NCBI RefSeq assembly: GCF_018599245.1
Contig: NZ_JAHEVJ010000006.1
Span: 124,001-188,000, forward strand
Reading direction: 5' to 3'
DNA length: 64,000 nt
Origin: Aliiroseovarius lamellibrachiae
GTDB taxonomy: Bacteria; Pseudomonadota; Alphaproteobacteria; Rhodobacterales; Rhodobacteraceae
Part shown: piece by piece, positions 1 through 64,000 of the stretch
How the letters are laid out: each line of letters opens with the position of its first letter
Numbering within the stretch: position 1 is the first letter of the stretch
Position numbers and translations under genes: made by a program
The notes under the pieces: model-generated
Seen by the model: only the letters and a program-made list of their open reading frames with translations
Told to the model about the DNA's origin: nothing
The model's database searches: none

Positions 1-1
1 C

Positions 2-988
2 ATTTTTGTTGGCACAACGCGCGATATTGACGAAACTGGCTTTCCCTCTGGCAAACGCGGCGAAAAACTGATGCTCGGCAGTGTCGATGTGTCGATCCCG
101 CCTGACCGCGCCCCCGGCAGTGTGATTTGGCCCAACCGTAAGACCCCAGATCCGCAAAAACACTTTCTCGTCGATGACTTCGCGGTGCACGAAACCAAAG
201 CCAAGTTTCAGGCCGCCATCCAGCGTGAATTGCGCAACCGCACTGGCGATGCGCGGGTCGCGGTGATCTTTGTGCACGGCTTCAACAACCGGTTTTCCGA
301 AGGGCTGTATCGCTTTGCGCAGCTGGTCGAGGATCTGAATTTGCCGTTCTTGCCGGTGCATTATTCCTGGCCCAGTGCCGGGCATCCATTGGGCTATGGT
401 TATGACCGGGATTCCATGCTGTTTGGCCGCGACGGGCTGGAAACTTTGATCGAAACCGTATCGCAAGCTGGGGTAAAAGACGTGCTGCTTGTGGGGCATT
501 CCATGGGCGCGCTTTTGACAATGGAAAGTCTGCGCCAGCTTTCGATAGCGGGCAAAACCCGCACCCTCAACAAAATTGGCGGCGTCGTTTTGCTGTCACC
601 GGACATTGATATTGATATCTTTCGCCAACAGGCAAAGCGGATTGGAAAACTACCACAACCCTTCTACATTTTTTCATCAACCAAAGACCGTGCGCTTCGT
701 CTGTCCGCTGGGTTAACTGGGCAATCTGAACGGCTGGGCAACACGGCGGACATCAAACCGCTGGCTGATTTGGATGTGACCCTTGTGGATCTTTCCGCCT
801 TTAGTGACGGCGCGCAAGATCACAATGTGGCCTTTGCGTCACCTGCATTTTTGCGACTTTTGAACAGTATTCCGGATATTGGCGGCGCCTATGGGACGGA
901 TTCAAGCAATCGCCCCGGCTTGCTTCCCGGAACTGTTTTGGTGGTACAAAACGCAACGCAATTGGTCATTCCAAACACGCTGAAATAA
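2..988 (+). CDS. alpha/beta hydrolase, DUF900 type (5' end cut by window)
   Basis: C-terminal part of a serine hydrolase; the frame is open at the left edge, so the true start lies outside. The visible part begins with a GTTRDIDETG-like stretch followed by VSIPPDR and PGSVIWP, the lead-in typical of DUF900 proteins. The nucleophile elbow G-H-S-M-G is encoded at 494-508, preceded by a VIFVHGF strand-turn (oxyanion side) near 265-285. A late Asp (DRALRLS) and a His in QDHN near the end could complete the Ser-Asp-His triad. The family is widespread in alphaproteobacteria and its substrate is unknown. It converges with the minus-strand Smr gene, whose stop follows immediately. An internal ATG at 71 exists but lies inside the conserved domain and is not the start. 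Confidence 0.8.
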   Translation: MFVGTTRDIDETGFPSGKRGEKLMLGSVDVSIPPDRAPGSVIWPNRKTPDPQKHFLVDDFAVHETKAKFQAAIQRELRNRTGDARVAVIFVHGFNNRFSEGLYRFAQLVEDLNLPFLPVHYSWPSAGHPLGYGYDRDSMLFGRDGLETLIETVSQAGVKDVLLVGHSMGALLTMESLRQLSIAGKTRTLNKIGGVVLLSPDIDIDIFRQQAKRIGKLPQPFYIFSSTKDRALRLSAGLTGQSERLGNTADIKPLADLDVTLVDLSAFSDGAQDHNVAFASPAFLRLLNSIPDIGGAYGTDSSNRPGLLPGTVLVVQNATQLVIPNTLK

Positions 989-1582
989 TCACCGCAGCCG
1001 GCGCAGATACACGTAATAGGCCCCTTGGCCACCATGTTTCAAATGCGCTTCGGTGATCTGCAAGACGTGTTGCTTAAGCGGCGACATATGTAACCAATGG
1101 GGCACCTGATGGCGCAGCACACCGTGGTGCACCGGAATAGGGCCGCCGTCATCACGATGCTTGCCTTTCCCTGTGATCACCAGCACCAAACGGCGCTCTG
1201 CCGCAACAGCATCGAGAATAAACCGCAACAGAACCGGATGCGCGCGCGCCATGGTCATGCCATGCAGGTCAATGCGGGCCTCAGGTGACAGCCGCCCCTT
1301 TTTCATTTTGCCAAAGGTTTTACGATCCATCGCCACATGCTGCGCGGCCACTTGTTCGGCCATTGTTGGCGCAAGATCATGCAGGTTGCTGCGGGGTTTT
1401 GCGGTTTGACCAATGCGAAATCTGGGCTGTTTTACCTCGGGTAGTTTTGGTGGCTGAAACACTGTTTCAGGCGTAACAGGGTCTTTTTCTTTGCGAATTG
1501 GATGCAGGCGTTCGGTGTTGTCCGCAACCTTTTTCCACAACATCTTTTCATCTTCACTAAGCCCACGGGGACGTCGCGCCAT
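989..1582 (-). CDS. Smr-domain protein
   Basis: 197-residue protein with a charged, probably disordered N-terminal half and a C-terminal Smr (small MutS-related) domain. The domain shows the diagnostic LHGM (IDLHGMTMARA), the VITGKGKH strand-loop, and a C-terminal GGQGAYYVYLRR segment. Smr domains are nicking nucleases or nucleic-acid binding modules found in MutS2 and as stand-alone proteins; the role of the stand-alone alphaproteobacterial form is not settled. It is the last gene of a tight minus-strand operon with mltA (3-nt gap) and the Tim44-like gene, an arrangement I regard as common in Rhodobacterales. Start chosen at the ATG at 1582, right after the mltA stop. Confidence 0.88.
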   Translation of the reverse strand: MARRPRGLSEDEKMLWKKVADNTERLHPIRKEKDPVTPETVFQPPKLPEVKQPRFRIGQTAKPRSNLHDLAPTMAEQVAAQHVAMDRKTFGKMKKGRLSPEARIDLHGMTMARAHPVLLRFILDAVAAERRLVLVITGKGKHRDDGGPIPVHHGVLRHQVPHWLHMSPLKQHVLQITEAHLKHGGQGAYYVYLRRLR

Positions 1583-1585
1583 GGC

Positions 1586-2632
1586 CTAATCCTCCGTCTC
1601 AAGCGCATAGGCGCGCTGGATGGGGAACAGCACCAACATGCGGCCACCATCGCGGATTTTCCCCGCACGCTTGCCCGCTTCAATCCCGGTGCCCCAAAAG
1701 ATATCCGCCCGCTGCGCGCCCTTTACCCGCGACCCGGTGTCTTGGGCAATCATCAGACGATTAAAGGGGTCGGCCCCGGATTTTTCCAACCAAACAGGGG
1801 CCCCAAGCGGGGTGTATTTTGGATCAACCGCAAGCGACCGATGCGCAGTGATCGACCGGTTCATTGCCCCAAGCGGCCCCTTATGGGTCGGCACGCGTGA
1901 GACTTTGCGAAAGAACACATAAGAGGGGTTGGACATCAGCAGATCCTGCCCCTCAACCGGGTTACGCTGCACCCAATTGCGGATCACCTGTTGGGACACT
2001 TGGTGCCGGTTATAAATCCCCCGACGCACCAGTTCATTCCCCAGCGACTTAAACGCATGGCCGTTGTTGCCGCCATACCCCACGCGGAGCGCGGATCCAT
2101 CAGGCAGGCGAATACGGCCGGAGCCTTGGATTTGCAGAAACTGAAGGTCGACCGGATCCGCCACCCAAGCAATCTCAAGCCCGCGCCCTTGCAGGATCCC
2201 GCCCTCTTCAATGGCGCGACGGGGCACAAACGCCTCGCCCGATTTCAGCTCTGGTGGTTTACGATATAGGGGATAGCGGTAGGTGTCAGATTGATACCGT
2301 GACCCCAGAATTTCCGGCTCGTAATAGGCGGTGAACAGGGGGGCTGCGTTGTTTTCAATCAGAACCGGACGAAAGAACAGCTCAAAAAAAGCGCGGCCAG
2401 ACGATTGGTGCTGGGCAACGCGACATAGCGGCCGCCAAAGGGGGTCGTCCAAATCAATACAGGTTTCGATAAAAACCGAAAGGGCGGCGTCATGATTGTC
2501 GTCCGCCCATCCGGTCAGGTCTGAATACTCCACCACCCGGGCGCGGGCATCCAGGGGCAGTGCATCCCCCAATCCCGCATAGGACGGCGTGCCCAAAAGG
2601 GCCAGCGCGATTGCCAGCCCCCGCAAAATCAT
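1586..2632 (-). CDS. mltA: membrane-bound lytic murein transglycosylase A
   Basis: Cleaves the beta-1,4 bond between MurNAc and GlcNAc in peptidoglycan, giving 1,6-anhydro ends; acts in the periplasm. The 348-residue protein starts with a Sec-type leader (MILRGLAIALALLGTPSYA), without an obvious lipobox Cys, so it may be soluble or weakly attached rather than a lipoprotein as in E. coli. The MltA domain is recognisable by FTAYYEPEILGS, RGLEIAWVADPVDLQFLQIQ and GSGRIRLPDG. The 3D (Asp-Asp-Asp) domain at the C-terminus shows MIAQDTGSRVKGAQRADIFWG, which carries the catalytic and fold-defining aspartates. Length is usual. Its ATG overlaps the stop of the Tim44-like gene by 4 nt, so the two are translationally coupled. 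Confidence 0.92.
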   Translation of the reverse strand: MILRGLAIALALLGTPSYAGLGDALPLDARARVVEYSDLTGWADDNHDAALSVFIETCIDLDDPLWRPLCRVAQHQSSGRAFFELFFRPVLIENNAAPLFTAYYEPEILGSRYQSDTYRYPLYRKPPELKSGEAFVPRRAIEEGGILQGRGLEIAWVADPVDLQFLQIQGSGRIRLPDGSALRVGYGGNNGHAFKSLGNELVRRGIYNRHQVSQQVIRNWVQRNPVEGQDLLMSNPSYVFFRKVSRVPTHKGPLGAMNRSITAHRSLAVDPKYTPLGAPVWLEKSGADPFNRLMIAQDTGSRVKGAQRADIFWGTGIEAGKRAGKIRDGGRMLVLFPIQRAYALETED

Positions 2633-3288
2633 CCGCCCGTAGCGACCAATTGCCAGTTTGGATTGTCCGCACCCATTTTGCGCGCAAAGGTCCAGATATC
2701 TTTCTGGCGCTTCACCTCATTGGGGTTGCCTTCGATGATGTCACCGCCTTTGTCGCGCACAACAGACGTCAGTTCGCCCACAAAACGCACGGTGACTTCG
2801 CCGGTTTGGGTGGCGCTGTCATAATGCGCGTCTTCCAATTTCAGCTCACGCAGACCAACAAAGTTCGCCTCGACGCTCAGGCCCTGGGCGCGGCGATTTT
2901 CAACCACCGTTGCAAAGCTTTCATAGACCTCATCCGACAGGAACGGCTTGATGTCGGCCATTTCGCCAGCCTCAAACCCCATCAGGATCATTTCATAAGC
3001 ACCACGCGCACCGCCAAGGAATTCCCCCACCGAAAAGCTAGGTTCCTGGGCTTTCATCGCCACCAACGCCCGCGCAGCATCACTTTTTTCATCGACATGG
3101 TCAGTGATATCGCTGTCTGGACCACCTTCGATCACTTCAAATGCCTCACGATCTGGGCGCTTGCCCTCTTGTCGTGCGACTTGTGGTTTTTCAAAGCCTT
3201 CGCGCGTGCCAAGCACATCGCGCAAGCGCAAGATCAGGAACAATGCGATGCCAGCCAGCACCAATAACTGGATCAGGGGTGAACTCAT
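2629..3288 (-). CDS. Tim44-like domain protein (TimA family)
   Basis: 219 residues with one N-terminal membrane helix (SSPLIQLLVLAGIALFLIL), a charged linker, and a C-terminal Tim44-like/NTF2-fold domain (from about residue 85: GGARGAYEMILMGFEAGEMADIKP, then VYESFATVVENRRAQG and ...DIWTFARKMGADNPNWQLVAT). The same fold occurs in the mitochondrial import motor protein Tim44; alphaproteobacterial homologues are anchored in the inner membrane and proposed to be adaptors, but their substrate is uncertain. First gene of the Tim44-like / mltA / smr operon and divergent from fxsA. The ribosome binding site (AGAGG, five bases before the ATG) lies in a perfect 11-bp tandem duplication. Confidence 0.85.
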   Translation of the reverse strand: MSSPLIQLLVLAGIALFLILRLRDVLGTREGFEKPQVARQEGKRPDREAFEVIEGGPDSDITDHVDEKSDAARALVAMKAQEPSFSVGEFLGGARGAYEMILMGFEAGEMADIKPFLSDEVYESFATVVENRRAQGLSVEANFVGLRELKLEDAHYDSATQTGEVTVRFVGELTSVVRDKGGDIIEGNPNEVKRQKDIWTFARKMGADNPNWQLVATGG

Positions 3289-3290
3289 GA

Positions 3291-3312
3291 GAACCTCTTT
3301 TGAACCTCTTTT
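3291..3312. repeat. 11-bp tandem duplication covering a ribosome binding site
   Basis: GAACCTCTTTT occurs twice head to tail (3291-3301, 3302-3312). Read on the minus strand each unit is AAAAGAGGTTC, so the Shine-Dalgarno AGAGG of the Tim44-like gene is present twice; only the proximal one is at the right distance from the ATG at 3288. Confidence 0.85.
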
Positions 3313-3405
3313 ACGGGGCGCTCTGGAAACGCCTTTGCAGGGAACATATGTAAGTATTGTGTGGGAACAAGTCTACCACGCGAAATGCAAGAAATGAGGT
3401 TCATC

Positions 3406-3936
3406 ATGTGGCTCTTTGCCCTGTTCATCGCCGTTCCGCTGATTGAGATCGGACTTTTCATCCAGGTTGGTGGCGTGATTGGCCTGTGGCCGACCCTTTT
3501 GGTGGTCATTTTGACAGCCGTCATCGGCACGCAACTGATGCGCGCACAAGGGGCGCATGCAATGTCACAACTGCGCAATAGCTTTGGACAAATGCAGGAT
3601 CCGACCGAGCCTTTGGCCCATGGCGCGATGATCCTGTTTTCCGGCGCGCTTTTGCTGACACCCGGCTTTTTCACCGATGCCGTTGGCTTTGCACTTTTGA
3701 TACCAGCATTTCGCACGATGGTTTTCAATTACCTCCGCTCGCGCGTAAAAGTTCAAAGTTTTTCAATGGGTCAGGGGACAGATCACGGCATGCACGGCCA
3801 GAATATGGGGCGGGCGCCCAGACACCCTCAGCACGGGCAAGACGACGTAATTGATGGCGATTTCACCGATGTCTCGCCAGACAAACGCCCCACACATGAG
3901 GTCGAAAAAGGCCCGTCAGGCTGGACCAAACACTGA
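3406..3936 (+). CDS. fxsA: FxsA family membrane protein
   Basis: 176-residue inner-membrane protein. The N-terminus MWLFALFIAVPLIEIGLFI is the hallmark FxsA start, followed by a second segment (GVIGLWPTLLVVILTAVIGT) and a third around GAMILFSGALLLTPGFFTD, whose LLTPGFxTD is diagnostic. Residues beyond about 125 form a hydrophilic tail. In E. coli FxsA overproduction relieves F-plasmid exclusion of phage T7; its normal role is unknown. Several in-frame starts exist further upstream (for example 3361 GTG and 3394 ATG); the ATG at 3406 is chosen because GAGGT lies five bases before it and the family begins with the Trp-Leu-Phe membrane helix. The 3' end overlaps the convergent idi gene by 21 nt. 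Confidence 0.85.
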   Translation: MWLFALFIAVPLIEIGLFIQVGGVIGLWPTLLVVILTAVIGTQLMRAQGAHAMSQLRNSFGQMQDPTEPLAHGAMILFSGALLLTPGFFTDAVGFALLIPAFRTMVFNYLRSRVKVQSFSMGQGTDHGMHGQNMGRAPRHPQHGQDDVIDGDFTDVSPDKRPTHEVEKGPSGWTKH

Positions 3937-4446
3937 GGCTTTATGGTCGCGCAGATAGATGCGCAACCAAGGCGTAAACGCGTCGGGGGATTTGGCAATC
4001 TCAGCTTCCAACCGGGCCAAATTCACCCAACGCACCGCCTGAACCTCGTCTGGGTTCAACGCCAAGGCGGGATGCGTGTCGCAATGGATCACAAAAAGGT
4101 CAACAACCTCATGTTCGACCATTCCGCCACCCACATCGGCGCGATATTCTAGGTTTTCCATCCAAATTGGCTCGAGCCCGGTAATCCCCAGCTCTTCTTT
4201 CAACCGCCGGACAGAGCACACTTTGGGATCCTCACCCCAAGCCGGATGCGTACAACAGGTGTTCGCCCACAGGTTCGGCGTATGATACTTTCCGCCCGCA
4301 CGCTGCTGGATCAGCACCTCACCGTTGCAAATCACAAATACCGAAATCGCCTTGTGACGCAGCCCTTTCAGGTGCGCTTCAAGTTTGCCAACCGGCATCA
4401 ATGTGCCATCAACCCAAGTGGGGATCATCGTATCCATCCAAGCCAT
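3916..4446 (-). CDS. idi: isopentenyl-diphosphate delta-isomerase, type I
   Basis: Interconverts IPP and DMAPP for isoprenoid (quinone, carotenoid, undecaprenyl) synthesis; cytosolic. The 176-residue protein has the Nudix-like type I fold: LIQQRAGGKYHTPNLWANTC contains the catalytic Cys (NTCCTHP) and metal-binding His; the Nudix-type RRLKEELGI helix follows, and the second metal/catalytic motif appears as MVEHEVVDLF. Length is normal for a bacterial type I enzyme. It is a single gene divergent from secB and convergent with fxsA, with which it overlaps by 21 nt at the 3' end. The start at 4446 (MAWMDTMIP) is tentative; Met codons at residues 4 and 7 are also possible. Confidence 0.93.
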   Translation of the reverse strand: MAWMDTMIPTWVDGTLMPVGKLEAHLKGLRHKAISVFVICNGEVLIQQRAGGKYHTPNLWANTCCTHPAWGEDPKVCSVRRLKEELGITGLEPIWMENLEYRADVGGGMVEHEVVDLFVIHCDTHPALALNPDEVQAVRWVNLARLEAEIAKSPDAFTPWLRIYLRDHKASVFGPA

Positions 4447-4552
4447 TTACCCGGTTCTGCGCGCCCAGAAAAGCCCCTCAAATCGCATCGGTTGTATGCC
4501 CTCCGCCAAGGTGTTAGGCATTTGCCCAAACATATTTCTCAAGGAGAGCCCC

Positions 4553-5035
4553 ATGGCCGAGGAACAAACCGCACCACTGCCGCCCAAAATGCAGGTTCTG
4601 GGTCAGTACATCCGTGACATGTCATTCGAAAACATCCTCGCCCAAAAAGGCGTGGAAGGCGAAGTACAGCCCGACATCAGTGTCGAAGTGGCGCTGGATG
4701 CGAAAAAACGCCCGATCGACAATCAGTATGAAATCACCACGAAATATACCGTGGGATCCAAAAACAAATCCGGCGGCGAGCAATTGTTCCTGCTGGAGCT
4801 GGAGTACGCAGGTATTTTCCAAGTGGAAAACGTACCGGATGACCAAATTCATCCGTTCCTGATGATCGAATGCCCACGCATGTTGTTCCCCTTCGTGCGC
4901 CGCATCGTATCAGACGTGACCCGCGATGGCGGCTTCCCGCCACTGAACCTTGATACCGTTGATTTCCTTGCACTTTACCGTGCTGAAATTGAACGCCGTG
5001 CAGCGGCAGAAGCTGCACAAGCGCCCACCAACTAA
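4553..5035 (+). CDS. secB: protein-export chaperone SecB
   Basis: Tetrameric cytosolic chaperone that holds preproteins unfolded and passes them to SecA. The 160-residue protein has the SecB core: QYIRDMSFENI, VEVALDAKKRP, YEITTKYTVGSK, LLELEYAGIF, and the highly conserved HPFLMIECPRMLFPFVRRIVSDVTRDGGFPPL region (SecA-contacting face and peptide groove; only parts quoted). The start is ATG 4553, preceded at good distance by AAGGAGAG (4541-4548); upstream in-frame Met codons lack a site. Promoter region lies in the 106-bp divergent gap with idi. Convergent with dnaQ. Confidence 0.95.
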   Translation: MAEEQTAPLPPKMQVLGQYIRDMSFENILAQKGVEGEVQPDISVEVALDAKKRPIDNQYEITTKYTVGSKNKSGGEQLFLLELEYAGIFQVENVPDDQIHPFLMIECPRMLFPFVRRIVSDVTRDGGFPPLNLDTVDFLALYRAEIERRAAAEAAQAPTN

Positions 5036-5047
5036 AGGGGTTTCAGC

Positions 5048-5785
5048 TTAGTCTGAAAACGTCTTCCACAATGCATCGTCGCCCAGCTTGCCGACAAATT
5101 CGGCATGGGCGGCGGTCTCTTCCTCAGAAATCCGTGAGGGCAGGGGATTGGGCCGCGCTGACGGTCGCCAACTGTCGCCAATTGCCGCATCAGAGCTGCC
5201 GTCTTGTGGCCCGCCCGCCAGCACCAGATCAGGCTGCCGCCCGCCGATCAGCTCTAGATACACTTCCGCCAAAATCTGACTGTCCAACAGCGCGCCGTGC
5301 AATGTTCGCGAGGCATTATTGATGTCAAACCGACGGCACAACGCATCCAAAGACGCAGGCGATCCTGGGAATTTCTTGCGGGCAATTGCCAGCGTATCCA
5401 AGGCGCGCTCCCACGGAAGCTCTTGATATCCCATCCATTTCAGCTCTGCGTTCAAAAACTTCATATCAAACGCTGCATTGTGGATGACCAGTTTTGCATC
5501 GCCGATGAAATCCATGAATGCGCGGCCAACCTCTTTGAACACGGGCTTGTCCTTCAACAACACTTCGCCCTTTTCCGCAGGGCGCGGCGTCGACAACAGA
5601 TCCGGCCCAATCCCGTGCACGCCAAACGCCTCATCCGGCATTCCACGTTCTGGATTGATGTATTGGTGATAGGTGCGGCCCGTGGGCATGTGGTTGATCA
5701 GCTCAAGACACCCAATTTCCACAATCCGGTCGCCCATTTTTGGGTCGAATCCGGTGGTTTCCGTATCAAGTACGATTTCACGCAT
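5048..5785 (-). CDS. dnaQ: DNA polymerase III epsilon subunit (3'-5' proofreading exonuclease)
   Basis: Proofreading subunit of the replicative polymerase. The 245-residue protein contains the DnaQ exonuclease motifs: Exo[16 protein letters not shown] (Asp and Glu metal ligands), Exo[16 protein letters not shown], and Exo[23 protein letters not shown] with the catalytic His-x4-Asp. The C-terminal ~50 residues form the tether to the alpha subunit. The ATG at 5785 is chosen because the conserved ExoI motif starts there; a longer frame upstream overlaps coaE fully. It overlaps the end of coaE by 8 nt and is the last gene of the maf-aroE-coaE-dnaQ operon. Confidence 0.94.
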
Positions 5786-6374
5786 CCAGCTTCTCCTGAA
5801 TATGGTCCAAAACTTCTTGAACGGCGGCTTTGGCCCCCTCAAGCGTTTCGGTAGGGATAATCACATCAGCGCGGGCTCGTTTCTCGGAATCAGGGACTTG
5901 CTTGGCCAAGATCGCCTCAAATTGCGCCTCTGACATCGTACCGCGCTCAAGCACGCGGGCCCGTTGAAGTTCGGCCGGGGCAGAGACGACAACCACCAGA
6001 TCCACATGTTCGTGGGCGCCAATCTCAAACAGCAGCGGCATATCCAGAAGCACGATATCAGTCTCTGTTTCAGCCAAAAACCGTGCGCGATCCTCGGCGA
6101 CAAGGGGATGCACGATTTGTTCAAGCTTCGCCAGCGCGGAGGGATCTCGGGTCATCCAATCCTTTAACGCGTCCCGGTCGACAGCGCCCGCGATGATCGC
6201 CTCGGGGCAAATCCCACGAACAGGCTCAACCGCGGCACCGCCCGCCGCATAAATCCGATGCACAGCAGCATCCGCATCCCAAATTGGCACGCCGACCGCC
6301 TGAAACATTTTGGCGGTCGTGGATTTCCCCATGCCGATAGAGCCGGTCAAACCGATAATATAAGGGCCGCTCAT
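5778..6374 (-). CDS. coaE: dephospho-CoA kinase
   Basis: Last step of coenzyme A synthesis: ATP-dependent phosphorylation of the ribose 3'-OH of dephospho-CoA. The 198-residue P-loop kinase has Walker [18 protein letters not shown] (residues about 8-24), the [16 protein letters not shown] acceptor-binding motif, the [11 protein letters not shown] strand with the conserved Pro-Leu-Leu-Phe-Glu, and the [18 protein letters not shown] lid region with R-x-x-x-(S/T)-x-x-x-(F/A). Length typical. The start overlaps the aroE stop by 4 nt (ATGA), so expression is coupled within the maf-aroE-coaE-dnaQ operon. Confidence 0.95.
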
Positions 6375-7207
6375 TTACCAAGCACCGCACGGCGCAAGCC
6401 ATCATCCACCACGGGGCGCTGACCAAACCAACGCTCGAACCCGGGAGCGGCCTGATGCAAAAGCATTCCCAGCCCGTCCACCGTGGTGCAACCCGCCGCA
6501 TTTGCCGCCTGAAGAAACTGGGTTTGCAGCGGCGTATAGACCAAATCTGTCACCACCTGACCCGGTTTTAGCCCATCAAGCGGCACGCGCAGTTCGGGTT
6601 TACCCACCATCCCGAGCGAGGTTGTGTTCACCACCGTCACCGCCTCGTCGATCATATTTCCTGCCTGAACCCAATCAATGACGTGGATACGCGTGCCAAA
6701 TTCAGACCGCAGCCCATCGGCACGGGTGCGGGTGCGATTTGAAAGATAAATCTCTGGCACGCCGATCTCAAGCAGTGACGCAATAATGGCACGCGCGGCG
6801 CCACCTGCGCCCAAAATCGCCGCCGGACCCGCCTTTGGATCCCAGCTGGGTGCGCCTTGGCGCAAGTTTTCAATAAACCCGTAACCATCTGTATTATCAG
6901 CGTGAATTTGACCATCATTGCGGAAAATCAATGTGTTGGCCGCGCCCATCAATGCGGCACGATCTGTCACCAGATCCGCCATTTTCAACGCCGCCTCTTT
7001 ATGGGGAATGGTCACATTACAGCCCACAAACCCCGCCTTGGGTAAGGTGCGGATCACCTGTTCCAGATTGTCCACGCTGACGCGCATCGGGATATAATGG
7101 CCGGGCAGGCCCATGGTTTTCAGCCAATAGCCATGCAAACGCGGCGACAGGGAATGTTCAATCGGGTCGCCGATGACGCCCGCCAGGGGAATTCGGTGTT
7201 CGCTCAT
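6371..7207 (-). CDS. aroE: shikimate dehydrogenase (NADP+)
   Basis: Reduces 3-dehydroshikimate to shikimate in aromatic amino-acid synthesis; cytosolic. 278 residues. The substrate-binding N-domain shows GDPIEHSLSPRLHGYW and GCNVTIPHKEAAL (catalytic Lys), then DNTDGYGF. The Rossmann domain has AILGAGGAARAIIASL, SNRTRTRAD with the Asn-Arg-(T/S)-x-x-(R/K) NADP motif, and a C-terminal DGLGMLLHQAAPGFERWFG. All expected catalytic residues are present. It overlaps both maf (4 nt) and coaE (4 nt). Confidence 0.95.
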   Translation of the reverse strand: MSEHRIPLAGVIGDPIEHSLSPRLHGYWLKTMGLPGHYIPMRVSVDNLEQVIRTLPKAGFVGCNVTIPHKEAALKMADLVTDRAALMGAANTLIFRNDGQIHADNTDGYGFIENLRQGAPSWDPKAGPAAILGAGGAARAIIASLLEIGVPEIYLSNRTRTRADGLRSEFGTRIHVIDWVQAGNMIDEAVTVVNTTSLGMVGKPELRVPLDGLKPGQVVTDLVYTPLQTQFLQAANAAGCTTVDGLGMLLHQAAPGFERWFGQRPVVDDGLRRAVLGK

Positions 7208-7803
7208 ATGTCCAGCTCTCCTCGCGTGATCAGATATGACAGCAGCTCTGTCAGGGGCAAACCCAAAACATTGAAATAATCGCCATCAACCTTGGCAAAC
7301 AATCGCACGCCCTCTTCTTCAAGCTTATATCCACCGACCGAATGGCGAATACTGTCCCAGTTTCGGTCCACATAATCGGCAATATATTGCGTGCTAAGTT
7401 CACGCATTTTAAGACGCACCATACCAACGTGGCGCCACAGGGGTTCGCCATTTTTATAGAGGACAGCGGCTGAAAAAAGCCGGTGGGTCATTCCGGACAT
7501 GGTGGTCAGCTGGGCAATCGCATCATCAGCGTCACGGGGTTTTGACATAACCTCACCGCCCAAATCTGCCACCTGATCACAGCCCAACACCAGCGCATCG
7601 CGATGTTTCTCGCTGATTTTGCGCGCTTTGAACTCTGCAAGCGCATCCGCAAGGTCACGGGACGACGCACCCTCGGCCTTTAAAGACGTCTTAATCATAT
7701 CTTCATCAATCCTTGCTGGAATAACATCAAAGTTAACGCCCGCATTACGCAACAATTGCGCGCGGATGTCAGAGCCAGAGGCGAGGATGATTTGATCGGT
7801 CAT
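7204..7803 (-). CDS. maf: Maf-family nucleoside triphosphate pyrophosphatase
   Basis: House-cleaning pyrophosphatase hydrolysing non-canonical or modified nucleoside triphosphates. 199 residues with the Maf signature near the N-terminus (LASGSDIRAQLLRNAGVNF; the usual S-x-R-R is here SDIR), the VLGCDQVADLGG metal-binding motif, SKPRDADDAIAQLTTMSG, and GGYKLEEEGVRLFAKVDGDY followed by NVLGLPL. It is the first gene of the minus-strand maf-aroE-coaE-dnaQ run and its start is the left boundary of the putative replication origin. Confidence 0.93.
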   Translation of the reverse strand: MTDQIILASGSDIRAQLLRNAGVNFDVIPARIDEDMIKTSLKAEGASSRDLADALAEFKARKISEKHRDALVLGCDQVADLGGEVMSKPRDADDAIAQLTTMSGMTHRLFSAAVLYKNGEPLWRHVGMVRLKMRELSTQYIADYVDRNWDSIRHSVGGYKLEEEGVRLFAKVDGDYFNVLGLPLTELLSYLITRGELDI

Positions 7804-8199
7804 AGGATAACCCTGTGGAAAAACTCTGTTTGTTCCGGTGTTCGGTTCGGTGGGAAACGGCCCCTCTCGGTGAACCTGCGGATAGATTGGCGTTTATTAA
7901 GACAGTTTCCTGTATTCTTCCACTGTTGAGAAGTTTTCCACGGGGTAAAAATCATCGCGCTTCCTGTCGAAGTTCCCCACATGGTTATCCCCAGACCCTG
8001 ACCAAGGATTGCCCCAGTAAAATTGAGGATCTGACAAACTGTCCACTGTCGGCTTAAGGATTTGTCCACTTGTGTAAAACTCATGGCATAAATCATTAAT
8101 CCCCATTATCCACAGGCCCTACATAATCATCATCTTTTCTTCTTATATATATTTATTTTAAGTAAGGATGATCGGGACAGATAAGAAGGCAGGCTTAGA
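7804..8199. other. probable chromosomal replication origin (oriC)
   Basis: 396 bp without a convincing gene between the diverging maf and hemJ genes. A perfect DnaA box TTATCCACA lies at 8106-8114 (+). Relaxed one-mismatch boxes are TTTTCCACA at 7814-7822 (-), TTATCCCCA at 7985-7993 (+) and TTTTACACA at 8071-8079 (-); TTTTCCACG at 7934-7942 (+) is weaker. A strongly AT-rich tract at about 8122-8167, including TTATATATATTTATTTTA, follows the best box and would serve as the unwinding element. Genes run away from it on both sides, and mnmG, rsmG, parA, parB and two parS sites lie within 8 kb, the classical origin context. Short open frames inside look like chance. Confidence 0.75.
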
Positions 8200-8649
8200 A
8201 TGGGTGATGTTCTCTCTGATTGGTATTTCTTGACCAAATCTCTCCATATCGTTTCGGTCATTGCTTGGATGGCCGGAATTTTCTATTTGCCGCGCTTGTT
8301 TGTCTATCACGTTGAAGAGGTGGGATCAGGCAATGAAACGGATCAGCTGTTTCAAACCATGGAACGCCGCCTTCTAAAAGCGATCATGAATCCGGCGATG
8401 ATTTCCACCTGGATCTTTGGCCTGTGTCTGGTGGCCACACCGGGGATTGTCGATTGGTCGATGATCTGGCCCTGGCTAAAAGGCGGGTCGGTGATTGCGA
8501 TGACATGGTTTCACATGTGGCTCGGGGCAAGGCGCAAGGAATTCGCGGCCGGGACCAATACACTCGCCGGACGCCGCTATCGCATGATGAACGAAGTTCC
8601 GACGCTTTTGATGCTTATCATCGTCTTTTCCGTGATCTTCAAATTCTGA
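8200..8649 (+). CDS. hemJ: protoporphyrinogen IX oxidase HemJ
   Basis: Penultimate step of haem synthesis in bacteria lacking HemG/HemY: oxidation of protoporphyrinogen IX in the inner membrane. The 149-residue protein has about four membrane helices: LTKSLHIVSVIAWMAGIFYLP (with the conserved His), the NPAMISTWIFGLCLVATP helix, the GGSVIAMTWFHMWLGARRKE segment (His and Arg/Lys-rich end) and the C-terminal VPTLLMLIIVFSVIFKF helix. RLFVYHVEE after the first helix is a family marker. Length matches the family. It begins right at the origin region and precedes rho. Confidence 0.88.
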   Translation: MGDVLSDWYFLTKSLHIVSVIAWMAGIFYLPRLFVYHVEEVGSGNETDQLFQTMERRLLKAIMNPAMISTWIFGLCLVATPGIVDWSMIWPWLKGGSVIAMTWFHMWLGARRKEFAAGTNTLAGRRYRMMNEVPTLLMLIIVFSVIFKF

Positions 8650-8654
8650 GTTTG

Positions 8655-8683
8655 TTGACTCAGACGTAAATGCAGCTTATGTG
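8655..8683 (+). promoter_or_regulatory. candidate sigma70-type promoter for rho
   Basis: TTGACT (8655-8660) and TATGTG (8678-8683) are separated by 17 bp in the 116-bp gap between hemJ and rho, with the rho ATG 82 bp downstream. The leader also contains a GGCCGTCCGGCC inverted repeat (8696-8707). Sequence match only. Confidence 0.35.
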
Positions 8684-8765
8684 CGGATAAAGCAGGCCGT
8701 CCGGCCAATTGCATTTCCCTTTTTAAAATGAGACCGCGTTTCACGTTGTCCGCGTAGGAATACCC

Positions 8766-10037
8766 ATGTCAGAAAACCGTCTGAACCTGTCCGAGCTGAA
8801 AGCCCACAGCCCCAAAGACCTTGTGGCGATGGCCGAAGAGCTTGAGATTGAAAACGCATCCACCATGCGCAAAGGCGAGATGATGTTCTCGATCTTGAAA
8901 GAACGCGCGGATGATGAATGGGTGATTGGCGGCGAAGGCGTGCTGGAGGTTGTGCAAGACGGCTTTGGTTTTCTGCGCGCACCCGAAGCCAACTATCTGC
9001 CCGGTCCTGACGATATCTATGTCTCGCCTGATGTGATCCGCCAACATTCGCTGCGCACTGGTGACACCATCGAAGGCATCATTCAGGCGCCCGGCGACAA
9101 TGAGAACTATTTTGCGATCACCATCGTTGAAAAGATCAACTTTGAGGATCCTGAAAAGGCCAAACACAAAGTTGCCTTTGACAACCTGACCCCACTTTAC
9201 CCCGATGAACGTCTGAAGATGGAGATTGAAGACCCCACCATCAAAGACCGTTCCGCGCGGATCATTGATCTTGTGGCGCCGATCGGGAAAGGCCAACGTT
9301 CGCTGATCGTTGCCCCACCACGCACCGGTAAAACCGTGCTGTTGCAAAACATCGCCCACTCGATCGAGCAAAACCACCCGGAATGTTACCTCATTGTGCT
9401 GCTCATTGACGAGCGCCCGGAAGAGGTGACAGACATGCAGCGGTCCGTGAAAGGCGAAGTTGTGTCGTCCACCTTTGATGAACCCGCCACGCGCCACGTT
9501 GCTGTGTCTGAAATGGTGATTGAAAAGGCCAAGCGCCTTGTTGAACATAAACGCGATGTTGTGATCCTGCTCGACAGTATCACCCGCCTTGGCCGCGCGT
9601 TTAACACCACTGTGCCGTCGTCCGGTAAGGTTCTGACCGGTGGTGTCGATGCAAACGCGCTTCAACGTCCTAAGCGCTTCTTTGGGGCTGCACGGAACAT
9701 CGAAGAGGGTGGGTCGCTGACCATCATCTCAACCGCGCTGATCGACACCGGGTCGCGGATGGACGAGGTTATCTTTGAAGAATTCAAAGGGACTGGTAAC
9801 TCCGAGATTGTTTTGGACCGCAAAGTGGCCGACAAACGCGTTTTCCCGGCCATCGACATCCTCAAATCCGGCACCCGGAAAGAAGAGCTGTTGGTGGATT
9901 CAAAAGACCTGCAGAAAACATATGTTCTGCGCCGGATTTTGAACCCAATGGGCACAACAGATGCTGTTGAGTTCCTGATTTCAAAGCTGAAACAGACCAA
10001 GTCAAACGGCGAGTTCTTCGACTCGATGAATACGTAA
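8766..10037 (+). CDS. rho: transcription termination factor Rho
   Basis: Hexameric RNA helicase that ends transcription at unstructured C-rich RNA. 423 residues in the usual order: Rho N-terminal helix bundle ([21 protein letters not shown]), cold-shock RNA-binding domain ([22 protein letters not shown]), and RecA-like ATPase. Walker A is [13 protein letters not shown], the catalytic Glu/Arg region [13 protein letters not shown], Walker [18 protein letters not shown]-loop [16 protein letters not shown] and R-loop [20 protein letters not shown]. No insertion domain between helix bundle and cold-shock domain, as expected for proteobacteria. Confidence 0.96.
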
Positions 10038-10064
10038 CTTCTGTTTTAAAACAATGGCTTAGAT

Positions 10065-11354
10065 ATGGATACGATCTTTGCACTTGCATCTGCCCGCGGC
10101 AAAGCGGGCGTGGCTGTGGTCCGGATTTCCGGGCCACAAGCATTTCAGGCGGCCACCACGTTGGCAGGCAAATTGCCTGCGCCACGAAAAGCTGGGCTGC
10201 GACGTCTGTCCACGCTTGATGGGATCTTTCTGGACGAAGCACTGGTGTTGATCTTTGAAGATAACGCCAGCTTTACCGGCGAGCAGATCGTCGAATTACA
10301 GTTGCATGGCTCCACCGCGGTGGTGCGCGCTGTATTGGCAGAGCTTGGGAAAATCGAAAACCTGCGAATGGCAGAACCAGGGGAGTTTACCCGCCGCGCG
10401 CTGGAAAATGAACGTATGGATTTGGCGCAAGTCGAGGGTCTCGCCGATCTGTTGGATGCCGAAACTGAAGCGCAGCGTAAGCAGGCATTAAAGGTGCTTT
10501 CCGGTGCATTGGGTGAGATCGCAGAAGGCTGGCGACGGGATCTGATACGTGCCGCCGCGCTGCTAGAAGCGACCATTGATTTTGCCGATGAAGACGTGCC
10601 CGTTGATGTTTCGCCCGAAGTCGGCGCTTTGATGAACGGCGTGATAACTTCACTGACCAAAGAGGTTGAAGGAACCCGGATTGCCGAACGCATCCGGGAT
10701 GGGTTTGAAATCGCGATCGTCGGCCCGCCAAACGCCGGGAAGTCGACACTTCTGAATGCGCTTGCTGGCCGGGATGCGGCGATCACCTCGGAATTCGCGG
10801 GGACCACACGGGACGTGATCGAAGTTCGGATGGATCTAGCCGGTTTGCCCGTGACCTTGCTCGACACTGCTGGTATTCGCGAAGCGGCGGACTATGTGGA
10901 AAGCGTTGGGATCGATCGCGCGCTTGATCGCGCCAATGCAGCGGATCTTCGCATTTTCTTACTGGAAAACAGCGACGATCAGCCACCGTTCCCGCCAAGT
11001 GTTGATGATATCGTGGCGATTGGTAAGGCTGATCTTTCTTCCGGAGGCGGGTTCCGATTGTCTGGAAAAACCGGTCTTGGCGTCGATCAACTGATTGAAA
11101 AGATCACCAGCATCTTGGAAGATCGCGTTCAATCCGTGGGTATCGCAACCCGTGAACGCCACCGTCAGGAAATGACCCGCGCTTTGGATGCTTTGGATCA
11201 GGCGCTGATTGAGGTACAGTTCGGCGAAGATCGCGCCGAACTTGCAGCGGAAGAGCTGAGAACAGCGATCAGGGCGCTGGATTCGCTGGTTGGCCGCGTA
11301 GATGTAGAAATGATCTTGGATGAAATTTTTTCAAGCTTCTGTCTTGGAAAATGA
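10065..11354 (+). CDS. mnmE: tRNA modification GTPase MnmE
   Basis: With MnmG forms the complex that installs cmnm5U (or nm5U) at the wobble uridine of several tRNAs using methylene-THF, glycine or ammonium, and GTP. 429 residues: the N-terminal folate-binding domain begins [20 protein letters not shown] and includes PGEFTRRAL; the inserted Ras-like G domain has the P-loop [12 protein letters not shown], the FAGTTRDV switch, DTAGIR and a degenerate GKADL at the NKxD position; the protein ends in the invariant FCLGK (Cys near the folate site). The gene is intact and followed 32 nt later by mnmG. Confidence 0.95.
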
Positions 11355-11378
11355 TCCAACCCTTGGTTTCGAAAGGAG

Positions 11379-11394
11379 TGTTTCACGTGAAACA
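11379..11394. promoter_or_regulatory. parS site 1 (ParB-binding centromere)
   Basis: TGTTTCACGTGAAACA, an exact match to the universal 16-bp chromosomal parS palindrome. It spans the beginning of mnmG so that the favoured GTG start codon (11387) is the right half of the central CAC-GTG. parA and parB lie 2.5-4 kb downstream. Confidence 0.93.
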
Positions 11395-13255
11395 TTCGAG
11401 TTTTGATGTAATTGTTGTGGGGGGTGGGCACGCTGGTGCCGACGCCGCGGCGGCCTCTGCGCGTATGGGTGCGCGGACCGCTTTGGTTACTTTGCGACGC
11501 GAAGATCTTGGCGTGATGTCCTGTAATCCCGCGATTGGTGGGTTGGGAAAGGGGCATCTGGTCCGCGAAATTGATGCGCTTGACGGTTTAATGGCGCGTG
11601 TCGCCGACCAAGCCGGAATTCAGTATCGCTTGTTAAACCGCCGAAAAGGGCCGGCCGTTCAGGGGCCTCGTGCGCAGGCGGATCGCAAGCTGTACCGCCA
11701 GGCCATGCAGGCCGAGATGAACAGCATCGAAAACCTTACTCTGATCGAGGGTGAGGTCGCTGATCTTCTTATGACGGATCATGTTGTTTCTGGTGTCATT
11801 CTCGCGGATGGATCGGAAATCTCCGCCAAATCGGTGATTTTGACCACCGGAACCTTTTTGCGCGGTATTATCCATATCGGTGACGTTCAGCGGGAAGGTG
11901 GCCGCATGGGGGACCGCCCTTCGGTGAAGCTGGCGGAGCGAATAGATCAATTTGACCTTCCGTTGGGGCGCTTAAAGACGGGAACCCCGCCGCGATTGGA
12001 TGGTCGCACCATTAAATGGGACGCGCTTGACACCCAACCCGGCGACGAGGATCCGGTGGTGTTTTCATTCATGAACACCAAGCCATTTGCGCGCCAGATT
12101 TCCTGTGGAATCACTCATACAAACAGCGAAACGCATGATATTATTCGCGAAAACCTAGATCGCTCTGCGATGTACGGGGGGCATATTGACGGGGTTGGCC
12201 CAAGGTATTGCCCTTCAATCGAGGATAAGATCGTCCGATTTGCGGATAAGGAATCACATCAGATTTTTCTGGAGCCTGAAGGTCTGGATGATCACACTGT
12301 ATATCCTAACGGGATCAGCACCTCGCTTCCTGTAGACGTGCAAGAAGCCTATGTGCGCTCTATCTTCGGATTGGAGGACGCCGTGATCCTCCAGCCCGGA
12401 TATGCAATCGAATATGACTACATTGACCCACGCGCCCTAACCGAAACACTCCGATTGCGGGCGGTGCCGGGTTTGTATCTTGCGGGCCAGATCAATGGCA
12501 CCACTGGCTATGAAGAGGCCGCAGCGCAGGGATTGGTCGCGGGCCTAAACGCCGCCGCTGAGGCTTTGGGAAGAGATAAGGTCACATTCTCCCGTTCAAA
12601 CTCCTACATTGGCGTTATGATTGATGATTTGATTACCCGCGGGGTGTCAGAGCCATATCGCATGTTCACATCCCGCGCCGAGTTCCGGCTGTCCTTGCGC
12701 GCGGATAATGCTGATCAGCGACTTACGCCAGTTGGCTTGGAAATCGGCTGTATTGGCGAGCGCAGAAAGCGGGAGTTCGGCCTAAAGAGTGACGCTTTGG
12801 CGCGGGGAGAGGAGATATTGAGGGCGCGTATGTTCTCACCTCAGGAGCTTGAACCCGCTGGAATTTCGGTCAGAAAAGACGGCACAAAACGTTCGGGATT
12901 TGGGCTGTTGTCATTCCCAGATATTCATTTTCAAAACTTGCTTGAGCTCGATCCCAGTTTTGCGGCCGTTGAGCTGTCGGTGAGGGATCAGCTCGAAAAG
13001 GATGCGCTCTACTCCAACTATATTGATCGTCAAGCGAAGGACGTCGAGGCCGTTAAGCGAGATGAAAATCAGGTTATTCCTGAAGATTTTGATTTTGATG
13101 GCTTGGATGGCTTGTCGAATGAGCTTTCGGCCAAATTATCGGCTGTTCGCCCAAGAAACCTTGCGCAAGCGGGGCGGGTAGAGGGGATGACACCGGCCGC
13201 TTTAACACTAATCTTGGCGAAGCTTCGGAAAACCAGCCGAAAAAAGAGAGCATAG
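11387..13255 (+). CDS. mnmG: tRNA uridine 5-carboxymethylaminomethyl modification enzyme MnmG
   Basis: FAD-dependent partner of MnmE in wobble-uridine modification. About 622 residues, close to E. coli MnmG. The FAD-binding Rossmann motif is [21 protein letters not shown]; other family blocks are [26 protein letters not shown], the flavin/NAD region [23 protein letters not shown], and near residue 380 [19 protein letters not shown]. The C-terminal helical domain that binds MnmE and tRNA is complete. Start: ATG 11351 overlaps the mnmE stop, but GAAAGGAG at 11371-11378 sits eight bases before GTG 11387, and the family normally begins just before the FAD motif, so GTG 11387 is preferred; GTG 11378 is also possible. 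The start codon lies inside parS site 1. Confidence 0.93.
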
Positions 13256-13256
13256 C

Positions 13257-13880
13257 GTGACCGGTATCGATGTATTTAAGGCAAACTCGGATGTTTCACG
13301 TGAAACATTAGACCTATTGAGTGTTTATGCTGATCTGCTTAAAAAGTGGAATCCCGCCATTAATCTGGTCGCTCCCTCGACAATTGACGAGCTGTGGGAG
13401 CGCCACATGCTTGATTCAGCCCAGATTTTTAACCTGGTGCCTGGAAATGCTACGTCGTGGTGCGATGTCGGCACTGGTGGCGGGTTTCCCGGTGTTGTTG
13501 TGGCTATACTGGCAAAGGAACAAAAGCCTGATCTGAGGGTGACTTGCATCGAAAGTGACGTACGGAAGGCGACCTTTCTGCGAACAGTACTGCGCGAAAC
13601 TGGGGTGAAAGCTGATATTCTGAGCGCACGTATCGAAGATGTGCCTGCGCAATCCGCTGATATTCTTTCCGCGCGCGCCTTGGCCTCTTTAACGAAATTG
13701 CTAGAGTTTTCCGAGCGGCACCTGTCACCTGATGGCATCTGCTTGTTCCCAAAAGGCGCACGTCATCAGGAAGAGATTGACGAAGCGCTGGAAACATGGC
13801 GATTTGATTTGGAAAAACTGCCAAGTGTTACCCATTCAGATGCTGTTATCCTCAAACTCGGAGCCATAAAACGTGCATGA
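13257..13880 (+). CDS. rsmG: 16S rRNA (guanine-527 N7)-methyltransferase RsmG
   Basis: Methylates N7 of G527 of 16S rRNA. 207 residues with an N-terminal helical cap (LDLLSVYADLLKKWNPAINLVAPS) and a class I SAM-binding fold: motif I DVGTGGGFPGVVVAIL, post-I VTCIESDVRKATFLR, and SARALASLTKLLEFS further on. GTG start two bases after the mnmG stop. The N-terminal residues VSRET are dictated by parS site 2, which is inside the coding sequence. The 3' end overlaps parA by 8 nt. Confidence 0.94.
   Translation: MTGIDVFKANSDVSRETLDLLSVYADLLKKWNPAINLVAPSTIDELWERHMLDSAQIFNLVPGNATSWCDVGTGGGFPGVVVAILAKEQKPDLRVTCIESDVRKATFLRTVLRETGVKADILSARIEDVPAQSADILSARALASLTKLLEFSERHLSPDGICLFPKGARHQEEIDEALETWRFDLEKLPSVTHSDAVILKLGAIKRA
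13292..13307. promoter_or_regulatory. parS site 2 (ParB-binding centromere)
   Basis: TGTTTCACGTGAAACA, a second exact parS palindrome, within codons 12-17 of rsmG (protein text DVSRET). It is 1.9 kb from site 1 and 0.6 kb before parA. Confidence 0.93.
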
Positions 13881-14661
13881 CCACATTCGCCCGCACGGGC
13901 CCAAGATTATTGCGATTACGAACCAAAAAGGTGGTGTTGGGAAGACGACAACCACAATCAATTTGGGGGCCGCTTTGGCCGAAAAGGGCCGAAATGTCCT
14001 TTTGATTGATCTTGATCCGCAGGGAAATGCCTCTACAGGGCTAGGTATTGATGCCGCTGACCGTGGCCTTACCACATATGACCTGTTGATCGAAGAGGCG
14101 CCGCTGCCTGAGGTGGTTGTAGAAACAGAGGTCGACGGGTTGTGGATCGCCCCGGCGACAACAGATTTGTCATCCGCCGACATTGAGCTGGTCTCAAATG
14201 AAAAGCGTAGCCATCTTTTGCACGACGCGGTGCATGGGGAAGGAATGGGGTCGTTTGACTATGTTCTGATCGATTGCCCGCCCTCTTTGAACCTCTTAAC
14301 TGTAAATGCAATGGTTGCGGCCGACAGCGTCTTGGTTCCACTACAAAGCGAGTTTTTCGCGCTCGAAGGCTTGTCCCAATTGATGCTCAGCATTCGCGAA
14401 GTCCGGCAGACCGCAAATGAAAATTTGCGCATCGAAGGGGTCGTCCTAACCATGTATGATGCACGGAACAACCTGTCGCGTCAGGTCGAAGCCGACGCGC
14501 GGGGAAACTTGGGAGAGTTGGTCTTTAACACGGTTATTCCGCGGAACGTACGTGTCAGCGAGGCGCCGTCCTTTGCGTTGCCGGTTCTGGCCTATGACCC
14601 GCAATCCAAAGGCAGCCAGGCGTATCGCGATCTGGCAAATGAACTCGACGGCAGAAAATAG
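13873..14661 (+). CDS. parA: chromosome partitioning ATPase ParA
   Basis: Deviant Walker-A ATPase that moves the ParB-parS complex, and so the origin, to the new pole. 262 residues. P-loop KGGVGKTTTTINLGAAL with the signature first Lys, Walker A' LLIDLDPQGNASTGLG, Walker B YVLIDCPPSLNLLTVNAM, and the DNA/ParB contact region FFALEGLSQLM. Start GTG 13873 overlaps the rsmG stop by 8 nt. Typical chromosomal length, without the N-terminal HTH of plasmid type Ia ParA proteins, which together with parS and rsmG identifies it as the chromosomal partition gene. Confidence 0.95.
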   Translation: MHDHIRPHGPKIIAITNQKGGVGKTTTTINLGAALAEKGRNVLLIDLDPQGNASTGLGIDAADRGLTTYDLLIEEAPLPEVVVETEVDGLWIAPATTDLSSADIELVSNEKRSHLLHDAVHGEGMGSFDYVLIDCPPSLNLLTVNAMVAADSVLVPLQSEFFALEGLSQLMLSIREVRQTANENLRIEGVVLTMYDARNNLSRQVEADARGNLGELVFNTVIPRNVRVSEAPSFALPVLAYDPQSKGSQAYRDLANELDGRK

Positions 14662-14670
14662 GAGGCAATC

Positions 14671-15558
14671 ATGGCGAATAAACCCAAACACCGAGGGCTG
14701 GGGCGCGGTCTGTCCGCTTTGATGGCAGATGTCGCACCGGATCCAGTTGTTGCAAATCAGCAGCCAGAGGCGCGCAAGGCCGATCAGATGATGCCGATTG
14801 AAAAGCTGCATCCGAACCCGGAACAGCCACGGCGTCGCTTTACACCCGAGCAACTGGACGATCTGTCCGCGTCGATCAAAGAAAAGGGCGTTATTCAGCC
14901 GCTGATCGTGCGCCCGGACCCCAGCGGGGATGGCACATTTGAAATCGTCGCGGGTGAACGGCGGTGGCGTGCATCCCAAATGGCGCAACTGCACGAAGTT
15001 CCCGTGATTGTTCGGAACTACTCCGATACTGAAACTCTCGAAGTTGCGATCATTGAAAACATCCAACGTGCCGACCTGAACGCCATTGAAGAGGCCGCCG
15101 GATACCGTGATTTGATGAGCCGCTTTGGTCATACGCAGGAAAAAGTGTCCGAAGCGCTTGGTAAAAGCCGTTCGCATATTGCCAACCTTTTGCGCCTTTT
15201 GAACCTGCCGGATGATGTGCAGGAATTTGTGCGTGATGGGAAACTGACCGCCGGGCATGCACGGACTTTGGTCACTTCTGAAAACGCGGTTGAGCTTGCC
15301 AAGCAAATCATCGCCAAGGGTCTGTCGGTTCGCGAGGCCGAGCGTTTGGCGAAAAAGCCAACGGATGCCCCGAAGGCCACACCGAAAGCAAAAGCGGAAA
15401 AAGATGCTGACACAAAGGCGCTCGAGGGGGACCTGTCAGCGACCCTTGGCATGAAAGTGTCGATTGATCACAAGGCAGGTGGCGAGGGCGGCAGCATCAC
15501 CATCAGCTACAAAAATCTCGACGAGTTGGACGATTTATGCGGAATTCTGGCCGTTTAG
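14671..15558 (+). CDS. parB: chromosome partitioning protein ParB
   Basis: CTP-dependent DNA clamp that loads at parS and spreads along the origin region. 295 residues: N-terminal GLGRGLSALMAD (ParA-stimulating segment), CTP-binding domain with NPEQPRRRF and GERRWRASQ plus IENIQRADLNAIEEA, the parS-reading HTH (TQEKVSEALGKSRSHIANLLRLLNL), a low-complexity Ala/Lys linker (about residues 222-245) and the C-terminal dimerisation domain. RBS GGAGG at 14661-14665; nine-base gap from parA. Its two visible targets are the parS sites at 11379 and 13292. Confidence 0.95.
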   Translation: MANKPKHRGLGRGLSALMADVAPDPVVANQQPEARKADQMMPIEKLHPNPEQPRRRFTPEQLDDLSASIKEKGVIQPLIVRPDPSGDGTFEIVAGERRWRASQMAQLHEVPVIVRNYSDTETLEVAIIENIQRADLNAIEEAAGYRDLMSRFGHTQEKVSEALGKSRSHIANLLRLLNLPDDVQEFVRDGKLTAGHARTLVTSENAVELAKQIIAKGLSVREAERLAKKPTDAPKATPKAKAEKDADTKALEGDLSATLGMKVSIDHKAGGEGGSITISYKNLDELDDLCGILAV

Positions 15559-15565
15559 GGTCGAA

Positions 15566-16723
15566 TTACTCCGGTAAAATCTCACGAAGAATTCCATTCA
15601 ACACGGGGCGGCCTTGATCGGTCGCCCTAAGTATTTCTTGATCAACAAAAATCAAATCAAGATCCTGTAACTCTTTGATTTTATTGATGTTTAACGTGGA
15701 TTGGAACTGGTTCAGCAGTCGAACAAGATCGATCCCCTCAACCGTTCTTAATCCCATCAAAAGGTATTCTGTTACCTGTTCGGACAGGGGCACCAACGCT
15801 CTCTCGCGCTTGTCAGCGTCCCCCAGGGCGTTCGCCAACCATTTGCTCGGCGAGAGAGGGGTTTGTGTTGCCCATCTGTTCCCATCTATGGTCAGTCGTC
15901 CGTGCGCGCCCGGACCAACGCCGATCCAATCGCCGGACCGCCAATAGATCAGGTTGTGGCGACTTTCCTGACCAGCCCGCGCGTGATTGGAAATTTCATA
16001 GGCTGGGATGCCCGCGGCTTTGGTGGCTTCTTGCGTATGGAAAAACATGTCGACCGCCAAATCCTCTTCCGGCAGGCCCGAAAGCTTGCCCGCCTCAAAC
16101 CGCGCGCCAAAGGCCGTGCCCGGCTCAATCGTCAGCTGGTAAAGCGACAGGTGGTCGGGGGCCATGGACAGGGCGCGGTCAAGTTCGGATTGCCACGCGG
16201 CAAGGGTCTGGTCTTGGCGGGCATAGATTAAATCGAAACTGAACCGGTTGAAATGACTGCGGGCGATATCAAGCGCGCGCAGGCCTTCATCAACCGAATG
16301 CATCCGGCCAAGCCGTTTTAGGTCCGCATCGTTCAGCGCCTGAAACCCCATCGACACCCGGTCAACGCCCGCGTCGCGATAGCCGCGAAAATTCCCGGCC
16401 TCGATCGAAGTTGGGTTGGCTTCCAGCGTGATTTCGATGTCGTTGGAAAAGGACCAAAGCGATGCGGCCCGGTCGATGATTGCGGCCACGATCGCGGGGG
16501 CCATCAAGCTGGGCGTGCCGCCGCCGAAGTAAATTGACGTCAGCACCCGACCCGGCGTGTCGGCGCCATATCGGTCCAGTTCTTTTAGGTAGGCGGTCAG
16601 CCAAGCGTCTTGGTCAATACTGGCCGAGACATGGCTGTTGAAATCGCAATACGGGCATTTCGCGGCGCAAAACGGCCAGTGGACATAAAGCCCAAACCCA
16701 GCCGTTTGCCAGTTTTCAAGCAA
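15566..16723 (-). CDS. hemW: radical SAM haem chaperone HemW
   Basis: 385-residue member of the HemN/HemW radical SAM family. The SAM cluster motif is [13 protein letters not shown] (C-x3-C-x2-C), followed by [10 protein letters not shown] and ITLEANPTS. The protein lacks the long N-terminal arm of genuine oxygen-independent coproporphyrinogen oxidase HemN; on present knowledge such proteins are haem-trafficking chaperones (HemW), though often annotated as HemN-like. It is downstream of rdgB on the minus strand with an 8-nt overlap, and converges on parB with a gap of 7 nt. An AT-rich 3' end contains TTGATCAACAAAAATCAA, which has the wrong spacing for an Fnr box. Confidence 0.9.
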
Positions 16724-17327
16724 AGCTGCCGGCCACTAATTTGGCGAACGCGTCTGCGCGGTGGCTCATTTCATGCTTCATTGCCGGGTCCATTTCGCCA
16801 AAGGTGATATCGAAGCCTTCGGGGATGAAAATCGGGTCATAGCCAAAGCCCAAATCGCCGCGCATGGGCCAGGTTAGCGACCCTTCGACGGTGCCTGCAA
16901 AGACCTCGTCGTGACCATCAGGCCACGCAAGGCAAAGTGTGCAACAGAACCGCGCGGTGCGGGGCAGGGGTGCGTTTTTCGCCTCTAACAGCGACCAGGT
17001 TTTCTTCATCGCCATCGGGAAATCGCGGCCATTTTCGGTCTCGGCCCAATCGGCGGTGTAAACACCGGGCGCGCCATCCAAAGCGTCGACCATAATGCCG
17101 CTGTCGTCTGACAAAGCGGGCAAACCCGTTGATTTTGCAGCGAAATGCGCTTTGATCCGCGCGTTACCGGCGAAAGTATCTTCGGTCTCTTCCGGCTCTT
17201 CCAGCCCGTGATCCCCAGCAGATGTGACCTTTACGCCAAAGGGCGCAAGCAAAGCTGCGATTTCGCGCAGCTTGCCTTTGTTGTGGCTGGCGATGACCAG
17301 CTCTTGTCCGTCAAATTTGCGGGTCAA
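16716..17327 (-). CDS. rdgB: dITP/XTP pyrophosphatase RdgB
   Basis: Removes deaminated purine nucleotides (dITP, XTP) from the pool by hydrolysis to monophosphates. 203 residues of the Ham1/RdgB family: [17 protein letters not shown] at the N-terminus, the metal and substrate site [23 protein letters not shown], and [13 protein letters not shown] towards the C-terminus with the [10 protein letters not shown] end. It sits between rph and hemW with overlaps of 4 and 8 nt; the rph-rdgB pair is widely conserved. Confidence 0.95.
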
Positions 17328-18034
17328 GACGTGGCCTCAATCGCCGCGGCCGCCAATTCAGCGCCACCTTTTTCGGCCAGATCCATCAGCTGGTTCATCT
17401 GGTCACGGTTAAAGGTGGATCCTTCGGCCGACATCTGAACTTCGATCAGCTTTGCGCCACACATGACAAAGTTTCCGTCAACGCCAGCCTCGGAATCCTC
17501 GGGGTAATCAAGGTCCAGAACCGGCTGACCGGCGTAGATGCCACAGGACACGGCGGACACGGGTGCGGACAATGGATCAGTGGTGATGTCACCGGCCTTG
17601 AGCAGTTTATTCACCGCCAGACGAAGGGCAATCCAGCCGCCGGTGATCGACGCACAACGTGTGCCACCGTCCGCTTGGATCACGTCGCAATCGACAGTGA
17701 TCTGACGCTCGCCCAGACCGCGCAGGTCAACGCCAGCGCGCAACGAGCGGCCGATCAGACGTTGGATTTCCACCGTACGGCCACCTTGCTTGCCGCTGGC
17801 GGCCTCGCGGCGCATCCGCGATCCGGTTGACCGGGGCAGCATGCCGTATTCGGCGGTCACCCAACCCTTACCCGAATTGCGCAAAAACGGCGGCACGCGC
17901 TCTTCCAGTGACGCGGTGCAGAGAACGTGGGTGTCGCCCACTTTGATCATGCAGGACCCTTCTGCGTGCTTTGTGACCCCGGTTTCGATTGAAATCGGGC
18001 GCATTTCATCTAAGTTTCGACCTGACGGGCGCAT
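17324..18034 (-). CDS. rph: ribonuclease PH
   Basis: Phosphorolytic 3' to 5' exoribonuclease trimming tRNA precursors. 236 residues, normal length: [19 protein letters not shown] at the start, [22 protein letters not shown] (phosphate-binding Arg region), [25 protein letters not shown] and [18 protein letters not shown] (catalytic Asp cluster). Start overlaps no upstream gene; the 70-bp gap to hrcA carries divergent promoters. First gene of rph-rdgB-hemW. Confidence 0.95.
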
Positions 18035-18104
18035 GGCATACCTCTTTGTTTGAGTTTAAAGGCGTGATACCCATGGCGTCGGCATAAAAGCAAGGCGTTT
18101 GCGC

Positions 18105-19163
18105 ATGGAAGACGGCTCGGAATTGATGAAAGATATGAACTCGCGGTCGCGAGAGGTGTTTCGCTGTCTGGTCGAAAGCTATCTTGAGACGGGCGATCCG
18201 GTTGGCTCGCGTAATCTGGCGCGCAACCTGACCGAAAAAGTGTCTGCTGCGACCATCCGTAATGTGATGCAGGATCTGGAGTATATGGGGCTGTTGAACA
18301 GCCCGCATGTGTCCGCCGGGCGGGTGCCCACCGATCTTGGTTTGCGGATGTTTGTCGATGGGCTGTTGGAGGTGTCGAACCTTGATCACACCGACCGCGA
18401 AAAGATCGACGCGAGCGTCGGTGGCAGTGATGTGGGCGGCATGATGGACCGCGTGGGGCAGGCGCTGTCGGGTATTACGGCGGGCGCGTCTCTGGTGCTG
18501 ACCCCCAAGCAAGAGGCGCCCATTAAGCACATCGAATTTGTGTCGCTTGGGGCGGATCGCGCGCTTGTGGTGCTGGTGTTTGCCGACGGCCAGGTGGAAA
18601 ACCGCGTGTTCACGCCGCCTGTGGGCCAAACCCCGTCTTCGATGCGCGAGGCGGCGAATTTCCTGAACGCCATCGCCGAAGGGCGCACCATTTCTGAACT
18701 GCAAAAGGTGATGGGCGAAGAGATCAACCGCCACCGTCAAGAATTGGACCGTTTGGCGCGCGAATTGGTCGAAAGTGGCGGTGCGCTTTGGGACAGCGAA
18801 GGCGATCCAAACGAACGTCTGATTGTGCGTGGCAGGTCGAATCTTTTGGCGGGTGGCACTGATGTGCAGGATCTGGACCGGATCAGAACCCTGTTTGATG
18901 ACCTCGAACGCAAGCGTGATATCGCCGATTTCCTTGAATTGGCCGACCAAGGTGACGGTGTTCGCATTTTTATTGGCTCTGAGAACAAACTTTTTTCACT
19001 TTCGGGTAGCTCTTTGGTGGTTTCCCCATATATGAACTCTGATCGTAAGATTATTGGTGCGGTGGGGGTCATTGGCCCGACGCGCCTGAATTACGGACGG
19101 ATCGTGCCCATCGTGGATTATACCGCGCAATTGGTTGGAAAGATGATCTCGGATCGAGGATAG
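18105..19163 (+). CDS. hrcA: heat-inducible transcriptional repressor HrcA
   Basis: Winged-helix repressor that binds CIRCE elements in front of groESL/dnaK-type operons and is kept active by GroEL. About 352 residues from ATG 18105. The DNA-binding domain is near residues 10-75 (REVFRCLVESYLETGDPVGSRNLAR, then VSAATIRNVMQDLEYMGLLNSPHVSAGRVPT), followed by the GAF-like domain and a C-terminal MNSDRKIIGAVGVIGPTRLNYGRIVPIVDYTA signature. ATG 18126 (MKDMNSRS) is an alternative start. No CIRCE palindrome is seen upstream, so autoregulation is not supported here. Co-transcribed with grpE (3-nt gap). Confidence 0.93.
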   Translation: MEDGSELMKDMNSRSREVFRCLVESYLETGDPVGSRNLARNLTEKVSAATIRNVMQDLEYMGLLNSPHVSAGRVPTDLGLRMFVDGLLEVSNLDHTDREKIDASVGGSDVGGMMDRVGQALSGITAGASLVLTPKQEAPIKHIEFVSLGADRALVVLVFADGQVENRVFTPPVGQTPSSMREAANFLNAIAEGRTISELQKVMGEEINRHRQELDRLARELVESGGALWDSEGDPNERLIVRGRSNLLAGGTDVQDLDRIRTLFDDLERKRDIADFLELADQGDGVRIFIGSENKLFSLSGSSLVVSPYMNSDRKIIGAVGVIGPTRLNYGRIVPIVDYTAQLVGKMISDRG

Positions 19164-19166
19164 AAT

Positions 19167-19763
19167 ATGACGGACGAGAAGAAGACACCAGCAGAAGACC
19201 TGGAAGCTGCCATCCAAGGCTTGATGGCTGAGCAGACCGGCGACGATCTTATGTCGCTGGATGAAATGGCCGCCGAAGACGTGACCCATGTGGACGGCGA
19301 AGAAATCTTGGCGCTGCGGGCAGAACGTGATGAGCTGAAAGATCGGTTCATGCGGGCATTGGCCGATGCTGAAAATGCACGCAAACGGTCAGATCGTGAC
19401 CGTCGCGAGGCTGAGAATTATGGTGGCTCAAAACTGGCACGCGATATGCTGCCCGTTTTTGACAATATGAAACGCGCGGTCGAGGCGGCGTCAAAAATTG
19501 ATAACGAAGCCTCAAAACCTCTAATCGAAGGGGTTGAACTGACCATGCGGTCGCTGTTGGGCATCTTTGAAAAGCACGGCATTCGCCTTGTGTCGCCCGA
19601 AGTGGGGGACCGGTTTGACCCGGAAGAACACGAAGCGATGTTTGAAGCCCCCGTGCCAAACACCAAAGCCGGCGATATCATTCAGGTGATGGCCGAGGGC
19701 TTTATGATCCATGATCGCCTGTTGCGCCCCGCACAGGTGGGTGTGTCGTCTACGCCGGGTTAA
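19167..19763 (+). CDS. grpE: nucleotide exchange factor GrpE
   Basis: Releases ADP from DnaK in the DnaK-DnaJ chaperone cycle. 198 residues: acidic N-terminus, long coiled-coil helix (ILALRAERDELKDRFMRALADAENARKRSDRDR) and a C-terminal beta-domain with the family signature GDRFDPEEHEAMFE and a MAEGFMIHDRLLRPAQVGVS end. Directly downstream of hrcA. A strong hairpin terminator follows 43 bp after the stop. Confidence 0.95.
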   Translation: MTDEKKTPAEDLEAAIQGLMAEQTGDDLMSLDEMAAEDVTHVDGEEILALRAERDELKDRFMRALADAENARKRSDRDRREAENYGGSKLARDMLPVFDNMKRAVEAASKIDNEASKPLIEGVELTMRSLLGIFEKHGIRLVSPEVGDRFDPEEHEAMFEAPVPNTKAGDIIQVMAEGFMIHDRLLRPAQVGVSSTPG

Positions 19764-19805
19764 CAGCATAAAATTTGCCTCAACATTTGGCATTAAAAAC
19801 GTTAT

Positions 19806-19831
19806 AAAACTCCCGCATTGTCGGGAGTTTT
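19806..19831 (+). terminator. intrinsic terminator after hrcA-grpE
   Basis: Perfect 10-bp stem AAAACTCCCG / CGGGAGTTTT with a 6-nt loop and a T-rich exit. The right arm also supplies GGGAG, the ribosome binding site of the next gene. Confidence 0.85.
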
Positions 19832-19834
19832 CTT

Positions 19835-20896
19835 TTGCGCATTTTCCTTTCCATGGTCCTCGTCGTCCTGTCCATTACAACGGTTCAGGCCCAAAATTAC
19901 CCAATGTACTCAGAGATTTACGTGAATGATTTTGCGGGCGTTCTAAATGCGGATCAACGCGACCGGCTGCGCGGCACCCTGAAAGAACTAAAGGCAAAGC
20001 GTGGGGTGGAATTTACGGTGGTCACGCTGAATACGCTGCAAGATCATGACTATTCCGGGCCAATCGAACCCTTTGCCACCGGGCTTTTCAACAGTTGGGG
20101 CGTTGGGGATGCGGGCAAAAATGACGGCGTCATGTTGCTTGCGGTGATTGAGGATCGCGTGATGCGGATCGAGGTGGGGTCGGGTTATGGCACCAGCATG
20201 AACGGCCCAATGCAGCGCGTGATTGACGGGACGATCTTGCCGCAATTTCGTGACGGTGATTACCCCGAGGGGCTTTTTGCCGGTGTGGAAGAGGTGATTT
20301 ACCAGATCACAGGAACCTATCCCGGTGATTACGATGCGCCGCAATATGAACAGATCGCCAAACGCGGTTGGCGCTGGGCGGAAGGGCTGATTGCGGGCCT
20401 CGGGGGCTTTGCTTGGGCGTTGTTGGCACCTGTTGGGTTCGGCCTGTGGCGTGGGTGGAAATTCATCTCGCGTCGTCGCCCGCGCAAATGCCCCAATGAT
20501 GGAACCTGGATGATCTGGTTGGGTGAAAAAGATGATGATGCACATCTGATCAAAGGGCAAATCCGCGAAGAGGGGCTAAAAAGCGCTGATTATGATGTTT
20601 GGCTTTGCCCGGCGTGCGACCACTCCCATGTTATTCGGCACGGCGCTTGGTTCAGCTCCTACAGCAAATGTCCCCGCTGCACGTTTCACACCCTAAAGAC
20701 CGAGACAACCGTTCTGACGTCGCCGACCACAAGCAGCACCGGCCAAGCAAAAGATGACTACCATTGCCTGAACTGCAATGAGCGTTGGAGCGCAACACGA
20801 ACGCTTCCAGTTCGCACCAAAAGCTCTTCGTCCTCCTCATCCGGGGGATTTGGCGGGGGCAGCTCAAGCGGCGGTGGGGCGTCAGGCAGCTGGTAA
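19835..20896 (+). CDS. TPM-domain (YgcG-like) secreted/membrane protein with zinc-ribbon motifs
   Basis: 353 residues: Sec-type leader ending VQAQ, TPM/DUF477 domain (about 25-165: VNDFAGVLNADQRDRL, GVEFTVVTLNTL, MLLAVIEDRVMRIEVGSGYG), one membrane helix (GGFAWALLAPVGFGLW), then Cys pairs resembling treble-clef/zinc-ribbon knuckles (CPND..., CPACDH, CPRCTFH, CLNCNE), and a Ser/Gly-rich tail. TPM proteins of this kind are linked to membrane or photosystem maintenance but the role here is unknown. The start is TTG 19835: GGGAG at 19823-19827 is seven bases upstream and gives a leader with a positive N-terminus; ATG 19853 has no site. The binding site lies in the grpE terminator hairpin. Confidence 0.75.
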   Translation: MRIFLSMVLVVLSITTVQAQNYPMYSEIYVNDFAGVLNADQRDRLRGTLKELKAKRGVEFTVVTLNTLQDHDYSGPIEPFATGLFNSWGVGDAGKNDGVMLLAVIEDRVMRIEVGSGYGTSMNGPMQRVIDGTILPQFRDGDYPEGLFAGVEEVIYQITGTYPGDYDAPQYEQIAKRGWRWAEGLIAGLGGFAWALLAPVGFGLWRGWKFISRRRPRKCPNDGTWMIWLGEKDDDAHLIKGQIREEGLKSADYDVWLCPACDHSHVIRHGAWFSSYSKCPRCTFHTLKTETTVLTSPTTSSTGQAKDDYHCLNCNERWSATRTLPVRTKSSSSSSSGGFGGGSSSGGGASGSW

Positions 20897-20907
20897 AACA
20901 GTTCAGA

Positions 20908-23589
20908 TTACTGCGGCAACAAGTCTTTCAACTGATAGACCAAATTCAATGCCTCGCGCGGGCTAAGACTGTCTGGATGGATGTCTTTTAGGCTCTGTTC
21001 CACCGCAGAAGGCTCCTGTTTCTGGGGTGCAGGGGCAGGGGGCATTGCGGCAAACAGCGGCAGATCGTCGATCATCGCCTTGGCGCCATTGCCCTCTCGC
21101 TCACCCTTCTCCAGTGCGGCCAACACCACATTTGCGCGGGCAATCACGGTTTGCGGCAGGCCCGCAAGCTTGGCAACCTGAACACCGTAAGACCGATCCG
21201 CGGCGCCCTTTCGCACCTCATGCAGGAATATCACTTCGCCGTCCCATTCCTTGACCGCAATCGTGGCATTTTCCACCCCGTCCAGCTTATCGGCAAGCTG
21301 CGTCATTTCGTGATAATGGGTGGCAAACAGGGCGCGGCTTTGGTTGGTGTCGTGCAGATGCTCCAATGTGGCCCAAGCAATCGACAACCCGTCATAGGTC
21401 GCTGTTCCGCGGCCAATTTCATCCAAAATCACCAAGGCGCGATCATCCGCCTGGTTCAAAATTGCTGCCGTTTCAACCATCTCAACCATGAATGTCGATC
21501 GCCCGCGCGCCAGATCATCTGATGCACCCACGCGGCTAAACAGCTGTGACACAATGCCGATTTCTGCGGACTTCGCGGGAACGTAACTGCCGGTCTGTGC
21601 CAGCAGGGCAATCAATGCATTTTGCCGCAGAAAGGTCGACTTACCCGCCATGTTTGGACCTGTCAAAAGCCAGATGTGCGCGCGCTCGGCCCCGTTTGAA
21701 AGATCACAATCATTGGCAATAAAAGGCTCGCCCGCGCGGCGCAAAGCGGCCTCGACAACCGGGTGACGCCCCCCTTGAATGTCGAATTTTCGACTGTCGT
21801 CCACACGGGGCTGACACCAGTTTTCAGACCGTGCAAGATCGGCAAACCCACAGGCCACGTCCACCTCTGACAAGGCGCGCGCGGTATCGGCGATCTGTGC
21901 GGCGCGGTCCAAAATGGCACGAGATAGGGTGGAATAGAGCCGTTTTTCGATCTCAAGCGCCCGTCCGCCCGCATTGTGGATCTTGGTCTCCATCTCGCTC
22001 AACGGCACCGTTGTAAAGCGCACGGCGTTCGCGGTCGTTTGACGGTGGATAAAAGTCTCTGACAATGGCGGGTTGAGCATTTTTTCCGCGTGGGTCGCCG
22101 TGGTTTCAATGAAGTAACCCAGCACATTGTTGTGCTTTATTTTCAGCGTGCTGATGCCGGTAAGCTTGGCATATTCCGCTTGCATTCCCGCGATCACGCC
22201 ACGCCCTTCGTCACGAAGCTGGCGCGCGTCGTCCAGCTCTGCGTCAAAGCCCGAGGCGATGAAGCCCCCATCACGGGCCAACAACGGAGGCTCCGCAATC
22301 AATGCATCCTCAAGCAAGGTCAACAGGTCGTCATGGCCCAGCAAATGACCGCTTGCGCGCATCAGTTTTTCCGGCAAGGCCTCGGCATTGCAAAGCTGCT
22401 CCGAGAGTTCAATTGCCGCTCCCAGACCCGCGCGAATGGCCGCCAGATCACGGGGGCCGCCGCGTTCCAACCCAAGCCGAGACAGCGCGCGATCTATGTC
22501 GGGGGTTTTGCGCAGGGCGGCGCGTAAATCATCCGCCATGCGGCTCTGATCCACCAGAAAAGACACGTTTTCAAGGCGGGTGTGAATTTCCGAAAGCGAG
22601 CGGGATGGCGAAGAAATGCGCCGTTCAAGCAAGCGGCCACCGCCTGGTGTGACGGTACGATCCACAGCCGACAATAACGAACCATCCCGCCCGCCAGACA
22701 TGGCGTGGGTCAGTTCCAGGTTGCGCCGGGTTGCGGCGTCAATTTGCATGGTTCCGTGTGTCATCTCACGAACGGGTGGGCGCAGCAGCGGCAGCTTGCC
22801 TTTTTGCGTGATCTCAAGATATTCGACGATTGCCCCCATGGCGCCCAGTTCGGCACGGGTGAAGGTGCCGAACGCGTCTAATGAACCGACGGCGTAAAGC
22901 TCTTGCAGGCGTTTTTCAGCGCTGGTGCTGTCAAAGGCGGCACGACCAAGGGATGAGGGGGCGGCGCCTGATTCAGAGACTATTTCAGCCAAATTCGCCG
23001 CAGATTGATCAGAGAGAACCACTTCGCGCGGACCGAGTCGCGCCAGTTCCGGCGAGAGGCGCAGATGTGAGCAGGGCATGACATGGAACGCCCCGGTAGA
23101 GATATCGACCCAAGCCAGAGCGGCCTCATCGCGGACCTCGGCAAAGGCGGCCAGAAAATTGTGGCGGCGCGCATCCAACAGGCTTTCTTCGGTCAGCGTA
23201 CCGGGGGTGACAAGGCGCACAACGTCGCGTTTCACAACGGATTTACCGCCGCGCTTTTTGGCCTCGGCGGGGCTTTCCAGTTGCTCGCAAACGGCAACAC
23301 GAAAGCCTTTTCGGATCAGCGTCAGCAAATAGCCTTCCGCCGAATGCACGGGCACGCCGCACATGGGGATGTCTTTGCCCAGATGTTTGCCGCGTTTGGT
23401 AAGCGCGATATCAAGGGCTTCGGCGGCGGCCACCGCATCGTCGAAAAACAGCTCGTAGAAATCACCCATCCGGTAGAACAGCATCGCATCGGGATAGCCC
23501 TGTTTGATGTCGAGAAACTGCGCCATCATGGGCGTGATTTTAGGCTGAATGTCGCTCACGTTTGTGGGCTCCCTTGTCTGGTTTGGCAC
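20908..23589 (-). CDS. mutS: DNA mismatch repair protein MutS
   Basis: Recognises mismatches and small loops and starts methyl- or nick-directed repair with MutL. 893 residues. Mismatch-binding domain I carries MLFYRMGDFYELFFDDA with the Phe-x-Glu wedge (FYE); the core/lever/clamp region is complete; the ATPase domain has Walker A TGPNMAGKSTFLRQ, SRVGASDDLARGRSTFMVEM, Walker B LVILDEIGRGTATYDGLS and the FATHYHEMTQL switch. The C-terminal segment includes a tetramerisation-like tail. The AT-rich octamer array upstream lies between it and galE. Confidence 0.95.
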   Translation of the reverse strand: MPNQTREPTNVSDIQPKITPMMAQFLDIKQGYPDAMLFYRMGDFYELFFDDAVAAAEALDIALTKRGKHLGKDIPMCGVPVHSAEGYLLTLIRKGFRVAVCEQLESPAEAKKRGGKSVVKRDVVRLVTPGTLTEESLLDARRHNFLAAFAEVRDEAALAWVDISTGAFHVMPCSHLRLSPELARLGPREVVLSDQSAANLAEIVSESGAAPSSLGRAAFDSTSAEKRLQELYAVGSLDAFGTFTRAELGAMGAIVEYLEITQKGKLPLLRPPVREMTHGTMQIDAATRRNLELTHAMSGGRDGSLLSAVDRTVTPGGGRLLERRISSPSRSLSEIHTRLENVSFLVDQSRMADDLRAALRKTPDIDRALSRLGLERGGPRDLAAIRAGLGAAIELSEQLCNAEALPEKLMRASGHLLGHDDLLTLLEDALIAEPPLLARDGGFIASGFDAELDDARQLRDEGRGVIAGMQAEYAKLTGISTLKIKHNNVLGYFIETTATHAEKMLNPPLSETFIHRQTTANAVRFTTVPLSEMETKIHNAGGRALEIEKRLYSTLSRAILDRAAQIADTARALSEVDVACGFADLARSENWCQPRVDDSRKFDIQGGRHPVVEAALRRAGEPFIANDCDLSNGAERAHIWLLTGPNMAGKSTFLRQNALIALLAQTGSYVPAKSAEIGIVSQLFSRVGASDDLARGRSTFMVEMVETAAILNQADDRALVILDEIGRGTATYDGLSIAWATLEHLHDTNQSRALFATHYHEMTQLADKLDGVENATIAVKEWDGEVIFLHEVRKGAADRSYGVQVAKLAGLPQTVIARANVVLAALEKGEREGNGAKAMIDDLPLFAAMPPAPAPQKQEPSAVEQSLKDIHPDSLSPREALNLVYQLKDLLPQ

Positions 23590-23664
23590 AGGATAGGGGG
23601 GTTAGCGGATGGGTGAAAGGGGTTGATTTTGGGTGGGCAAACTATTCCCAAACGGGGAGCTTTC

Positions 23665-23710
23665 TAAAACTAGAAAACTAGAAAACTAGAAAACTAGAAA
23701 ACTAGTTTTC
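23665..23710. repeat. AT-rich 8-bp tandem repeat ending in a palindrome
   Basis: Four perfect TAGAAAAC units (23671-23702) preceded by a degenerate unit TAAAAC and continued by TAGTTTTC; the last unit and its extension form the 14-bp palindrome GAAAACTAGTTTTC (23697-23710). It lies between the start of mutS (23589) and the stop of galE (23722), both on the minus strand. Read from galE it could end transcription (hairpin plus T-rich run), but the copy pattern is that of a slippage-prone array. Confidence 0.8.
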
Positions 23711-23721
23711 TGGTATTCCCA

Positions 23722-24738
23722 TTAGGTGTTCTTGCGGCGCGAGACCCAATTCCAGCTTGAGGCGCACATTTCGTCCAATCCAAGCTCTGCCGTAAACCCA
23801 AGCAGGTCGCGCGCCTGGGTTGGGTCGGCATAGACGCTGGCCACGTCCCCCAGGCGGCGCGGTGCAATCCTGTGGGGTAGGGGTTTTTCGGCGGCGCGTG
23901 CGTAGGCATGCAGCATATCAAGCACGGAATACCCGATGCCTGTGCCTAAATTCACGGTGTGGCATTGGCCCGTTTCAAGCAAGGCTTTGACTGACAGGAC
24001 ATGGCCACGCGCAAGGTCCATCACATGGATATAGTCGCGCACGCCGGTGCCATCTGGTGTGTCGTAGTCGCCACCGAACACAGCCAACTCGGCCAGCTCG
24101 CCTGTTGCCACTTTTGCAATATAGGGCATGAGATTGTTGGGAATGTCGCTTGGATCCTCGCCAATCAGCGCGCTGTCGTGGGCCCCTGCTGGATTAAAAT
24201 AGCGCAAGATGCCAAATGCCCATTTGCTATCGGATGCGGCGACCTGTTCCAACGATTGTTCGCAGGCAAGCTTGGTGAACCCATAGGGGCTGGTGTAACT
24301 GCGCGGGGCGTTTTCGGGCACGGGCAGCTGGTCGGGCTGGCCATAAACGGTGGCGGAGGATGAAAACACCAGTGCGCTGGTTCCGGCGCGATCCATGGCG
24401 CGCAGCAAAGAATAAAGCCCGGCGATATTGGTGTTCATATATTCAAGGGGGATATCTGCGCTTTCCCCCACGGCTTTCAACGCTGCGAAATGGATGGCCG
24501 CGTCGATCTTATGTTCGGCAAAGATCTGATCTAAAAGGGCCCCGTCCAGAACATCCCCTTTATAACAGGTTACCGGACTGGCGGTGATCACTTCGAGCCG
24601 GTCAATCACATCGGGGCGTGCGTTTGAAAAATTATCGAGGATAACAACGTCGAAACCTGCTTTGATCAGCTCAATATAGGTGTGCGACCCAATAAACCCG
24701 GCACCACCGGTCAAAAGCACTTTTTGGGACACAATCAC
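23722..24738 (-). CDS. galE: UDP-glucose 4-epimerase
   Basis: Interconverts UDP-glucose and UDP-galactose through a transient keto sugar, feeding surface polysaccharide synthesis. 338 residues, extended SDR fold: NAD motif TGGAGFIGSHTYIEL, FSSSATVYG with the catalytic Ser/Thr region, and the YxxxK pair within YGFTK; C-terminal substrate domain with VRDYIHVMDLARGH and HTVNLGTGIGYSVLDML. Length matches GalE. It stands alone; downstream lies the octamer array and upstream a 251-bp gap before maeB. Confidence 0.93.
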   Translation of the reverse strand: MIVSQKVLLTGGAGFIGSHTYIELIKAGFDVVILDNFSNARPDVIDRLEVITASPVTCYKGDVLDGALLDQIFAEHKIDAAIHFAALKAVGESADIPLEYMNTNIAGLYSLLRAMDRAGTSALVFSSSATVYGQPDQLPVPENAPRSYTSPYGFTKLACEQSLEQVAASDSKWAFGILRYFNPAGAHDSALIGEDPSDIPNNLMPYIAKVATGELAELAVFGGDYDTPDGTGVRDYIHVMDLARGHVLSVKALLETGQCHTVNLGTGIGYSVLDMLHAYARAAEKPLPHRIAPRRLGDVASVYADPTQARDLLGFTAELGLDEMCASSWNWVSRRKNT

Positions 24739-24989
24739 TCTCCTTACAACATGTTGGGTAAGATATAAGGTGAATGGCGCGCAAACGCATCAACGATTTG
24801 GAAATCGGCCGGAGATCGGCTTGTCATGGTGCTGAGTTTGTATTTATTGCGTCAGTAACCTATGCAATTTAATACTATTGCGCGATAAGGCTATAAATGG
24901 GTCAGAAAAATGCGTGAATAGAGGTTGAGCCTTGATCCTAGCCGCTGTATGGGTTTGGGAAGAGACTGTCGCATAAAAGGCCCAACCCC

Positions 24990-27254
24990 ATGCCCAAACA
25001 CCGCATTACCGACGAAGAGGCGCTTGCCTTCCATGTGGATCCAACGCCCGGCAAGTTTGAAATCTCGCCCACGGTCCCAATGACCTCACAGCGTGACCTG
25101 TCGCTTGCCTATTCCCCCGGTGTTGCGGTGCCTTGCGAAGCGATCGCGGCGGATCCGTCGACGGCTTATGATTACACCAACAAGGGCAACCTCGTCGCGG
25201 TGATTTCCAACGGGACGGCTGTGCTTGGATTGGGCAATTTGGGTGCGTTAGGGTCGAAACCGGTGATGGAGGGCAAGGCCGTTCTCTTTAAACGCTTTGC
25301 CGACGTGAACTCGATCGACATCGAGCTCGATACCGAAGATCCAGATGAAATCATCAATGCCGTGCGCCTGATGGGTCCCACATTTGGTGGTATCAACCTT
25401 GAGGATATCAAGGCGCCGGAATGTTTTATTATCGAGCAAAAGCTCAAGGAAGAAATGGACATCCCGGTCTTTCACGACGACCAACACGGGACCGCCGTGA
25501 TCTGTGCCGCTGGGCTTTTGAATGCGCTGCATCTGTCGGGTAAAAAGATCGAAGACTGTAAGATCGTCCTGAATGGCGCCGGGGCCGCCGGGATTGCCTG
25601 TATCGAACTGATCAAATCCATGGGTGCGCGCCATGAAAACTGTATCGCCTGCGACACAAAAGGTGTGATTTATCAAGGCCGTACAGAGGGTATGAACCAA
25701 TGGAAATCGGCCCATGCCGTAAACACCGAACTGCGCACATTAGAAGAGGCGATGGTCGGGGCGGATGTCTTTCTTGGCGTATCCGTCAAGGGCGCCGTGA
25801 CCCAGGATATGGTGAAATCTATGGCCGACAATCCGGTCATTTTCGCGATGGCCAACCCCGATCCGGAAATCACCCCGGAAGAGGCGCATGAGGTACGCAA
25901 CGACGCCATCGTCGCCACCGGTCGTTCGGATTACCCGAACCAGGTGAACAACGTGCTGGGCTTTCCCTATCTCTTCCGCGGCGCGCTTGATATCCACGCC
26001 CGCGCCATCAATGATGAGATGAAAATCGCCTGCGCCCAAGCCCTTGCAAAATTGGCGCGCGAAGATGTGCCAGACGAAGTGGCGATGGCCTATGGCAAAA
26101 AGCTTAGCTTTGGCCGTGACTATATCATCCCAACCCCGTTTGATCCGCGCCTGATCTATATGATCCCCACCGCCGTGGCGCGGGCCGGTATGGACACCGG
26201 CGTCGCCCGTCGCCCGATCATTGATATGGAGGGGTACGAGCAAAGCCTGAAGGCGCGGATGGACCCAACCGCCTCGATCCTGCGCGGCATCACAGCGCGT
26301 GCGCGCCAAAACCAGGCGACGATGATTTTTGCCGAAGGCGACGACCCACATGTGCTGCGCGCCGCTGTGCAATATCAACGCAACGGCTATGGCCGCGCTT
26401 TGGTGATTGGCCGTCAGGACAATGTGCGAGAGCTGTTGGAAACCGCGGGTCTTGGGGATGCTGTGCGCGAATTGCGTGTCGTCAATGCCGCCAACACCGA
26501 GAATTTAGACGAATACAAAGACTTCCTTTATGGCCGCCTGCAACGCGATGGGTTTGACCGCCACGATGTGCACCGCCTCGCCGCGCGCGATCGTCACGTA
26601 TTTGCGTCGCTGATGCTGCAACATGGGCACGGCGATGGGTTGATCACCGGGGCCACGCGCAAATCAGCTTATGTTCTTGACCGGATCAACCATGTGTTTG
26701 ATGCACGCGCCAGTGACGGAGCTGTGGGCGTGACCGCGCTGTTGGTCAAAGGCCGTATTGTGCTGATGGCGGATACGTTGGTGCACGAATGGCCGGAAAC
26801 CGAAGATATGGCTGACATCGCCGAACGCGCCGCTGCCGTGGCGCGCGGATTGGGGCTAGAGCCTCGTGTCGCTTTTGTCAGCTTCTCGACCTTTGGCTAT
26901 CCGAAATCTGAACGGGCACAGAAACTGCACGAAGCGCCCGCCATTCTGGACGCGCGCGGTGTGGATTTTGAATATGACGGTGAAATGACCGCCGATGTGG
27001 CCCTGAATCCAGAGGTGATGGCGCAATACCCGTTCTGCCGCCTGTCTGGCCCAGCCAACATTCTGGTGGTGCCCGCCCGCCATTCCGCGTCGATTTCGGT
27101 GAAAATGATGCAGGAACTGGCTGGTGCCACCGTGATTGGCCCGATCCTCTCCGGTATTGATAAGCCGATTCAGATCTGCTCCACCAACTCGACCTCAAAC
27201 GACATCCTGAACATGGCAGTGTTGGCCGCCGCACGTTTGGGAGAGAAGAAATAG
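24990..27254 (+). CDS. maeB: NADP-dependent malic enzyme with phosphotransacetylase-like domain
   Basis: Oxidative decarboxylation of malate to pyruvate with NADPH formation. 754 residues: malic domain (about 15-150, with AYSPGVAVPCEAI and EDIKAPECFIIEQ), NAD(P)-binding domain (FHDDQHGTAVI..., VLNGAGAAGIACIELI, FAMANPDPEITPEEA), and a C-terminal PTA-like domain (from about 430: QATMIFAEGDDPHVLRAAVQYQ, GLITGATRKSAYV, SGPANILVVPARHSASI). In such hybrid enzymes the PTA part is regulatory (acetyl-CoA sensing), not catalytic. RBS not prominent; the ATG follows a 251-bp intergenic region with an A+T-rich segment around 24840-24900. Confidence 0.94.
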   Translation: MPKHRITDEEALAFHVDPTPGKFEISPTVPMTSQRDLSLAYSPGVAVPCEAIAADPSTAYDYTNKGNLVAVISNGTAVLGLGNLGALGSKPVMEGKAVLFKRFADVNSIDIELDTEDPDEIINAVRLMGPTFGGINLEDIKAPECFIIEQKLKEEMDIPVFHDDQHGTAVICAAGLLNALHLSGKKIEDCKIVLNGAGAAGIACIELIKSMGARHENCIACDTKGVIYQGRTEGMNQWKSAHAVNTELRTLEEAMVGADVFLGVSVKGAVTQDMVKSMADNPVIFAMANPDPEITPEEAHEVRNDAIVATGRSDYPNQVNNVLGFPYLFRGALDIHARAINDEMKIACAQALAKLAREDVPDEVAMAYGKKLSFGRDYIIPTPFDPRLIYMIPTAVARAGMDTGVARRPIIDMEGYEQSLKARMDPTASILRGITARARQNQATMIFAEGDDPHVLRAAVQYQRNGYGRALVIGRQDNVRELLETAGLGDAVRELRVVNAANTENLDEYKDFLYGRLQRDGFDRHDVHRLAARDRHVFASLMLQHGHGDGLITGATRKSAYVLDRINHVFDARASDGAVGVTALLVKGRIVLMADTLVHEWPETEDMADIAERAAAVARGLGLEPRVAFVSFSTFGYPKSERAQKLHEAPAILDARGVDFEYDGEMTADVALNPEVMAQYPFCRLSGPANILVVPARHSASISVKMMQELAGATVIGPILSGIDKPIQICSTNSTSNDILNMAVLAAARLGEKK

Positions 27255-27316
27255 GGACAAATTCAGCCCAAAAGCGCTAATTTGACCCGCCACATAGGCC
27301 TGCCTTATCCTTGGGT

Positions 27317-28186
27317 ATGGCCTATGTTCTTTCTCATTGGCGTGGAGAGCAGTCTTTACTTCGGTCGTTTTGGCTGAACGGGGTCGCTTTGCGACTTGTG
27401 ATTTACGCTATCGTTGCGATGTTGATCCGCGATCACCCGGTCGCAATCCCCTTGGCGCTGGGTGCGGTTGGGACAGATCTTGCGGTTCTGATCTGGCAAT
27501 GTACCGGATATTTTCGGGCGGCAGAGCGGAATTTGCGTGGATTAGGGTCTATGTTACCGCTTTGGGGCGGGATGTTTGCCCTGATCGTGGCTGTGTTTGT
27601 GGTGTTGTCGCAATGGTGGGGGCTGGCACTGGCCACCCATGTTCCGCCAACCGAAATACCTTACTCTGTACAGCGGGATAAACTACACGCATCAAACTAT
27701 GACATGCGCATCTCCGAGGATGGAACGGTCCTTACCCTGCGCGGTGTGATCGCGCTGGGCGCAACCAAACGGTTCATGGCGCTTTTGGCAAAACATCCCG
27801 ATCTGCGCCATGTTCATCTGACCAGCAACGGGGGAAACATCTTTGAGGCGCGCGGGATTGCCAAGCTGATCCTCGCCCGTGATCTGAATACATTTGTTGA
27901 TCAAGATTGCAGCTCGGCCTGCACCCTCCCCTTTATCGCGGGGAAAACGCGCCGGGTTGCGCCGGGCGCACAGTTGGGATTTCACGGATACCTTCTCACC
28001 AACGCCTCGCAACTGCCGCATATCGATGTGGCGGCGGAGCAGGAAAAGGATCGGGATCTTTTCCGCGCGCGTGGGGTCAGTGACGGATTTTTGGACGCGA
28101 TGTTCCAACGGTCACATAATGAGATTTGGACGCCAGATTTGGCCGTTTTGCGCGCCGCTGGCGTGGTGAATACGGATGGGTTTTAG
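27317..28186 (+). CDS. membrane protein with periplasmic ClpP-like domain (COG3904 type)
   Basis: About 289 residues. The N-terminal third is hydrophobic with three predicted helices (around residues 16-36, 45-65 and 82-105); the rest is an extracytoplasmic domain resembling the COG3904 group of the ClpP/crotonase superfamily: DGTVLTLRGVIALGA, VHLTSNGGNIFEARGIAKLI, the SSACTLPFIAG motif, where the first Ser is at the nucleophile position, and LGFHGYLL with a His as possible base. Function unknown; a protease-like role is inferred from fold only. ATG 27317 preferred to TTG 27311. Flanked downstream by the three-copy AT-rich repeat and a terminator. Confidence 0.7.
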   Translation: MAYVLSHWRGEQSLLRSFWLNGVALRLVIYAIVAMLIRDHPVAIPLALGAVGTDLAVLIWQCTGYFRAAERNLRGLGSMLPLWGGMFALIVAVFVVLSQWWGLALATHVPPTEIPYSVQRDKLHASNYDMRISEDGTVLTLRGVIALGATKRFMALLAKHPDLRHVHLTSNGGNIFEARGIAKLILARDLNTFVDQDCSSACTLPFIAGKTRRVAPGAQLGFHGYLLTNASQLPHIDVAAEQEKDRDLFRARGVSDGFLDAMFQRSHNEIWTPDLAVLRAAGVVNTDGF

Positions 28187-28200
28187 GGAGATTTTGGGTT

Positions 28201-28275
28201 TAAACAGTTTAAAGTTTTGCCACGGAGACCATTAAACAGTTTAAAGTTTGGCGATTTGAAACTTTAAACTGTTTA
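28201..28275. repeat. three copies of a 17-bp AT-rich repeat, two direct and one inverted
   Basis: TAAACAGTTTAAAGTTT is at 28201-28217 and 28233-28249; its exact reverse complement is at 28259-28275. Copies 2 and 3 can pair as a 17-bp hairpin with a 9-nt loop. The repeat core TAAACAGTTTA is itself palindromic around an A. The array lies in the convergent gap between the ClpP-like gene and icd, ahead of a normal GC-rich terminator. Confidence 0.88.
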
Positions 28276-28290
28276 CAGTTTTGGCAAAGA

Positions 28291-28318
28291 AAAACCCCCA
28301 CCGGTTAGCGGGGGTTTT
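28291..28318. terminator. bidirectional intrinsic terminator
   Basis: Stem AAAACCCCC / GGGGGTTTT with a 10-nt loop in the convergent gap before the end of icd; A and T runs on the two sides allow use in both directions. Confidence 0.85.
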
Positions 28319-28339
28319 CGTGTTTTAGACTGGCGAAAC

Positions 28340-30553
28340 TCAGTCGATGATCGCGTTCAGCGTGGCCGATGGGCGCATTACTTTGGCTTTCAACGCGGCG
28401 TCAGGGCGGTAATAACCACCGATGTCTGCGGCAGGACCTTGGACCATCGCAAGCTCCGCAAGGATCGCTTCTTCACCATCTGCCAGCGCCTTTGCAACGG
28501 GTGCAAATTCTGCTGCCAAATCAGCATCTTGCGTCTGGGTGGCAAGGGCTTCGGCCCAGTAACGTGCAAACCAATAGTGGCTGTCGCGGTTGTCCGGCTC
28601 GCCCACTTTACGGCTTGGCGAACGGTTGTTGTCCAAGACCCCTTGGGTTGCTGCTTCTGCCGCGACGCCCAAAAGGCCCGCTTTTGGGTTGCCTTTTGCG
28701 TCGGCGAGGAAGTTCAGGCTTTCACCTAAGGCACAGAATTCGCCCATAGAATCCCAACGCAGGTGGTTCTGATCAAGCAGTTGTTGAACGTGTTTGGGGG
28801 CAGAGCCGCCCGCGCCGGTTTCAAACATTCCACCGCCTTGCATCAGCTTCACAATCGACAGCATTTTTGCCGAGGTGCCAAGCTCCAGGATTGGGAACAG
28901 GTCGGTCAGGTAATCGCGCAGCACGTTGCCAGTGATGGCGATGCTGTCGTTGCCTGCGGTGATGGTGTTCAGTGACTGACGAGTGGCTTCGCGTGGCGCC
29001 ATGATCTGGAATTTGTCAGCAACACCAGCGGCTTGCAGGGCAGGCTCAACCATTTTGATCAGTTCAGCATCATGGGCGCGGTTGGCGTCGAGCCAGAAAA
29101 TAGCCTCGGAACCTGTCAGGCGTTGACGGTCCAGTGCAAGCTGAATCCAGTTGTCGATCGGGGCCTTGTTCGCCGTACAAGCGCGCCAGATGTCGCCGCT
29201 TTCAACATCGTCCGAATGAAGGATCTCGCCGTTGGCCAAAACCACGCGGATCACGCCGTCTGCGGGCGCTTCAAAGGTTGTGGGGTGGCTGCCGTATTCC
29301 TCGGCTTTCTGCGCCATCAGGCCGACGTTTGCGACGGATCCAACCGTGGTCACGTCCATTTTTCCGTGTTCTTTGAAGAACTTAATGCTTTCGTCGTAAA
29401 TGGTCGCATAGCAATTGTCTGGGATCACACAGTTGGTATCCCCTTTGTTGCCGTCAGCGTCCCAACCTTTGCCGCCCGCGCGGATCACGGCAGGCATCGA
29501 GGCGTCGATGATGACATCTGATGGAACGTGCAGGTTGGTGATGCCCTTGTCGCTGTCCACCATATACATCGCGGGGCGATCTGCGGTCACGGCGTCGATT
29601 GCGGCCATGATGTCGGCGTTGTCTTTCACGCGCTCAATCAAGTCACCCATGCCCGAATTTGGGTTCACGCCAGCGGCTTCCAGCTCGGCACCAAACTTGT
29701 CAAACACAGGCGCCAACCAGGCTTTCACGGCGTGGCCAAAGATGATCGGATCGGACACTTTCATCATGGTCGCTTTCAAGTGAAGCGACAACATGGTGCC
29801 GTCTTTTTTGGTGTCTTCAATGGCGTCAGCCAAGAAAGCGGACAGGGCTTTTGCCGACATGAATGTCGCGTCTGCCACGGTGCCTTCTTTCAGTTGCCAA
29901 TCGTCTTTCAGGACGGTGGTTGCGCCATCCTTGCCGATGAATTCGATCTTTGCATCGCCGGCTTGTGCCGCTGTGATGGTTGCCGCTTTTTCGTTTGCAT
30001 AGAAGTCGTTACCGGGCATCGAAGACACTTTGGTTTTCGATGTTGGCACCCATTCACCCATCGAATGCGGGTTTTTCTGGGCATAGTTTTTCACGGCTTT
30101 GGCCGAACGACGGTCGGAGTTTCCCTCGCGCAGAACCGGGTTCACGGCGGAACCTTTGATCCCGTCATAACGTGCGCGCACGGCTTTCTCTTCGTCGGTT
30201 TTCGGCTCTTCTGGATAATCCGGCAGGGCGTACCCTTTGGCCTGAAGCTCTTCGATTGCGGCCACAAGTTGTGGAACCGAAGCCGAGATGTTCGGAAGTT
30301 TGATGACGTTGGCATCAGCGGTTTTCACCAGCTTGCCCAGCTCGGCCAAATCGTCGTTCTGGCGTTGTTCGGCGGTCAAGCTTTCGGGGAAGGTCGCAAT
30401 GATCCGGCCAGCCAATGAGATGTCTTTGGTGCCCACCGACACGCCCGCCGCTTTGGCAAAGCGTTTGATGATCGGCAGGAACGAGGCGGAGGCAAGCTCC
30501 GGCGCTTCGTCTACAATGGTATACACAATATCCGGCTGTGAAGTATCGGTCAT
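28340..30553 (-). CDS. icd: isocitrate dehydrogenase (NADP+), monomeric type
   Basis: TCA-cycle oxidation of isocitrate to 2-oxoglutarate with NADPH formation. 737 residues, the size of the monomeric IDH family, which is unrelated in length to the ~420-residue dimeric enzymes. Recognisable blocks: [37 protein letters not shown] (substrate Ser/Arg region), [24 protein letters not shown]-like [33 protein letters not shown] and [25 protein letters not shown]. Start ATG 30553 ([11 protein letters not shown]) is preceded by an AGGGG stretch; an upstream in-frame extension (to 30643) is atypical for the family. Monocistronic, ending at a shared terminator. Confidence 0.95.
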
Positions 30554-30687
30554 GACAGAACACCCCTTTTTTTTCGATGAAAGGTTAGAATGCGCGCGAA
30601 AGACCGCTTCGGGCGCAGAATTGGATTTGACCCTGACATACACAATCTGCGCATGAAAAAAAAGGGACTTGCGCGTGAAACGGCGAA

Positions 30688-31455
30688 TTAGTCGCGGTCA
30701 ATCAGGGGTAAAATTTGTTTGGTCAGCAGATAGTGGCTCGAAATTTCGCGACCATCGTGGATCAAAGAGAAAACGCCATATGGATTGGGGACAAGGGTTC
30801 GCGCGTCTGTCGCGGATGTGATTTCGATGGCGCGAAACGAGAGACCCAAGGTGTCGGCGGCGGCACGCGCATGTGTCACCGCGTCCTCGAGATAGGGACA
30901 TTGCGCGGAATGAAGAACCGTCACTCCCGATCCATAAGCGGCGGCTTTTGCGTGCCAATGTCCCGACAGTTGTGGCGGATCTGAGGGGGAAAGGGACTTT
31001 AACATCAGGTCATATCCTGGCGCTGCGCTGTCAACAGATTGGTATCCGTGATGGTCCAAGATGCCTTTGTCGATCAGCCAGTTTCCCGAACTTGTCAGGG
31101 CGGCCACACCTTTGTACCCATTCTCACGCGCCCAATCCTCGGCCTCAGTCAAAAGTTGGGTCGAGAACCCGTGGCCTTTGCTTTTCCCCACCACCCAAAG
31201 ACAGTGGATCACCACAAACTCGTCTGCGTTTTCAATGCCGCGCCAAGCATATTTGCCGGGGATGAATTCAATGAAACCGCGTTCTTTATTGCCCAAAAGC
31301 CGAAGTTGCAGACCCTCGGAAAAACGCGCCTCTAGCCACGCCTTTTTACGTTTCCAAGCGCTGGTTTTCCGGGCGCTCATTTTGCAAAAGAACCCGTGTT
31401 TCTGAACGGTTTCTGCGGTGCCGGTAAGGATCTGATTTGAATCTGACTGGGTCAT
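30688..31455 (-). CDS. GNAT acetyltransferase with YoaP-like C-terminal domain
   Basis: About 255 residues from ATG 31455. N-terminal GNAT domain (residues ~45-140): [20 protein letters not shown] contains a Q/R-x-x-G-x-G/A-like acetyl-CoA loop in degenerate form, then [22 protein letters not shown] and [17 protein letters not shown]-like sequence. The C-terminal part (from ~165: [39 protein letters not shown]) resembles a thioredoxin-like YoaP domain with a single Cys (QCPY). Proteins of this two-part build occur in several bacteria; substrate unknown. It lies between the two isocitrate dehydrogenase genes. An in-frame start at 31503 is possible but lacks similarity. Confidence 0.75.
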
Positions 31456-31500
31456 ATGGCCAGCATACGCGGGGTGGTGCGCTGTGTCCCTGACAGAGGT

Positions 31501-31528
31501 CAAAGCCGGGACGTTTGCCCCGGCTTTG
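31501..31528 (-). terminator. hairpin after the NAD-type isocitrate dehydrogenase gene
   Basis: Perfect 10-bp stem CAAAGCCGGG / CCCGGCTTTG with an 8-nt loop, ten bases past the stop of the gene at 31539. The T run is short, so termination may be partial and allow read-through into the GNAT gene. Confidence 0.6.
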
Positions 31529-31538
31529 GGTTATGCAC

Positions 31539-32558
31539 TTACAAACGCGAGATGATCGCGTCTGCAAGCGTGGTGGTGTTGCCCGTGCCACCCAGATCAG
31601 GTGTCGCGCCATCGCCGGATTGTACCGTGTCGATCACCGCTTGGCGCAGGCGTTTGGCGTCATCCACGCGGCCCACATGTTCCAGCATCATCCCCGCCGC
31701 CATTAGGAAAGCGCAGGGGTTGGCAAGGCCTTTTCCGGCGATATCTGGCGCGGATCCATGCACCGCCTCAAAGATCGCGGCGTCTTCACCGATGTTGGCG
31801 CCGGGGGCAAGACCCAGACCGCCGATAAGGCCGGCCGCCAGATCGGACAGGATGTCGCCAAAGAGGTTGGTGGTGACAATCACATCAAAGGCTTCGGGGT
31901 ACATGACCATCTGCATGGCGCAGGCGTCGACGATGCGTTCGTCATATTCAATGCGGCCATCGTATTCCTTGGCCACGTCACGGGCCTCTTCCAAAAACAT
32001 GCCGGACAGCAGTTTCAGGATGTTGGCCTTGTGCACGATGGATACTTTTTTACGGCCATTGGCGACGGCATATTCAAAGGCCGCGCGGGCGATGCGGCGG
32101 GCCTCAGTTTTGGTGTTGTAACCCGTTGAATAGACTTTGCCTTCGGGGTCGCCGTTGTGTTCGATGTATCCTTCGTCCGCGATGTAATACCCTTCGAGGT
32201 TTTCACGGAAGATCACCATGTCGATGCCGTCAAAGCGGCCGTTTTTCTTGATGGTTTTGGTGGGGCGCACGTTTGCGTAAAGCTCAAACTCCTGACGCAG
32301 TTGCAGGTTGATTGACTTAAAGCCGCCGCCAACGGGCGTGGTCAACGGCCCCTTTAGGGCCAGTTTGGTGCGGTGAATACTGTCGAGTGTGGCTTGCGGA
32401 AGTGGCACGCCAGCGGCATCAACCCCGGCCATGCCGGCCTGTTGCACATCCCATTTAAAGGGCGCGCCCATGTGGTCCAGAATGGCGGTGACGGCTTTGG
32501 TGATCTCAGGTCCGATCCCATCGCCGGGGATCAGGGTGGCTTCGATTTGGCGTGTCAT
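31539..32558 (-). CDS. isocitrate/isopropylmalate dehydrogenase family protein, probably NAD-dependent isocitrate dehydrogenase
   Basis: 339 residues of the decarboxylating beta-hydroxyacid dehydrogenase family: TLIPGDGIGPEITKAV, the substrate-binding LKGPLTTPVGGG then SINLQLRQEFELYANVRP, FRENLEGYY, the catalytic Lys/Asp block HKANILKLLSGMF and VTTNLFGDILSDLAAGLIGGLGLAPGANIG, and FEAVHGSAPDIAGKG. The S-x-N-x-x-L-R loop and the lack of LeuB-type residues favour isocitrate (IDH3-like) over isopropylmalate, and the Asp/Ile pattern after the GSAPDIAGKG loop is compatible with NAD use; homoisocitrate or tartrate cannot be excluded. It would be a second isocitrate dehydrogenase beside the monomeric NADP enzyme. 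Confidence 0.85.
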   Translation of the reverse strand: MTRQIEATLIPGDGIGPEITKAVTAILDHMGAPFKWDVQQAGMAGVDAAGVPLPQATLDSIHRTKLALKGPLTTPVGGGFKSINLQLRQEFELYANVRPTKTIKKNGRFDGIDMVIFRENLEGYYIADEGYIEHNGDPEGKVYSTGYNTKTEARRIARAAFEYAVANGRKKVSIVHKANILKLLSGMFLEEARDVAKEYDGRIEYDERIVDACAMQMVMYPEAFDVIVTTNLFGDILSDLAAGLIGGLGLAPGANIGEDAAIFEAVHGSAPDIAGKGLANPCAFLMAAGMMLEHVGRVDDAKRLRQAVIDTVQSGDGATPDLGGTGNTTTLADAIISRL

Positions 32559-32740
32559 GGCGGGTCTCCAGGCTTGGAAATTATGAAATTCTTATAGCTC
32601 ATATAAACGGTATACAATGGAATACAATAAGAAAGTGAAGCTCAAAGACCGGGAATGTCCGTACAGATTTCCCCACCCACCACCGCATTCCCCTTGCGCA
32701 GGGACGATGAAAATATAGGGTTCCCTAAAAAGAGGACCCG

Positions 32741-33625
32741 ATGACCGTATTTTGTTTTGGCTCGATTAATATCGACAATTTTTACCAGATGCCGCATTTA
32801 CCCCAACCCGGAGAGACGCTGGCCGCAACGGGTTACGCATGCGGATTGGGGGGCAAAGGTGCCAATCAATCGGTCGCCAGCGCGCGCGCAGGAAGTGTGA
32901 CGAAGCACATTGGCGCCGTTGGGGATGATGGGGCGTGGTGCTTGGACAAGCTGCGGGACATGGGTGTCGACACCGCGCAGATTGCGACCACCACAACCGC
33001 GACCGGACATGCAAATGTCTGTGTTGACCCCTCTGGTGAAAACATGATTGTGCTGGCTCCGGGCGCCAATCACGCCCAAAATCTTGAGCGGACCCAACGT
33101 GCCTTACGCGGCGCCGATCCCGGCGATATCTTGCTTTTGCAAAACGAGGTGAACCTTGTCAAAGAGGTCGCAACGCTGGCGAAAAACCTGGGTCTTTTTG
33201 TGATCTATTCCGCCGCCCCCTTTGATGCAAACGCGGCGCAAGAGGTTCTGCCGCTATGTGATCTTTTGGTTGTGAATGAGGTTGAAGCCCAGCAGCTTTC
33301 AGAGGCGTTGGGCGTGTCGGTCAACGAAATTGAGGTCCCTGCTGTTTTGATCACGCGAGGCGCCAAAGGCGCGGTTTGGCGCGACCAGATCACCAAAAGC
33401 GAAACCAAAGCCCCCGCGTTTAAAGTCACTCCCGTGGACACCACTGGTGCGGGGGATTGTTTCATCGGATATGTCGCGGCGGGGTTGGATCAGGGGCTGC
33501 TCGTGGCGGATGCGTTGCGCCTGGCCTCCGCTGCCTCGGCGCTTCAGGTCACGCGTCCGGGTACCGCTGACGCGATCCCGATGCGGGCAGACGTCGATGC
33601 GTTTTTGGCGGGTGTTAGCCCTTAA
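32741..33625 (+). CDS. rbsK: PfkB-family sugar kinase, ribokinase-like
   Basis: 294 residues. PfkB signature 1 is GGKGANQSVASARAG and signature 2 DTTGAGDCFIGYVAAGL, containing the catalytic Asp and the anion hole GAGD. The N-terminus CFGSINIDNFYQMPHLPQPGET is ribokinase-like, with the Asn-x-Asp sugar-binding motif (INIDN). The exact sugar is inferred from these and no transporter or sugar isomerase lies nearby. The upstream 182-bp gap contains AT-rich DNA with GTATAC at 32612-32617, possibly a promoter region. The 3' end overlaps the SCP2 gene by 11 nt (convergent). Confidence 0.85.
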   Translation: MTVFCFGSINIDNFYQMPHLPQPGETLAATGYACGLGGKGANQSVASARAGSVTKHIGAVGDDGAWCLDKLRDMGVDTAQIATTTTATGHANVCVDPSGENMIVLAPGANHAQNLERTQRALRGADPGDILLLQNEVNLVKEVATLAKNLGLFVIYSAAPFDANAAQEVLPLCDLLVVNEVEAQQLSEALGVSVNEIEVPAVLITRGAKGAVWRDQITKSETKAPAFKVTPVDTTGAGDCFIGYVAAGLDQGLLVADALRLASAASALQVTRPGTADAIPMRADVDAFLAGVSP

Positions 33626-33902
33626 ACAGCTTCCCCAGTTTCATCGCAATCGAGACATCCCCGTCGACTTTGATCTTGCCCGTCATAAAGGCGGTCATTG
33701 GGTTCAACTTGCCGCGCATCAGCTTTTCCAAATTGTCTTTGGACATGGCGACGGTGCATTTGGTGTCTACGTTTTCCCGGCTCACCGCGCCATCCACCAG
33801 CGCAATTACCCCATCCTCGCCGCAATCCAGTTTCAGGCTTTCGTCAAGGGGATGTTTCGCCAATCCGCGGCTGATCTTGGCGGCAATATCGGTGAGCGGC
33901 AT
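33615..33902 (-). CDS. SCP2 sterol-binding domain protein
   Basis: 95-residue single-domain protein of the SCP2 fold: a hydrophobic-ligand pocket family. Markers are LDCGEDGVIALVDGAVSRENVDTKCTVAMS-like beta strands (only the start quoted in full) and the C-terminal LMRGKLNPMTAFMTGKIKVDGDVSIAMKLGKLF, the most conserved block. Bacterial stand-alone SCP2 proteins bind acyl chains or lipids; the physiological ligand is unknown. Small gene between convergent ribokinase and the argG terminator. Confidence 0.88.
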   Translation of the reverse strand: MPLTDIAAKISRGLAKHPLDESLKLDCGEDGVIALVDGAVSRENVDTKCTVAMSKDNLEKLMRGKLNPMTAFMTGKIKVDGDVSIAMKLGKLFKG

Positions 33903-33923
33903 GGGATGTCCTTTTAAAAGAAA

Positions 33924-33948
33924 ACGCCCCCGCGTGATACGGAGGCGT
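33924..33948 (-). terminator. intrinsic terminator after argG
   Basis: On the minus strand ACGCCTCCG pairs with CGGGGGCGT (one wobble), 7-nt loop, followed by TTTTCTTTT. It lies 46 bp past the argG stop and in front of the SCP2 gene. Confidence 0.85.
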
Positions 33949-33993
33949 CCCTATTTCGTCCACAGCCAAAACCCACTGTGACGCAACGATAGC

Positions 33994-35247
33994 TTACTTC
34001 GCGACGCGCTTGTTGCGCATGGCGATCAACCGCAGGCGCAGCGCGTTCAGCTGGATAAAGCCCGCCGCATCGGTTTGATCATAGGCGCCCATGTCTTCCT
34101 CGAACGTCACATGCTCTTCTGAATAAAGCGAGTGATCGGACCAGCGGCCAACAACGCGGGCCAAACCTTTGTACAGTTTGATGCGCACGGTGCCGGTCAC
34201 ATGTTCCTGCGACAGGTCGATGGCGGCCTGCAGCATTTCACGCTCGGGCGAATACCAGTAACCGTTATAGATCAGCTCGGCGTATTTCGGCATCAGCTCA
34301 TCTTTCAGGTGCATTGCGCCCCGGTCCATGGTGATGCTTTCAATGCCGCGGTGGGCTTCGATCAGGATGGTGCCGCCGGGGGTTTCATAGATCCCGCGCG
34401 ATTTCATGCCAACGTAACGCCCCTCGACCAGATCAAGACGGCCAATGCCATGCTTGCGGCCATATTCATTCAGCTCGGTCAGCACGGTTGCGGGCGACAT
34501 CTTCTCGCCATTGATGGCAATGGGATCACCTTTTTCGAACTCGATCTCGATGAACTCGGGCGTGTTTGGCGCATCCTCTGGGTGAACAGACCGCTGGTAG
34601 ACGTAATCCGGTGCATCCTCGGCGGGATCTTCCAGAACCTTACCCTCGGATGAGGTGTGCAACAGGTTTGCGTCAACAGAAAACGGCGCTTCGCCGCGTT
34701 TGTCTTTGGCGATCGGAATTTGGTTCTGTTCCGCAAATTCCAACAGCTTGGTACGCGAACCAAGATCCCATTCACGCCAAGGGGCGATCACTTGGATGTC
34801 GGGGTTCAGCGCGTAAGCCGCCAGTTCAAACCGCACTTGGTCGTTGCCCTTGCCGGTTGCACCGTGGCTGACCGCATCGGCGCCATGCTCGGCCGCAATC
34901 TCAACAAGACGTTTGGAGATCAGCGGACGGGCGATTGAGGTGCCCAAAAGGTAGAGCCCTTCGTATTGCGCATTGGCGCGGAACATCGGGAACACAAAGT
35001 CGCGCACAAACTCTTCGCGCAGATCTTCGATGTGGATGTTTTCTGGCTTGATGCCCAGCAGCTCGGCCTTTTTACGAGCGGGTTCCAGTTCTTCGCCCTG
35101 ACCAAGGTCAGCGGTGAAGGTGATCACTTCGCAACCATACTCGGTTTGCAACCATTTCAGGATGATCGAGGTATCAAGGCCGCCGGAATAGGCAAGCACA
35201 ACTTTTTTGGGCGCAGCTTGGGGTGCGGTGTTGGACGAAAGCATCAT
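33994..35247 (-). CDS. argG: argininosuccinate synthase
   Basis: Joins citrulline and aspartate with ATP to form argininosuccinate in arginine synthesis. 416-417 residues. N-type ATP pyrophosphatase motif [17 protein letters not shown], then [18 protein letters not shown] (citrulline/aspartate site), [24 protein letters not shown] and [27 protein letters not shown]. Two adjacent ATG codons (35247, 35244) follow AAAGGGA; either may be used, and an upstream GTG (35259) is unlikely. Divergent from ilvA across 180 bp. Single-gene unit with its own terminator. Confidence 0.95.
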
Positions 35248-35426
35248 ATTCCCTTTCACGAGCGTATCGCGCCGCGCTTATCGGGTTTTGCCGCGCGGGG
35301 CAAGGTTTGTAGCTTGTTTTTAACGCCAATACTTATACAGCGGTGCACCGGGTGACAGATGGGCGATCCCTTTCAACAGCAGATATCACCCTTGCCAAGT
35401 CGTTTCCCTTGGGTCAGACATTCCGG

Positions 35427-36674
35427 ATGAGCGATTTTCTGAAAAAAGCCCGCGTGGCAGAACAGCAGATGCGGGCGCTTTTCCCCGCGACGCCGTTACA
35501 GCGTAATGATCACCTGTCGGCCAAATTTGGTGCGGACATTTGGTTAAAGCGCGAAGACCTGTCCCCTGTGCGCAGCTATAAAATCCGCGGTGCGTTAAAT
35601 GCCATGAGCAAAGCGTTGGCAAAGACGCCGGACCAAGACGTGTTCGTCTGCGCCTCAGCGGGAAATCACGCGCAGGGCGTGGCCTATGTGTCCAAGCATT
35701 TTGGGGTGAAAGGCGTGATCTTCATGCCCGTCACCACGCCACAACAGAAGATTGAAAAGACCCGGATTTTTGGCGGCGACGCGATTGAGATCCGCCTGAT
35801 TGGCGATTATTTCGACGACACCTTAGCCGCCGCACAAGCCTATTGCGCTGAGGTCGGCGGGCATTTCCTGTCGCCTTTTGACGACAAGGATGTGATCGAA
35901 GGGCAAGCCAGCGTGGCGGCCGAGGCAGTCGCCCAACTGGGCCGCTCCCCTGACATTGTTGTCTTGCCTGTTGGGGGTGGTGGTCTCTCTGCTGGGATCA
36001 CGCGTTACTTGGGCGAAGTCGCCCCTAAGACCGACATTTTCTATGTAGAACCCGCTGGCGGCACGTCGCTTGCCGCCGCACTGGCCCATGGTGGCCCGAT
36101 CACGCTGGAACAGGTCGACAACTTTGTGGATGGCGCCGCCGTTGCGCGCATCGGTGCGTTGACGTTTGATGTTTTGAAAGACACGCCGAAAGACAAGGTG
36201 CGGGCAATCCCCGAGGATCGGATTTGCACCACAATCCTTGATATGCTGAATGTTGAGGGTGTTGTGCTAGAGCCTGCGGGTGCATTGTCGGTGGATGCGT
36301 TGAAAGATCTGCGCGATGAAATTGCGGGAAAAACCGTGGTTTGTGTGACCTCTGGAGGGAACTTTGATTTTGAACGCCTGCCAGAAGTGAAAGAACGCGC
36401 TCAGCGTTATGCGGGTTTGAAAAAATATCTTTTGCTGCGCCTGCCCCAACGCCCCGGTGCGTTGAAAGATTTCCTTCAAATCCTCGGGCCAGACGACAAC
36501 ATTGCCCGGTTTGAGTATCTCAAGAAATCGGCGCGAAACTTTGGATCTGTATTGATTGGGATTGAAACAAATCGCCCCGAAAACTTCGATGCCATTTTTG
36601 TGGGTCTTGACGCTGGCGGCTTTGCGTATTCGGACATTACAGATGATGAAACCGTGGCGGAATTTGTGATCTAA
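35427..36674 (+). CDS. ilvA: threonine ammonia-lyase (threonine dehydratase)
   Basis: PLP-dependent deamination of threonine to 2-oxobutyrate, first step of isoleucine synthesis. 415 residues. PLP-binding Lys52 in VRSYKIRGALNAM, glycine loop VGGGGLSAGI (phosphate of PLP), and SAGNHAQGVAY. A single C-terminal ACT-like regulatory domain (about 330-415: KYLLLRLPQRPGALKDFL) replaces the double domain of the longer E. coli enzyme. Start ATG 35427 begins the family N-terminus MSDFLKKARVA; the frame is open upstream to 35343 but nothing there is conserved. Its end overlaps the convergent Hpt gene by 4 nt. Confidence 0.93.
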   Translation: MSDFLKKARVAEQQMRALFPATPLQRNDHLSAKFGADIWLKREDLSPVRSYKIRGALNAMSKALAKTPDQDVFVCASAGNHAQGVAYVSKHFGVKGVIFMPVTTPQQKIEKTRIFGGDAIEIRLIGDYFDDTLAAAQAYCAEVGGHFLSPFDDKDVIEGQASVAAEAVAQLGRSPDIVVLPVGGGGLSAGITRYLGEVAPKTDIFYVEPAGGTSLAAALAHGGPITLEQVDNFVDGAAVARIGALTFDVLKDTPKDKVRAIPEDRICTTILDMLNVEGVVLEPAGALSVDALKDLRDEIAGKTVVCVTSGGNFDFERLPEVKERAQRYAGLKKYLLLRLPQRPGALKDFLQILGPDDNIARFEYLKKSARNFGSVLIGIETNRPENFDAIFVGLDAGGFAYSDITDDETVAEFVI

Positions 36675-36982
36675 CGTGCTGTGAATGCTTCTTTTGACGC
36701 GGAATAGGTTTCAAATACAGGGCCCAGTTGCACGGCGTCAGCTTTCCCCTCTGCCGCCAACCGCTCGCCTTCGCCACAAAGTTTTGACAAGGCTTGAAAG
36801 CCAAGGTTGAGCGACGAGCTTTTTAGAAAATGCAGGTCTTGTTCATATTGATCAGGCTCGGGCGTGGCCCGCAGTCGTTCAATGACTTCGTCCACCTCCT
36901 CAAGAAACATCTCCGCCACTTCGGCAAAATCCTCTTCGCCGATCTCTTCTTTCAACTCATTAACGCGATCCCAGCTGATCAT
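36671..36982 (-). CDS. Hpt (histidine phosphotransfer) domain protein
   Basis: 103-residue single-domain phosphotransfer protein. The phospho-accepting His is residue 51 in QDLHFLKSSSLNLGF, matching H-x-L-K-S/G-S-x-x-x-G, between two amphipathic helices. Starts ATG 36982 with AGGGA seven bases upstream; a GTG-started extension to 37012 is possible. It diverges from the response-regulator/PP2C gene (178-bp gap), a likely partner in a phosphorelay. No sensor kinase is adjacent. Confidence 0.82.
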   Translation of the reverse strand: MISWDRVNELKEEIGEEDFAEVAEMFLEEVDEVIERLRATPEPDQYEQDLHFLKSSSLNLGFQALSKLCGEGERLAAEGKADAVQLGPVFETYSASKEAFTAR

Positions 36983-37159
36983 ATTGATCCCTTCCGGTCC
37001 TGTCACAAACACAAACTGTACTTTCGATAAGGGCAGAGGCTTAACATCTCATTATTAAACGCGGAAATTCCGTGCAAATTTTAGAATTAACCAGCGGGCA
37101 ATACCTGAGTCGTATGGCTTGGTCGGGTCAAGTGATCCGTGAGGCATAAGGAACCTGTT

Positions 37160-38455
37160 TTGAAATCACGCGCTGTATCTCAACTGCCAAATATTGCCGG
37201 CCCTGAAACGCCGTCGGCAGTTGGGGCGGATGCTGTCAAAACCATTCTCGTGGTAGATGACAGTCGGGCGCAGCGCATGATTGTGAGCTCCACGTTAAAG
37301 CGTCAGGGGTTCACGGTTGTTGAGGCTGGATCAGGTGATGAAGCGCTGGAAAAAATCGCAGCGGAAGACATCGATTTGATCCTTTCAGACTGGATGATGC
37401 CGGGCATGGACGGGCTTGAGCTTTGCCAAGCGTTCCGGGCCCTTTCGCGCGATAAATACGGATATTTTATTCTTCTCACCTCAAAAAGTGAAAAAGGGGC
37501 TGTTGCGCAGGGTCTGAATGTTGGCGCGGACGACTTTCTGAATAAACCTGTCAATGCCGAAGAGTTGCGCGCGCGGATCAATGCGGGCGGGCGCATCATG
37601 CGGATGGAGCGCGAACTTCAGGAGAAGAATCGTCTGGTTTCAGCGACGCTTTCTGAAATTCAGACCATCTATGACTCGATTGATCGCGACCTGATTGAAG
37701 CGCGCAATATGCAACAATCCTTGGTGCGTGAGCGGTTTCGTGATTATGGCACCGCCGAAGTCAGCCTGCTGTTGCAACCCTGCGGGCATGTCGGCGGAGA
37801 TCTGGTTGGGATGTTTCAACCAGATGATAACACGGTTGCTATTTACTCTATTGATGTCTCCGGCCACGGGATTGCATCGGCTTTGCTGACGGCGCGATTG
37901 GCGTCCTATTTGTCAGATGGATCACCCGAGCAAAATATCACCTCTGCAAGCGCGCCGGGTGGTAAAACGCGCCTGCGTGACCCAGAAGAAGTTGCGTTCC
38001 TTTTGAATACAATGATGCTTGAAGACATGCCGACCGAGCATTATTTTACGATGATCCTGTCATATCTGGACCTTTCGACAGGTAAGATTGTGTTGACCCA
38101 ATGCGGCCACCCCAACCCCGCGCTTTTACGTCCTGATGGCTCGGTGGAATATTTGGGTGATGGTGGCATGCCAATCGGGCTGATCCGGGGCAGTAAATAT
38201 GAACGGTTTGAATTTACGCTCGAGCCGGGTGATCGCCTGATGTTCTATTCTGACGGGTTCACCGAGGCCGAAAATGAAAAAAATGAAATGCTGGATGAAG
38301 ATGGGTTTGAAGACGTGATTGCGCGCAATGCCCAACTCAAACGACAAGAATTTTTGGATGGATTGGTTTGGGATGTTGATAAATTTTGCGGTGAAAAAGA
38401 ATTCGGTGATGATCTGTCCATGTCTTTGATTGAATACAAAGGACCATCAAAATAA
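37160..38455 (+). CDS. response regulator fused to PP2C-type (RsbU/SpoIIE) phosphatase
   Basis: About 431 residues. Receiver domain (about 27-145) with acidic pair D33-D34, phospho-acceptor D77 (ILSDWMMPGMDG) and K129 (LNKPVNAEE). A short coiled coil (MRMERELQEKNRLVSATLSEIQ) leads to a PPM/SpoIIE Ser/Thr phosphatase domain (about 190-428) with metal-binding VGGDLVGMF, SIDVSGHGIASAL, TQCGHPNPALL, FYSDGFTEAENEKNEM and FGDDLSMSLI. In the RsbU/partner-switching scheme such a protein dephosphorylates an anti-sigma antagonist; here no such partner is adjacent. Start TTG 37160 with AAGGAA seven bases upstream preferred to GTG 37139. Confidence 0.85.
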   Translation: MKSRAVSQLPNIAGPETPSAVGADAVKTILVVDDSRAQRMIVSSTLKRQGFTVVEAGSGDEALEKIAAEDIDLILSDWMMPGMDGLELCQAFRALSRDKYGYFILLTSKSEKGAVAQGLNVGADDFLNKPVNAEELRARINAGGRIMRMERELQEKNRLVSATLSEIQTIYDSIDRDLIEARNMQQSLVRERFRDYGTAEVSLLLQPCGHVGGDLVGMFQPDDNTVAIYSIDVSGHGIASALLTARLASYLSDGSPEQNITSASAPGGKTRLRDPEEVAFLLNTMMLEDMPTEHYFTMILSYLDLSTGKIVLTQCGHPNPALLRPDGSVEYLGDGGMPIGLIRGSKYERFEFTLEPGDRLMFYSDGFTEAENEKNEMLDEDGFEDVIARNAQLKRQEFLDGLVWDVDKFCGEKEFGDDLSMSLIEYKGPSK

Positions 38456-38559
38456 CCGGGCTTTGTACCGTGGCTTCCGGTGCAAAACTGGTTGCGTTAC
38501 ACTAATTTTTCCACCATCCCCCCTTTTCCCCTTACTTGCCGCGCCCATATAGACGCGAT

Positions 38560-39600
38560 ATGGCAGAGGAACTGCCGCAAGCACAGCCCGTGGAAAACCC
38601 AATGACACTCGGAAATTTGATCGCCTGGGATGATACCATCCTGCCCTTCCAACTGGATAATTGTGACGTGCGCGGACGCGTGGTGCGCCTGGATGGTACG
38701 CTCGATACCGTTTTGTCTCAGCACAAGTACCCCCCCGCGATCGAAGCGCTGGTGGCTGAGGCCGCTCTTTTGACCGCGATGATTGGCCAGTCCATCAAGC
38801 TGCGCTGGAAGCTGTCCTTGCAAATTCGCGGTGACGGCCCCGCGCGTCTCATTGCGACGGACTATTATGCGCCAGAAAAAGAAGGTGACCCAGCTATGGT
38901 GCGCGCCTACGCCAGTTATGATGAAGATCGGCTGGATGCAGACGCCCCCGCGTTTGACCAGATCGGCAAGGGTTTCTTTGCGGTTTTGATTGATCAGGGT
39001 GATGGTAAAACACCTTACTCGGGCATGACGCCCATCGCCGGAAACTCTCTGTCTGATTGCGCGCAGGTTTATTTTGCCCAGTCCGAACAGTTGCCAACCC
39101 GGTTTCACCTGAGTTTTGGACGGTCCACTTGGGCCGGTGGCGAAGAAAGCTGGCGTGCTGGTGGTGTGATGCTGCAGCACATGCCCAAAGCCAGCCCACA
39201 TGTGACCGGCGAAGGTGGTTCGGGAGAGGGCGGTGTGCTGTCGGCCGACGATGTGTTGGGAGAGAATGACAAGGAAAACTGGAGCCGGGCGAATATCCTG
39301 CTGTCTTCTGTGGAAGAACTGGAATTGATTGGCCCGTCAGTGTCCCCCACCGCCCTATTGACCCGTCTGTTCCACGAAGAAGCGCCGCGCGTTTATGACC
39401 CGCAACAAGTGCGCTTTGGCTGTACTTGCTCTGAAGACCGCGTGCGCGAAAGCTTGTCGATCTACTCGGTGAAAGACATTGCATATATGACCAAAGATAA
39501 CGGCCGCCTGACAGCAGATTGTCAGTTCTGCGGGGCGCATTACGATCTGGATCCCGCAACCGTGGGCAAAGATGCAAAAGGTCAGGACAGTGAGGCCTGA
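38560..39600 (+). CDS. hslO: redox-regulated chaperone Hsp33
   Basis: Cytosolic holdase activated by oxidative unfolding. 346 residues: N-terminal substrate-binding domain (LIAWDDTILPFQLDNCDVRGRVVRLD, then AALLTAMIGQSIKLRWKLSLQIRGDGP) and a C-terminal zinc-redox switch with C-x-C (GCTCSEDRV) and C-x2-C (DCQFCGAHYD) 38 residues later. The spacing is close to that in E. coli. A Gly/Glu-rich insertion around GEGGSGEGGV (residues 225-240) lengthens the linker. It is the first gene of hslO-Nudix-cca-RNA methyltransferase, all overlapping by a few bases. Confidence 0.93.
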   Translation: MAEELPQAQPVENPMTLGNLIAWDDTILPFQLDNCDVRGRVVRLDGTLDTVLSQHKYPPAIEALVAEAALLTAMIGQSIKLRWKLSLQIRGDGPARLIATDYYAPEKEGDPAMVRAYASYDEDRLDADAPAFDQIGKGFFAVLIDQGDGKTPYSGMTPIAGNSLSDCAQVYFAQSEQLPTRFHLSFGRSTWAGGEESWRAGGVMLQHMPKASPHVTGEGGSGEGGVLSADDVLGENDKENWSRANILLSSVEELELIGPSVSPTALLTRLFHEEAPRVYDPQQVRFGCTCSEDRVRESLSIYSVKDIAYMTKDNGRLTADCQFCGAHYDLDPATVGKDAKGQDSEA

Positions 39601-40186
39601 GATTGAACATATCCGGCGTGCGCTTGCCCCTTCGGGCGGGGGCAGCTCGGATTATGATCTCAACCCGAATGTGACGCTCCCTGCGGGGCGCGTCTTGCGG
39701 CCCGCCGCTGTCTTGATCCCGCTGATCTATGTCGAAGATGAACTGCGGTTGATCTTAACCAAACGTGCCTCGCATTTGAAACATCACCCGGGGCAGATCG
39801 CGTTTCCAGGTGGTAAGGTGGATCCTGATGATGCCGGGCCGGTGGCCGCTGCCCTTCGCGAAGCGTGGGAGGAAATAGGCTTGCCGCAAGACGCGGTAAC
39901 CGTGTTTGGTCAAATGTCCGCCCATGAAACCGTGACGTCCTACACGGTCACACCCGTTCTTGGTTTGGTGACGCGCCCGTTTGTGGAACGTCCAGAGGAG
40001 GGCGAGGTTGAAGAGGTGTTCTCGGTTCCGTTCAAACATGTCTCTAATCCAGCCAATTTCATCATTCAGGGCCGGGTCTGGCAAGGCATGTCGCGTTACT
40101 ATGATACCGTGCCCTATGGCCCCTATTATATTTGGGGGGCCACAGCACGCATCCTGCGCGCGCTGGCCGAAAGGCTGTCTTCATGA
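39590..40186 (+). CDS. Nudix hydrolase, CoA pyrophosphatase type (NudL/YeaB)
   Basis: 198 residues from GTG 39590 (AAAGG nine bases upstream; ATG 39572 is an alternative). The UPF0035 marker precedes and overlaps the Nudix box: LILTKRASHLKHHPGQIAFPGGKVDPD, then AALREAWEEIGL with the R-E-x-x-E-E metal ligands. This arrangement is the CoA-diphosphatase (NudL) signature, hydrolysing CoA or acyl-CoA to phosphopantetheine and 3',5'-ADP. The gene overlaps hslO by 11 nt and the CCA enzyme by 4 nt. Confidence 0.88.
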   Translation: MRPEIEHIRRALAPSGGGSSDYDLNPNVTLPAGRVLRPAAVLIPLIYVEDELRLILTKRASHLKHHPGQIAFPGGKVDPDDAGPVAAALREAWEEIGLPQDAVTVFGQMSAHETVTSYTVTPVLGLVTRPFVERPEEGEVEEVFSVPFKHVSNPANFIIQGRVWQGMSRYYDTVPYGPYYIWGATARILRALAERLSS

Positions 40187-41328
40187 CGCAAATTACAGCA
40201 GATTGGATCGAAAACCCGCGCGTCCAGCGATTGGCACAGGCCTTTCTGTTGCAAGGGTTTGAAATCTATTTCGTTGGTGGATGCGTGCGAAATGCGTTGA
40301 TGGGGGCGCCAGTCGCGGACCTGGACCTGTCAACAAATGCTCTCCCGGAGCAGGTGATTGAGTTGACCAAAGCGGCGGGGTTTCGCCCCGTGCCCACCGG
40401 GATCGACCACGGCACAATTACGGTGGTGGTCGAGGGCGAAGGCTTTGAGATTACCACCTATCGTAAAGATGTGGAAACCGACGGGCGCCGCGCGGTGGTT
40501 GCTTTTGCAGATACGATGGACGAAGACGCGCATCGTCGTGATTTCACAATGAACGCCCTGTATGCGGATGCAAGGGGGCGTGTGATTGATCCGCTGCACG
40601 GCCTGCCTGATTTGTTGACGCGGCGGGTGCGGTTTATTGATGACGCCACAACCCGCATTCGGGAAGACTATCTTCGAACCTTAAGGTTTTTCAGGTTCTA
40701 CGCGTGGTACGGCAATGAAGCTGAAGGCCCGGACCACGATGCTTTGGCGGCAATTTCTGCCAATTTGGGCGGATTAGAGACGCTTTCGCGCGAACGTGTT
40801 GGGGCGGAGATGCTGAAACTCCTCTCTGCCAGAGATCCTGCGCCTGCGGTGGCCACGATGGCGCAATGTGGTGTGTTACAAGTGCTTTTACCGGGGGCGG
40901 ATGCGCGCGGTTTGCCCATTTTGGTGCATTTTGAGGATGGGATGCAGGTTGATCCGATCCGGCGATTGGCTGTGCTGGGCGGCATGGATGTCGCTCGATC
41001 GTTACGGTTGTCGCGCAAAGAGGCGAAGAAATTGCAAGCCTTGCGGGATGGAATGGGGGCGATGACCGGGGCTGCGGAACTGGCCTATCGGGACGGCGCC
41101 GATCTTGCCCGAGACATCATCCTTTTGCGGGCGGTTCAGATGGAACTCCCGCTTCCGATTGGATATGAGGTGGACATTGCCAAAGGGGCGGCAGCCCAAT
41201 TTCCGATCACCCCTGTGGATTTAATGCCCGCGTTTTCCGGCCCGGCGCTGGGCGCGGAACTCAAACGACGCGAAGCCCTTTGGATCGCCTCTGATTTTAC
41301 TTTGACCCGTGAGGAGCTGCTGACATGA
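40183..41328 (+). CDS. cca: CCA tRNA nucleotidyltransferase
   Basis: Adds or repairs the 3'-CCA of tRNA. 381 residues, class II nucleotidyltransferase: FVGGCVRNALMGAPVADLDLS contains the glycine motif and the metal-binding D-x-D, followed by HGTITVVVEGEGFEITTYRKDV, DFTMNALYADARGRVIDPLHGLPDL and the RFIDDATTRIREDYLRTLRFFRFYA neck. The C-terminal body is complete. The ATGA overlap with the Nudix gene defines the start. Could also be annotated poly(A) polymerase-like, but the alphaproteobacterial gene of this size is the CCA enzyme. Confidence 0.9.
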   Translation: MTQITADWIENPRVQRLAQAFLLQGFEIYFVGGCVRNALMGAPVADLDLSTNALPEQVIELTKAAGFRPVPTGIDHGTITVVVEGEGFEITTYRKDVETDGRRAVVAFADTMDEDAHRRDFTMNALYADARGRVIDPLHGLPDLLTRRVRFIDDATTRIREDYLRTLRFFRFYAWYGNEAEGPDHDALAAISANLGGLETLSRERVGAEMLKLLSARDPAPAVATMAQCGVLQVLLPGADARGLPILVHFEDGMQVDPIRRLAVLGGMDVARSLRLSRKEAKKLQALRDGMGAMTGAAELAYRDGADLARDIILLRAVQMELPLPIGYEVDIAKGAAAQFPITPVDLMPAFSGPALGAELKRREALWIASDFTLTREELLT

Positions 41329-42560
41329 GCATCCCCAGCCAATCCACCACACATACAATTGAGCGATTGGGCCATCTTGGCGATGGTGTTGCCCCCGGCC
41401 CGGTTTTCGTGCCACGCGCCTTGCCGGGTGAGGTTGTCGAGGGTGAAGTGAATGACGGTCGTATCGACGCGCCGCGCATCGTGACCCCATCACCAGACCG
41501 TATCAAAGCATCTTGCCCGCACTATAACAGCTGTGGTGGCTGCGCGTTGTTGCATGCCTCTGATGCCTTCGTGTCTGATTGGAAGTCAAATGTGGTGCGT
41601 CAGGCGCTGGCCGCGCAGGGTATCGAGACGGAAATTCGTCCCATTGCCACGTCACCTGCCGCGTCGCGGCGCCGGGCGACATTGTCGGCAAGGCGCGGTA
41701 AAAAGGGCGCAATCGTTGGCTTTCACGGCCGTCGTTCTGGCGCGATTTCTGCAATTGAGCACTGTCAAATGCTTGCCCCAGAATTGGTGGCGCAAGTGCC
41801 AACCATTGAGGCTCTTGTATATTTGGGCGGTTCGCGCAAAGCGGAATTGTCTGTGAGCATGGCGATGTCCGAGGGCGGTATTGATATGTCGGTCATGGGC
41901 GGAAAGGCCCTAAACCGCGAACTAGAGACTGAATTGGCGCAGGTGCTTCACAAATTTGGCCTTGCGCGGCTGTCTTGGAATGGCGAGTTGGTTGCCACCG
42001 AGATCGCGCCGCAGCAAGCGTTTGGGCAAGCATTGGTGACGCCCCCTCCTGGTGCATTTTTACAGGCCACGCGAGAGGGGGAGGCGACTTTGGTTGCTGC
42101 GGTTCGAGAGGCAATTGGCGGTGCAGACACAGTGGTCGACCTGTTTGCCGGCTCTGGCACCTTTAGCCTACCCTTGGCCGATCAGGCCGAAGTACATGCT
42201 GTTGAGGGGGCGGATGCCATGATGCAGGCGCTTGATCACGGGTGGCGACGGTCAAAAGGGCTAAAGCGTGTGTCGACTGAGACCAGAGACCTGTTTCGCC
42301 GTCCCCTGATGCCCGACGAGCTGAACAAATTTGCCGCCATTGTCATTGACCCCCCGCGTGCGGGTGCGTTGGCGCAGGTCGAGGAAATTGCCCAGTCTGA
42401 GGTGGCGCGCGTGGCGATGGTGTCATGCAATCCCGTGAGTTTTGCGCGGGACGCACAGGTTTTGGTGGCGGCGGGCTATCGGTGTGATTGGGTTTTGCCA
42501 GTGGATCAGTTCCGCTGGTCGCCGCATGTGGAACTGATGGCGGCCTTCAGCAAAGCGTGA
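41325..42560 (+). CDS. class I SAM-dependent RNA methyltransferase, RlmD/TrmA family
   Basis: 411 residues: short TRAM-like N-terminus, [4Fe-4S] Cys cluster motif CPHYNSCGGCALLHAS (C-x5-C-x2-C plus a later Cys in EHCQM), then catalytic domain with PGAFLQAT, SAM motif VVDLFAGSGTFSLPLAD, IVIDPPRAGAL (Pro-Pro-Arg with Asp) and MVSCNPVSFARD (catalytic Cys nucleophile). These residues mark uridine-5-methyltransferases such as RlmD. Which rRNA or tRNA uridine is modified is not evident. ATGA overlap with cca. Confidence 0.88.
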   Translation: MSIPSQSTTHTIERLGHLGDGVAPGPVFVPRALPGEVVEGEVNDGRIDAPRIVTPSPDRIKASCPHYNSCGGCALLHASDAFVSDWKSNVVRQALAAQGIETEIRPIATSPAASRRRATLSARRGKKGAIVGFHGRRSGAISAIEHCQMLAPELVAQVPTIEALVYLGGSRKAELSVSMAMSEGGIDMSVMGGKALNRELETELAQVLHKFGLARLSWNGELVATEIAPQQAFGQALVTPPPGAFLQATREGEATLVAAVREAIGGADTVVDLFAGSGTFSLPLADQAEVHAVEGADAMMQALDHGWRRSKGLKRVSTETRDLFRRPLMPDELNKFAAIVIDPPRAGALAQVEEIAQSEVARVAMVSCNPVSFARDAQVLVAAGYRCDWVLPVDQFRWSPHVELMAAFSKA

Positions 42561-42655
42561 CCAAATTCGGCGTGAAACCACTTGGTCGCTTGCCGCAGTG
42601 GGGCGTGATGGGCTATGTGTAAAGAAAAAACCTTGGGCAGAAGCAGGCAAATGCA

Positions 42656-43159
42656 ATGCGGTATCTGATAGCAATTCTCGTAATGATTGGTGTTTTCAGC
42701 ACGGCAAGCTGTGCGCGCAAGAGCAAGGTTATGCGTCAGTATGACGGCCCTGCTGTCACGCAGATTGTGGTGTCAAAATCTCAGCGAAAAATGTTCTTGC
42801 TGCATCAGAAAGAGGTGCTGAAATCCTACCGGATTGATCTTGGATTTACGCCAGATGGGCACAAGCAGTTCAAGGGAGATGGGAAAACCCCTGAGGGTCG
42901 CTATTTCATCAATCGCCGCAATCCGCGCAGTGCCTTCCACCTGTCGCTGGGGATCTCTTATCCAAATTCAGCGGATATCGCGTATGCGAAAGCGAGTGGG
43001 CGTGAAGCGGGCGGAGATATTTTCATCCACGGGGCGCGGCGTGCGCAAGATCCGAAGGGGCGCGACTGGACGGCCGGGTGCATTTCGGTATCGGACAAAG
43101 AGATCGAAGAAATCTGGTTGATGGTGCAAGATGACACGGTAATTGATATTCTGCCTTAA
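42656..43159 (+). CDS. L,D-transpeptidase family protein (YkuD domain)
   Basis: 167 residues: leader MRYLIAILVMIGVFSTASC, possibly a lipoprotein (TASC is a weak lipobox), then YkuD domain. The conserved motif is present as H125 in FIHGARR and C142 in TAGCISV (H-G-x15-C), the catalytic Cys pair residue. Such enzymes form 3-3 peptidoglycan crosslinks, attach lipoproteins or act as hydrolases in the periplasm. It is one of two unrelated-length LDT genes flanking a CAP lipoprotein, and ends at a bidirectional terminator. Confidence 0.87.
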   Translation: MRYLIAILVMIGVFSTASCARKSKVMRQYDGPAVTQIVVSKSQRKMFLLHQKEVLKSYRIDLGFTPDGHKQFKGDGKTPEGRYFINRRNPRSAFHLSLGISYPNSADIAYAKASGREAGGDIFIHGARRAQDPKGRDWTAGCISVSDKEIEEIWLMVQDDTVIDILP

Positions 43160-43183
43160 GTGCTGCTGTGCATCCGGGCATAA

Positions 43184-43210
43184 AAAACCGCGCTTCTAAG
43201 GCGCGGTTTT
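43184..43210. terminator. bidirectional intrinsic terminator
   Basis: Stem AAAACCGCGC / GCGCGGTTTT with 7-nt loop between the convergent L,D-transpeptidase and CAP-domain genes. Confidence 0.9.
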
Positions 43211-43230
43211 GTCGTTTTATAGGGTCAGGA

Positions 43231-43737
43231 TTAGCTGCCCATTAACAATGTCCACCAAATCTTCCCACCGGCTTCCTGCACCCAAGCAAAGCCCATGTTT
43301 TGCGCACGGGATTCAAGGATCACGTCGCGTGTGCCGGGCTCTTCCATCCAAGCCGCGAGTGTTTCCAGTTCGGTTTCGTAGGTTTCCGAGATGTCTTCCC
43401 CGAGCATCAGGCCGGGGTACCCGGTGCGCGCCACGCGGTCGATTGGCGATGATCCGTCAGAGCCGAAATGCCATGGTCGGTTTTGGGCGGACATGTCCCG
43501 AGAATGGGTTGCGGCGGCTGCGTTCAGCTGGGAATTCAGCACAACAGGGTTTTTGCCCGCGGCTTGACGCAGTGCGTTAACCGAATCCAGCATGTTGTAT
43601 TGGATCTTGGATTGCTGACCTGCGCCAATGCGATAGATTTTGGCAGTGGTGCCATCGGCCCGGGAATAGGTCCCTTCTGTGCTGCAAGCTGTTAAAGCCA
43701 AAGCGGCGGCCATACTGATCAAAAACGTGCGTTTCAT
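43231..43737 (-). CDS. CAP-domain (SCP/PR-1/YkwD-like) lipoprotein
   Basis: 168 residues with a lipoprotein leader (MKRTFLISMAAALALTAC, lipobox LTAC, acylated Cys18). The CAP fold is shown by NMLDSVNALRQAAGKNPVVLNSQLNAAAATHSRDM (one CAP His in ATHSRDM), the GEDISETY strand (Glu/Asp of the cavity) and the C-terminal NMGFAWVQEAGGKIWWTLLMG. Role of bacterial CAP proteins is unclear; a peptidoglycan or lipid link is inferred from its neighbours, two L,D-transpeptidases. Confidence 0.82.
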   Translation of the reverse strand: MKRTFLISMAAALALTACSTEGTYSRADGTTAKIYRIGAGQQSKIQYNMLDSVNALRQAAGKNPVVLNSQLNAAAATHSRDMSAQNRPWHFGSDGSSPIDRVARTGYPGLMLGEDISETYETELETLAAWMEEPGTRDVILESRAQNMGFAWVQEAGGKIWWTLLMGS

Positions 43738-43899
43738 CTATCTCACCTAGGTTCGTGAAGTCCTTTCCCTCTATATAGGAATGTTGCCGGGATCAAACGC
43801 AACAGGCGGAAATGTGCGAGTTAACGCTTGTTTGATTTGCGACTGCGTCATTCGCGCCATATATAGTGAGCGAATTGCCAGTATTTATTGGAGAACGAA

Positions 43900-44505
43900 A
43901 TGGCCCATAGGCTACCTAAATCCCTCAGCAGACGCTCATTCCTCGGGTCGACCGCGGCTGTGGCCTCTGTTTTGGCCGCGCCTGCGCTGGCGCAGACCGG
44001 GGATGAAACCACAGAGATCGAAGAGGATATCACCGAGCGTGTTCGCCGGAATATCTCGTCTTTTCGGTCACTTGATTGGCGCCCATATTTCTCAAACACC
44101 AAAAATGGCGTTGTGCTTGTGGATATTTCCTCACGCGCGCTGCACTATTGGTCAGAAGATCAGAGCGTATATAAGCTGTTTCCCTCGTCGGTGCCATTGA
44201 CCGCTGACCTGACGCGCAAGGGACGTACGTCTATTGTTCGCAAGGTAGAGGGTCCAAGTTGGCGCCCGACACCTTCGATGAAAAAGCGCAATCCGGAATG
44301 GCCTGATTTTATCGGACCCGGTCCGGAGAACCCGCTGGGCACACATGCGCTGTATCTGGGTTGGACATATTACCGGATCCACGGCACCCACGACACACGC
44401 AAGATTGGGCGGCGTTCGTCGAATGGCTGTATCGGTTTGTACAATCAGCATATTTCAGAGCTGTACGGCCTTACCAAGGTTGGAACTCAGGTTCTGATTA
44501 TCTGA
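43900..44505 (+). CDS. L,D-transpeptidase with Tat signal (ErfK/YbiS-like)
   Basis: 201 residues: twin-arginine leader KSLSRRSFLGSTAAV ending in APALAQ, an acidic linker, and the YkuD domain with RIHGTHD (His161) and SSNGCIGL (Cys177), H-G-x14-x-C spacing as in the catalytic motif. Tat export implies folding before export. Start ATG 43900 with GGAG six bases upstream; TTG 43888 ignored. It is followed by an intrinsic terminator and then the norC promoter. The substrates are peptidoglycan stem peptides by family. Confidence 0.87.
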   Translation: MAHRLPKSLSRRSFLGSTAAVASVLAAPALAQTGDETTEIEEDITERVRRNISSFRSLDWRPYFSNTKNGVVLVDISSRALHYWSEDQSVYKLFPSSVPLTADLTRKGRTSIVRKVEGPSWRPTPSMKKRNPEWPDFIGPGPENPLGTHALYLGWTYYRIHGTHDTRKIGRRSSNGCIGLYNQHISELYGLTKVGTQVLII

Positions 44506-44532
44506 GTCGAGAACTAAAAAATGACCTTTTAG

Positions 44533-44556
44533 CCCCGCCCATTTGGCGGGGTTTTT
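44533..44556 (+). terminator. intrinsic terminator upstream of the nor cluster
   Basis: Perfect stem CCCCGCC / GGCGGGG with a 5-nt loop followed by TTTTT; it insulates the nor operon from the preceding L,D-transpeptidase gene. Confidence 0.9.
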
Positions 44557-44611
44557 CGTTTTGAAAGCACTGCTTTTGTTGGCTTTCCGGCCGGAACAAA
44601 CCCCGAGATAC

Positions 44612-44625
44612 TTAACAATTGTCAA
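44612..44625. promoter_or_regulatory. NNR/Fnr-type box upstream of norC
   Basis: TTAACAATTGTCAA matches the NNR-type consensus TTAAC-N4-GTCAA and is almost fully palindromic (GACAATTGTTAA on the other strand). It ends 58 bp before the norC ATG, compatible with a class II activator site near -41 of a promoter. The Dnr-like protein encoded at 50115 is the obvious candidate regulator. Confidence 0.8.
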
Positions 44626-44683
44626 GATTGTGATCTGCAATCCTGACTAAGTTGGTCGGGAGAAGCTGAGTTGGAGACTAAAA

Positions 44684-45136
44684 ATGCGGGAAGTCATGAC
44701 AAAAACCATGGCGCGCAATGTGTTCTACGGCGGCTCGCTGTTTTTTATCGTGGTGTTTTTGATCCTGTCGGCACAGTCCGTCAGCCACATCAAAAATGTT
44801 TCGACCGTTCATTCGGAACTGACAGAGAGTGTCGCCAAGGGCAAACGCGTCTGGGAAGAAAATGCGTGTATCAATTGTCACACGCTGATGGGTGAAGGGG
44901 CATACTTTGCACCTGAGCTGCAAAACGTAATGAACCGGTGGGGCGTTGATGACGATCCTGAAGGCGCTTTCGAAGTGCTGCAGGGTTGGATGGAAGCCCA
45001 GCCGTCGGGTATCGAAGGCCGCCGCCAGATGCCACAGTTTAACCTAACCGAAGAACAAATTCGTGATCTTGCGAACTTCTTCCTTTGGGTAAACAAAATT
45101 GATGCCCAGGGCTGGCCGCCCAATGAGGCGGGCTAA
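44684..45136 (+). CDS. norC: nitric oxide reductase, cytochrome c subunit NorC
   Basis: Electron-entry subunit of the cytochrome c-dependent NO reductase, inner membrane with periplasmic haem. 150 residues: uncleaved N-terminal membrane anchor (VFYGGSLFFIVVFLILSAQS, about 13-32), haem motif C62-INC-H66 in ENACINCHTLMG, and a candidate axial Met in GRRQMPQF. RBS GGAG is seven bases before ATG 44684. It starts the norCBQDEF operon; the NNR-type box is 59 bp upstream. Confidence 0.95.
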   Translation: MREVMTKTMARNVFYGGSLFFIVVFLILSAQSVSHIKNVSTVHSELTESVAKGKRVWEENACINCHTLMGEGAYFAPELQNVMNRWGVDDDPEGAFEVLQGWMEAQPSGIEGRRQMPQFNLTEEQIRDLANFFLWVNKIDAQGWPPNEAG

Positions 45137-45154
45137 GGCTGCGGAGGAAAAATC

Positions 45155-46516
45155 ATGAAATATCAATCACAGAAAGTCGCCTACGCGTATTTCCTGGTCG
45201 CGATGATTCTATTCGCGGTTCAGGTTTCGGGTGGGCTGTTGGCCGGGTGGATTTATGTCCAACCGAATTTCCTATCGGAACTTTTGCCATTTAACGTCAT
45301 TCGTATGCTGCACACCAACTCGTTGATTGTGTGGTTGCTCCTTGGGTTCTTCGGGGCCGCCTACTTCCTTGTACCGGAAGAAAGCGAGCGCGAATTGCAC
45401 TCACCAATGTTGGCCTATGTTCAATTGGCGATCTTGGTTTTGGGAACGGCTGGCGTTGTCGTCACTTATGTTTTTGACCTGTTTGCCGGGAACTGGCTTT
45501 TGGGTAAAGAAGGCCGCGAGTTCATCGAGCAACCGGTTTGGGTTAAGCTGGGCATTGTCGTTGCCGCGCTGATCTTCCTTTACAACATCACCATGACGGT
45601 TCTGAAAGGTCGTAAGACTGCGATCACGAACGTACTGCTTCTGGGCCTTTGGGGTCTGGTGCTCTTGTTCTTGTTTGCCTTCTACAATCCAGAAAACCTT
45701 GCGCTGGACAAAATGTTCTGGTGGTACATCGTTCACCTGTGGGTGGAAGGTACTTGGGAACTGGTTATGGCCTCGATCCTTGCCTTCTTGCTGTTGAAGC
45801 TGACTGGTGTGGACCGTGAGGTCATTGAAAAATGGTTGTATATCATCGTTGCCACGGCGCTGTTCTCAGGCATTCTGGGCACTGGCCACCACTATTATTG
45901 GATCGGGACCCCCGGTTACTGGCAGTGGATTGGTTCGGTCTTCTCGTCGCTGGAAATCATTCCGTTCTTCGCAATGATGTCGTTCAGCTTCGTGATGGTT
46001 TGGAAAGGCAAACGTGATCACCCGAACAAAGCCGCGTTGCTTTGGGCGCTGGGTGCATCCACGGTGGCGTTCTTCGGTGCTGGTGTATGGGGCTTCCTGC
46101 ACACATTGCACGGTGTGAACTATTACACCCACGGAACACAGATCACCGCGGCCCACGGCCACCTGGCCTTTTACGGTGCCTATGTTTCGGTCAACCTTGC
46201 GATCATCACCTACGCAATGCCGATCCTGAAAGGCCGTGATCCTTACAACCAAGTGCTCAACATGGCCAGCTTCTGGCTGATGACAGGCGGCATGTCCTTC
46301 ATGACCTTTGTCCTCACCTTTGCCGGCACAGTTCAAACCCACATGCAACGAGTGCTGGGCGAGAACTTCATGGATGTTCAAGAAGGTCTTGGCCTTTTCT
46401 ACATCATGCGCTGGGGTGCTGGTGCCGCTGTTGTCCTTGGGGCCATCCTGTTCATCTACGCACAACTGGCCCCGCGTCGTGAAGTGATTTCGCGCAGCGC
46501 CAGCGAAGAGGCATAA
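45155..46516 (+). CDS. norB: nitric oxide reductase, catalytic subunit NorB
   Basis: Reduces 2 NO to N2O at the haem b3-FeB centre. 453 residues, about 12 membrane helices and the heme-copper fold: HTNSLIVWLLLGFFGA (His ligand of low-spin haem), VHLWVEGTWELVMASILAF (His ligand and the FeB-bound Glu), GHHYYWIGTPGYWQWIG (His-His FeB ligands), and HAHLAFYG-like GHLAFYGAY and TFAGTVQTHMQRV helices. Size and lack of an N-terminal extension place it with cNorB rather than qNor. 18-nt gap to norC. Confidence 0.96.
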   Translation: MKYQSQKVAYAYFLVAMILFAVQVSGGLLAGWIYVQPNFLSELLPFNVIRMLHTNSLIVWLLLGFFGAAYFLVPEESERELHSPMLAYVQLAILVLGTAGVVVTYVFDLFAGNWLLGKEGREFIEQPVWVKLGIVVAALIFLYNITMTVLKGRKTAITNVLLLGLWGLVLLFLFAFYNPENLALDKMFWWYIVHLWVEGTWELVMASILAFLLLKLTGVDREVIEKWLYIIVATALFSGILGTGHHYYWIGTPGYWQWIGSVFSSLEIIPFFAMMSFSFVMVWKGKRDHPNKAALLWALGASTVAFFGAGVWGFLHTLHGVNYYTHGTQITAAHGHLAFYGAYVSVNLAIITYAMPILKGRDPYNQVLNMASFWLMTGGMSFMTFVLTFAGTVQTHMQRVLGENFMDVQEGLGLFYIMRWGAGAAVVLGAILFIYAQLAPRREVISRSASEEA

Positions 46517-46521
46517 TCCAA

Positions 46522-47343
46522 ATGAATACCGTTCCACAAAACAAAAAAGGGGGGGCTCACGCCCCCTCTACTCCCCCCTTCTACGCGCCAGTCGGACACG
46601 AATGTGATCTGTTTGAAACGGCGTTTAACAACGATTTGCCGGTGCTGCTGAAAGGCCCCACCGGTTGCGGTAAAACCCGGTTTGTGGCCCATATGGCCGC
46701 GCGTCTGGGCCGCCCTCTTTACACTGTTGCCTGTCATGACGACCTGTCGGCCGCTGATTTGGTTGGCCGGTTCCTTTTGAAAGGTGGCGAAACGGTCTGG
46801 GTTGATGGCCCATTGACCCGCGCCGTTCGTGAAGGCGCGATTTGTTACCTTGATGAAGTGGTCGAAGCGCGCAAAGACGTGACCGTCGTTTTGCACCCGC
46901 TCACGGACGACCGCCGCATCTTGCCGCTGGATAAAACCGGCGAAGAATTAGAAGCCGCGCCCGGTTTCATGCTGGTTGCCAGCTATAACCCCGGCTATCA
47001 GAACATCCTGAAAACGTTGAAACCGTCCACACGGCAGCGCTTTTTGTCGCTCGAATTCGATTTCCCGGCGCAAGACCGCGAAGTCGACATTGTGGTTCGT
47101 GAAAGCGGCCTGGATGAGGCTCGTACAACATCGCTTGTACGGCTTGCGGGCAAGCTGCGCGCCTTGAAGGGTCAAGATCTGGAAGAGGGCGTCTCTACCC
47201 GTCTGATCATTTATTGCGCAACCCTGATCATGGCCGGCACACCGATTGAACAGGCCATCGAGGCCGCGATGATTGAACCGCTTTCCGACGACCAAGACGT
47301 GAAACAAGGCCTGTTGGATCTGGTTGCAGCGGTCTTTGGATAA
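46522..47343 (+). CDS. norQ: NO reductase activation ATPase NorQ (MoxR/CbbQ type)
   Basis: AAA+ ATPase required for insertion of FeB into NorB. 273 residues: FYAPVGHECDLFETAF, Walker A GPTGCGKTRFVAHMA, ICYLDEVVEARKDV (Walker B), VASYNPGYQNILKTL (sensor 1) and RQRFLSLEFDFP. The N-terminal ~20 residues (KKGGAHAPSTPP) are poorly conserved and are encoded by an A6-G7 run (46543-46555) followed by a G/C hairpin (46551-46566); because the family normally starts near FYAPVG, a later start cannot be excluded. 5 nt after norB. Confidence 0.92.
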   Translation: MNTVPQNKKGGAHAPSTPPFYAPVGHECDLFETAFNNDLPVLLKGPTGCGKTRFVAHMAARLGRPLYTVACHDDLSAADLVGRFLLKGGETVWVDGPLTRAVREGAICYLDEVVEARKDVTVVLHPLTDDRRILPLDKTGEELEAAPGFMLVASYNPGYQNILKTLKPSTRQRFLSLEFDFPAQDREVDIVVRESGLDEARTTSLVRLAGKLRALKGQDLEEGVSTRLIIYCATLIMAGTPIEQAIEAAMIEPLSDDQDVKQGLLDLVAAVFG

Positions 47344-47348
47344 AATCA

Positions 47349-49298
47349 ATGGACCGTTCAGAGATTGATATCTTCGACCCAGAAGAGACAATCGGCAAAA
47401 TGTGGCATGCCTATGCCAGTCGGTTGGAAAAACCCGAGGCGCATGACGACGCGGCCGTAACATTGGCTGAAATCGAAAATCGCCTTGGGGTGTTCTTTCG
47501 GGGTCTCGGCGGGGCCGCTGCGGTTGAGATTAAACCCGCGACCTTGCAAACCTCGCCTCACCGTTTGTCGAAATTGCGCAGCATGGGCACATGGCGCGAA
47601 CGCGTTGCGCGACCAAGTTTTGATGGCGAGGCGATGCGCCTGCCGGATTCGATTTCGGATTTTCCAGTGCGCGAAGCCAACGCAGCACTTTATTTCTGGC
47701 TTGCCGCCTCAATGGCCCATGCCCCTGAACCAATTGCGGACGATGACCCCCTGCGGGCGGATGTTCAAAATCTGCGCGCAGCAATTGCGATGACGCGCGA
47801 AACCCTAAAAGACTGTCCCGGTCTGAAAGGGTTTTATGAAACCTTGATCGAAGCGTGCCATGCCCAACGCCCAACCCAAGCTTTGCCTCGGTTTGAGGCG
47901 GCGATTGAAGAGGTTGTTTTGCATCTATTAGGGGGGCAAGAACCCACAGGCGCGCGCGCTTTGGATGTGTTGAAACGGGTGCGACAGCCAGATGCTGATC
48001 TGTCAGATTTGGTTGCTCCGCATGATTACCGCCCTTACCGTCCGGTGCCGCTTTGGCCTGACCTGCGCCCGCTGACGGGCCGCGAAAAAACCGAACGTAT
48101 GCCTGAAGGGCAGGAACAAGGCAGCGGCGCAGATGCCGCCGAAGGCACCAAAAAAGCCCGCCGGTCTGAAAGTGATTTGGCCGAACGACGCGACAGTTTG
48201 ATCCTGCATAAGTTTGAGGCGATCCTGTCGTGGGTTGAAAGCCTGAACATGAACCGTCGCATCGAAGATGATGACGACGACACCGCGAAAAAGGCGGCGG
48301 AGGATCAGGACGAATTGGCGCTGGGGCAAGTGTCGAAAAAAACCGCGACGCGGTTGAAGTTCCACCTTGATCTGTCGCCAGAGGATGCGGACCGCGAACG
48401 CATATCTGGCGAACATATGTATCCCGAATGGGACCACCGCACAGGCAGCTATTTGCCCGATCATTGTCGGGTGTTGTCCAGCGTTGCGGACGAAATAGAA
48501 GAGCTTCCGGATTTCGCCACCGATCCCGCAGCCAAGCGGCGCATTCGCGCGGTGAAGCGCCAATTCGAAGCGTTGCGTCCGCGCCGCGTCATCCTTCCGC
48601 GTCAGCTAGAAGGGGACGAGCTGGATCTGGAGGCGGTTGTTGCGGCACAGGTAGAATTGCGGGCAACGGGCCACGGATCAGACCGTGTTTACCGCGCTGC
48701 GCGCACCCAAGATCGGGACCTGGCCATCTCGGTGCTGATTGACGTGTCGCGATCTACAGAGGCGTCCATTGGCGAGCGCACAGTGATCGAGGTTGAACGC
48801 GAAGCCTTGGTCGCCCTGTCGTGGGGGCTTGATGCCTGTGGCGATGATTTTGCCATCAACACATTCTCGTCCCTAAAACGCGACCGCGTCTATGTGCAAA
48901 GCTGCAAGGGCTTTGATGAAAAGATGGGCAGCCATGTTGAAGGGCGGATCGCGGGTGTGAACCCCGCGTTCTACACCCGCCTTGGCGCCGCAATGCGCCA
49001 TGTGTCGGCTGAGCTGGACAAACGCCCCAACAGTCGCAAGCTTTTGCTGGTGATCACGGACGGCAAACCCAATGATTTGGACCATTACGAAGGCCGCCAC
49101 GGGATCGAAGACAGCCGGATGGCGGTGCGCGAAGCACGTCGCCGCGGTCAGGCCGTTTACGGCGTTGTTGTGGACCAAAAAGGCCAGTCTTGGGTGAACC
49201 GGATTTTCGGGTCCGACGGGTTCTCAATCGTGCCCGACGCCAACCGTCTGACCCAAGCTTTGCCCGAAATTTACCGACATATTACCGGAGGCGTCTAA
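47349..49298 (+). CDS. norD: NO reductase activation protein NorD
   Basis: Von Willebrand A-domain protein that partners with NorQ. 649 residues: variable N-terminal region, a long central charged helix region, and the C-terminal VWA domain (about residues 450-640) with MIDAS DVSRSTEAS (D-x-S-x-S), the YGVVVDQKGQSWVNRIFG end and ITDGKPNDLDHYEGRHGIEDSRMAV. In the family NorD docks on NorCB and NorQ remodels the complex. It overlaps the norE start by 1 nt (TAATG). Confidence 0.94.
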   Translation: MDRSEIDIFDPEETIGKMWHAYASRLEKPEAHDDAAVTLAEIENRLGVFFRGLGGAAAVEIKPATLQTSPHRLSKLRSMGTWRERVARPSFDGEAMRLPDSISDFPVREANAALYFWLAASMAHAPEPIADDDPLRADVQNLRAAIAMTRETLKDCPGLKGFYETLIEACHAQRPTQALPRFEAAIEEVVLHLLGGQEPTGARALDVLKRVRQPDADLSDLVAPHDYRPYRPVPLWPDLRPLTGREKTERMPEGQEQGSGADAAEGTKKARRSESDLAERRDSLILHKFEAILSWVESLNMNRRIEDDDDDTAKKAAEDQDELALGQVSKKTATRLKFHLDLSPEDADRERISGEHMYPEWDHRTGSYLPDHCRVLSSVADEIEELPDFATDPAAKRRIRAVKRQFEALRPRRVILPRQLEGDELDLEAVVAAQVELRATGHGSDRVYRAARTQDRDLAISVLIDVSRSTEASIGERTVIEVEREALVALSWGLDACGDDFAINTFSSLKRDRVYVQSCKGFDEKMGSHVEGRIAGVNPAFYTRLGAAMRHVSAELDKRPNSRKLLLVITDGKPNDLDHYEGRHGIEDSRMAVREARRRGQAVYGVVVDQKGQSWVNRIFGSDGFSIVPDANRLTQALPEIYRHITGGV

Positions 49299-49864
49299 TG
49301 ACCCACAGCCCGGCGCCCGTTCCCGCCCACGCTGATCAAGACCACATCCTTGACACCCTGCCCGGAGATCTGATGATCTGGGTGCTGATCGTCAGCGAAT
49401 TGTTGGTGTTTGGTGCGGGGCTATTGGCCTTTCTCGGGATGCGGATCATGGATCCCATCGCATTTGCACATGACCAAGACAGCCTGAACCGGGTGGCGGG
49501 GGCGGTGAACACCATCATTCTGATATCCAGCGGATATTTGGCCGCACGCGCAGTCCACAGTGCGCAGCACATGCGAAAATGGCTGGCGGGATCAATGGTT
49601 CTGGGTGTGGCGTTTCTTATCGTGAAGTGGATGGAATATGCTGACAAAGCCCGCCATGGTATCGGGATTGAAAGCAGCGACTTTTTCACCTTCTACTATT
49701 TACTCACCGGGTTTCACGCGATGCATGTGCTGGCTGGCTTGGTGATTTTTGCGCTGATGATGCGCTGGCCAAATCCACGCAACCTAGAGGGTGGCGTGAT
49801 GTTTTGGCATATGGTTGATCTGGTCTGGGTGCTGCTCTTTCCGATTATATACTTGGTGCGCTGA
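49298..49864 (+). CDS. norE: NorE, cytochrome c oxidase subunit III-like protein
   Basis: 188 residues from ATG 49298 (GGAG ten bases upstream, overlap with norD). About five membrane helices: MIWVLIVSELLVFGAGLLAFLGM, AVNTIILISSGYLAARAV, WLAGSMVLGVAFLIVKWMEY, FFTFYYLLTGFHAMHVLAGLVIFALMM and DLVWVLLFPIIYLVR, with the COXIII-like W-H-x-x-D region HMVDLVWVLLF. NorE assists full NO reductase activity, but its mechanism is not known. Overlaps norF by 3 nt. Confidence 0.9.
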   Translation: MTHSPAPVPAHADQDHILDTLPGDLMIWVLIVSELLVFGAGLLAFLGMRIMDPIAFAHDQDSLNRVAGAVNTIILISSGYLAARAVHSAQHMRKWLAGSMVLGVAFLIVKWMEYADKARHGIGIESSDFFTFYYLLTGFHAMHVLAGLVIFALMMRWPNPRNLEGGVMFWHMVDLVWVLLFPIIYLVR

Positions 49865-50118
49865 TGGAAAATGTGACGCTAAATAAAGCCTTCGTTGTGC
49901 TTTTGGCCCTGTCTATCGGGACCGCAGTTTTGACCGACATCCGCCCACAAGCGGGGACAATCTTTGTTGTCGTTGTCCTGCTGCTGGCGGGACTAAAGGC
50001 GCGTATTATTTTGACTGAATATTTAGGTCTGCGCGCGGCCCCCGAATTTCGTCGTGGGTTCAGTGCATTCCTGATCGCCTTTTTGCTGGCGGCATTGGGG
50101 CTTTTCTTGCTCGCTTAA
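49864..50118 (+). CDS. norF: NorF small membrane protein
   Basis: 84 residues with two or three hydrophobic segments (AFVVLLALSIGTAVL, AGTIFVVVVLLLAGLKARII, GFSAFLIAFLLAALGLFLLA), resembling cytochrome oxidase subunit IV-like NorF. It is coupled to norE by the ATGA overlap and ends the nor operon, converging on the regulator gene with which it overlaps 4 nt. Function is supportive and unresolved. Confidence 0.85.
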   Translation: MENVTLNKAFVVLLALSIGTAVLTDIRPQAGTIFVVVVLLLAGLKARIILTEYLGLRAAPEFRRGFSAFLIAFLLAALGLFLLA

Positions 50119-50867
50119 GACCGGCGTGCTTTTGGCATTCCGGTCTCATCATCCGAGACAAAAACCTTCAAATCGCTGATCTCTGAAACCGTCACGGCCT
50201 CTCGCTGAACTTCTACACCATGCGCGCGCAGGTTGGCGAAAGATCGTGACAGGCTTTCGGGTTTCATCCCCAGGCGTTTCGCGATCAAAATCTTGTCGTA
50301 AGGCAAAACAAACGAACAGGGCCCTTCATCCACCGGCGCCAGAGAAATCAGGAAGGTCGCCAAACGCTGTGCGCCTGTGAGTGCCTTAAGATTTTCGATT
50401 TCCATGACCAATTCATGCAGATGGCTGAAGGTAGAGCTGAGCATCGCCACAGCCAAGTCAGGTTCATGGCGCAGGGTGTCGAACACAATCCGCGTCTCAA
50501 CCTGCAACAGCACACTGTCCTGTACGGCTTCAACAGTGACGGGATATTTTCCGCCCTTCAGTGCGATCGCTTCACCAAAGCTTTTGCCGGCGGAATAAAC
50601 CGCCACGACCACTTCGTCGCCGCCCGGCGTGATCCGCGTCAGCTTTACGCAGCCTTGCAAGATCACATACATAAAGTTCGCCGGATCGCCCTGAACAAAC
50701 AATGTCCCACCACGCGGGCAGGATGACTTATAGCACTTCCTAAGAAGATCCTGCAGCATTTGGTCGGGCACATTGGCAAACAATACAGATCGTTTGGCCA
50801 TTTTTAGTTCGGCTGGGCTGAGCACTTTCATGCCTCCGGGCTTAGGCTGCGGGTCAGAATGACGCAT
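50115..50867 (-). CDS. dnr: Crp/Fnr-family regulator, Dnr/NNR-like
   Basis: About 250 residues: N-terminal cyclic-nucleotide-binding-like beta-roll (FVQGDPANFMYVILQGCVKLTRITPGG), dimer helix (LHELVMEIENLKALTGAQRLATFLI) and a C-terminal winged helix LIAKRLGMKPESLSRSFANL with the Fnr-type E-x-x-S-R reading of TTGA half sites. Sequence resembles Pseudomonas Dnr, a haem-based NO sensor, more than Fnr; the four-Cys cluster motif of oxygen-sensing Fnr is not present, only scattered Cys (KCYKSSC, GCV). ATG 50867 is preferred; GTG 50891 would leave the Fnr-type box at 50895 on top of its RBS. It sits between nor and the quinone/nos genes and is the likely activator of all three boxes. Confidence 0.85.
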   Translation of the reverse strand: MRHSDPQPKPGGMKVLSPAELKMAKRSVLFANVPDQMLQDLLRKCYKSSCPRGGTLFVQGDPANFMYVILQGCVKLTRITPGGDEVVVAVYSAGKSFGEAIALKGGKYPVTVEAVQDSVLLQVETRIVFDTLRHEPDLAVAMLSSTFSHLHELVMEIENLKALTGAQRLATFLISLAPVDEGPCSFVLPYDKILIAKRLGMKPESLSRSFANLRAHGVEVQREAVTVSEISDLKVFVSDDETGMPKARRS

Positions 50868-50894
50868 CCCTATACTATGCTTATTTGTCACAGA

Positions 50895-50908
50895 TTGACG
50901 GAAATCAA
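50895..50908. promoter_or_regulatory. Fnr/Dnr-type box in the divergent regulator/quinone-operon gap
   Basis: TTGACGGAAATCAA, 55 bp before the GTG start of the small-protein/UbiE/MenA mini-operon and 28 bp from the favoured regulator start. Sites TTGAC-N4-ATCAA are bound by Fnr/Dnr/NNR proteins. It may both activate the mini-operon and autoregulate the regulator. Confidence 0.78.
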
Positions 50909-50963
50909 GCCGTTAAGGCCGTCAGAAGGGTATGTTTAACCCGGAAAACAACGGAGGATTACC

Positions 50964-51167
50964 GTGAGAATTGCGCGAACAACCTTGATTTTGCTGACTA
51001 TTTCCAACCCCGCACTGGCCCACCACGATAAAACGCCCTTGCGTGAAGCCGTGATAGATGGACATAGCCATGCCGTTGGTGGGGCAACTATTTGGCTTGC
51101 GGCAGCCGTCATTGCCATGATTCTTGCCCTTTATGCCGTGCAAAAAGCAGTGTTTCGAAAAAAATGA
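50964..51167 (+). CDS. small secreted/membrane protein, function unknown
   Basis: 67 residues: a Sec-type hydrophobic leader (TTLILLTISNPALA), a His-rich stretch (HHDKTPLREAVIDGHSHAVGG, two His pairs within about 20 residues; only the outline is given here), and a C-terminal membrane helix (IWLAAAVIAMILALYAV) with a KKFRKK-like basic end. No family recognised. GTG start with GGAGG six bases upstream. It leads a four-gene mini-operon downstream of the Fnr-type box, and the His could bind a metal; this is inference only. Confidence 0.6.
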   Translation: MRIARTTLILLTISNPALAHHDKTPLREAVIDGHSHAVGGATIWLAAAVIAMILALYAVQKAVFRKK

Positions 51168-51454
51168 CTGAAACACCGAAACAAAAGCAACCCGGTGAAA
51201 CCGTGCCAGACCCGAGTGGCCGCTGGCCTGTTTGGGCATTGGCCGCTGTGTGTTACCCGGTTGCGGTTGGCGCGGTTGCGGTGAACCTGTTTTTTGCCAG
51301 CTTGTTGGGGCAGGCGATTGGCATGCCTGCCATTCCCCCGACGATTGCGGTGCTCTGTGGTGTTGTGGGCGGACTTCCTGCGGCCTGGATCACCGGGCGC
51401 TGGTTCCGCGCCAAGATTGACGAAGCCGAAGGCTACACCAACCCCGGAGCGTGA
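51164..51454 (+). CDS. two-helix membrane protein, function unknown
   Basis: 96 residues: hydrophilic N-terminus (TETPKQKQPGETVPDPSGRW), two hydrophobic helices (VWALAAVCYPVAVGAVAVNLFF and IPPTIAVLCGVVGGLPAAWI) and a charged C-terminus. No recognised family. ATG overlaps the upstream stop (ATGA) and is only 3 nt from the UbiE-like gene, so it is co-transcribed with the quinone genes. An unrelated possibility is a role of the kind assigned to small nnr/nor accessory proteins. Confidence 0.65.
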   Translation: MTETPKQKQPGETVPDPSGRWPVWALAAVCYPVAVGAVAVNLFFASLLGQAIGMPAIPPTIAVLCGVVGGLPAAWITGRWFRAKIDEAEGYTNPGA

Positions 51455-51457
51455 AAT

Positions 51458-52225
51458 ATGACACAAGTAAAACCCGCCCGCGCGACGCGGCTGGATGAAT
51501 TGCGCGAGACGTTTGGTGATCAAGCGGTTGCGGAAGCGGGCCGCCGTGATGCTGTGACCGCGCTTTTTGACCGGATTGCACCGCGGTACGACCTGATGAA
51601 TGATTTGATGAGCTTTGGGACCCACCGGATGTGGAAATCCACGATGGTGAAAACCGCACTGAAGCAGATCAAAGGACAGCAAGGCCCAATTGTGGATTTG
51701 GCGGGCGGTACTGGCGATATTGCATTGGCAATAAAAGCGGCGGACCCAATGCGCGACGTGATTGTCGCCGATGCCAGTGCGGGTATGCTGGCGCAGGCCA
51801 AAGAGCGTGCGGGAAACCAACTTGATTATCTTCACGCACCCGCCGAAGATCTGCCGCTTGCCGACAATTCCGTGGCGGGCGTGACCTTGGCGTTTGGCTT
51901 GCGCAATATGACCCACCCGCGTCAGGCCTTAGAAGAATGTGCGCGGGTGTTAAAGCCCGGCGCGAGCCTTGTGCTGTTGGAGTTTTCCAAGCCCGCCGCA
52001 TGGTTTGCGCCGTTTTATGCCATTCATTCGCGCTATATTATCCCCGCGCTTGGGGCTTTGGTGGCGCGTGACAAGGGGGCCTATAACTATCTGGTGGAAT
52101 CCATTCGTCGCTTTCCTGCGGCGGGGGATATCACCCGCGAACTCGAGGCATCCGGCTTTCAGGTACGCCAGACGCGGTCGTTTATGTTTGGCGTGGCCAT
52201 GTTGCATGTTGCGGAGGTTGCATGA
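51458..52225 (+). CDS. UbiE/MenG C-methyltransferase (quinone synthesis)
   Basis: SAM-dependent C-methylation of ubiquinone or demethylmenaquinone ring. 255 residues with both UbiE signatures: VTALFDRIAPRYDLMNDLMSFGTHRMWK near residue 25-50 (quoted in part), SAM motif VDLAGGTGDIALA, and LAFGLRNMTHPRQALEECARVLKPG. The C-terminal block RDKGAYNYLVESIRRFP is also conserved. Roseobacters carry a housekeeping ubiE elsewhere; here the gene is coupled to a MenA homologue (ATGA overlap), so a menaquinone role (MenG) is favoured by context. Sequence alone does not separate UbiE from MenG. Confidence 0.85.
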   Translation: MTQVKPARATRLDELRETFGDQAVAEAGRRDAVTALFDRIAPRYDLMNDLMSFGTHRMWKSTMVKTALKQIKGQQGPIVDLAGGTGDIALAIKAADPMRDVIVADASAGMLAQAKERAGNQLDYLHAPAEDLPLADNSVAGVTLAFGLRNMTHPRQALEECARVLKPGASLVLLEFSKPAAWFAPFYAIHSRYIIPALGALVARDKGAYNYLVESIRRFPAAGDITRELEASGFQVRQTRSFMFGVAMLHVAEVA

Positions 52226-53142
52226 TCTCAAATCCGCCCGATCCAATGGCCGGACTGGTGTCGCGGATGGGGCAATTGTCGCCCCCTTTGCGGTGGGTGA
52301 TTGCCGCGCGTGTGAAAACGCTTAGCCTATCCTTGATGCCCGTGATTGCCGGGAGCTGGCTGGCCGCAACAATGGGCGCTTGGCGACCGGACGTGGCCTT
52401 GGCGGCGGGTGGGGCATCGGCGGCCATTCAGGTGGGCACCAATCTTTGGAATGATGCGGCTGACGCCAAAAGCGGCGTTGATGGACCCGAGCGGCTGGGG
52501 CCACCGCGCCTCACATCTCTTGGTTTGCTTGATCCGGCGCGGGTGCGTCAGGTTGCGGCGGGGTCGTTTTTGGTGGCGGTGCTGCTTGGCCTTTATCTGG
52601 TTTCGTTAGGCGGCTGGCCGATTGTGGCAATCGGTTTCATCTCGCTGGCGATGGGGTTTTTCTATTCGATGGGACCACGGCCGTTGTCGGGCACCCCGTT
52701 GGGCGAGCTTTTAGTGATCGCGTTTTTCGGCGTGATTGCGGTGGCAGGCACGGTCTATTTACACGGCCAGCCATTGATCGCGCCGGTCTATGCGCTTGGT
52801 TTGATTATGGGCCTGCCGGCTGCGGCAATCCTGATGATCAACAATCACCGGGATCGGGCCACGGACAAACGCGCCGGGCGTCGCACTTTGGCCATTCAAA
52901 TCGGCGAAATGCCCTCGCGGATCGTGTATGTCTTGCTGATTTTGATGTCGCTGGCGGGAGGGGTTTGGTTTGCGGGCTGTGCTGCGTCATTTATCCCAGC
53001 TGCGGGGCTGGGGGTATGGCTTAGCACTGCGATGCTTCGCACATCCATTTCCACACGCCTGAACCAATTGATCCCCGGCACAGCCTTGTTTCAAATACTG
53101 TTGTTGGTGGGAACCATGGGCGGGCAGATGATCTGTGGCTGA
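52222..53142 (+). CDS. menA: MenA-type 1,4-dihydroxy-2-naphthoate prenyltransferase
   Basis: UbiA-superfamily integral-membrane prenyltransferase. 306 residues, about 8-9 membrane helices. It resembles MenA rather than UbiA: RVKTLSLSLMPVIAGSWLA at the start, IQVGTNLWNDAADAKSGVD with the first Asp-rich motif (ND-x2-D-x4-D) followed by PERLGPPR, LGELLVIAFFGVIAVAGTVYL, and MINNHRDRATDKRAGRRTLA with the second Asp-rich motif (D-x3-D). MenA attaches a polyprenyl tail to dihydroxynaphthoate on the way to menaquinone. The organism is otherwise expected to use ubiquinone; no other men or mqn gene is visible. ATGA overlap with the methyltransferase gene. Confidence 0.85.
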   Translation: MISNPPDPMAGLVSRMGQLSPPLRWVIAARVKTLSLSLMPVIAGSWLAATMGAWRPDVALAAGGASAAIQVGTNLWNDAADAKSGVDGPERLGPPRLTSLGLLDPARVRQVAAGSFLVAVLLGLYLVSLGGWPIVAIGFISLAMGFFYSMGPRPLSGTPLGELLVIAFFGVIAVAGTVYLHGQPLIAPVYALGLIMGLPAAAILMINNHRDRATDKRAGRRTLAIQIGEMPSRIVYVLLILMSLAGGVWFAGCAASFIPAAGLGVWLSTAMLRTSISTRLNQLIPGTALFQILLLVGTMGGQMICG

Positions 53143-53206
53143 TCCTGCCCACCGAAGGGTTTTGCAAAGGTGAAAGGACGCCGCAAAATCAGCGCCTAAT
53201 TCTGCC

Positions 53207-53662
53207 TTAGTTCATTGCGCCCGGCCCTTTGACGGTCAGGGTAACGGGTACTTCGCCTGCTTTTTCAAAGATCAAAGTCGCCTTGACGGTTTCACCCTCA
53301 ATCAGTTGCTGGCTCAGCTTGATGAACATCAGATGAAAGCCACCGGGTTTCAGTTCAACCATACCACCAGCGGGCACGTCAATCGCCTCGACCTGACGCA
53401 TGCGCATCATGCCATTGTCGTGGATATGGGTGTGCAGTTCGGGGCGTTCGCAATTGGGGGATTTGAAGCCAACCAAACGGTCCGCTGCCCCTTTTGACGT
53501 GATGGTCATAAAGCCAGCGCCAGCCCCGGCCATCTTTGGAGAAGCCCGTGTAAAGGCGCCAGATATCATAAGGTTATCGGTTTCAACATCCTGGGCGAGG
53601 GTTGGCGTGGAAAAAACAAAACACGCCGCAACTGAGGCGGCGGTAAATGAACGGCGATCCAT
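53207..53662 (-). CDS. periplasmic copper chaperone PCuAC
   Basis: 151 residues: leader MDRRSFTAASVAACFVF ending TLAQ, then the PCuAC (DUF461) domain. The copper motif is exact: H77-x10-M88-x21-H110-x-M112 (His and Met residues in ELHTHIHDNGMMRM and GGFHLM). The family delivers Cu(I) to CuA sites of cytochrome oxidase. Here it diverges from nosZ, and the shared gap holds an NNR box, so a role in loading NosZ CuA is inferred. The start is ATG 53662; the frame is open to 53734 without conserved sequence. Confidence 0.9.
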   Translation of the reverse strand: MDRRSFTAASVAACFVFSTPTLAQDVETDNLMISGAFTRASPKMAGAGAGFMTITSKGAADRLVGFKSPNCERPELHTHIHDNGMMRMRQVEAIDVPAGGMVELKPGGFHLMFIKLSQQLIEGETVKATLIFEKAGEVPVTLTVKGPGAMN

Positions 53663-53727
53663 TTGGAAAAGGTCCTTTATTTCACGGGTTATCGTATTCA
53701 AACATATTCGATTTTCATTTTTTGAGC

Positions 53728-53741
53728 TTAACAAAAGTCAA
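53728..53741. promoter_or_regulatory. NNR/Fnr-type box between the copper chaperone and nosZ
   Basis: TTAACAAAAGTCAA, identical in half-sites to the norC box (TTAAC-N4-GTCAA). It lies 106 bp before nosZ and 65 bp from the chaperone ATG, and may serve both directions. A wider inverted repeat GTGATC...GATCAC (53760-53786) lies downstream. Confidence 0.8.
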
Positions 53742-53847
53742 GAATGCGCTCGCGGAATCGTGATCAAAAAGAGGCGGATCGATCACCGGGCATCGATCTA
53801 TGCGTGCTGACTACACGCGTTTAACCGCCCGGACATGAGGACGCAAA

Positions 53848-56145
53848 ATGATCAGCAACATTCGCAACCGCTTTGCGGCGACTGCGAGCGTTGTCACCTT
53901 AGGCTTGGCTATGACCGCAAATTCGGTCGCTGCTGATACGCTTGATGAGGTGATGGAACGCCGGGGTCTTTCACAAAAAGACCTTTTAGCCGCTGCAAAA
54001 ACCTATACGCCAACTGGGGGACGTGATGAGTTTATCGTGTTCTCGTCGGGCGGTCAGTCAGGCCAAGTTATGGTCTATGGCGTGCCGTCGATGCGTATTT
54101 TGAAATACATATCTGTGTTCACGCCCGAACCATGGCAAGGCTATGGGTTCGACGAAGAATCAAAAGCTATCTTGGAGAGCGGCAAAGTAGACGGCCGCGA
54201 GCTTCACTGGGGCGACACCCACCACCCAGCGATCACCGAAACTAACGGTGATGTGGATGGTGAATATCTGTTCATCAACGATAAATCCGCCCCTCGTGTG
54301 GGTGTGATTTCGTTGCATGACTTTGAAACACAACAGATCGTTGTGAACCCGATCCTTCAGTCTGAGCATGGCGGCACCTTTGTGACACCAAACTCGGAAT
54401 ATGTGATCGAAGCAGCCCAATATCCGGGTGTGCTGGGCCGTGGCTTTGCGCCGCTGTCTGAGTTCAACGAAAAGTTCCGCGGTGCTGTCACCTATTGGAA
54501 GTTTAACCGTGAAAAAGGCCGCATCGAGCCCGAGAATTCATTCTCGATCGAATTGCCACCATATTCACAGGATTTGTCGGATGCTGGTAAGCTGGTTTCC
54601 GATGGCTGGTCTTTCACCAACTCGTTCTGTGCAGAGCGTTATGTGGGTGGGATCGAAAGCGGCCGTCCGCCGTTTGAAGCGGGTTGTTCGCAAGCCGACA
54701 CCGATTACCTTCACGTCATTAACTGGAAAAAAGCCGAGCAGGTTTATAAATCCGGTGCTGTGACCATGATCAATGATCACCCTGTGATTTCGATGCAAAC
54801 GGCCATCGATGAGGGTCTTGTTTATCTGATCGCAGAACCCAAATCGCCACACGGTGTCGACGTATCCCCAGACGGTAAGTTCATCGTCATTGGTGGTAAG
54901 CTCGACACCCAAGCGTCGGTTTACTCGTTTGAGAAAATCATGGCTGCGGTTGATGCCAAAAACTTCTCGGGTGTTGACCCTTACGGTATTCCAATCATTG
55001 CGATGGAAGATGCGATCCATACCCAAGTTGCGCTTGGTCTTGGCCCGCTTCACAACCAGTTCGACAGCAAAGAATGTGTTGTCTACACATCGCTTTATGT
55101 GGACAGCCAAGTTGCGAAATGGGATTATTGCGAAGGTAAAGTTCTCGATAAAATCTCGATCCACTATAACATCGGTCACCTTGTGGCGATGGAAGGTGAA
55201 ACGGTTAACCCAAAGGGTAAATACCTGATTTCGCTGAATAAACTTGCGATTGACCGGTTTAACCCTGTTGGCCCTCTGCACCCACAGAACCACCAGCTGA
55301 TCGACATCTCTGGCGACAAAATGGAACTGCTTTATGATATGCCAGTTCCGTTGGGCGAGCCGCATTACGCGACCGCTATTTCGGCTGACAAGCTGAAACC
55401 ACTGGTTCGCTATCGTTACGGCACCAACTCTCGCACCGGTGGCAAGCACGAAGGTGCTGTTCGTCCGGGTCAAGAGCGTATCGAGCGTGATGGCACCAAT
55501 GTTAAGGTGTATATGACCGCAATCCGGTCGCACTTTACACCTGAGATTATTGAGGTGAACGAAGGCGACACCGTTGAGTTCATCATCACCAACTCAGAGC
55601 GTGCCGAAGATGAAACCCACGGTTTCTCGGTCTCGACCTATGACGTGAACCTGTCGCTTGAGCCGGGTAAAACGGCAACCGCCAAGATCCAAGCCGATCA
55701 CCCTGGTGTGTTCTCGTTCTACTGCACCGAGTTCTGCTCGGCGCTGCACCTCGAGATGCAAGGTTACCTTGTCGTGAAACCGGAAGGTTACGTTGATGAG
55801 AACGCCGAGATTGTCGAAGGCGCCACCTATACTCAAGCCGACTATGACAAGCAGTTCACTGTGAACATGGAAACCCAAGCTGTTATCGACAGCGTTGTGG
55901 GCTACATCACAGGCCGCAACTTCAAAGACTTCCCTGAAGTTGTCTCGCTTGTTGAGGATGCGACGGACCAGCTGGGCTTTGCTGCCGAGGCGCAAGCCAA
56001 ATCAGAAGAGCTGGCGAAAGCTGAAGACTGGCAAAACGCCACTCTGTGGGCCGGTCAATGGTGGCAGTATCAGGTGAAAGCGGCGGACATTGGTCTGCGT
56101 GCAAAAACCTTCCTGGACGAACATGGTGCGGTGAAGGTCGAGTGA
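53848..56145 (+). CDS. nosZ: nitrous oxide reductase NosZ, clade II (atypical) type with C-terminal extension
   Basis: Periplasmic copper enzyme reducing N2O to N2. 765 residues, longer than the usual 600-650. The leader (NRFAATASVVTLGLAMTANSVAA) has no twin arginine, so export is Sec-dependent as in clade II. The beta-propeller carries the CuZ His ligands: H120, H125 and H126 (WGDTHHP), H174 (SEHGG) and later SPHGVDV, GPLHNQFD, IGHLVAMEG and GEPHYAT. The CuA domain shows C626-TEF-C630-SAL-H634-LE-M637. About 120 residues follow the CuA domain; they contain no CxxCH, unlike epsilonproteobacterial NosZ with a fused cytochrome. Heads the nos operon. Confidence 0.95.
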   Translation: MISNIRNRFAATASVVTLGLAMTANSVAADTLDEVMERRGLSQKDLLAAAKTYTPTGGRDEFIVFSSGGQSGQVMVYGVPSMRILKYISVFTPEPWQGYGFDEESKAILESGKVDGRELHWGDTHHPAITETNGDVDGEYLFINDKSAPRVGVISLHDFETQQIVVNPILQSEHGGTFVTPNSEYVIEAAQYPGVLGRGFAPLSEFNEKFRGAVTYWKFNREKGRIEPENSFSIELPPYSQDLSDAGKLVSDGWSFTNSFCAERYVGGIESGRPPFEAGCSQADTDYLHVINWKKAEQVYKSGAVTMINDHPVISMQTAIDEGLVYLIAEPKSPHGVDVSPDGKFIVIGGKLDTQASVYSFEKIMAAVDAKNFSGVDPYGIPIIAMEDAIHTQVALGLGPLHNQFDSKECVVYTSLYVDSQVAKWDYCEGKVLDKISIHYNIGHLVAMEGETVNPKGKYLISLNKLAIDRFNPVGPLHPQNHQLIDISGDKMELLYDMPVPLGEPHYATAISADKLKPLVRYRYGTNSRTGGKHEGAVRPGQERIERDGTNVKVYMTAIRSHFTPEIIEVNEGDTVEFIITNSERAEDETHGFSVSTYDVNLSLEPGKTATAKIQADHPGVFSFYCTEFCSALHLEMQGYLVVKPEGYVDENAEIVEGATYTQADYDKQFTVNMETQAVIDSVVGYITGRNFKDFPEVVSLVEDATDQLGFAAEAQAKSEELAKAEDWQNATLWAGQWWQYQVKAADIGLRAKTFLDEHGAVKVE

Positions 56146-56172
56146 CCTAACCCAACCTCGTTCAAGGCAAAG

Positions 56173-56197
56173 GGGGTGGCGGTTCAATCGCCACCCC
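56173..56197 (+). other. GC-rich intercistronic hairpin after nosZ
   Basis: GGGGTGGCG / CGCCACCCC, 9-bp perfect stem with a 7-nt loop, 27 bp past the nosZ stop, without a T run. Likely an mRNA-stabilising or attenuating element rather than a strong terminator, since the next gene starts 36 bp later. Confidence 0.7.
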
Positions 56198-56232
56198 TAA
56201 CCCTCCCCGAAACATGAACAGGATGAACCGAT

Positions 56233-56889
56233 ATGCGCGCTCTTCTTTCTGCAGTAATTCTTGGCGTGGCCGGGACGCTCGCGGCACCCGCTTTTGCGGA
56301 TGGCGATGCCCTGAAAGCCGGCAAACGGGTCTATATGACCAAAACATGCCTTGCCTGCCACGGGCGCAACGGTGCCAAACCGGTCCTGTCTTATCCGGCG
56401 CTTGCCGGGCAAAATGAAAAATACTTGGTCGCTCAGCTTAAGATCATTCAAGAGGGTGGTCGTGTGGGCAACCCAGACCCATCCACGGGCCATCCCTTCA
56501 TCACCGGCATGGCAAATATCATGCACTTGTTGACGGCGGATGACATTAAGAACGTTGCGAAATATTTGGCCGCGCAACCTGCGGCCGCGCCCGAAACCCT
56601 TGATCCCGCCCCTGAACAGGCGCTGCTGGATGAAGGTGAGGCGAGATATAAAAAACTTGGGTGTAAGGCGTGCCACGGCAAAGACGGTACCAAAGCCACC
56701 AACAAAGCCTATCCCATTCTTGCTGCGCTCGATCGCGACTATCTGGTCCGTCAGATGACCGAAATGCGTGACAAAGTGCGCACCGGTGGCAAATCCAAAC
56801 TGATGTTCGGCGTGATCAAACGCGCTGATGATGCAGATATCAAAGCGATCGCAACTTGGTTGAGCCAAGTCGAACGCCCCAGCAAATAA
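56233..56889 (+). CDS. dihaem c-type cytochrome, cytochrome c4-like
   Basis: 218 residues with leader MRALLSAVILGVAGTLAAPAFA and two class I cytochrome domains: C39-LA-C42-H43 in KTCLACHGRNG and C144-KA-C147-H148 in LGCKACHGKDG; candidate Met ligands include FITGMANIM and KLMFGVIK. The layout (GRNGAKP then PALAGQN) is that of cytochrome c4/c553. In clade II nos systems cytochromes c carry electrons from the membrane quinol dehydrogenase to NosZ; this gene occupies that role by context. The leader suggests periplasmic, soluble protein. Confidence 0.88.
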   Translation: MRALLSAVILGVAGTLAAPAFADGDALKAGKRVYMTKTCLACHGRNGAKPVLSYPALAGQNEKYLVAQLKIIQEGGRVGNPDPSTGHPFITGMANIMHLLTADDIKNVAKYLAAQPAAAPETLDPAPEQALLDEGEARYKKLGCKACHGKDGTKATNKAYPILAALDRDYLVRQMTEMRDKVRTGGKSKLMFGVIKRADDADIKAIATWLSQVERPSK

Positions 56890-56908
56890 TCCTGAAAGGA
56901 CGCGCGAT

Positions 56909-57631
56909 ATGAAACTGATGAAAACAGCCTTTTTTGCCGCAGCCATGGCGCTGGGCGCACAGGCCGCAGTGGCCGACAGCACCCACACTCCAGCGGATGG
57001 GTGGAATGAAGGGGGCGGCGAGCAAGACGAGGCGCTGCACCTGACCCCTGACATGGATAATGGTCGTTACGTGTACGAAGTTTGCTCGGCCTGCCACCAG
57101 CTGAATGGCTGGGGTCTGACCGACGGGACCTTCCCGCAAATCTCGGGCCAGCACACCAACGTGATCATCAAACAGCTCGCCGACATTCGCGCGCTGAACC
57201 GCGACAACCCAACCATGTATCCGTTTGCGTTGCCGCAGGAAATTGGTGGCTCGCAGTCGATTGCGGATGTTGCACTTTATATCTCAAAACTGCCAATGAA
57301 TCCGAACCCAGGTGTGGGCGAAGGCGACAATCTTGAGCATGGCGCGCAGCTTTACAAAGACAATTGTGTGAAGTGTCACGGCGAAAACGGCGAAGGCAAC
57401 AACGAGAAGTTCTACCCCCGTATTCAGGGTCAGCACTACTCATACTTGGTGCGCCAATATGAATGGATCCGCGACGGCAAACGCCGCAATGCAAACCCGG
57501 AAATGATTGAGCAGATCAAAGGCTTTTCCGAAGAAGATACCAAAGCGGTTCTCGACTTTGTATCGCGCATGAACCCACCCGCAGAATTGGTTGGGGACCC
57601 AGATTGGGTAAACCCAGATTTTGACTGGTAA
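56909..57631 (+). CDS. dihaem c-type cytochrome
   Basis: 240 residues with leader KTAFFAAAMALGAQAAVA and two haem motifs: C59-SA-C62-H63 (VCSACHQLNG) and C153-VK-C156-H157 (NCVKCHGENGEG). Possible Met ligands lie in NPTMYPFALP and SKLPMNPNP. The middle FPQISGQHTNVIIKQLADIR and the C-terminal half (YPRIQGQHYSYLVRQYEWIRDGKRR) repeat the same domain plan. Not similar enough to the first cytochrome to be a simple copy; probably the second electron carrier of the NosGH-NosZ chain. 19-nt gap to the upstream gene. Confidence 0.87.
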   Translation: MKLMKTAFFAAAMALGAQAAVADSTHTPADGWNEGGGEQDEALHLTPDMDNGRYVYEVCSACHQLNGWGLTDGTFPQISGQHTNVIIKQLADIRALNRDNPTMYPFALPQEIGGSQSIADVALYISKLPMNPNPGVGEGDNLEHGAQLYKDNCVKCHGENGEGNNEKFYPRIQGQHYSYLVRQYEWIRDGKRRNANPEMIEQIKGFSEEDTKAVLDFVSRMNPPAELVGDPDWVNPDFDW

Positions 57632-57642
57632 CATCAAATTGC

Positions 57643-57662
57643 GGGCGGCCAATTGGCCGCCC
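57643..57662 (+). other. 20-bp GC-rich palindrome before nosB
   Basis: GGGCGGCCAATTGGCCGCCC, a perfect palindrome, 11 bp after the second cytochrome stop and without a T run. It makes a second intercistronic hairpin, so the cytochrome pair is bounded on both sides by such elements. Confidence 0.75.
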
Positions 57663-57697
57663 CAACCGTCCTCGTAAAAGGCAAGGATGTCTTAGGC

Positions 57698-58888
57698 ATG
57701 TCCCGTGAAACCACCCGTTCCGACCGTCGCGGCATCATCTACCGCGTATTAACCGTTCTCGCCGTTGCCCTCATTGGTGCGTCCTTCTTTTCACCCGGAT
57801 GGTGGGTCTCGTTGACGGCACCCAACTATCCCGAAGCGACGTTCCCGCAAGGGATCCGGATCCTGTTTCACATGGATTCGGTGCAAAACGGCTGTGAAAT
57901 TCGCGACAGTGACGAGGTTGTTGAAACCGAGGCGCTGGATTGTGTGCATGAGATGGACACGATCAACCACTATGTTGGTATGTACCCGATTGCCTCTGGT
58001 GGACCCGTAGAAAAAGCGTTTTCGCCGTTCCTGTTTGCGATGCTTGGCGTAATGGCGCTGACCTTTGCGGCCCCCGGTCGCATTGTGCGTATGGTGGTGG
58101 CCTTGGCAGGTTTCGGCGCCATTTCGATCTGGATGACCATGGCGATGTACGGTGAAAACGGCATCCGCCTGCACACGACCAACTATCTGTCCGGGCTTGT
58201 TGTGTCCCTTGGGCAAGATGCAAGTGACAGCACCGCCAACAGCTCGCTTTCCCCTGTGGTGCAGATGCTGAAGGATTCACTGGACGAAAGCGAAGCGGCG
58301 GAACACGATGAGGTTCTGGTCGAGGGCGATGCCAAAGTTGCGCTGATAAAGACCCTAAAACACGCCTATGAAATCGAACAGACCAAGACCCCGCCCTATA
58401 AACGCGAAGCGTGGAATGGCTCGGTGATGCAGGTGTTCAAATGGCACTATGCAAAATCGCTGGCCCGTTGGTTTAATGAGCCAGAGCGCAACGATCCGCT
58501 GGTCAAACAGATGGATGGGATCGCCCAAATCCTGTATGCTGTTGTGATGGCGTTCATGGTCCTGTTGGTCTTTGCGGCGTGGTCTGTACGGTCGATTTTT
58601 CACTGGATTTTGGTGCTGGCCCCAATGGCGCTTCCGGTGGGATTTATCGCTGAATATGCCGCCTGGCTTTGGTGGTACGGGCACAGCCTGAATGCGATGG
58701 GTGCGTTCACATTGAAGCCGTTTATGCCAACTGTGTTTGGCGATGGTAAAGTGGCGCAGTTTACCACCCACTCTTATCCGTCCACTGGTTTCTTCCTGAT
58801 GATGGGGGCGTCGGCATTGTTGCTCTTGGCCGCTCTGATCCGGTTGAAACAGGTTCGTCTGGCTGGTCCGGACGCTGCGCGGATGTAA
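57698..58888 (+). CDS. nosB: NosB-like integral membrane protein of clade II nos clusters
   Basis: About 396 residues from ATG 57698 (AAGGA ten bases upstream). Six membrane helices: VLTVLAVALIGASFFSPGWW, FLFAMLGVMALTFAAP, IVRMVVALAGFGAISIWM, IAQILYAVVMAFMVLLVF, FHWILVLAPMALPVGFIAEY and FFLMMGASALLLLAALI. A charged region of about 110 residues (ANSSLSPVVQML to RNDPLVKQ) between helices 3 and 4 is probably periplasmic. NosB is unique to clade II clusters and its job is unknown. The call rests on topology, position before nosD and on the rest of the cluster; no catalytic motif is visible. Confidence 0.78.
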   Translation: MSRETTRSDRRGIIYRVLTVLAVALIGASFFSPGWWVSLTAPNYPEATFPQGIRILFHMDSVQNGCEIRDSDEVVETEALDCVHEMDTINHYVGMYPIASGGPVEKAFSPFLFAMLGVMALTFAAPGRIVRMVVALAGFGAISIWMTMAMYGENGIRLHTTNYLSGLVVSLGQDASDSTANSSLSPVVQMLKDSLDESEAAEHDEVLVEGDAKVALIKTLKHAYEIEQTKTPPYKREAWNGSVMQVFKWHYAKSLARWFNEPERNDPLVKQMDGIAQILYAVVMAFMVLLVFAAWSVRSIFHWILVLAPMALPVGFIAEYAAWLWWYGHSLNAMGAFTLKPFMPTVFGDGKVAQFTTHSYPSTGFFLMMGASALLLLAALIRLKQVRLAGPDAARM

Positions 58889-58907
58889 CCTGAGAGGCAA
58901 ATAAGCA

Positions 58908-60203
58908 ATGGCCTATATCCGTTCCATATTGGCAATGCTCTTCGTGGTGACGCTGGCGGTTCTGTCGGCGGCACCCACCCATGCCGGCGCGCTGCAAGAT
59001 CTGATCGACGCAGCGCCCGATGGCGCAGACATTGTCCCCCCAGCGGGCACGTACACCGAGCAACTTGTCATCACCCGTCCTGTGGTGATTGACGGTCGCA
59101 ATGGTGTGGTGATTGACGGCGGAGGCAAAGGCACGATTATCACGCTCGACACAGATGGGGTCACACTGAAAAACCTGACCATCCGTAACTCTGGTCGCCT
59201 GCACAATAAGATCGACGCCGGGCTGCGGGTGAACAGCAACTTTAACGTGATCCGCGATGTGACCATCGAAAACACGCTGTTTGGGATCGATCTAGATCAG
59301 GCGGATAACAACGTTTTTCGCCGCGTACATATCAGCTCCAAGGACATGTCTATGGGTCTGCGTGGCGATAGTATGCGGATCTACTATTCGCACAACAATG
59401 TGGTTGAAGACAGTCTGATCGAAGAGGCGCGTGATGTGGTGATTTGGTACAGCCAAAACAACACATTTCGCCGCAACACCATTCGCAACAGCCGGTATGG
59501 CATCCACTTTATGTATGCCCATGGAAACACCGTGGAAAACAACGAAATTTCCGACTGCGTTGTTGGGGTTTTCCTGATGTATGCCAACAATGCCACTGTG
59601 CGTGAAAACAAGATTTTGCGCGCGTGGGGGGCATCGGGCGTGGGAATTGGGTTCAAGGAAAGCTCGGGTGCTTTGATTGAACGCAATGACATCATCGGCA
59701 ACGCCACGGGCATCTATCTGGACCCGTCACCCTGGGATCCGGATTTGGACAATGACTTTAATGACAATGTGATCGCCTATAACGGCATGGGGATCGAATT
59801 CCACACCGACTGGACCGGCAATTACTTTCGCCGCAATGCGATGTTGTCGAACTTTACCCAAGTGTCGGTGCGCGGTCGTGGTACGGCGCTTCGCGAAGGC
59901 TGGGAAGGCAATTACTGGGACGACTACGCGGGTTTTGACAAGGACCAGGACGCGATGGGTGACGTGCCGTATGAGATTTATAACTATGCGGACCGTTTGT
60001 GGATGGAGGTGCCTTCAGCCTCGTTTTTCCGTGGCGGTCTGGCTTTGGCCGCACTTGATTTTGTTGAACGCCTCGCACCCTTTTCCGAACCGCGTCTGTT
60101 GGTGCGGGAGCAGGTGCCGATGATGGACAAAGGGGTGGTGGCTGAGGCCGTAGAAGCCCCCGAAAATGACCGCCCCAAAACGGCATTGGAGATGTTGCAA
60201 TGA
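58908..60203 (+). CDS. nosD: NosD, periplasmic copper-centre assembly protein
   Basis: 431 residues: leader MAYIRSILAMLFVVTLAVL ending THA, then a parallel beta-helix of NosD type with repeated N-x-V/I-R/E units (for example NNVVEDSLIEEARDVVIWYS, NTFRRNTIRNSRYGIHFMYA and NTVENNEISDCVVGVF) and the C-terminal domain with WEGNYWDDYAGFDKDQDAMGD. NosD with NosFY supplies sulfur/copper for CuZ assembly. The last codons overlap the nosG start by 4 nt. Confidence 0.93.
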   Translation: MAYIRSILAMLFVVTLAVLSAAPTHAGALQDLIDAAPDGADIVPPAGTYTEQLVITRPVVIDGRNGVVIDGGGKGTIITLDTDGVTLKNLTIRNSGRLHNKIDAGLRVNSNFNVIRDVTIENTLFGIDLDQADNNVFRRVHISSKDMSMGLRGDSMRIYYSHNNVVEDSLIEEARDVVIWYSQNNTFRRNTIRNSRYGIHFMYAHGNTVENNEISDCVVGVFLMYANNATVRENKILRAWGASGVGIGFKESSGALIERNDIIGNATGIYLDPSPWDPDLDNDFNDNVIAYNGMGIEFHTDWTGNYFRRNAMLSNFTQVSVRGRGTALREGWEGNYWDDYAGFDKDQDAMGDVPYEIYNYADRLWMEVPSASFFRGGLALAALDFVERLAPFSEPRLLVREQVPMMDKGVVAEAVEAPENDRPKTALEMLQ

Positions 60204-60985
60204 GCACCGTACCCACCCCCGAACAGCCAAAGAAAAAGAGACTAACCCGCCGAGAATTGGAGCGGCGTCGGATGTTGATCCGGTCGGGTGCCGCAGGTGC
60301 TGTGGCCGTAACGGCCGCTTTGGTTGGTCTTTATCCCGTGAAGGCGCAGGTGTTTGATCGGCTGCGCCCCCCCGGCGCCTTACCCGAGAATGATTTCCTT
60401 GCGGCATGTATCAAATGCGGCCAATGCGTTCAGGTGTGTCCGGTTGAAGCCATTAAGCTGGGGGATGGCACCGAGGGCTATGGTCTTGGCGTACCTTACA
60501 TTGATGCGCGCGGTCAGGCTTGCGACTTTTCCTGCGACGCGGTGCAATGCGTTTTGGCGTGCCCGACCGGTGCGCTGTCGCATGACATCTCGGCCAAAGA
60601 AGAGGTGTTCATTGGCAAGGCTCGCTTGGCACGCCCATCGTCCTGTTTGGCGATGAAAGGGTTGGGGTTCGAAGGCCACGCCCGCGGTCAGGACTTCGAA
60701 GGCCTGTTGCGTTATGAAGAAATTGACCGCTGGACGCCCATTAAAATCGCGGACCACCCCTATGATCTGGAACTTTGTGATCTGTGTGTGCGCGAATGCC
60801 CGATTGAGGATGCAATCTATCTGGAACCGCTGTCAGGCGACGACGGGGATGCGCGTCACCAACCGATCATCACCGATAAATGCGTCGGCTGTGGGACTTG
60901 CGAAATGATCTGCCCGACTGAGCCTGCCGCCATCGTGATTGATACGGAACAGAGCATTGAGCGCCAAAAAGGAGCCGTGTCATGA
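60200..60985 (+). CDS. nosG: NosG, NapG-like 4Fe-4S ferredoxin of the nos electron chain
   Basis: 261 residues: a basic N-terminus with LTRRELERRRMLIRSG and a hydrophobic stretch (AVAVTAALVGLYPVKA), resembling a Tat-type leader, then up to four 4Fe-4S motifs: CIKCGQCVQVCPVEAI, CDFSCDAVQCVLACPTGAL (an irregular set), CDLCVRECPIEDAI and CVGCGTCEMICPTEPAAI. NapG homologue; in clade II clusters NosG and NosH are thought to form a quinol dehydrogenase complex, on the periplasmic face, which feeds cytochromes c and NosZ. ATGA overlaps both neighbours. Confidence 0.92.
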   Translation: MSTVPTPEQPKKKRLTRRELERRRMLIRSGAAGAVAVTAALVGLYPVKAQVFDRLRPPGALPENDFLAACIKCGQCVQVCPVEAIKLGDGTEGYGLGVPYIDARGQACDFSCDAVQCVLACPTGALSHDISAKEEVFIGKARLARPSSCLAMKGLGFEGHARGQDFEGLLRYEEIDRWTPIKIADHPYDLELCDLCVRECPIEDAIYLEPLSGDDGDARHQPIITDKCVGCGTCEMICPTEPAAIVIDTEQSIERQKGAVS

Positions 60986-61965
60986 GTGTGAAATGGTATC
61001 TGCACAAACTGGCCATGATGTTCGGCGCCGAGGCACGGCGCCCGAATAAAGACGAAGAAACCGACGCCGCGCGGGCGATGAAAAAGTTCCAAAAAACGCC
61101 CGAGCAAACGGTTGAACGGCGCAAGATCATCCAACACGAGCTGGACTTCCCTGTTGTCAGCAACAAATGGAAATTCGCCCGCTGGACCTCGATCATTCTG
61201 ATCAATGTGATGTTTATCGTGTCCTTTGCATGGGACGTTCAGTTGGTCGAAGGTGCAATGACCGCGTCGCGTTTCCTTGGTTTCCACATGGCGGATCCCA
61301 CAGGCGCGCTTCAGGTCATGTTGGCGTTTAAACAAATTATGTTGAACCTGCTGATTGGCACCGTGACCGTGATGTTCATCTGGTGGTTTTTTGGCGGTCG
61401 GGCGTTTTGCTCCTGGGCCTGCCCCTACCACTTGCTTGCAGAATGGGCCGAGGCGATTCACTTGTTTTTGGCCAAGCGCGGTTGGGTCAAAGACCACCCG
61501 TTTCACCGGGGTTTGCGCGTGGTCTTGTGGTTTGTGTTCATGGGGCTTGCGCTGGTCACAGGCTATACCGCGTTTGAGTATATCAACCCTGTTGGCATCG
61601 TCAGTCGTGCCCTGATTTACGGCCCATCATTGGCTGTCCTCTGGGTTGTCTTCTTGCTGTCGATTGAGATTTTCTTTTCGCGCCGCTTTTGGTGTCGCTA
61701 CGCCTGCCCGATGGGGCTCACTTACGGGGTAATTGGCACCGCCGCACCGATCCAGATCAAATACGAACTCGATAAATGTGTGCATGAAGGGGAGTGTCGG
61801 GCGGTGTGCCTTGTGCCCCATGTGCTCGACATTACGAAAATGGGGTATGCGCAGGATACGGAAGAGTTCATCGCACCCGATTGCACCCGCTGCGGTCTGT
61901 GTGTTGATGCCTGCCCGCAAGGCGCGCTGAGCTTTACCCTTAGGGGATTGGATAAGGTGATCTGA
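60982..61965 (+). CDS. nosH: NosH, NapH-like membrane iron-sulfur protein
   Basis: 327 residues with about four membrane helices (around WTSIILINVMFIVSFAW, LNLLIGTVTVMFIWWFF, VVLWFVFMGLALVTGYTA and SLAVLWVVFLLSIEIFF). Each of the C-x3-C-P loops FCSWACPYH and WCRYACPMG, and C-terminal ferredoxin motifs CVHEGECRAVCL and CTRCGLCVDACPQGAL, follow NapH. NapH-type proteins oxidise menaquinol or ubiquinol at the membrane. The first residue of nosF overlaps its stop (TGATG). Confidence 0.92.
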   Translation: MSVKWYLHKLAMMFGAEARRPNKDEETDAARAMKKFQKTPEQTVERRKIIQHELDFPVVSNKWKFARWTSIILINVMFIVSFAWDVQLVEGAMTASRFLGFHMADPTGALQVMLAFKQIMLNLLIGTVTVMFIWWFFGGRAFCSWACPYHLLAEWAEAIHLFLAKRGWVKDHPFHRGLRVVLWFVFMGLALVTGYTAFEYINPVGIVSRALIYGPSLAVLWVVFLLSIEIFFSRRFWCRYACPMGLTYGVIGTAAPIQIKYELDKCVHEGECRAVCLVPHVLDITKMGYAQDTEEFIAPDCTRCGLCVDACPQGALSFTLRGLDKVI

Positions 61966-62843
61966 TGGGAATGATCCGCATCAATAAACTGACCAAGCGG
62001 TTTGAAAAACGCGCGGTGTTGGATGAGCTGACGGTGTCAATTGACGCGGGTGATCGCATTGCGCTGATCGGGTCCAATGGCGCCGGAAAAACGACCCTAT
62101 TCCGCTGTCTTTTGGGGCATTACCGATTTTCCGGTGAGGTCGGGTTTGAAGGCGCAGGCATGGGGCGTCGTGATCTGGACATGTTGTCGCGCGTGGCGTT
62201 TGTGCCGCAAACACCTCCGCCCTTGCGTATGCCTGTGGGCGAACTCCTCAGCTTTGCCGCCAAAGGGTCTGGCGCTGATCCGGTGAAAATGAACGAAATT
62301 GCCGATGCGATGGGCATTGATTTGGCTGAGATTAACACCCGCCCCTTTTACCGCCTGTCTGGTGGGCAAAAGCAAAAAGTGTTGGTCACCGTGGCACTGG
62401 CGCGCCCCGCGGATCTGCTGATCTTTGACGAACCCGCCGCCAACCTTGATCCCGCCGCACGGGCTGTCTTTATCGACCTTTTGGCAGGACGGCGCGATGC
62501 GTCTATGCTGATTGCGTCGCACAGATTGGAAGAGGTCGCCCCCCTTGTGAACCGGGTGATCGAAATGGATCGGGGCCAAGTTGTGCTGGATGACAGTGTG
62601 ATGGACCGCCTGAAAGCTGGCCATTTTCGCGCCTGCCGCATTGGCTTGGCCGAACCGCACCCAACCTTTGCCGCCGCGCTGGCAGAGTGGGGGTTTACGA
62701 GCCAGAGTGAGACTATGTTTGAAGGGCAGATCCCCGCCGGCGACACGCTGCGGTTCCTCGGAACGCTCAGCCGCTATGCCAGCTTGGTGGATCGCCTGTC
62801 TTTGGAAACCGATCCTGATGGGTCGGACACTGGAAAGGAGTGA
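61965..62843 (+). CDS. nosF: NosF, ABC transporter ATPase
   Basis: 292 residues: Walker A GSNGAGKTTLFRCLL, Q-loop region VAFVPQTPPPLRMPVGELLS, ABC signature LSGGQKQKVLVTVALARPADLL, Walker B LLIFDEPAANLDP and H-switch IASHRLEEV. It pairs with NosY as an ABC transporter that, with NosD, delivers sulfur species for the CuZ cluster. The C-terminal tail of about 90 residues after the ATPase domain is specific for NosF-like proteins. Confidence 0.94.
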   Translation: MGMIRINKLTKRFEKRAVLDELTVSIDAGDRIALIGSNGAGKTTLFRCLLGHYRFSGEVGFEGAGMGRRDLDMLSRVAFVPQTPPPLRMPVGELLSFAAKGSGADPVKMNEIADAMGIDLAEINTRPFYRLSGGQKQKVLVTVALARPADLLIFDEPAANLDPAARAVFIDLLAGRRDASMLIASHRLEEVAPLVNRVIEMDRGQVVLDDSVMDRLKAGHFRACRIGLAEPHPTFAAALAEWGFTSQSETMFEGQIPAGDTLRFLGTLSRYASLVDRLSLETDPDGSDTGKE

Positions 62844-62846
62844 CCT

Positions 62847-63332
62847 ATGTGTGGATGCTCTCATAAACCCAATCGCCGCGTGGTGCTTTCGATGCTGGCC
62901 GCAGTGCCCATCGTCGCAGCCTGTAAGCCCAAAAAAGAAGGCCCCGAAGACATTCGTTGGGGCCGGGAAACCTGTGAAATTTGTGGCATGATCATATCCG
63001 ATCCACGCTATGCAGCCGAAGTGCGCGGTGGCCCGGACAAGCGGCTGGTGAAGTTCGACGACATTGGTGATGCGGTGCATTGGCTTGATATGCAGTCGTG
63101 GAAAGAAGAGCCAGACGTGGAGTTTTGGGTGCGTGACAGCAACACTGGCGAAGATTGGTTGGACGCGCGCACATCCTATTACCATTCTGACACTGTCAGT
63201 CCGATGGACTATGGATACGCCGCCGTGCCATCCGCTGAGCCCGGCGCTGTTCGATTTGACGAAATGGTCAAAGCGGTGTTATCGCGCGGTCTGTCCAGCC
63301 GTTGCCTGCCTGTGGAAGAGATCGCATCCTAA
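62847..63332 (+). CDS. nosL: NosL, copper chaperone lipoprotein
   Basis: 161 residues with GGAG seven bases before ATG 62847. Lipoprotein leader RRVVLSMLAAVPIVAAC with lipobox VAAC, preceded by an unusual MCGCSHKPN start with a C-x-C. The NosL domain has TCEICGMIISDPRYAAE, the Cu(I)-binding C-x-x-C-G-M block, and DDIGDAVHWLDMQS. NosL delivers Cu(I) to apo-NosZ/NosDFY. It is coupled to nosY by an overlap (TAATG). Position between nosF and nosY differs from the nosFYL order most common elsewhere. Confidence 0.92.
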   Translation: MCGCSHKPNRRVVLSMLAAVPIVAACKPKKEGPEDIRWGRETCEICGMIISDPRYAAEVRGGPDKRLVKFDDIGDAVHWLDMQSWKEEPDVEFWVRDSNTGEDWLDARTSYYHSDTVSPMDYGYAAVPSAEPGAVRFDEMVKAVLSRGLSSRCLPVEEIAS

Positions 63333-64000
63333 TGACCAGACCTATTCGCACCACCATGGGGCACATGCTGCGCCTTGAGCTTCAGGAGAGCCTGCGTTCG
63401 CGTTGGTTTCATTTCTATGCTGCTGTGACCATCGGCCTGATGCTCCTGCTGATTTTTACGGGGATTGCCGAAAGCCGCGTGCTTGGATTTACGGGTCTAT
63501 CCCGCCTATTAGTGACCTATATTCAGATCACCATGGCGATCTTACCCCTGTTTATCATTGTCGTGACGGCCCGTTCGATGGTCGGGGATCGTGAGGCTGG
63601 GAACCTAGAGTATATGCTCGCCTTTCCAATCAGTTTGGCGACATGGTTTTGGGGTCGTTTTATCGCGCGTCTTGTGTTGATCCTGGCGCCTGTGTTTGCT
63701 GCGCTCGCGATTGCTGCGATCTTTGGTGCGATGAAAGGGTATGATATCCCATGGCGCCATGTTGGTCTCTATTCTGGCTTAACAGCCGCTTTGGCGACCT
63801 GCTTCTTGGGGCTCGGCTTCTTGCTTTCAGCCGTTTCAAAGTCCACGGAAATTGCCCTTGGGGCGAGCTTGCTGATCTGGCTCTTGTTGGTGGCGTTTCT
63901 TGATTTGCTGCTGTTGTCCATATTGATTAAGGCGCAGTTTGTTCCGGAGGTTGTAATCGCCATCGCGCTGGCCAATCCGCTGCAAAGTTTCCGCACAGCT
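63332..64000 (+). CDS. nosY: NosY, ABC transporter permease (3' end cut by window)
   Basis: First 223 codons visible, no stop before the right edge. ABC-2 type permease: LELQESLRSRWFHFYAAVTIGLMLLLIF (first helix), ITMAILPLFIIVVTARSMVGDREAGNLEYMLAFPIS, GRFIARLVLILAPVFAALAIAAIFG, LTAALATCFLGLGFLLSAV and LGASLLIWLLLVAFLDLLLLSILI helices. The GDREAGNLEYMLA loop is typical of NosY. ATG 63332 overlaps the nosL stop. Partner of NosF. Confidence 0.92.
   Translation, partial: MTRPIRTTMGHMLRLELQESLRSRWFHFYAAVTIGLMLLLIFTGIAESRVLGFTGLSRLLVTYIQITMAILPLFIIVVTARSMVGDREAGNLEYMLAFPISLATWFWGRFIARLVLILAPVFAALAIAAIFGAMKGYDIPWRHVGLYSGLTAALATCFLGLGFLLSAVSKSTEIALGASLLIWLLLVAFLDLLLLSILIKAQFVPEVVIAIALANPLQSFRTA

Follow-up and report, generated by a model that had tools for sequence, protein, structure and literature searches.

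The locus described here raises the question of what a menA and ubiE pair is doing beside a clade II nos cluster in a member of the Rhodobacteraceae whose genome also has UbiA and UbiE. The window, by which we mean the whole 64,000-nucleotide stretch of DNA that was analysed, holds four coupled genes on the plus strand, smp1-smp2-ubiE2-menA, located between nor-dnr and the clade II nos cluster and preceded by a DNR/FNR-type box. The features are given below, the last of them lying outside the window.

50115-50891, minus strand: dnr, divergent Crp/Fnr-family regulator (cNMP_binding and HTH_Crp_2), named from its context
50895-50908, plus strand: DNR/FNR-type box TTGACGGAAATCAA, between dnr and the operon, by sequence pattern match
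50964-51167, plus strand: smp1, 67 aa, with a signal-like start, a His-rich stretch and one membrane helix, all by eye
51164-51454, plus strand: smp2, 96-aa small membrane protein (by eye), 4-base overlap with smp1
51458-52225, plus strand: ubiE2, UbiE/MenG-family methyltransferase, 3-base gap after smp2; over the TIGR01934 cut-off
52222-53142, plus strand: menA, predicted 1,4-dihydroxy-2-naphthoate (DHNA) prenyltransferase, 4-base overlap with ubiE2; by TIGR00751, motifs and tree
53207-53734, minus strand: pcuC copper chaperone (PF04314)
53848-56145, plus strand: nosZ, clade II (Sec-type) N2O reductase (TIGR04246, 860.7 bits, cut-off 625)
56233-57631, plus strand: two c-type cytochromes, NosC1/NosC2-like by position
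57653-58888, plus strand: nosB-like membrane protein, named by position, no family match
58908-60203, plus strand: nosD (PF05048)
60200-60985, plus strand: nosG, Fe-S protein (Fer4 domains)
60982-61965, plus strand: nosH, NapH-like membrane Fe-S protein by name and position (Fer4_5)
61965-62843, plus strand: nosF ABC ATPase (ABC_tran)
62847-64000, plus strand: nosL and the beginning of nosY, both named by eye, continuing beyond the window end
G000:C17:189482-190333 (L068:3483-4334): BASS-family symporter, candidate DHNA importer, 1.5 kb past the window end, behind the nos genes

Coordinates and family scores bear out what had been proposed from the letters of the window, namely a box followed by genes for two small membrane proteins, a UbiE/MenG methyltransferase and a MenA-type prenyltransferase, and the adjoining cluster is of clade II as proposed, its NosZ scoring over the TIGR04246 cut-off. 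The gene content (nosZ, two cytochromes, nosB, nosD, nosG and nosH) is one that we take to resemble that of Wolinella succinogenes nos, a clade II cluster in which Hein et al. in 2017 reportedly described a NosG-C1-C2-H module. Wolinella makes its own menaquinone, unlike the import proposed here. Neither smp1 nor smp2 has a match in Pfam or NCBIfam, and the two are present in 3 of the 11 other genomes compared (G394, G352 and G064; 13 loci in the 11 genomes).

The box TTGACGGAAATCAA is the sole match to TTGAYNNNNRTCAA in the 64-kb window. Because chance matches to TTGAYNNNNRTCAA are expected at a mean of 0.23 per 64 kb, with at least one match in 20 of 100 shuffles, the box is weak evidence when taken alone. 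With a slightly looser pattern, boxes are found 62-74 nt upstream of smp1 in G394, G352 and G064 and 95 nt upstream of ubiE2 in G498, and none within 300 nt upstream of ubiE2 in G225, G003, G016, G397 and G656. The Dnr/Fnr control box put forward by the sequence-only reading is in this form kept in some relatives. The dnr protein has FtrB as its best NCBIfam match, at 127.7 bits against a cut-off of 211 and so below it.

The menA product scores 124.9 bits against the TIGR00751 menA cut-off of 102.15, and reaches no other MenA-type model among those matched, the best being NF004751 (213.7 vs 264). Its motifs, NDxxDxxxGxD..RxGPxR and NNxRDxxxDxxxGxxTL, are as in E. coli MenA and unlike E. coli UbiA. 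In the tree, where bootstrap is not fully settled, the protein is placed with MenA and apart from UbiA, and its nearest outside kin include MenAs from genomes with men operons. Judged by sequence, the window menA product is a true MenA, for which DHNA prenylation is predicted; family score, motifs and tree all agree with the identity first given to it, and the phylogeny that had been suggested as a check puts it outside UbiA. Homogentisate or another acid as the MenA substrate was set aside, the motifs fitting DHNA enzymes.

No known route to DHNA was found in the host genome. In a genome-wide search neither MenD nor MenB passed its cut-off and MqnA/D and MqnC were not found, and the same result was obtained for all 11 lone-menA genomes searched; in an Acidobacterium (G398) the same searches recovered both MenD and MenB over cut-off. 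The early-gene absence refers to MenD, MenB, MqnA/D and MqnC only. A complete menaquinone pathway, taken as MenD with MenB or MqnA/D with MqnC, is not present by these searches, and what the host genome shows is the pattern of menA-ubiE-only DHNA salvage, in which the last two genes are present and the early genes absent. The sequence-only reading had called a pair without men/mqn neighbours unusual, and it had counted the lack of a DHNA route together with a lack of naphthoquinone in anoxic cells against its own idea; the first half of this (no MenD, MenB, MqnA/D or MqnC) is what was found. The idea is not refuted thereby if DHNA is imported, as it is by bacteria with menA and ubiE alone (PMC9704088). 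Such salvage is described for Porphyromonas pasteri and relatives, where P. pasteri likewise has only the last two genes and no men operon for DHNA, and neighbours' DHNA restores its growth (PMC9704088). There menA and ubiE are scattered singly, whereas the window pair sits with clade II nos and a linked BASS gene, and that paper uses neither the word transporter nor the word uptake (PMC9704088).

The linked BASS protein matches the solved BASS structures 3zux/8oyf with an E value of about 3e-23 and is below the TIGR00841 bass cut-off (136.3 bits vs 326.3). Residues N83, S96, T100, E230 and Q234, which together with S82 we take to form the BASS Na+ site, are conserved in all 11 linked BASS proteins, and S82 is kept in the 8 aligned there. 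At the position of ASBT_NM Asn295, a substrate contact, Asn is found in 11/11 linked and Tyr in 22/22 generic BASS proteins, and a tree separates the 11 from the 22 at 99/98. Upstream of the BASS gene in the host genome lies a DNR-like box, TTGATTTTGATCAT; DNR-like boxes with at most one mismatch precede BASS in 4 of the 5 clade II genomes, a number reached in 0 of 2000 shuffles, and none with at most one mismatch was found upstream of BASS in G225, G352, G241, G193, G498, G508 and G515. BASS proteins transport many organic anions (PMC10645422). The likeness to ASBT_NM and PanS covers sequence relation, the Na+ sites and the substrate-contact Asn; their ligands differ, being pantoate, bile acid and small metabolites, with no naphthoate seen in the available part of the source (PMC10645422). 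The linked BASS protein provides the menA-ubiE2 pair with a likely source of substrate. The earlier reading, in which MenA, a second UbiE, the box, the nos linkage and the lack of a DHNA route have all stood, missed this transporter just beyond the window.

On balance, we judge it somewhat probable that the locus is a module for DHNA salvage linked to N2O respiration of the clade II type, in which BASS imports DHNA and MenA and UbiE2 make menaquinone from it. Regulation, transported substrate, quinone product and its use by NosGH are all predictions within this scheme. Low oxygen and nitrogen oxides would act through a Crp/Fnr-type regulator that induces smp1-smp2-ubiE2-menA, and the same regulator would induce the BASS transporter from a separate box behind the nos genes. 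BASS would then use Na+ to drive the import of 1,4-dihydroxy-2-naphthoate shed by other bacteria, MenA would attach a polyprenyl tail to it, and UbiE2 would methylate the MenA product to menaquinone, alongside the usual ubiquinone pool. The resulting menaquinol would supply NosZ through a branch made up of NosG, NosH and cytochrome c. Menaquinol may not be a requirement of NosGH, because for NapGH of E. coli a greater specificity for ubiquinol has been reported (PMC6195509).

Distribution was assessed in a family sample of 394 genomes, with at most the best five candidates per genome scored for MenA and at most the best six for BASS. This MenA is present in 9 of the 394, and five genomes have a clade II NosZ that passes the cut-off; all five have ubiE2-menA beside nosZ (Fisher p 1.6e-9), so that the claimed linkage of the pair to clade II nos extends to every clade II genome of the sample. 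A close BASS, 47-62% identical to the host's own copy where the next best is 33%, occurs in 8/394 genomes including the host; all 8 are menA-positive with BASS linked to menA (p 6.7e-16, a value that ignores relatedness). A single-protein scan of genome contigs returned 5 loci, too few for counts. The use of MenA-BASS is not confined to NosZ, because 4 of the 9 menA genomes (G352, G241, G193 and G305) have no clade II NosZ over cut-off; in G305 menA is present with no close BASS. This leads to an alternative that we consider unlikely, in which imported DHNA is made into demethylmenaquinone or menaquinone for another electron path, such as NorBC, the reduction of nitrate or nitrite, or redox stress, with shared regulation and co-transfer as the whole of the link to nos. 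It would account for menA-BASS being kept in three genomes in which no clade II NosZ passes the cut-off (G352, G241 and G193), the G241 copy being near a NarH-like gene (by eye), but less readily for the retention of the whole set of menA, ubiE2 and BASS in 5/5 clade II NosZ genomes. Among the nine menA genomes, an intact ubiE2 lies within about 10 kb of menA in 5/5 genomes with and 0/4 without clade II NosZ (p 0.008, for the menA vicinity only).

Outside the family, G656 and G582 have men genes next to clade II nos, and menA adjoins a BASS gene in G498, G508 (completeness 90%) and G515 (82%), where a search for MenD only found none. In G489, of the same genus as G508 and G515, men genes stand beside menA. 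The pairing of G498 with G656 in the MenA tree is weak (82/70), and three label changes on that tree may represent a single gain plus two losses. A clade II nos cluster need not be accompanied by MenA, because G744 has a clade II NosZ and only a distant UbiA-family protein without MenA motifs, with no MenD found. Among 35 plasmid records with relatives of menA, two from Pseudomonas resembled plasmid-borne menA but were dropped, their surroundings being gene sets of enterobacterial and of Bacillus type; a Halomonas stretch carries no annotation, and BASS gave 3 weak matches among plasmids. A second alternative, which we regard as quite improbable, supposes an undescribed endogenous route to DHNA or to another MenA substrate, with BASS carrying something else. 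New quinone routes continue to be discovered. BASS substrates are also diverse (PMC10645422). This alternative is disfavoured because a hidden route would not need the lone MenA-BASS pairing, which appears at distinct points of the MenA tree and has BASS next to menA in genomes whose sister carries men genes there.

UbiE2 is a family-level match to TIGR01934 (238.5 bits, cut-off 158.35) and lies below every equivalog cut-off separating UbiE from MenG (NF001242, 222.8 vs 351; NF001244, 207.3 vs 216). It shares 39% identity with the host's housekeeping UbiE and 47% with the UbiE beside menA in G656, and groups with this UbiE of the G656 nos-men cluster at 91/97, a grouping that is not starred and comes from a tree with only three other UbiE rows. 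The second ubiE for which a search had been suggested is thus present, and on these values it is no recent duplicate of the housekeeping gene. The shortfall at the equivalog cut-offs gives some room to a further reading, more doubtful again than the hidden route, in which MenA and UbiE2 act on another BASS-imported aromatic acid and produce a quinone other than menaquinone. The kept MenA motifs, the MenAs of men-operon genomes among the nearest kin and the grouping of UbiE2 with its G656 counterpart speak against it, and the alternative offered earlier, modification of another quinone by these enzymes, has the lower probability. That the genes are functionless and decaying remains of a nos-men cluster acquired by transfer, as the absence of early men genes and a large internal deletion in the G352 ubiE2 could suggest, is highly improbable in view of MenA frames that, in different genera, are open, keep the motifs and share about 51-64% identity with the window protein, a close BASS retained in 8/9 menA genomes, and boxes upstream of both units in the host genome.

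DHNA salvage, the reading preferred here, has partial parallels elsewhere. Lactiplantibacillus plantarum uses exogenous DHNA by an uptake path stated as yet to be identified; it differs in being a fermenter with extracellular electron transfer, and no nos link is named in the available part of the source (PMC10746273). Mesorhizobium huakuii is likewise a ubiquinone alphaproteobacterium, with MK-7 reported at low oxygen, but its methyltransferase dmtH is reported to lack men-gene homology and no nos link is seen in the portion of that paper at hand (PMC3237581). Soluble menaquinone precursors are exchanged among bacteria, and their transporters have been called undescribed (PMC5738691) and said to need computational prediction (PMC4746308). 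Our literature search found no paper naming a DHNA transporter, uptake or import, none connecting a bile acid sodium symporter with menaquinone and naphthoate, and, mostly at title level for work on nos and menaquinone, no title on nos-linked menA.

The linked BASS is a concrete candidate for a DHNA transporter, found in 8 of the 9 menA genomes of the family and in three genomes outside it, standing where a sister genome has men genes and differing from generic paralogues at a substrate-contact position. Tentatively, and with less assurance than for the salvage module itself, we propose that the linked BASS clade is the missing bacterial DHNA importer and that the Rhodobacteraceae clade II NosZ N2O sink depends on a community-derived vitamin-K precursor. 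In a host from a normally ubiquinone-using group, the linked uptake gene suggests that the missing building block comes from neighbours. Salvage of this kind also offers a reason for the company of menaquinone genes that clade II nos clusters keep in ubiquinone lineages. If true, the respiratory chain would run with a borrowed quinone head group, and such bacteria may need their neighbours in order to remove N2O.

The box and four tightly coupled genes claimed by the sequence-only reading are real: TTGACGGAAATCAA is located at 50895-50908 of the window, and behind it lie two small membrane protein genes (smp1, smp2), then ubiE2, for a UbiE/MenG-family methyltransferase, and menA, for a 1,4-dihydroxy-2-naphthoate (DHNA) prenyltransferase. 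To one side of the operon are nor genes and dnr, to the other pcuC followed by clade II nos genes, several of the nor and nos names being assigned by position. The box is the single match of its kind in the window, and at least one match arose in 20 of 100 shuffles; its uniqueness, taken alone, is weak evidence. In other genomes (G numbers; G000 is the window's own), a box is found 62-74 nt upstream of smp1 (G394, G352, G064) or 95 nt upstream of ubiE2 (G498), while none was found upstream of ubiE2 in G225, G003, G016, G397 and G656. The smp1-smp2 pair that opens the operon (window 50964-51454) is present in the window and three of the 11 other genomes compared, and neither protein gave family matches.

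Bacteria of the Rhodobacteraceae normally use ubiquinone-10. G000 (3.34 Mb; listed completeness 99.99%) also encodes a UbiA, and a search for a second ubiE revealed a further, E. coli-like UbiE, 56% identical to that of E. coli and 39% identical to UbiE2. UbiE2 is 47% identical to the UbiE adjoining menA in G656; it scores over the subfamily cut-off and reaches no equivalog cut-off.

Its sequence marks the window protein as a genuine MenA: the score is over the menA cut-off, and both Asp motifs have the MenA form, which is missing from E. coli UbiA; UBIAD1 is the nearest solved structure by sequence, and a 95% identical MenA occurs in Rhodobacteraceae bacterium UBA2553. Phylogeny likewise groups the window protein with MenAs, and the closest relatives beyond the lone-menA group (menA genomes with no DHNA route found) are in G582, then G489, then G656, all with men genes. 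The lone label requires three changes on this tree, also by starred branches; a single gain and two losses may account for them. G508 and G515 join G489 firmly (100/100), and G498 joins G656 weakly (82/70).

The sequence-only reading had remarked on two quinone genes without men or mqn neighbours. Both routes were sought in 15 handles for MenD and MqnA/D (G352 and G193 each entered twice) and in 13 for MenB and MqnC. A single genome, Acidobacterium G398, gave MenD over the cut-off (1/15), PF02621 for MqnA/D (1/15) and MenB over the cut-off (1/13), and there the men genes adjoin menA; MqnC was found in none of the 13. Below-cut-off matches to MenD (all 15) and MenB (all 13) are read as other ThDP enzymes and crotonases. 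Thus no known DHNA route was found in G000 or in the other alphaproteobacterial lone-MenA genomes, 11 in all with G352, G064, G241, G193, G225, G003, G016, G305, G394 and G397, where the listed completeness of G225 is 89% and of G305 88%.

Because menA elsewhere adjoins genes for BASS-family Na+ symporters (G241, G193, G498, then G352, G508, G515), such a gene was found in G000, outside the window and downstream of the nos cluster:

G000:C17:189482-190333, BASS-family transporter

Between the nos cluster and this gene lie nosL, nosY and two opposite-strand genes, named TlpA-like and SCO-like by eye. A survey of 394 family genomes gave 40 BASS matches at E up to 1e-25. Eight are close (at least 47% identity, 198 bits and up; G000, G352, G003, G241, G064, G225, G016, G193), followed by a clear gap to the next match at 33% (123 bits). 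All eight are linked to menA, and they occur in eight of the nine menA genomes of the family, the ninth (G305) having only a 34% relative. In G352, G241 and G193 the BASS gene follows menA at a distance of about 75-390 bases; in the five clade II genomes it stands about 12 kb from menA, past the nos genes, and the order nosF-nosL-nosY-tlpA-SCO-BASS is common to all five. With the 394 genomes treated as independent of kinship, Fisher tests gave p 6.7e-16 for BASS with menA and p 1.6e-9 for menA with clade II NosZ. In G373, which belongs to the window's genus, neither menA nor a close BASS was found at the thresholds used, and NosZ is below the clade II cut-off. NosZ below that cut-off occurs in 96 of the 394 genomes, two of which have menA (G193, G352). 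G352, which is without clade II NosZ over the cut-off, keeps nor, dnr, smp1, smp2, menA and BASS, and a large internal deletion has left only the ends of its ubiE2 (L060:9215-9350). In G305 (locus L067), a MenA of the same clade sits between FadJ-type-looking and RecJ-type-looking genes (by eye), and the flanks examined contain neither ubiE2 nor a close BASS nor nos genes.

The G000 transporter aligns to ASBT_NM with E 3e-23; it also matches the TIGR00841 BASS model, though with a score below the cut-off. Na+-site residues are kept in the linked BASS. In an unrooted tree, 11 linked BASS split at 99/98 from 22 generic BASS of the Rhodobacteraceae, which are part of the 32 weaker family-survey matches. 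Position 264 is Asn in all 11 linked and Tyr in all 22 generic proteins, and aligns with Asn295 of ASBT_NM, which contacts bound pantoate according to PMC10645422. A DNR-like box stands 57-79 nt upstream of BASS in the five clade II genomes (one mismatch in four, two in one), distances being counted from the alignment start rather than a mapped start codon; none of 2000 shuffles of these five upstream regions gave four genomes with a box. The other six linked BASS genes have no DNR-like box with at most one mismatch, and four of these (three in the family, one in G498) closely follow menA on the same strand.

Among 398 phylum genomes, eight, G000 included, have clade II NosZ over the cut-off (TIGR04246). 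The window MenA finds a match in all eight; however, that in G744 (L100:9775-10419) is a distant UbiA-family protein, 31% identical and without the MenA motifs, so MenA is counted in seven of these eight clade II NosZ genomes. Of the seven genomes other than G000, three have MenD over the cut-off (G582, G656, G489); it was not found in G498, G508 and G515. In G656, nosY, a TlpA-like gene, ubiE, menA, menB and menC follow in succession on one strand, with menE, menF and menD further along and other genes in between; two clade II nosZ lie on one strand near these men genes (L092:7951-14877). G582 has men genes directly upstream of nosZ and menA elsewhere, and G498 has ubiE2-menA-BASS about 7 kb from nosY. 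In G489, menF, menD, menB and menE are divergent from menA, whereas in G508 and G515, of the same genus, BASS takes that divergent place. With respect to menA this is a replacement; the wider flanks have hardly anything in common, with menA alone shared between G489 and G508 and one or two further stretches between G489 and G515. No BASS was found in the flanks examined of G489, G656, G582, G398 and G305, and the G394 and G397 loci end short of its expected place. Two 'Pseudomonas' plasmid records, L139 (NZ_CP039131.1) and L140 (NZ_CP100662.1), look misassigned, carrying enterobacterial-type and Bacillus-type gene sets.

The simplest account is that DHNA would be imported, with BASS as the candidate importer, then prenylated and methylated, under a denitrification-type regulator. 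Such import would explain a MenA without a DHNA route, a BASS where a sister genome has men genes, and the same kind of box before both units in G000. By analogy with the Wolinella model, menaquinol may then feed NosGH. Among the nine menA genomes of the family, an intact ubiE2 was found beside menA in all five with clade II NosZ and, within the menA surroundings searched, in none of the four without, a hint that N2O respiration draws on the methylated quinone with its lower potential. Such a role is called into question by those four menA genomes, by the exception G744 and by E. coli NapGH, stated in PMC6195509 to prefer ubiquinol. The principle of salvage is already known, since the DHNA dependence of bacteria with menA and ubiE alone was shown for P. 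pasteri (PMC9704088). As no DHNA importer was found in the literature searched, a linked importer candidate, together with its link to N2O respiration by clade II NosZ in a lineage that uses ubiquinone, is as far as that literature goes new.
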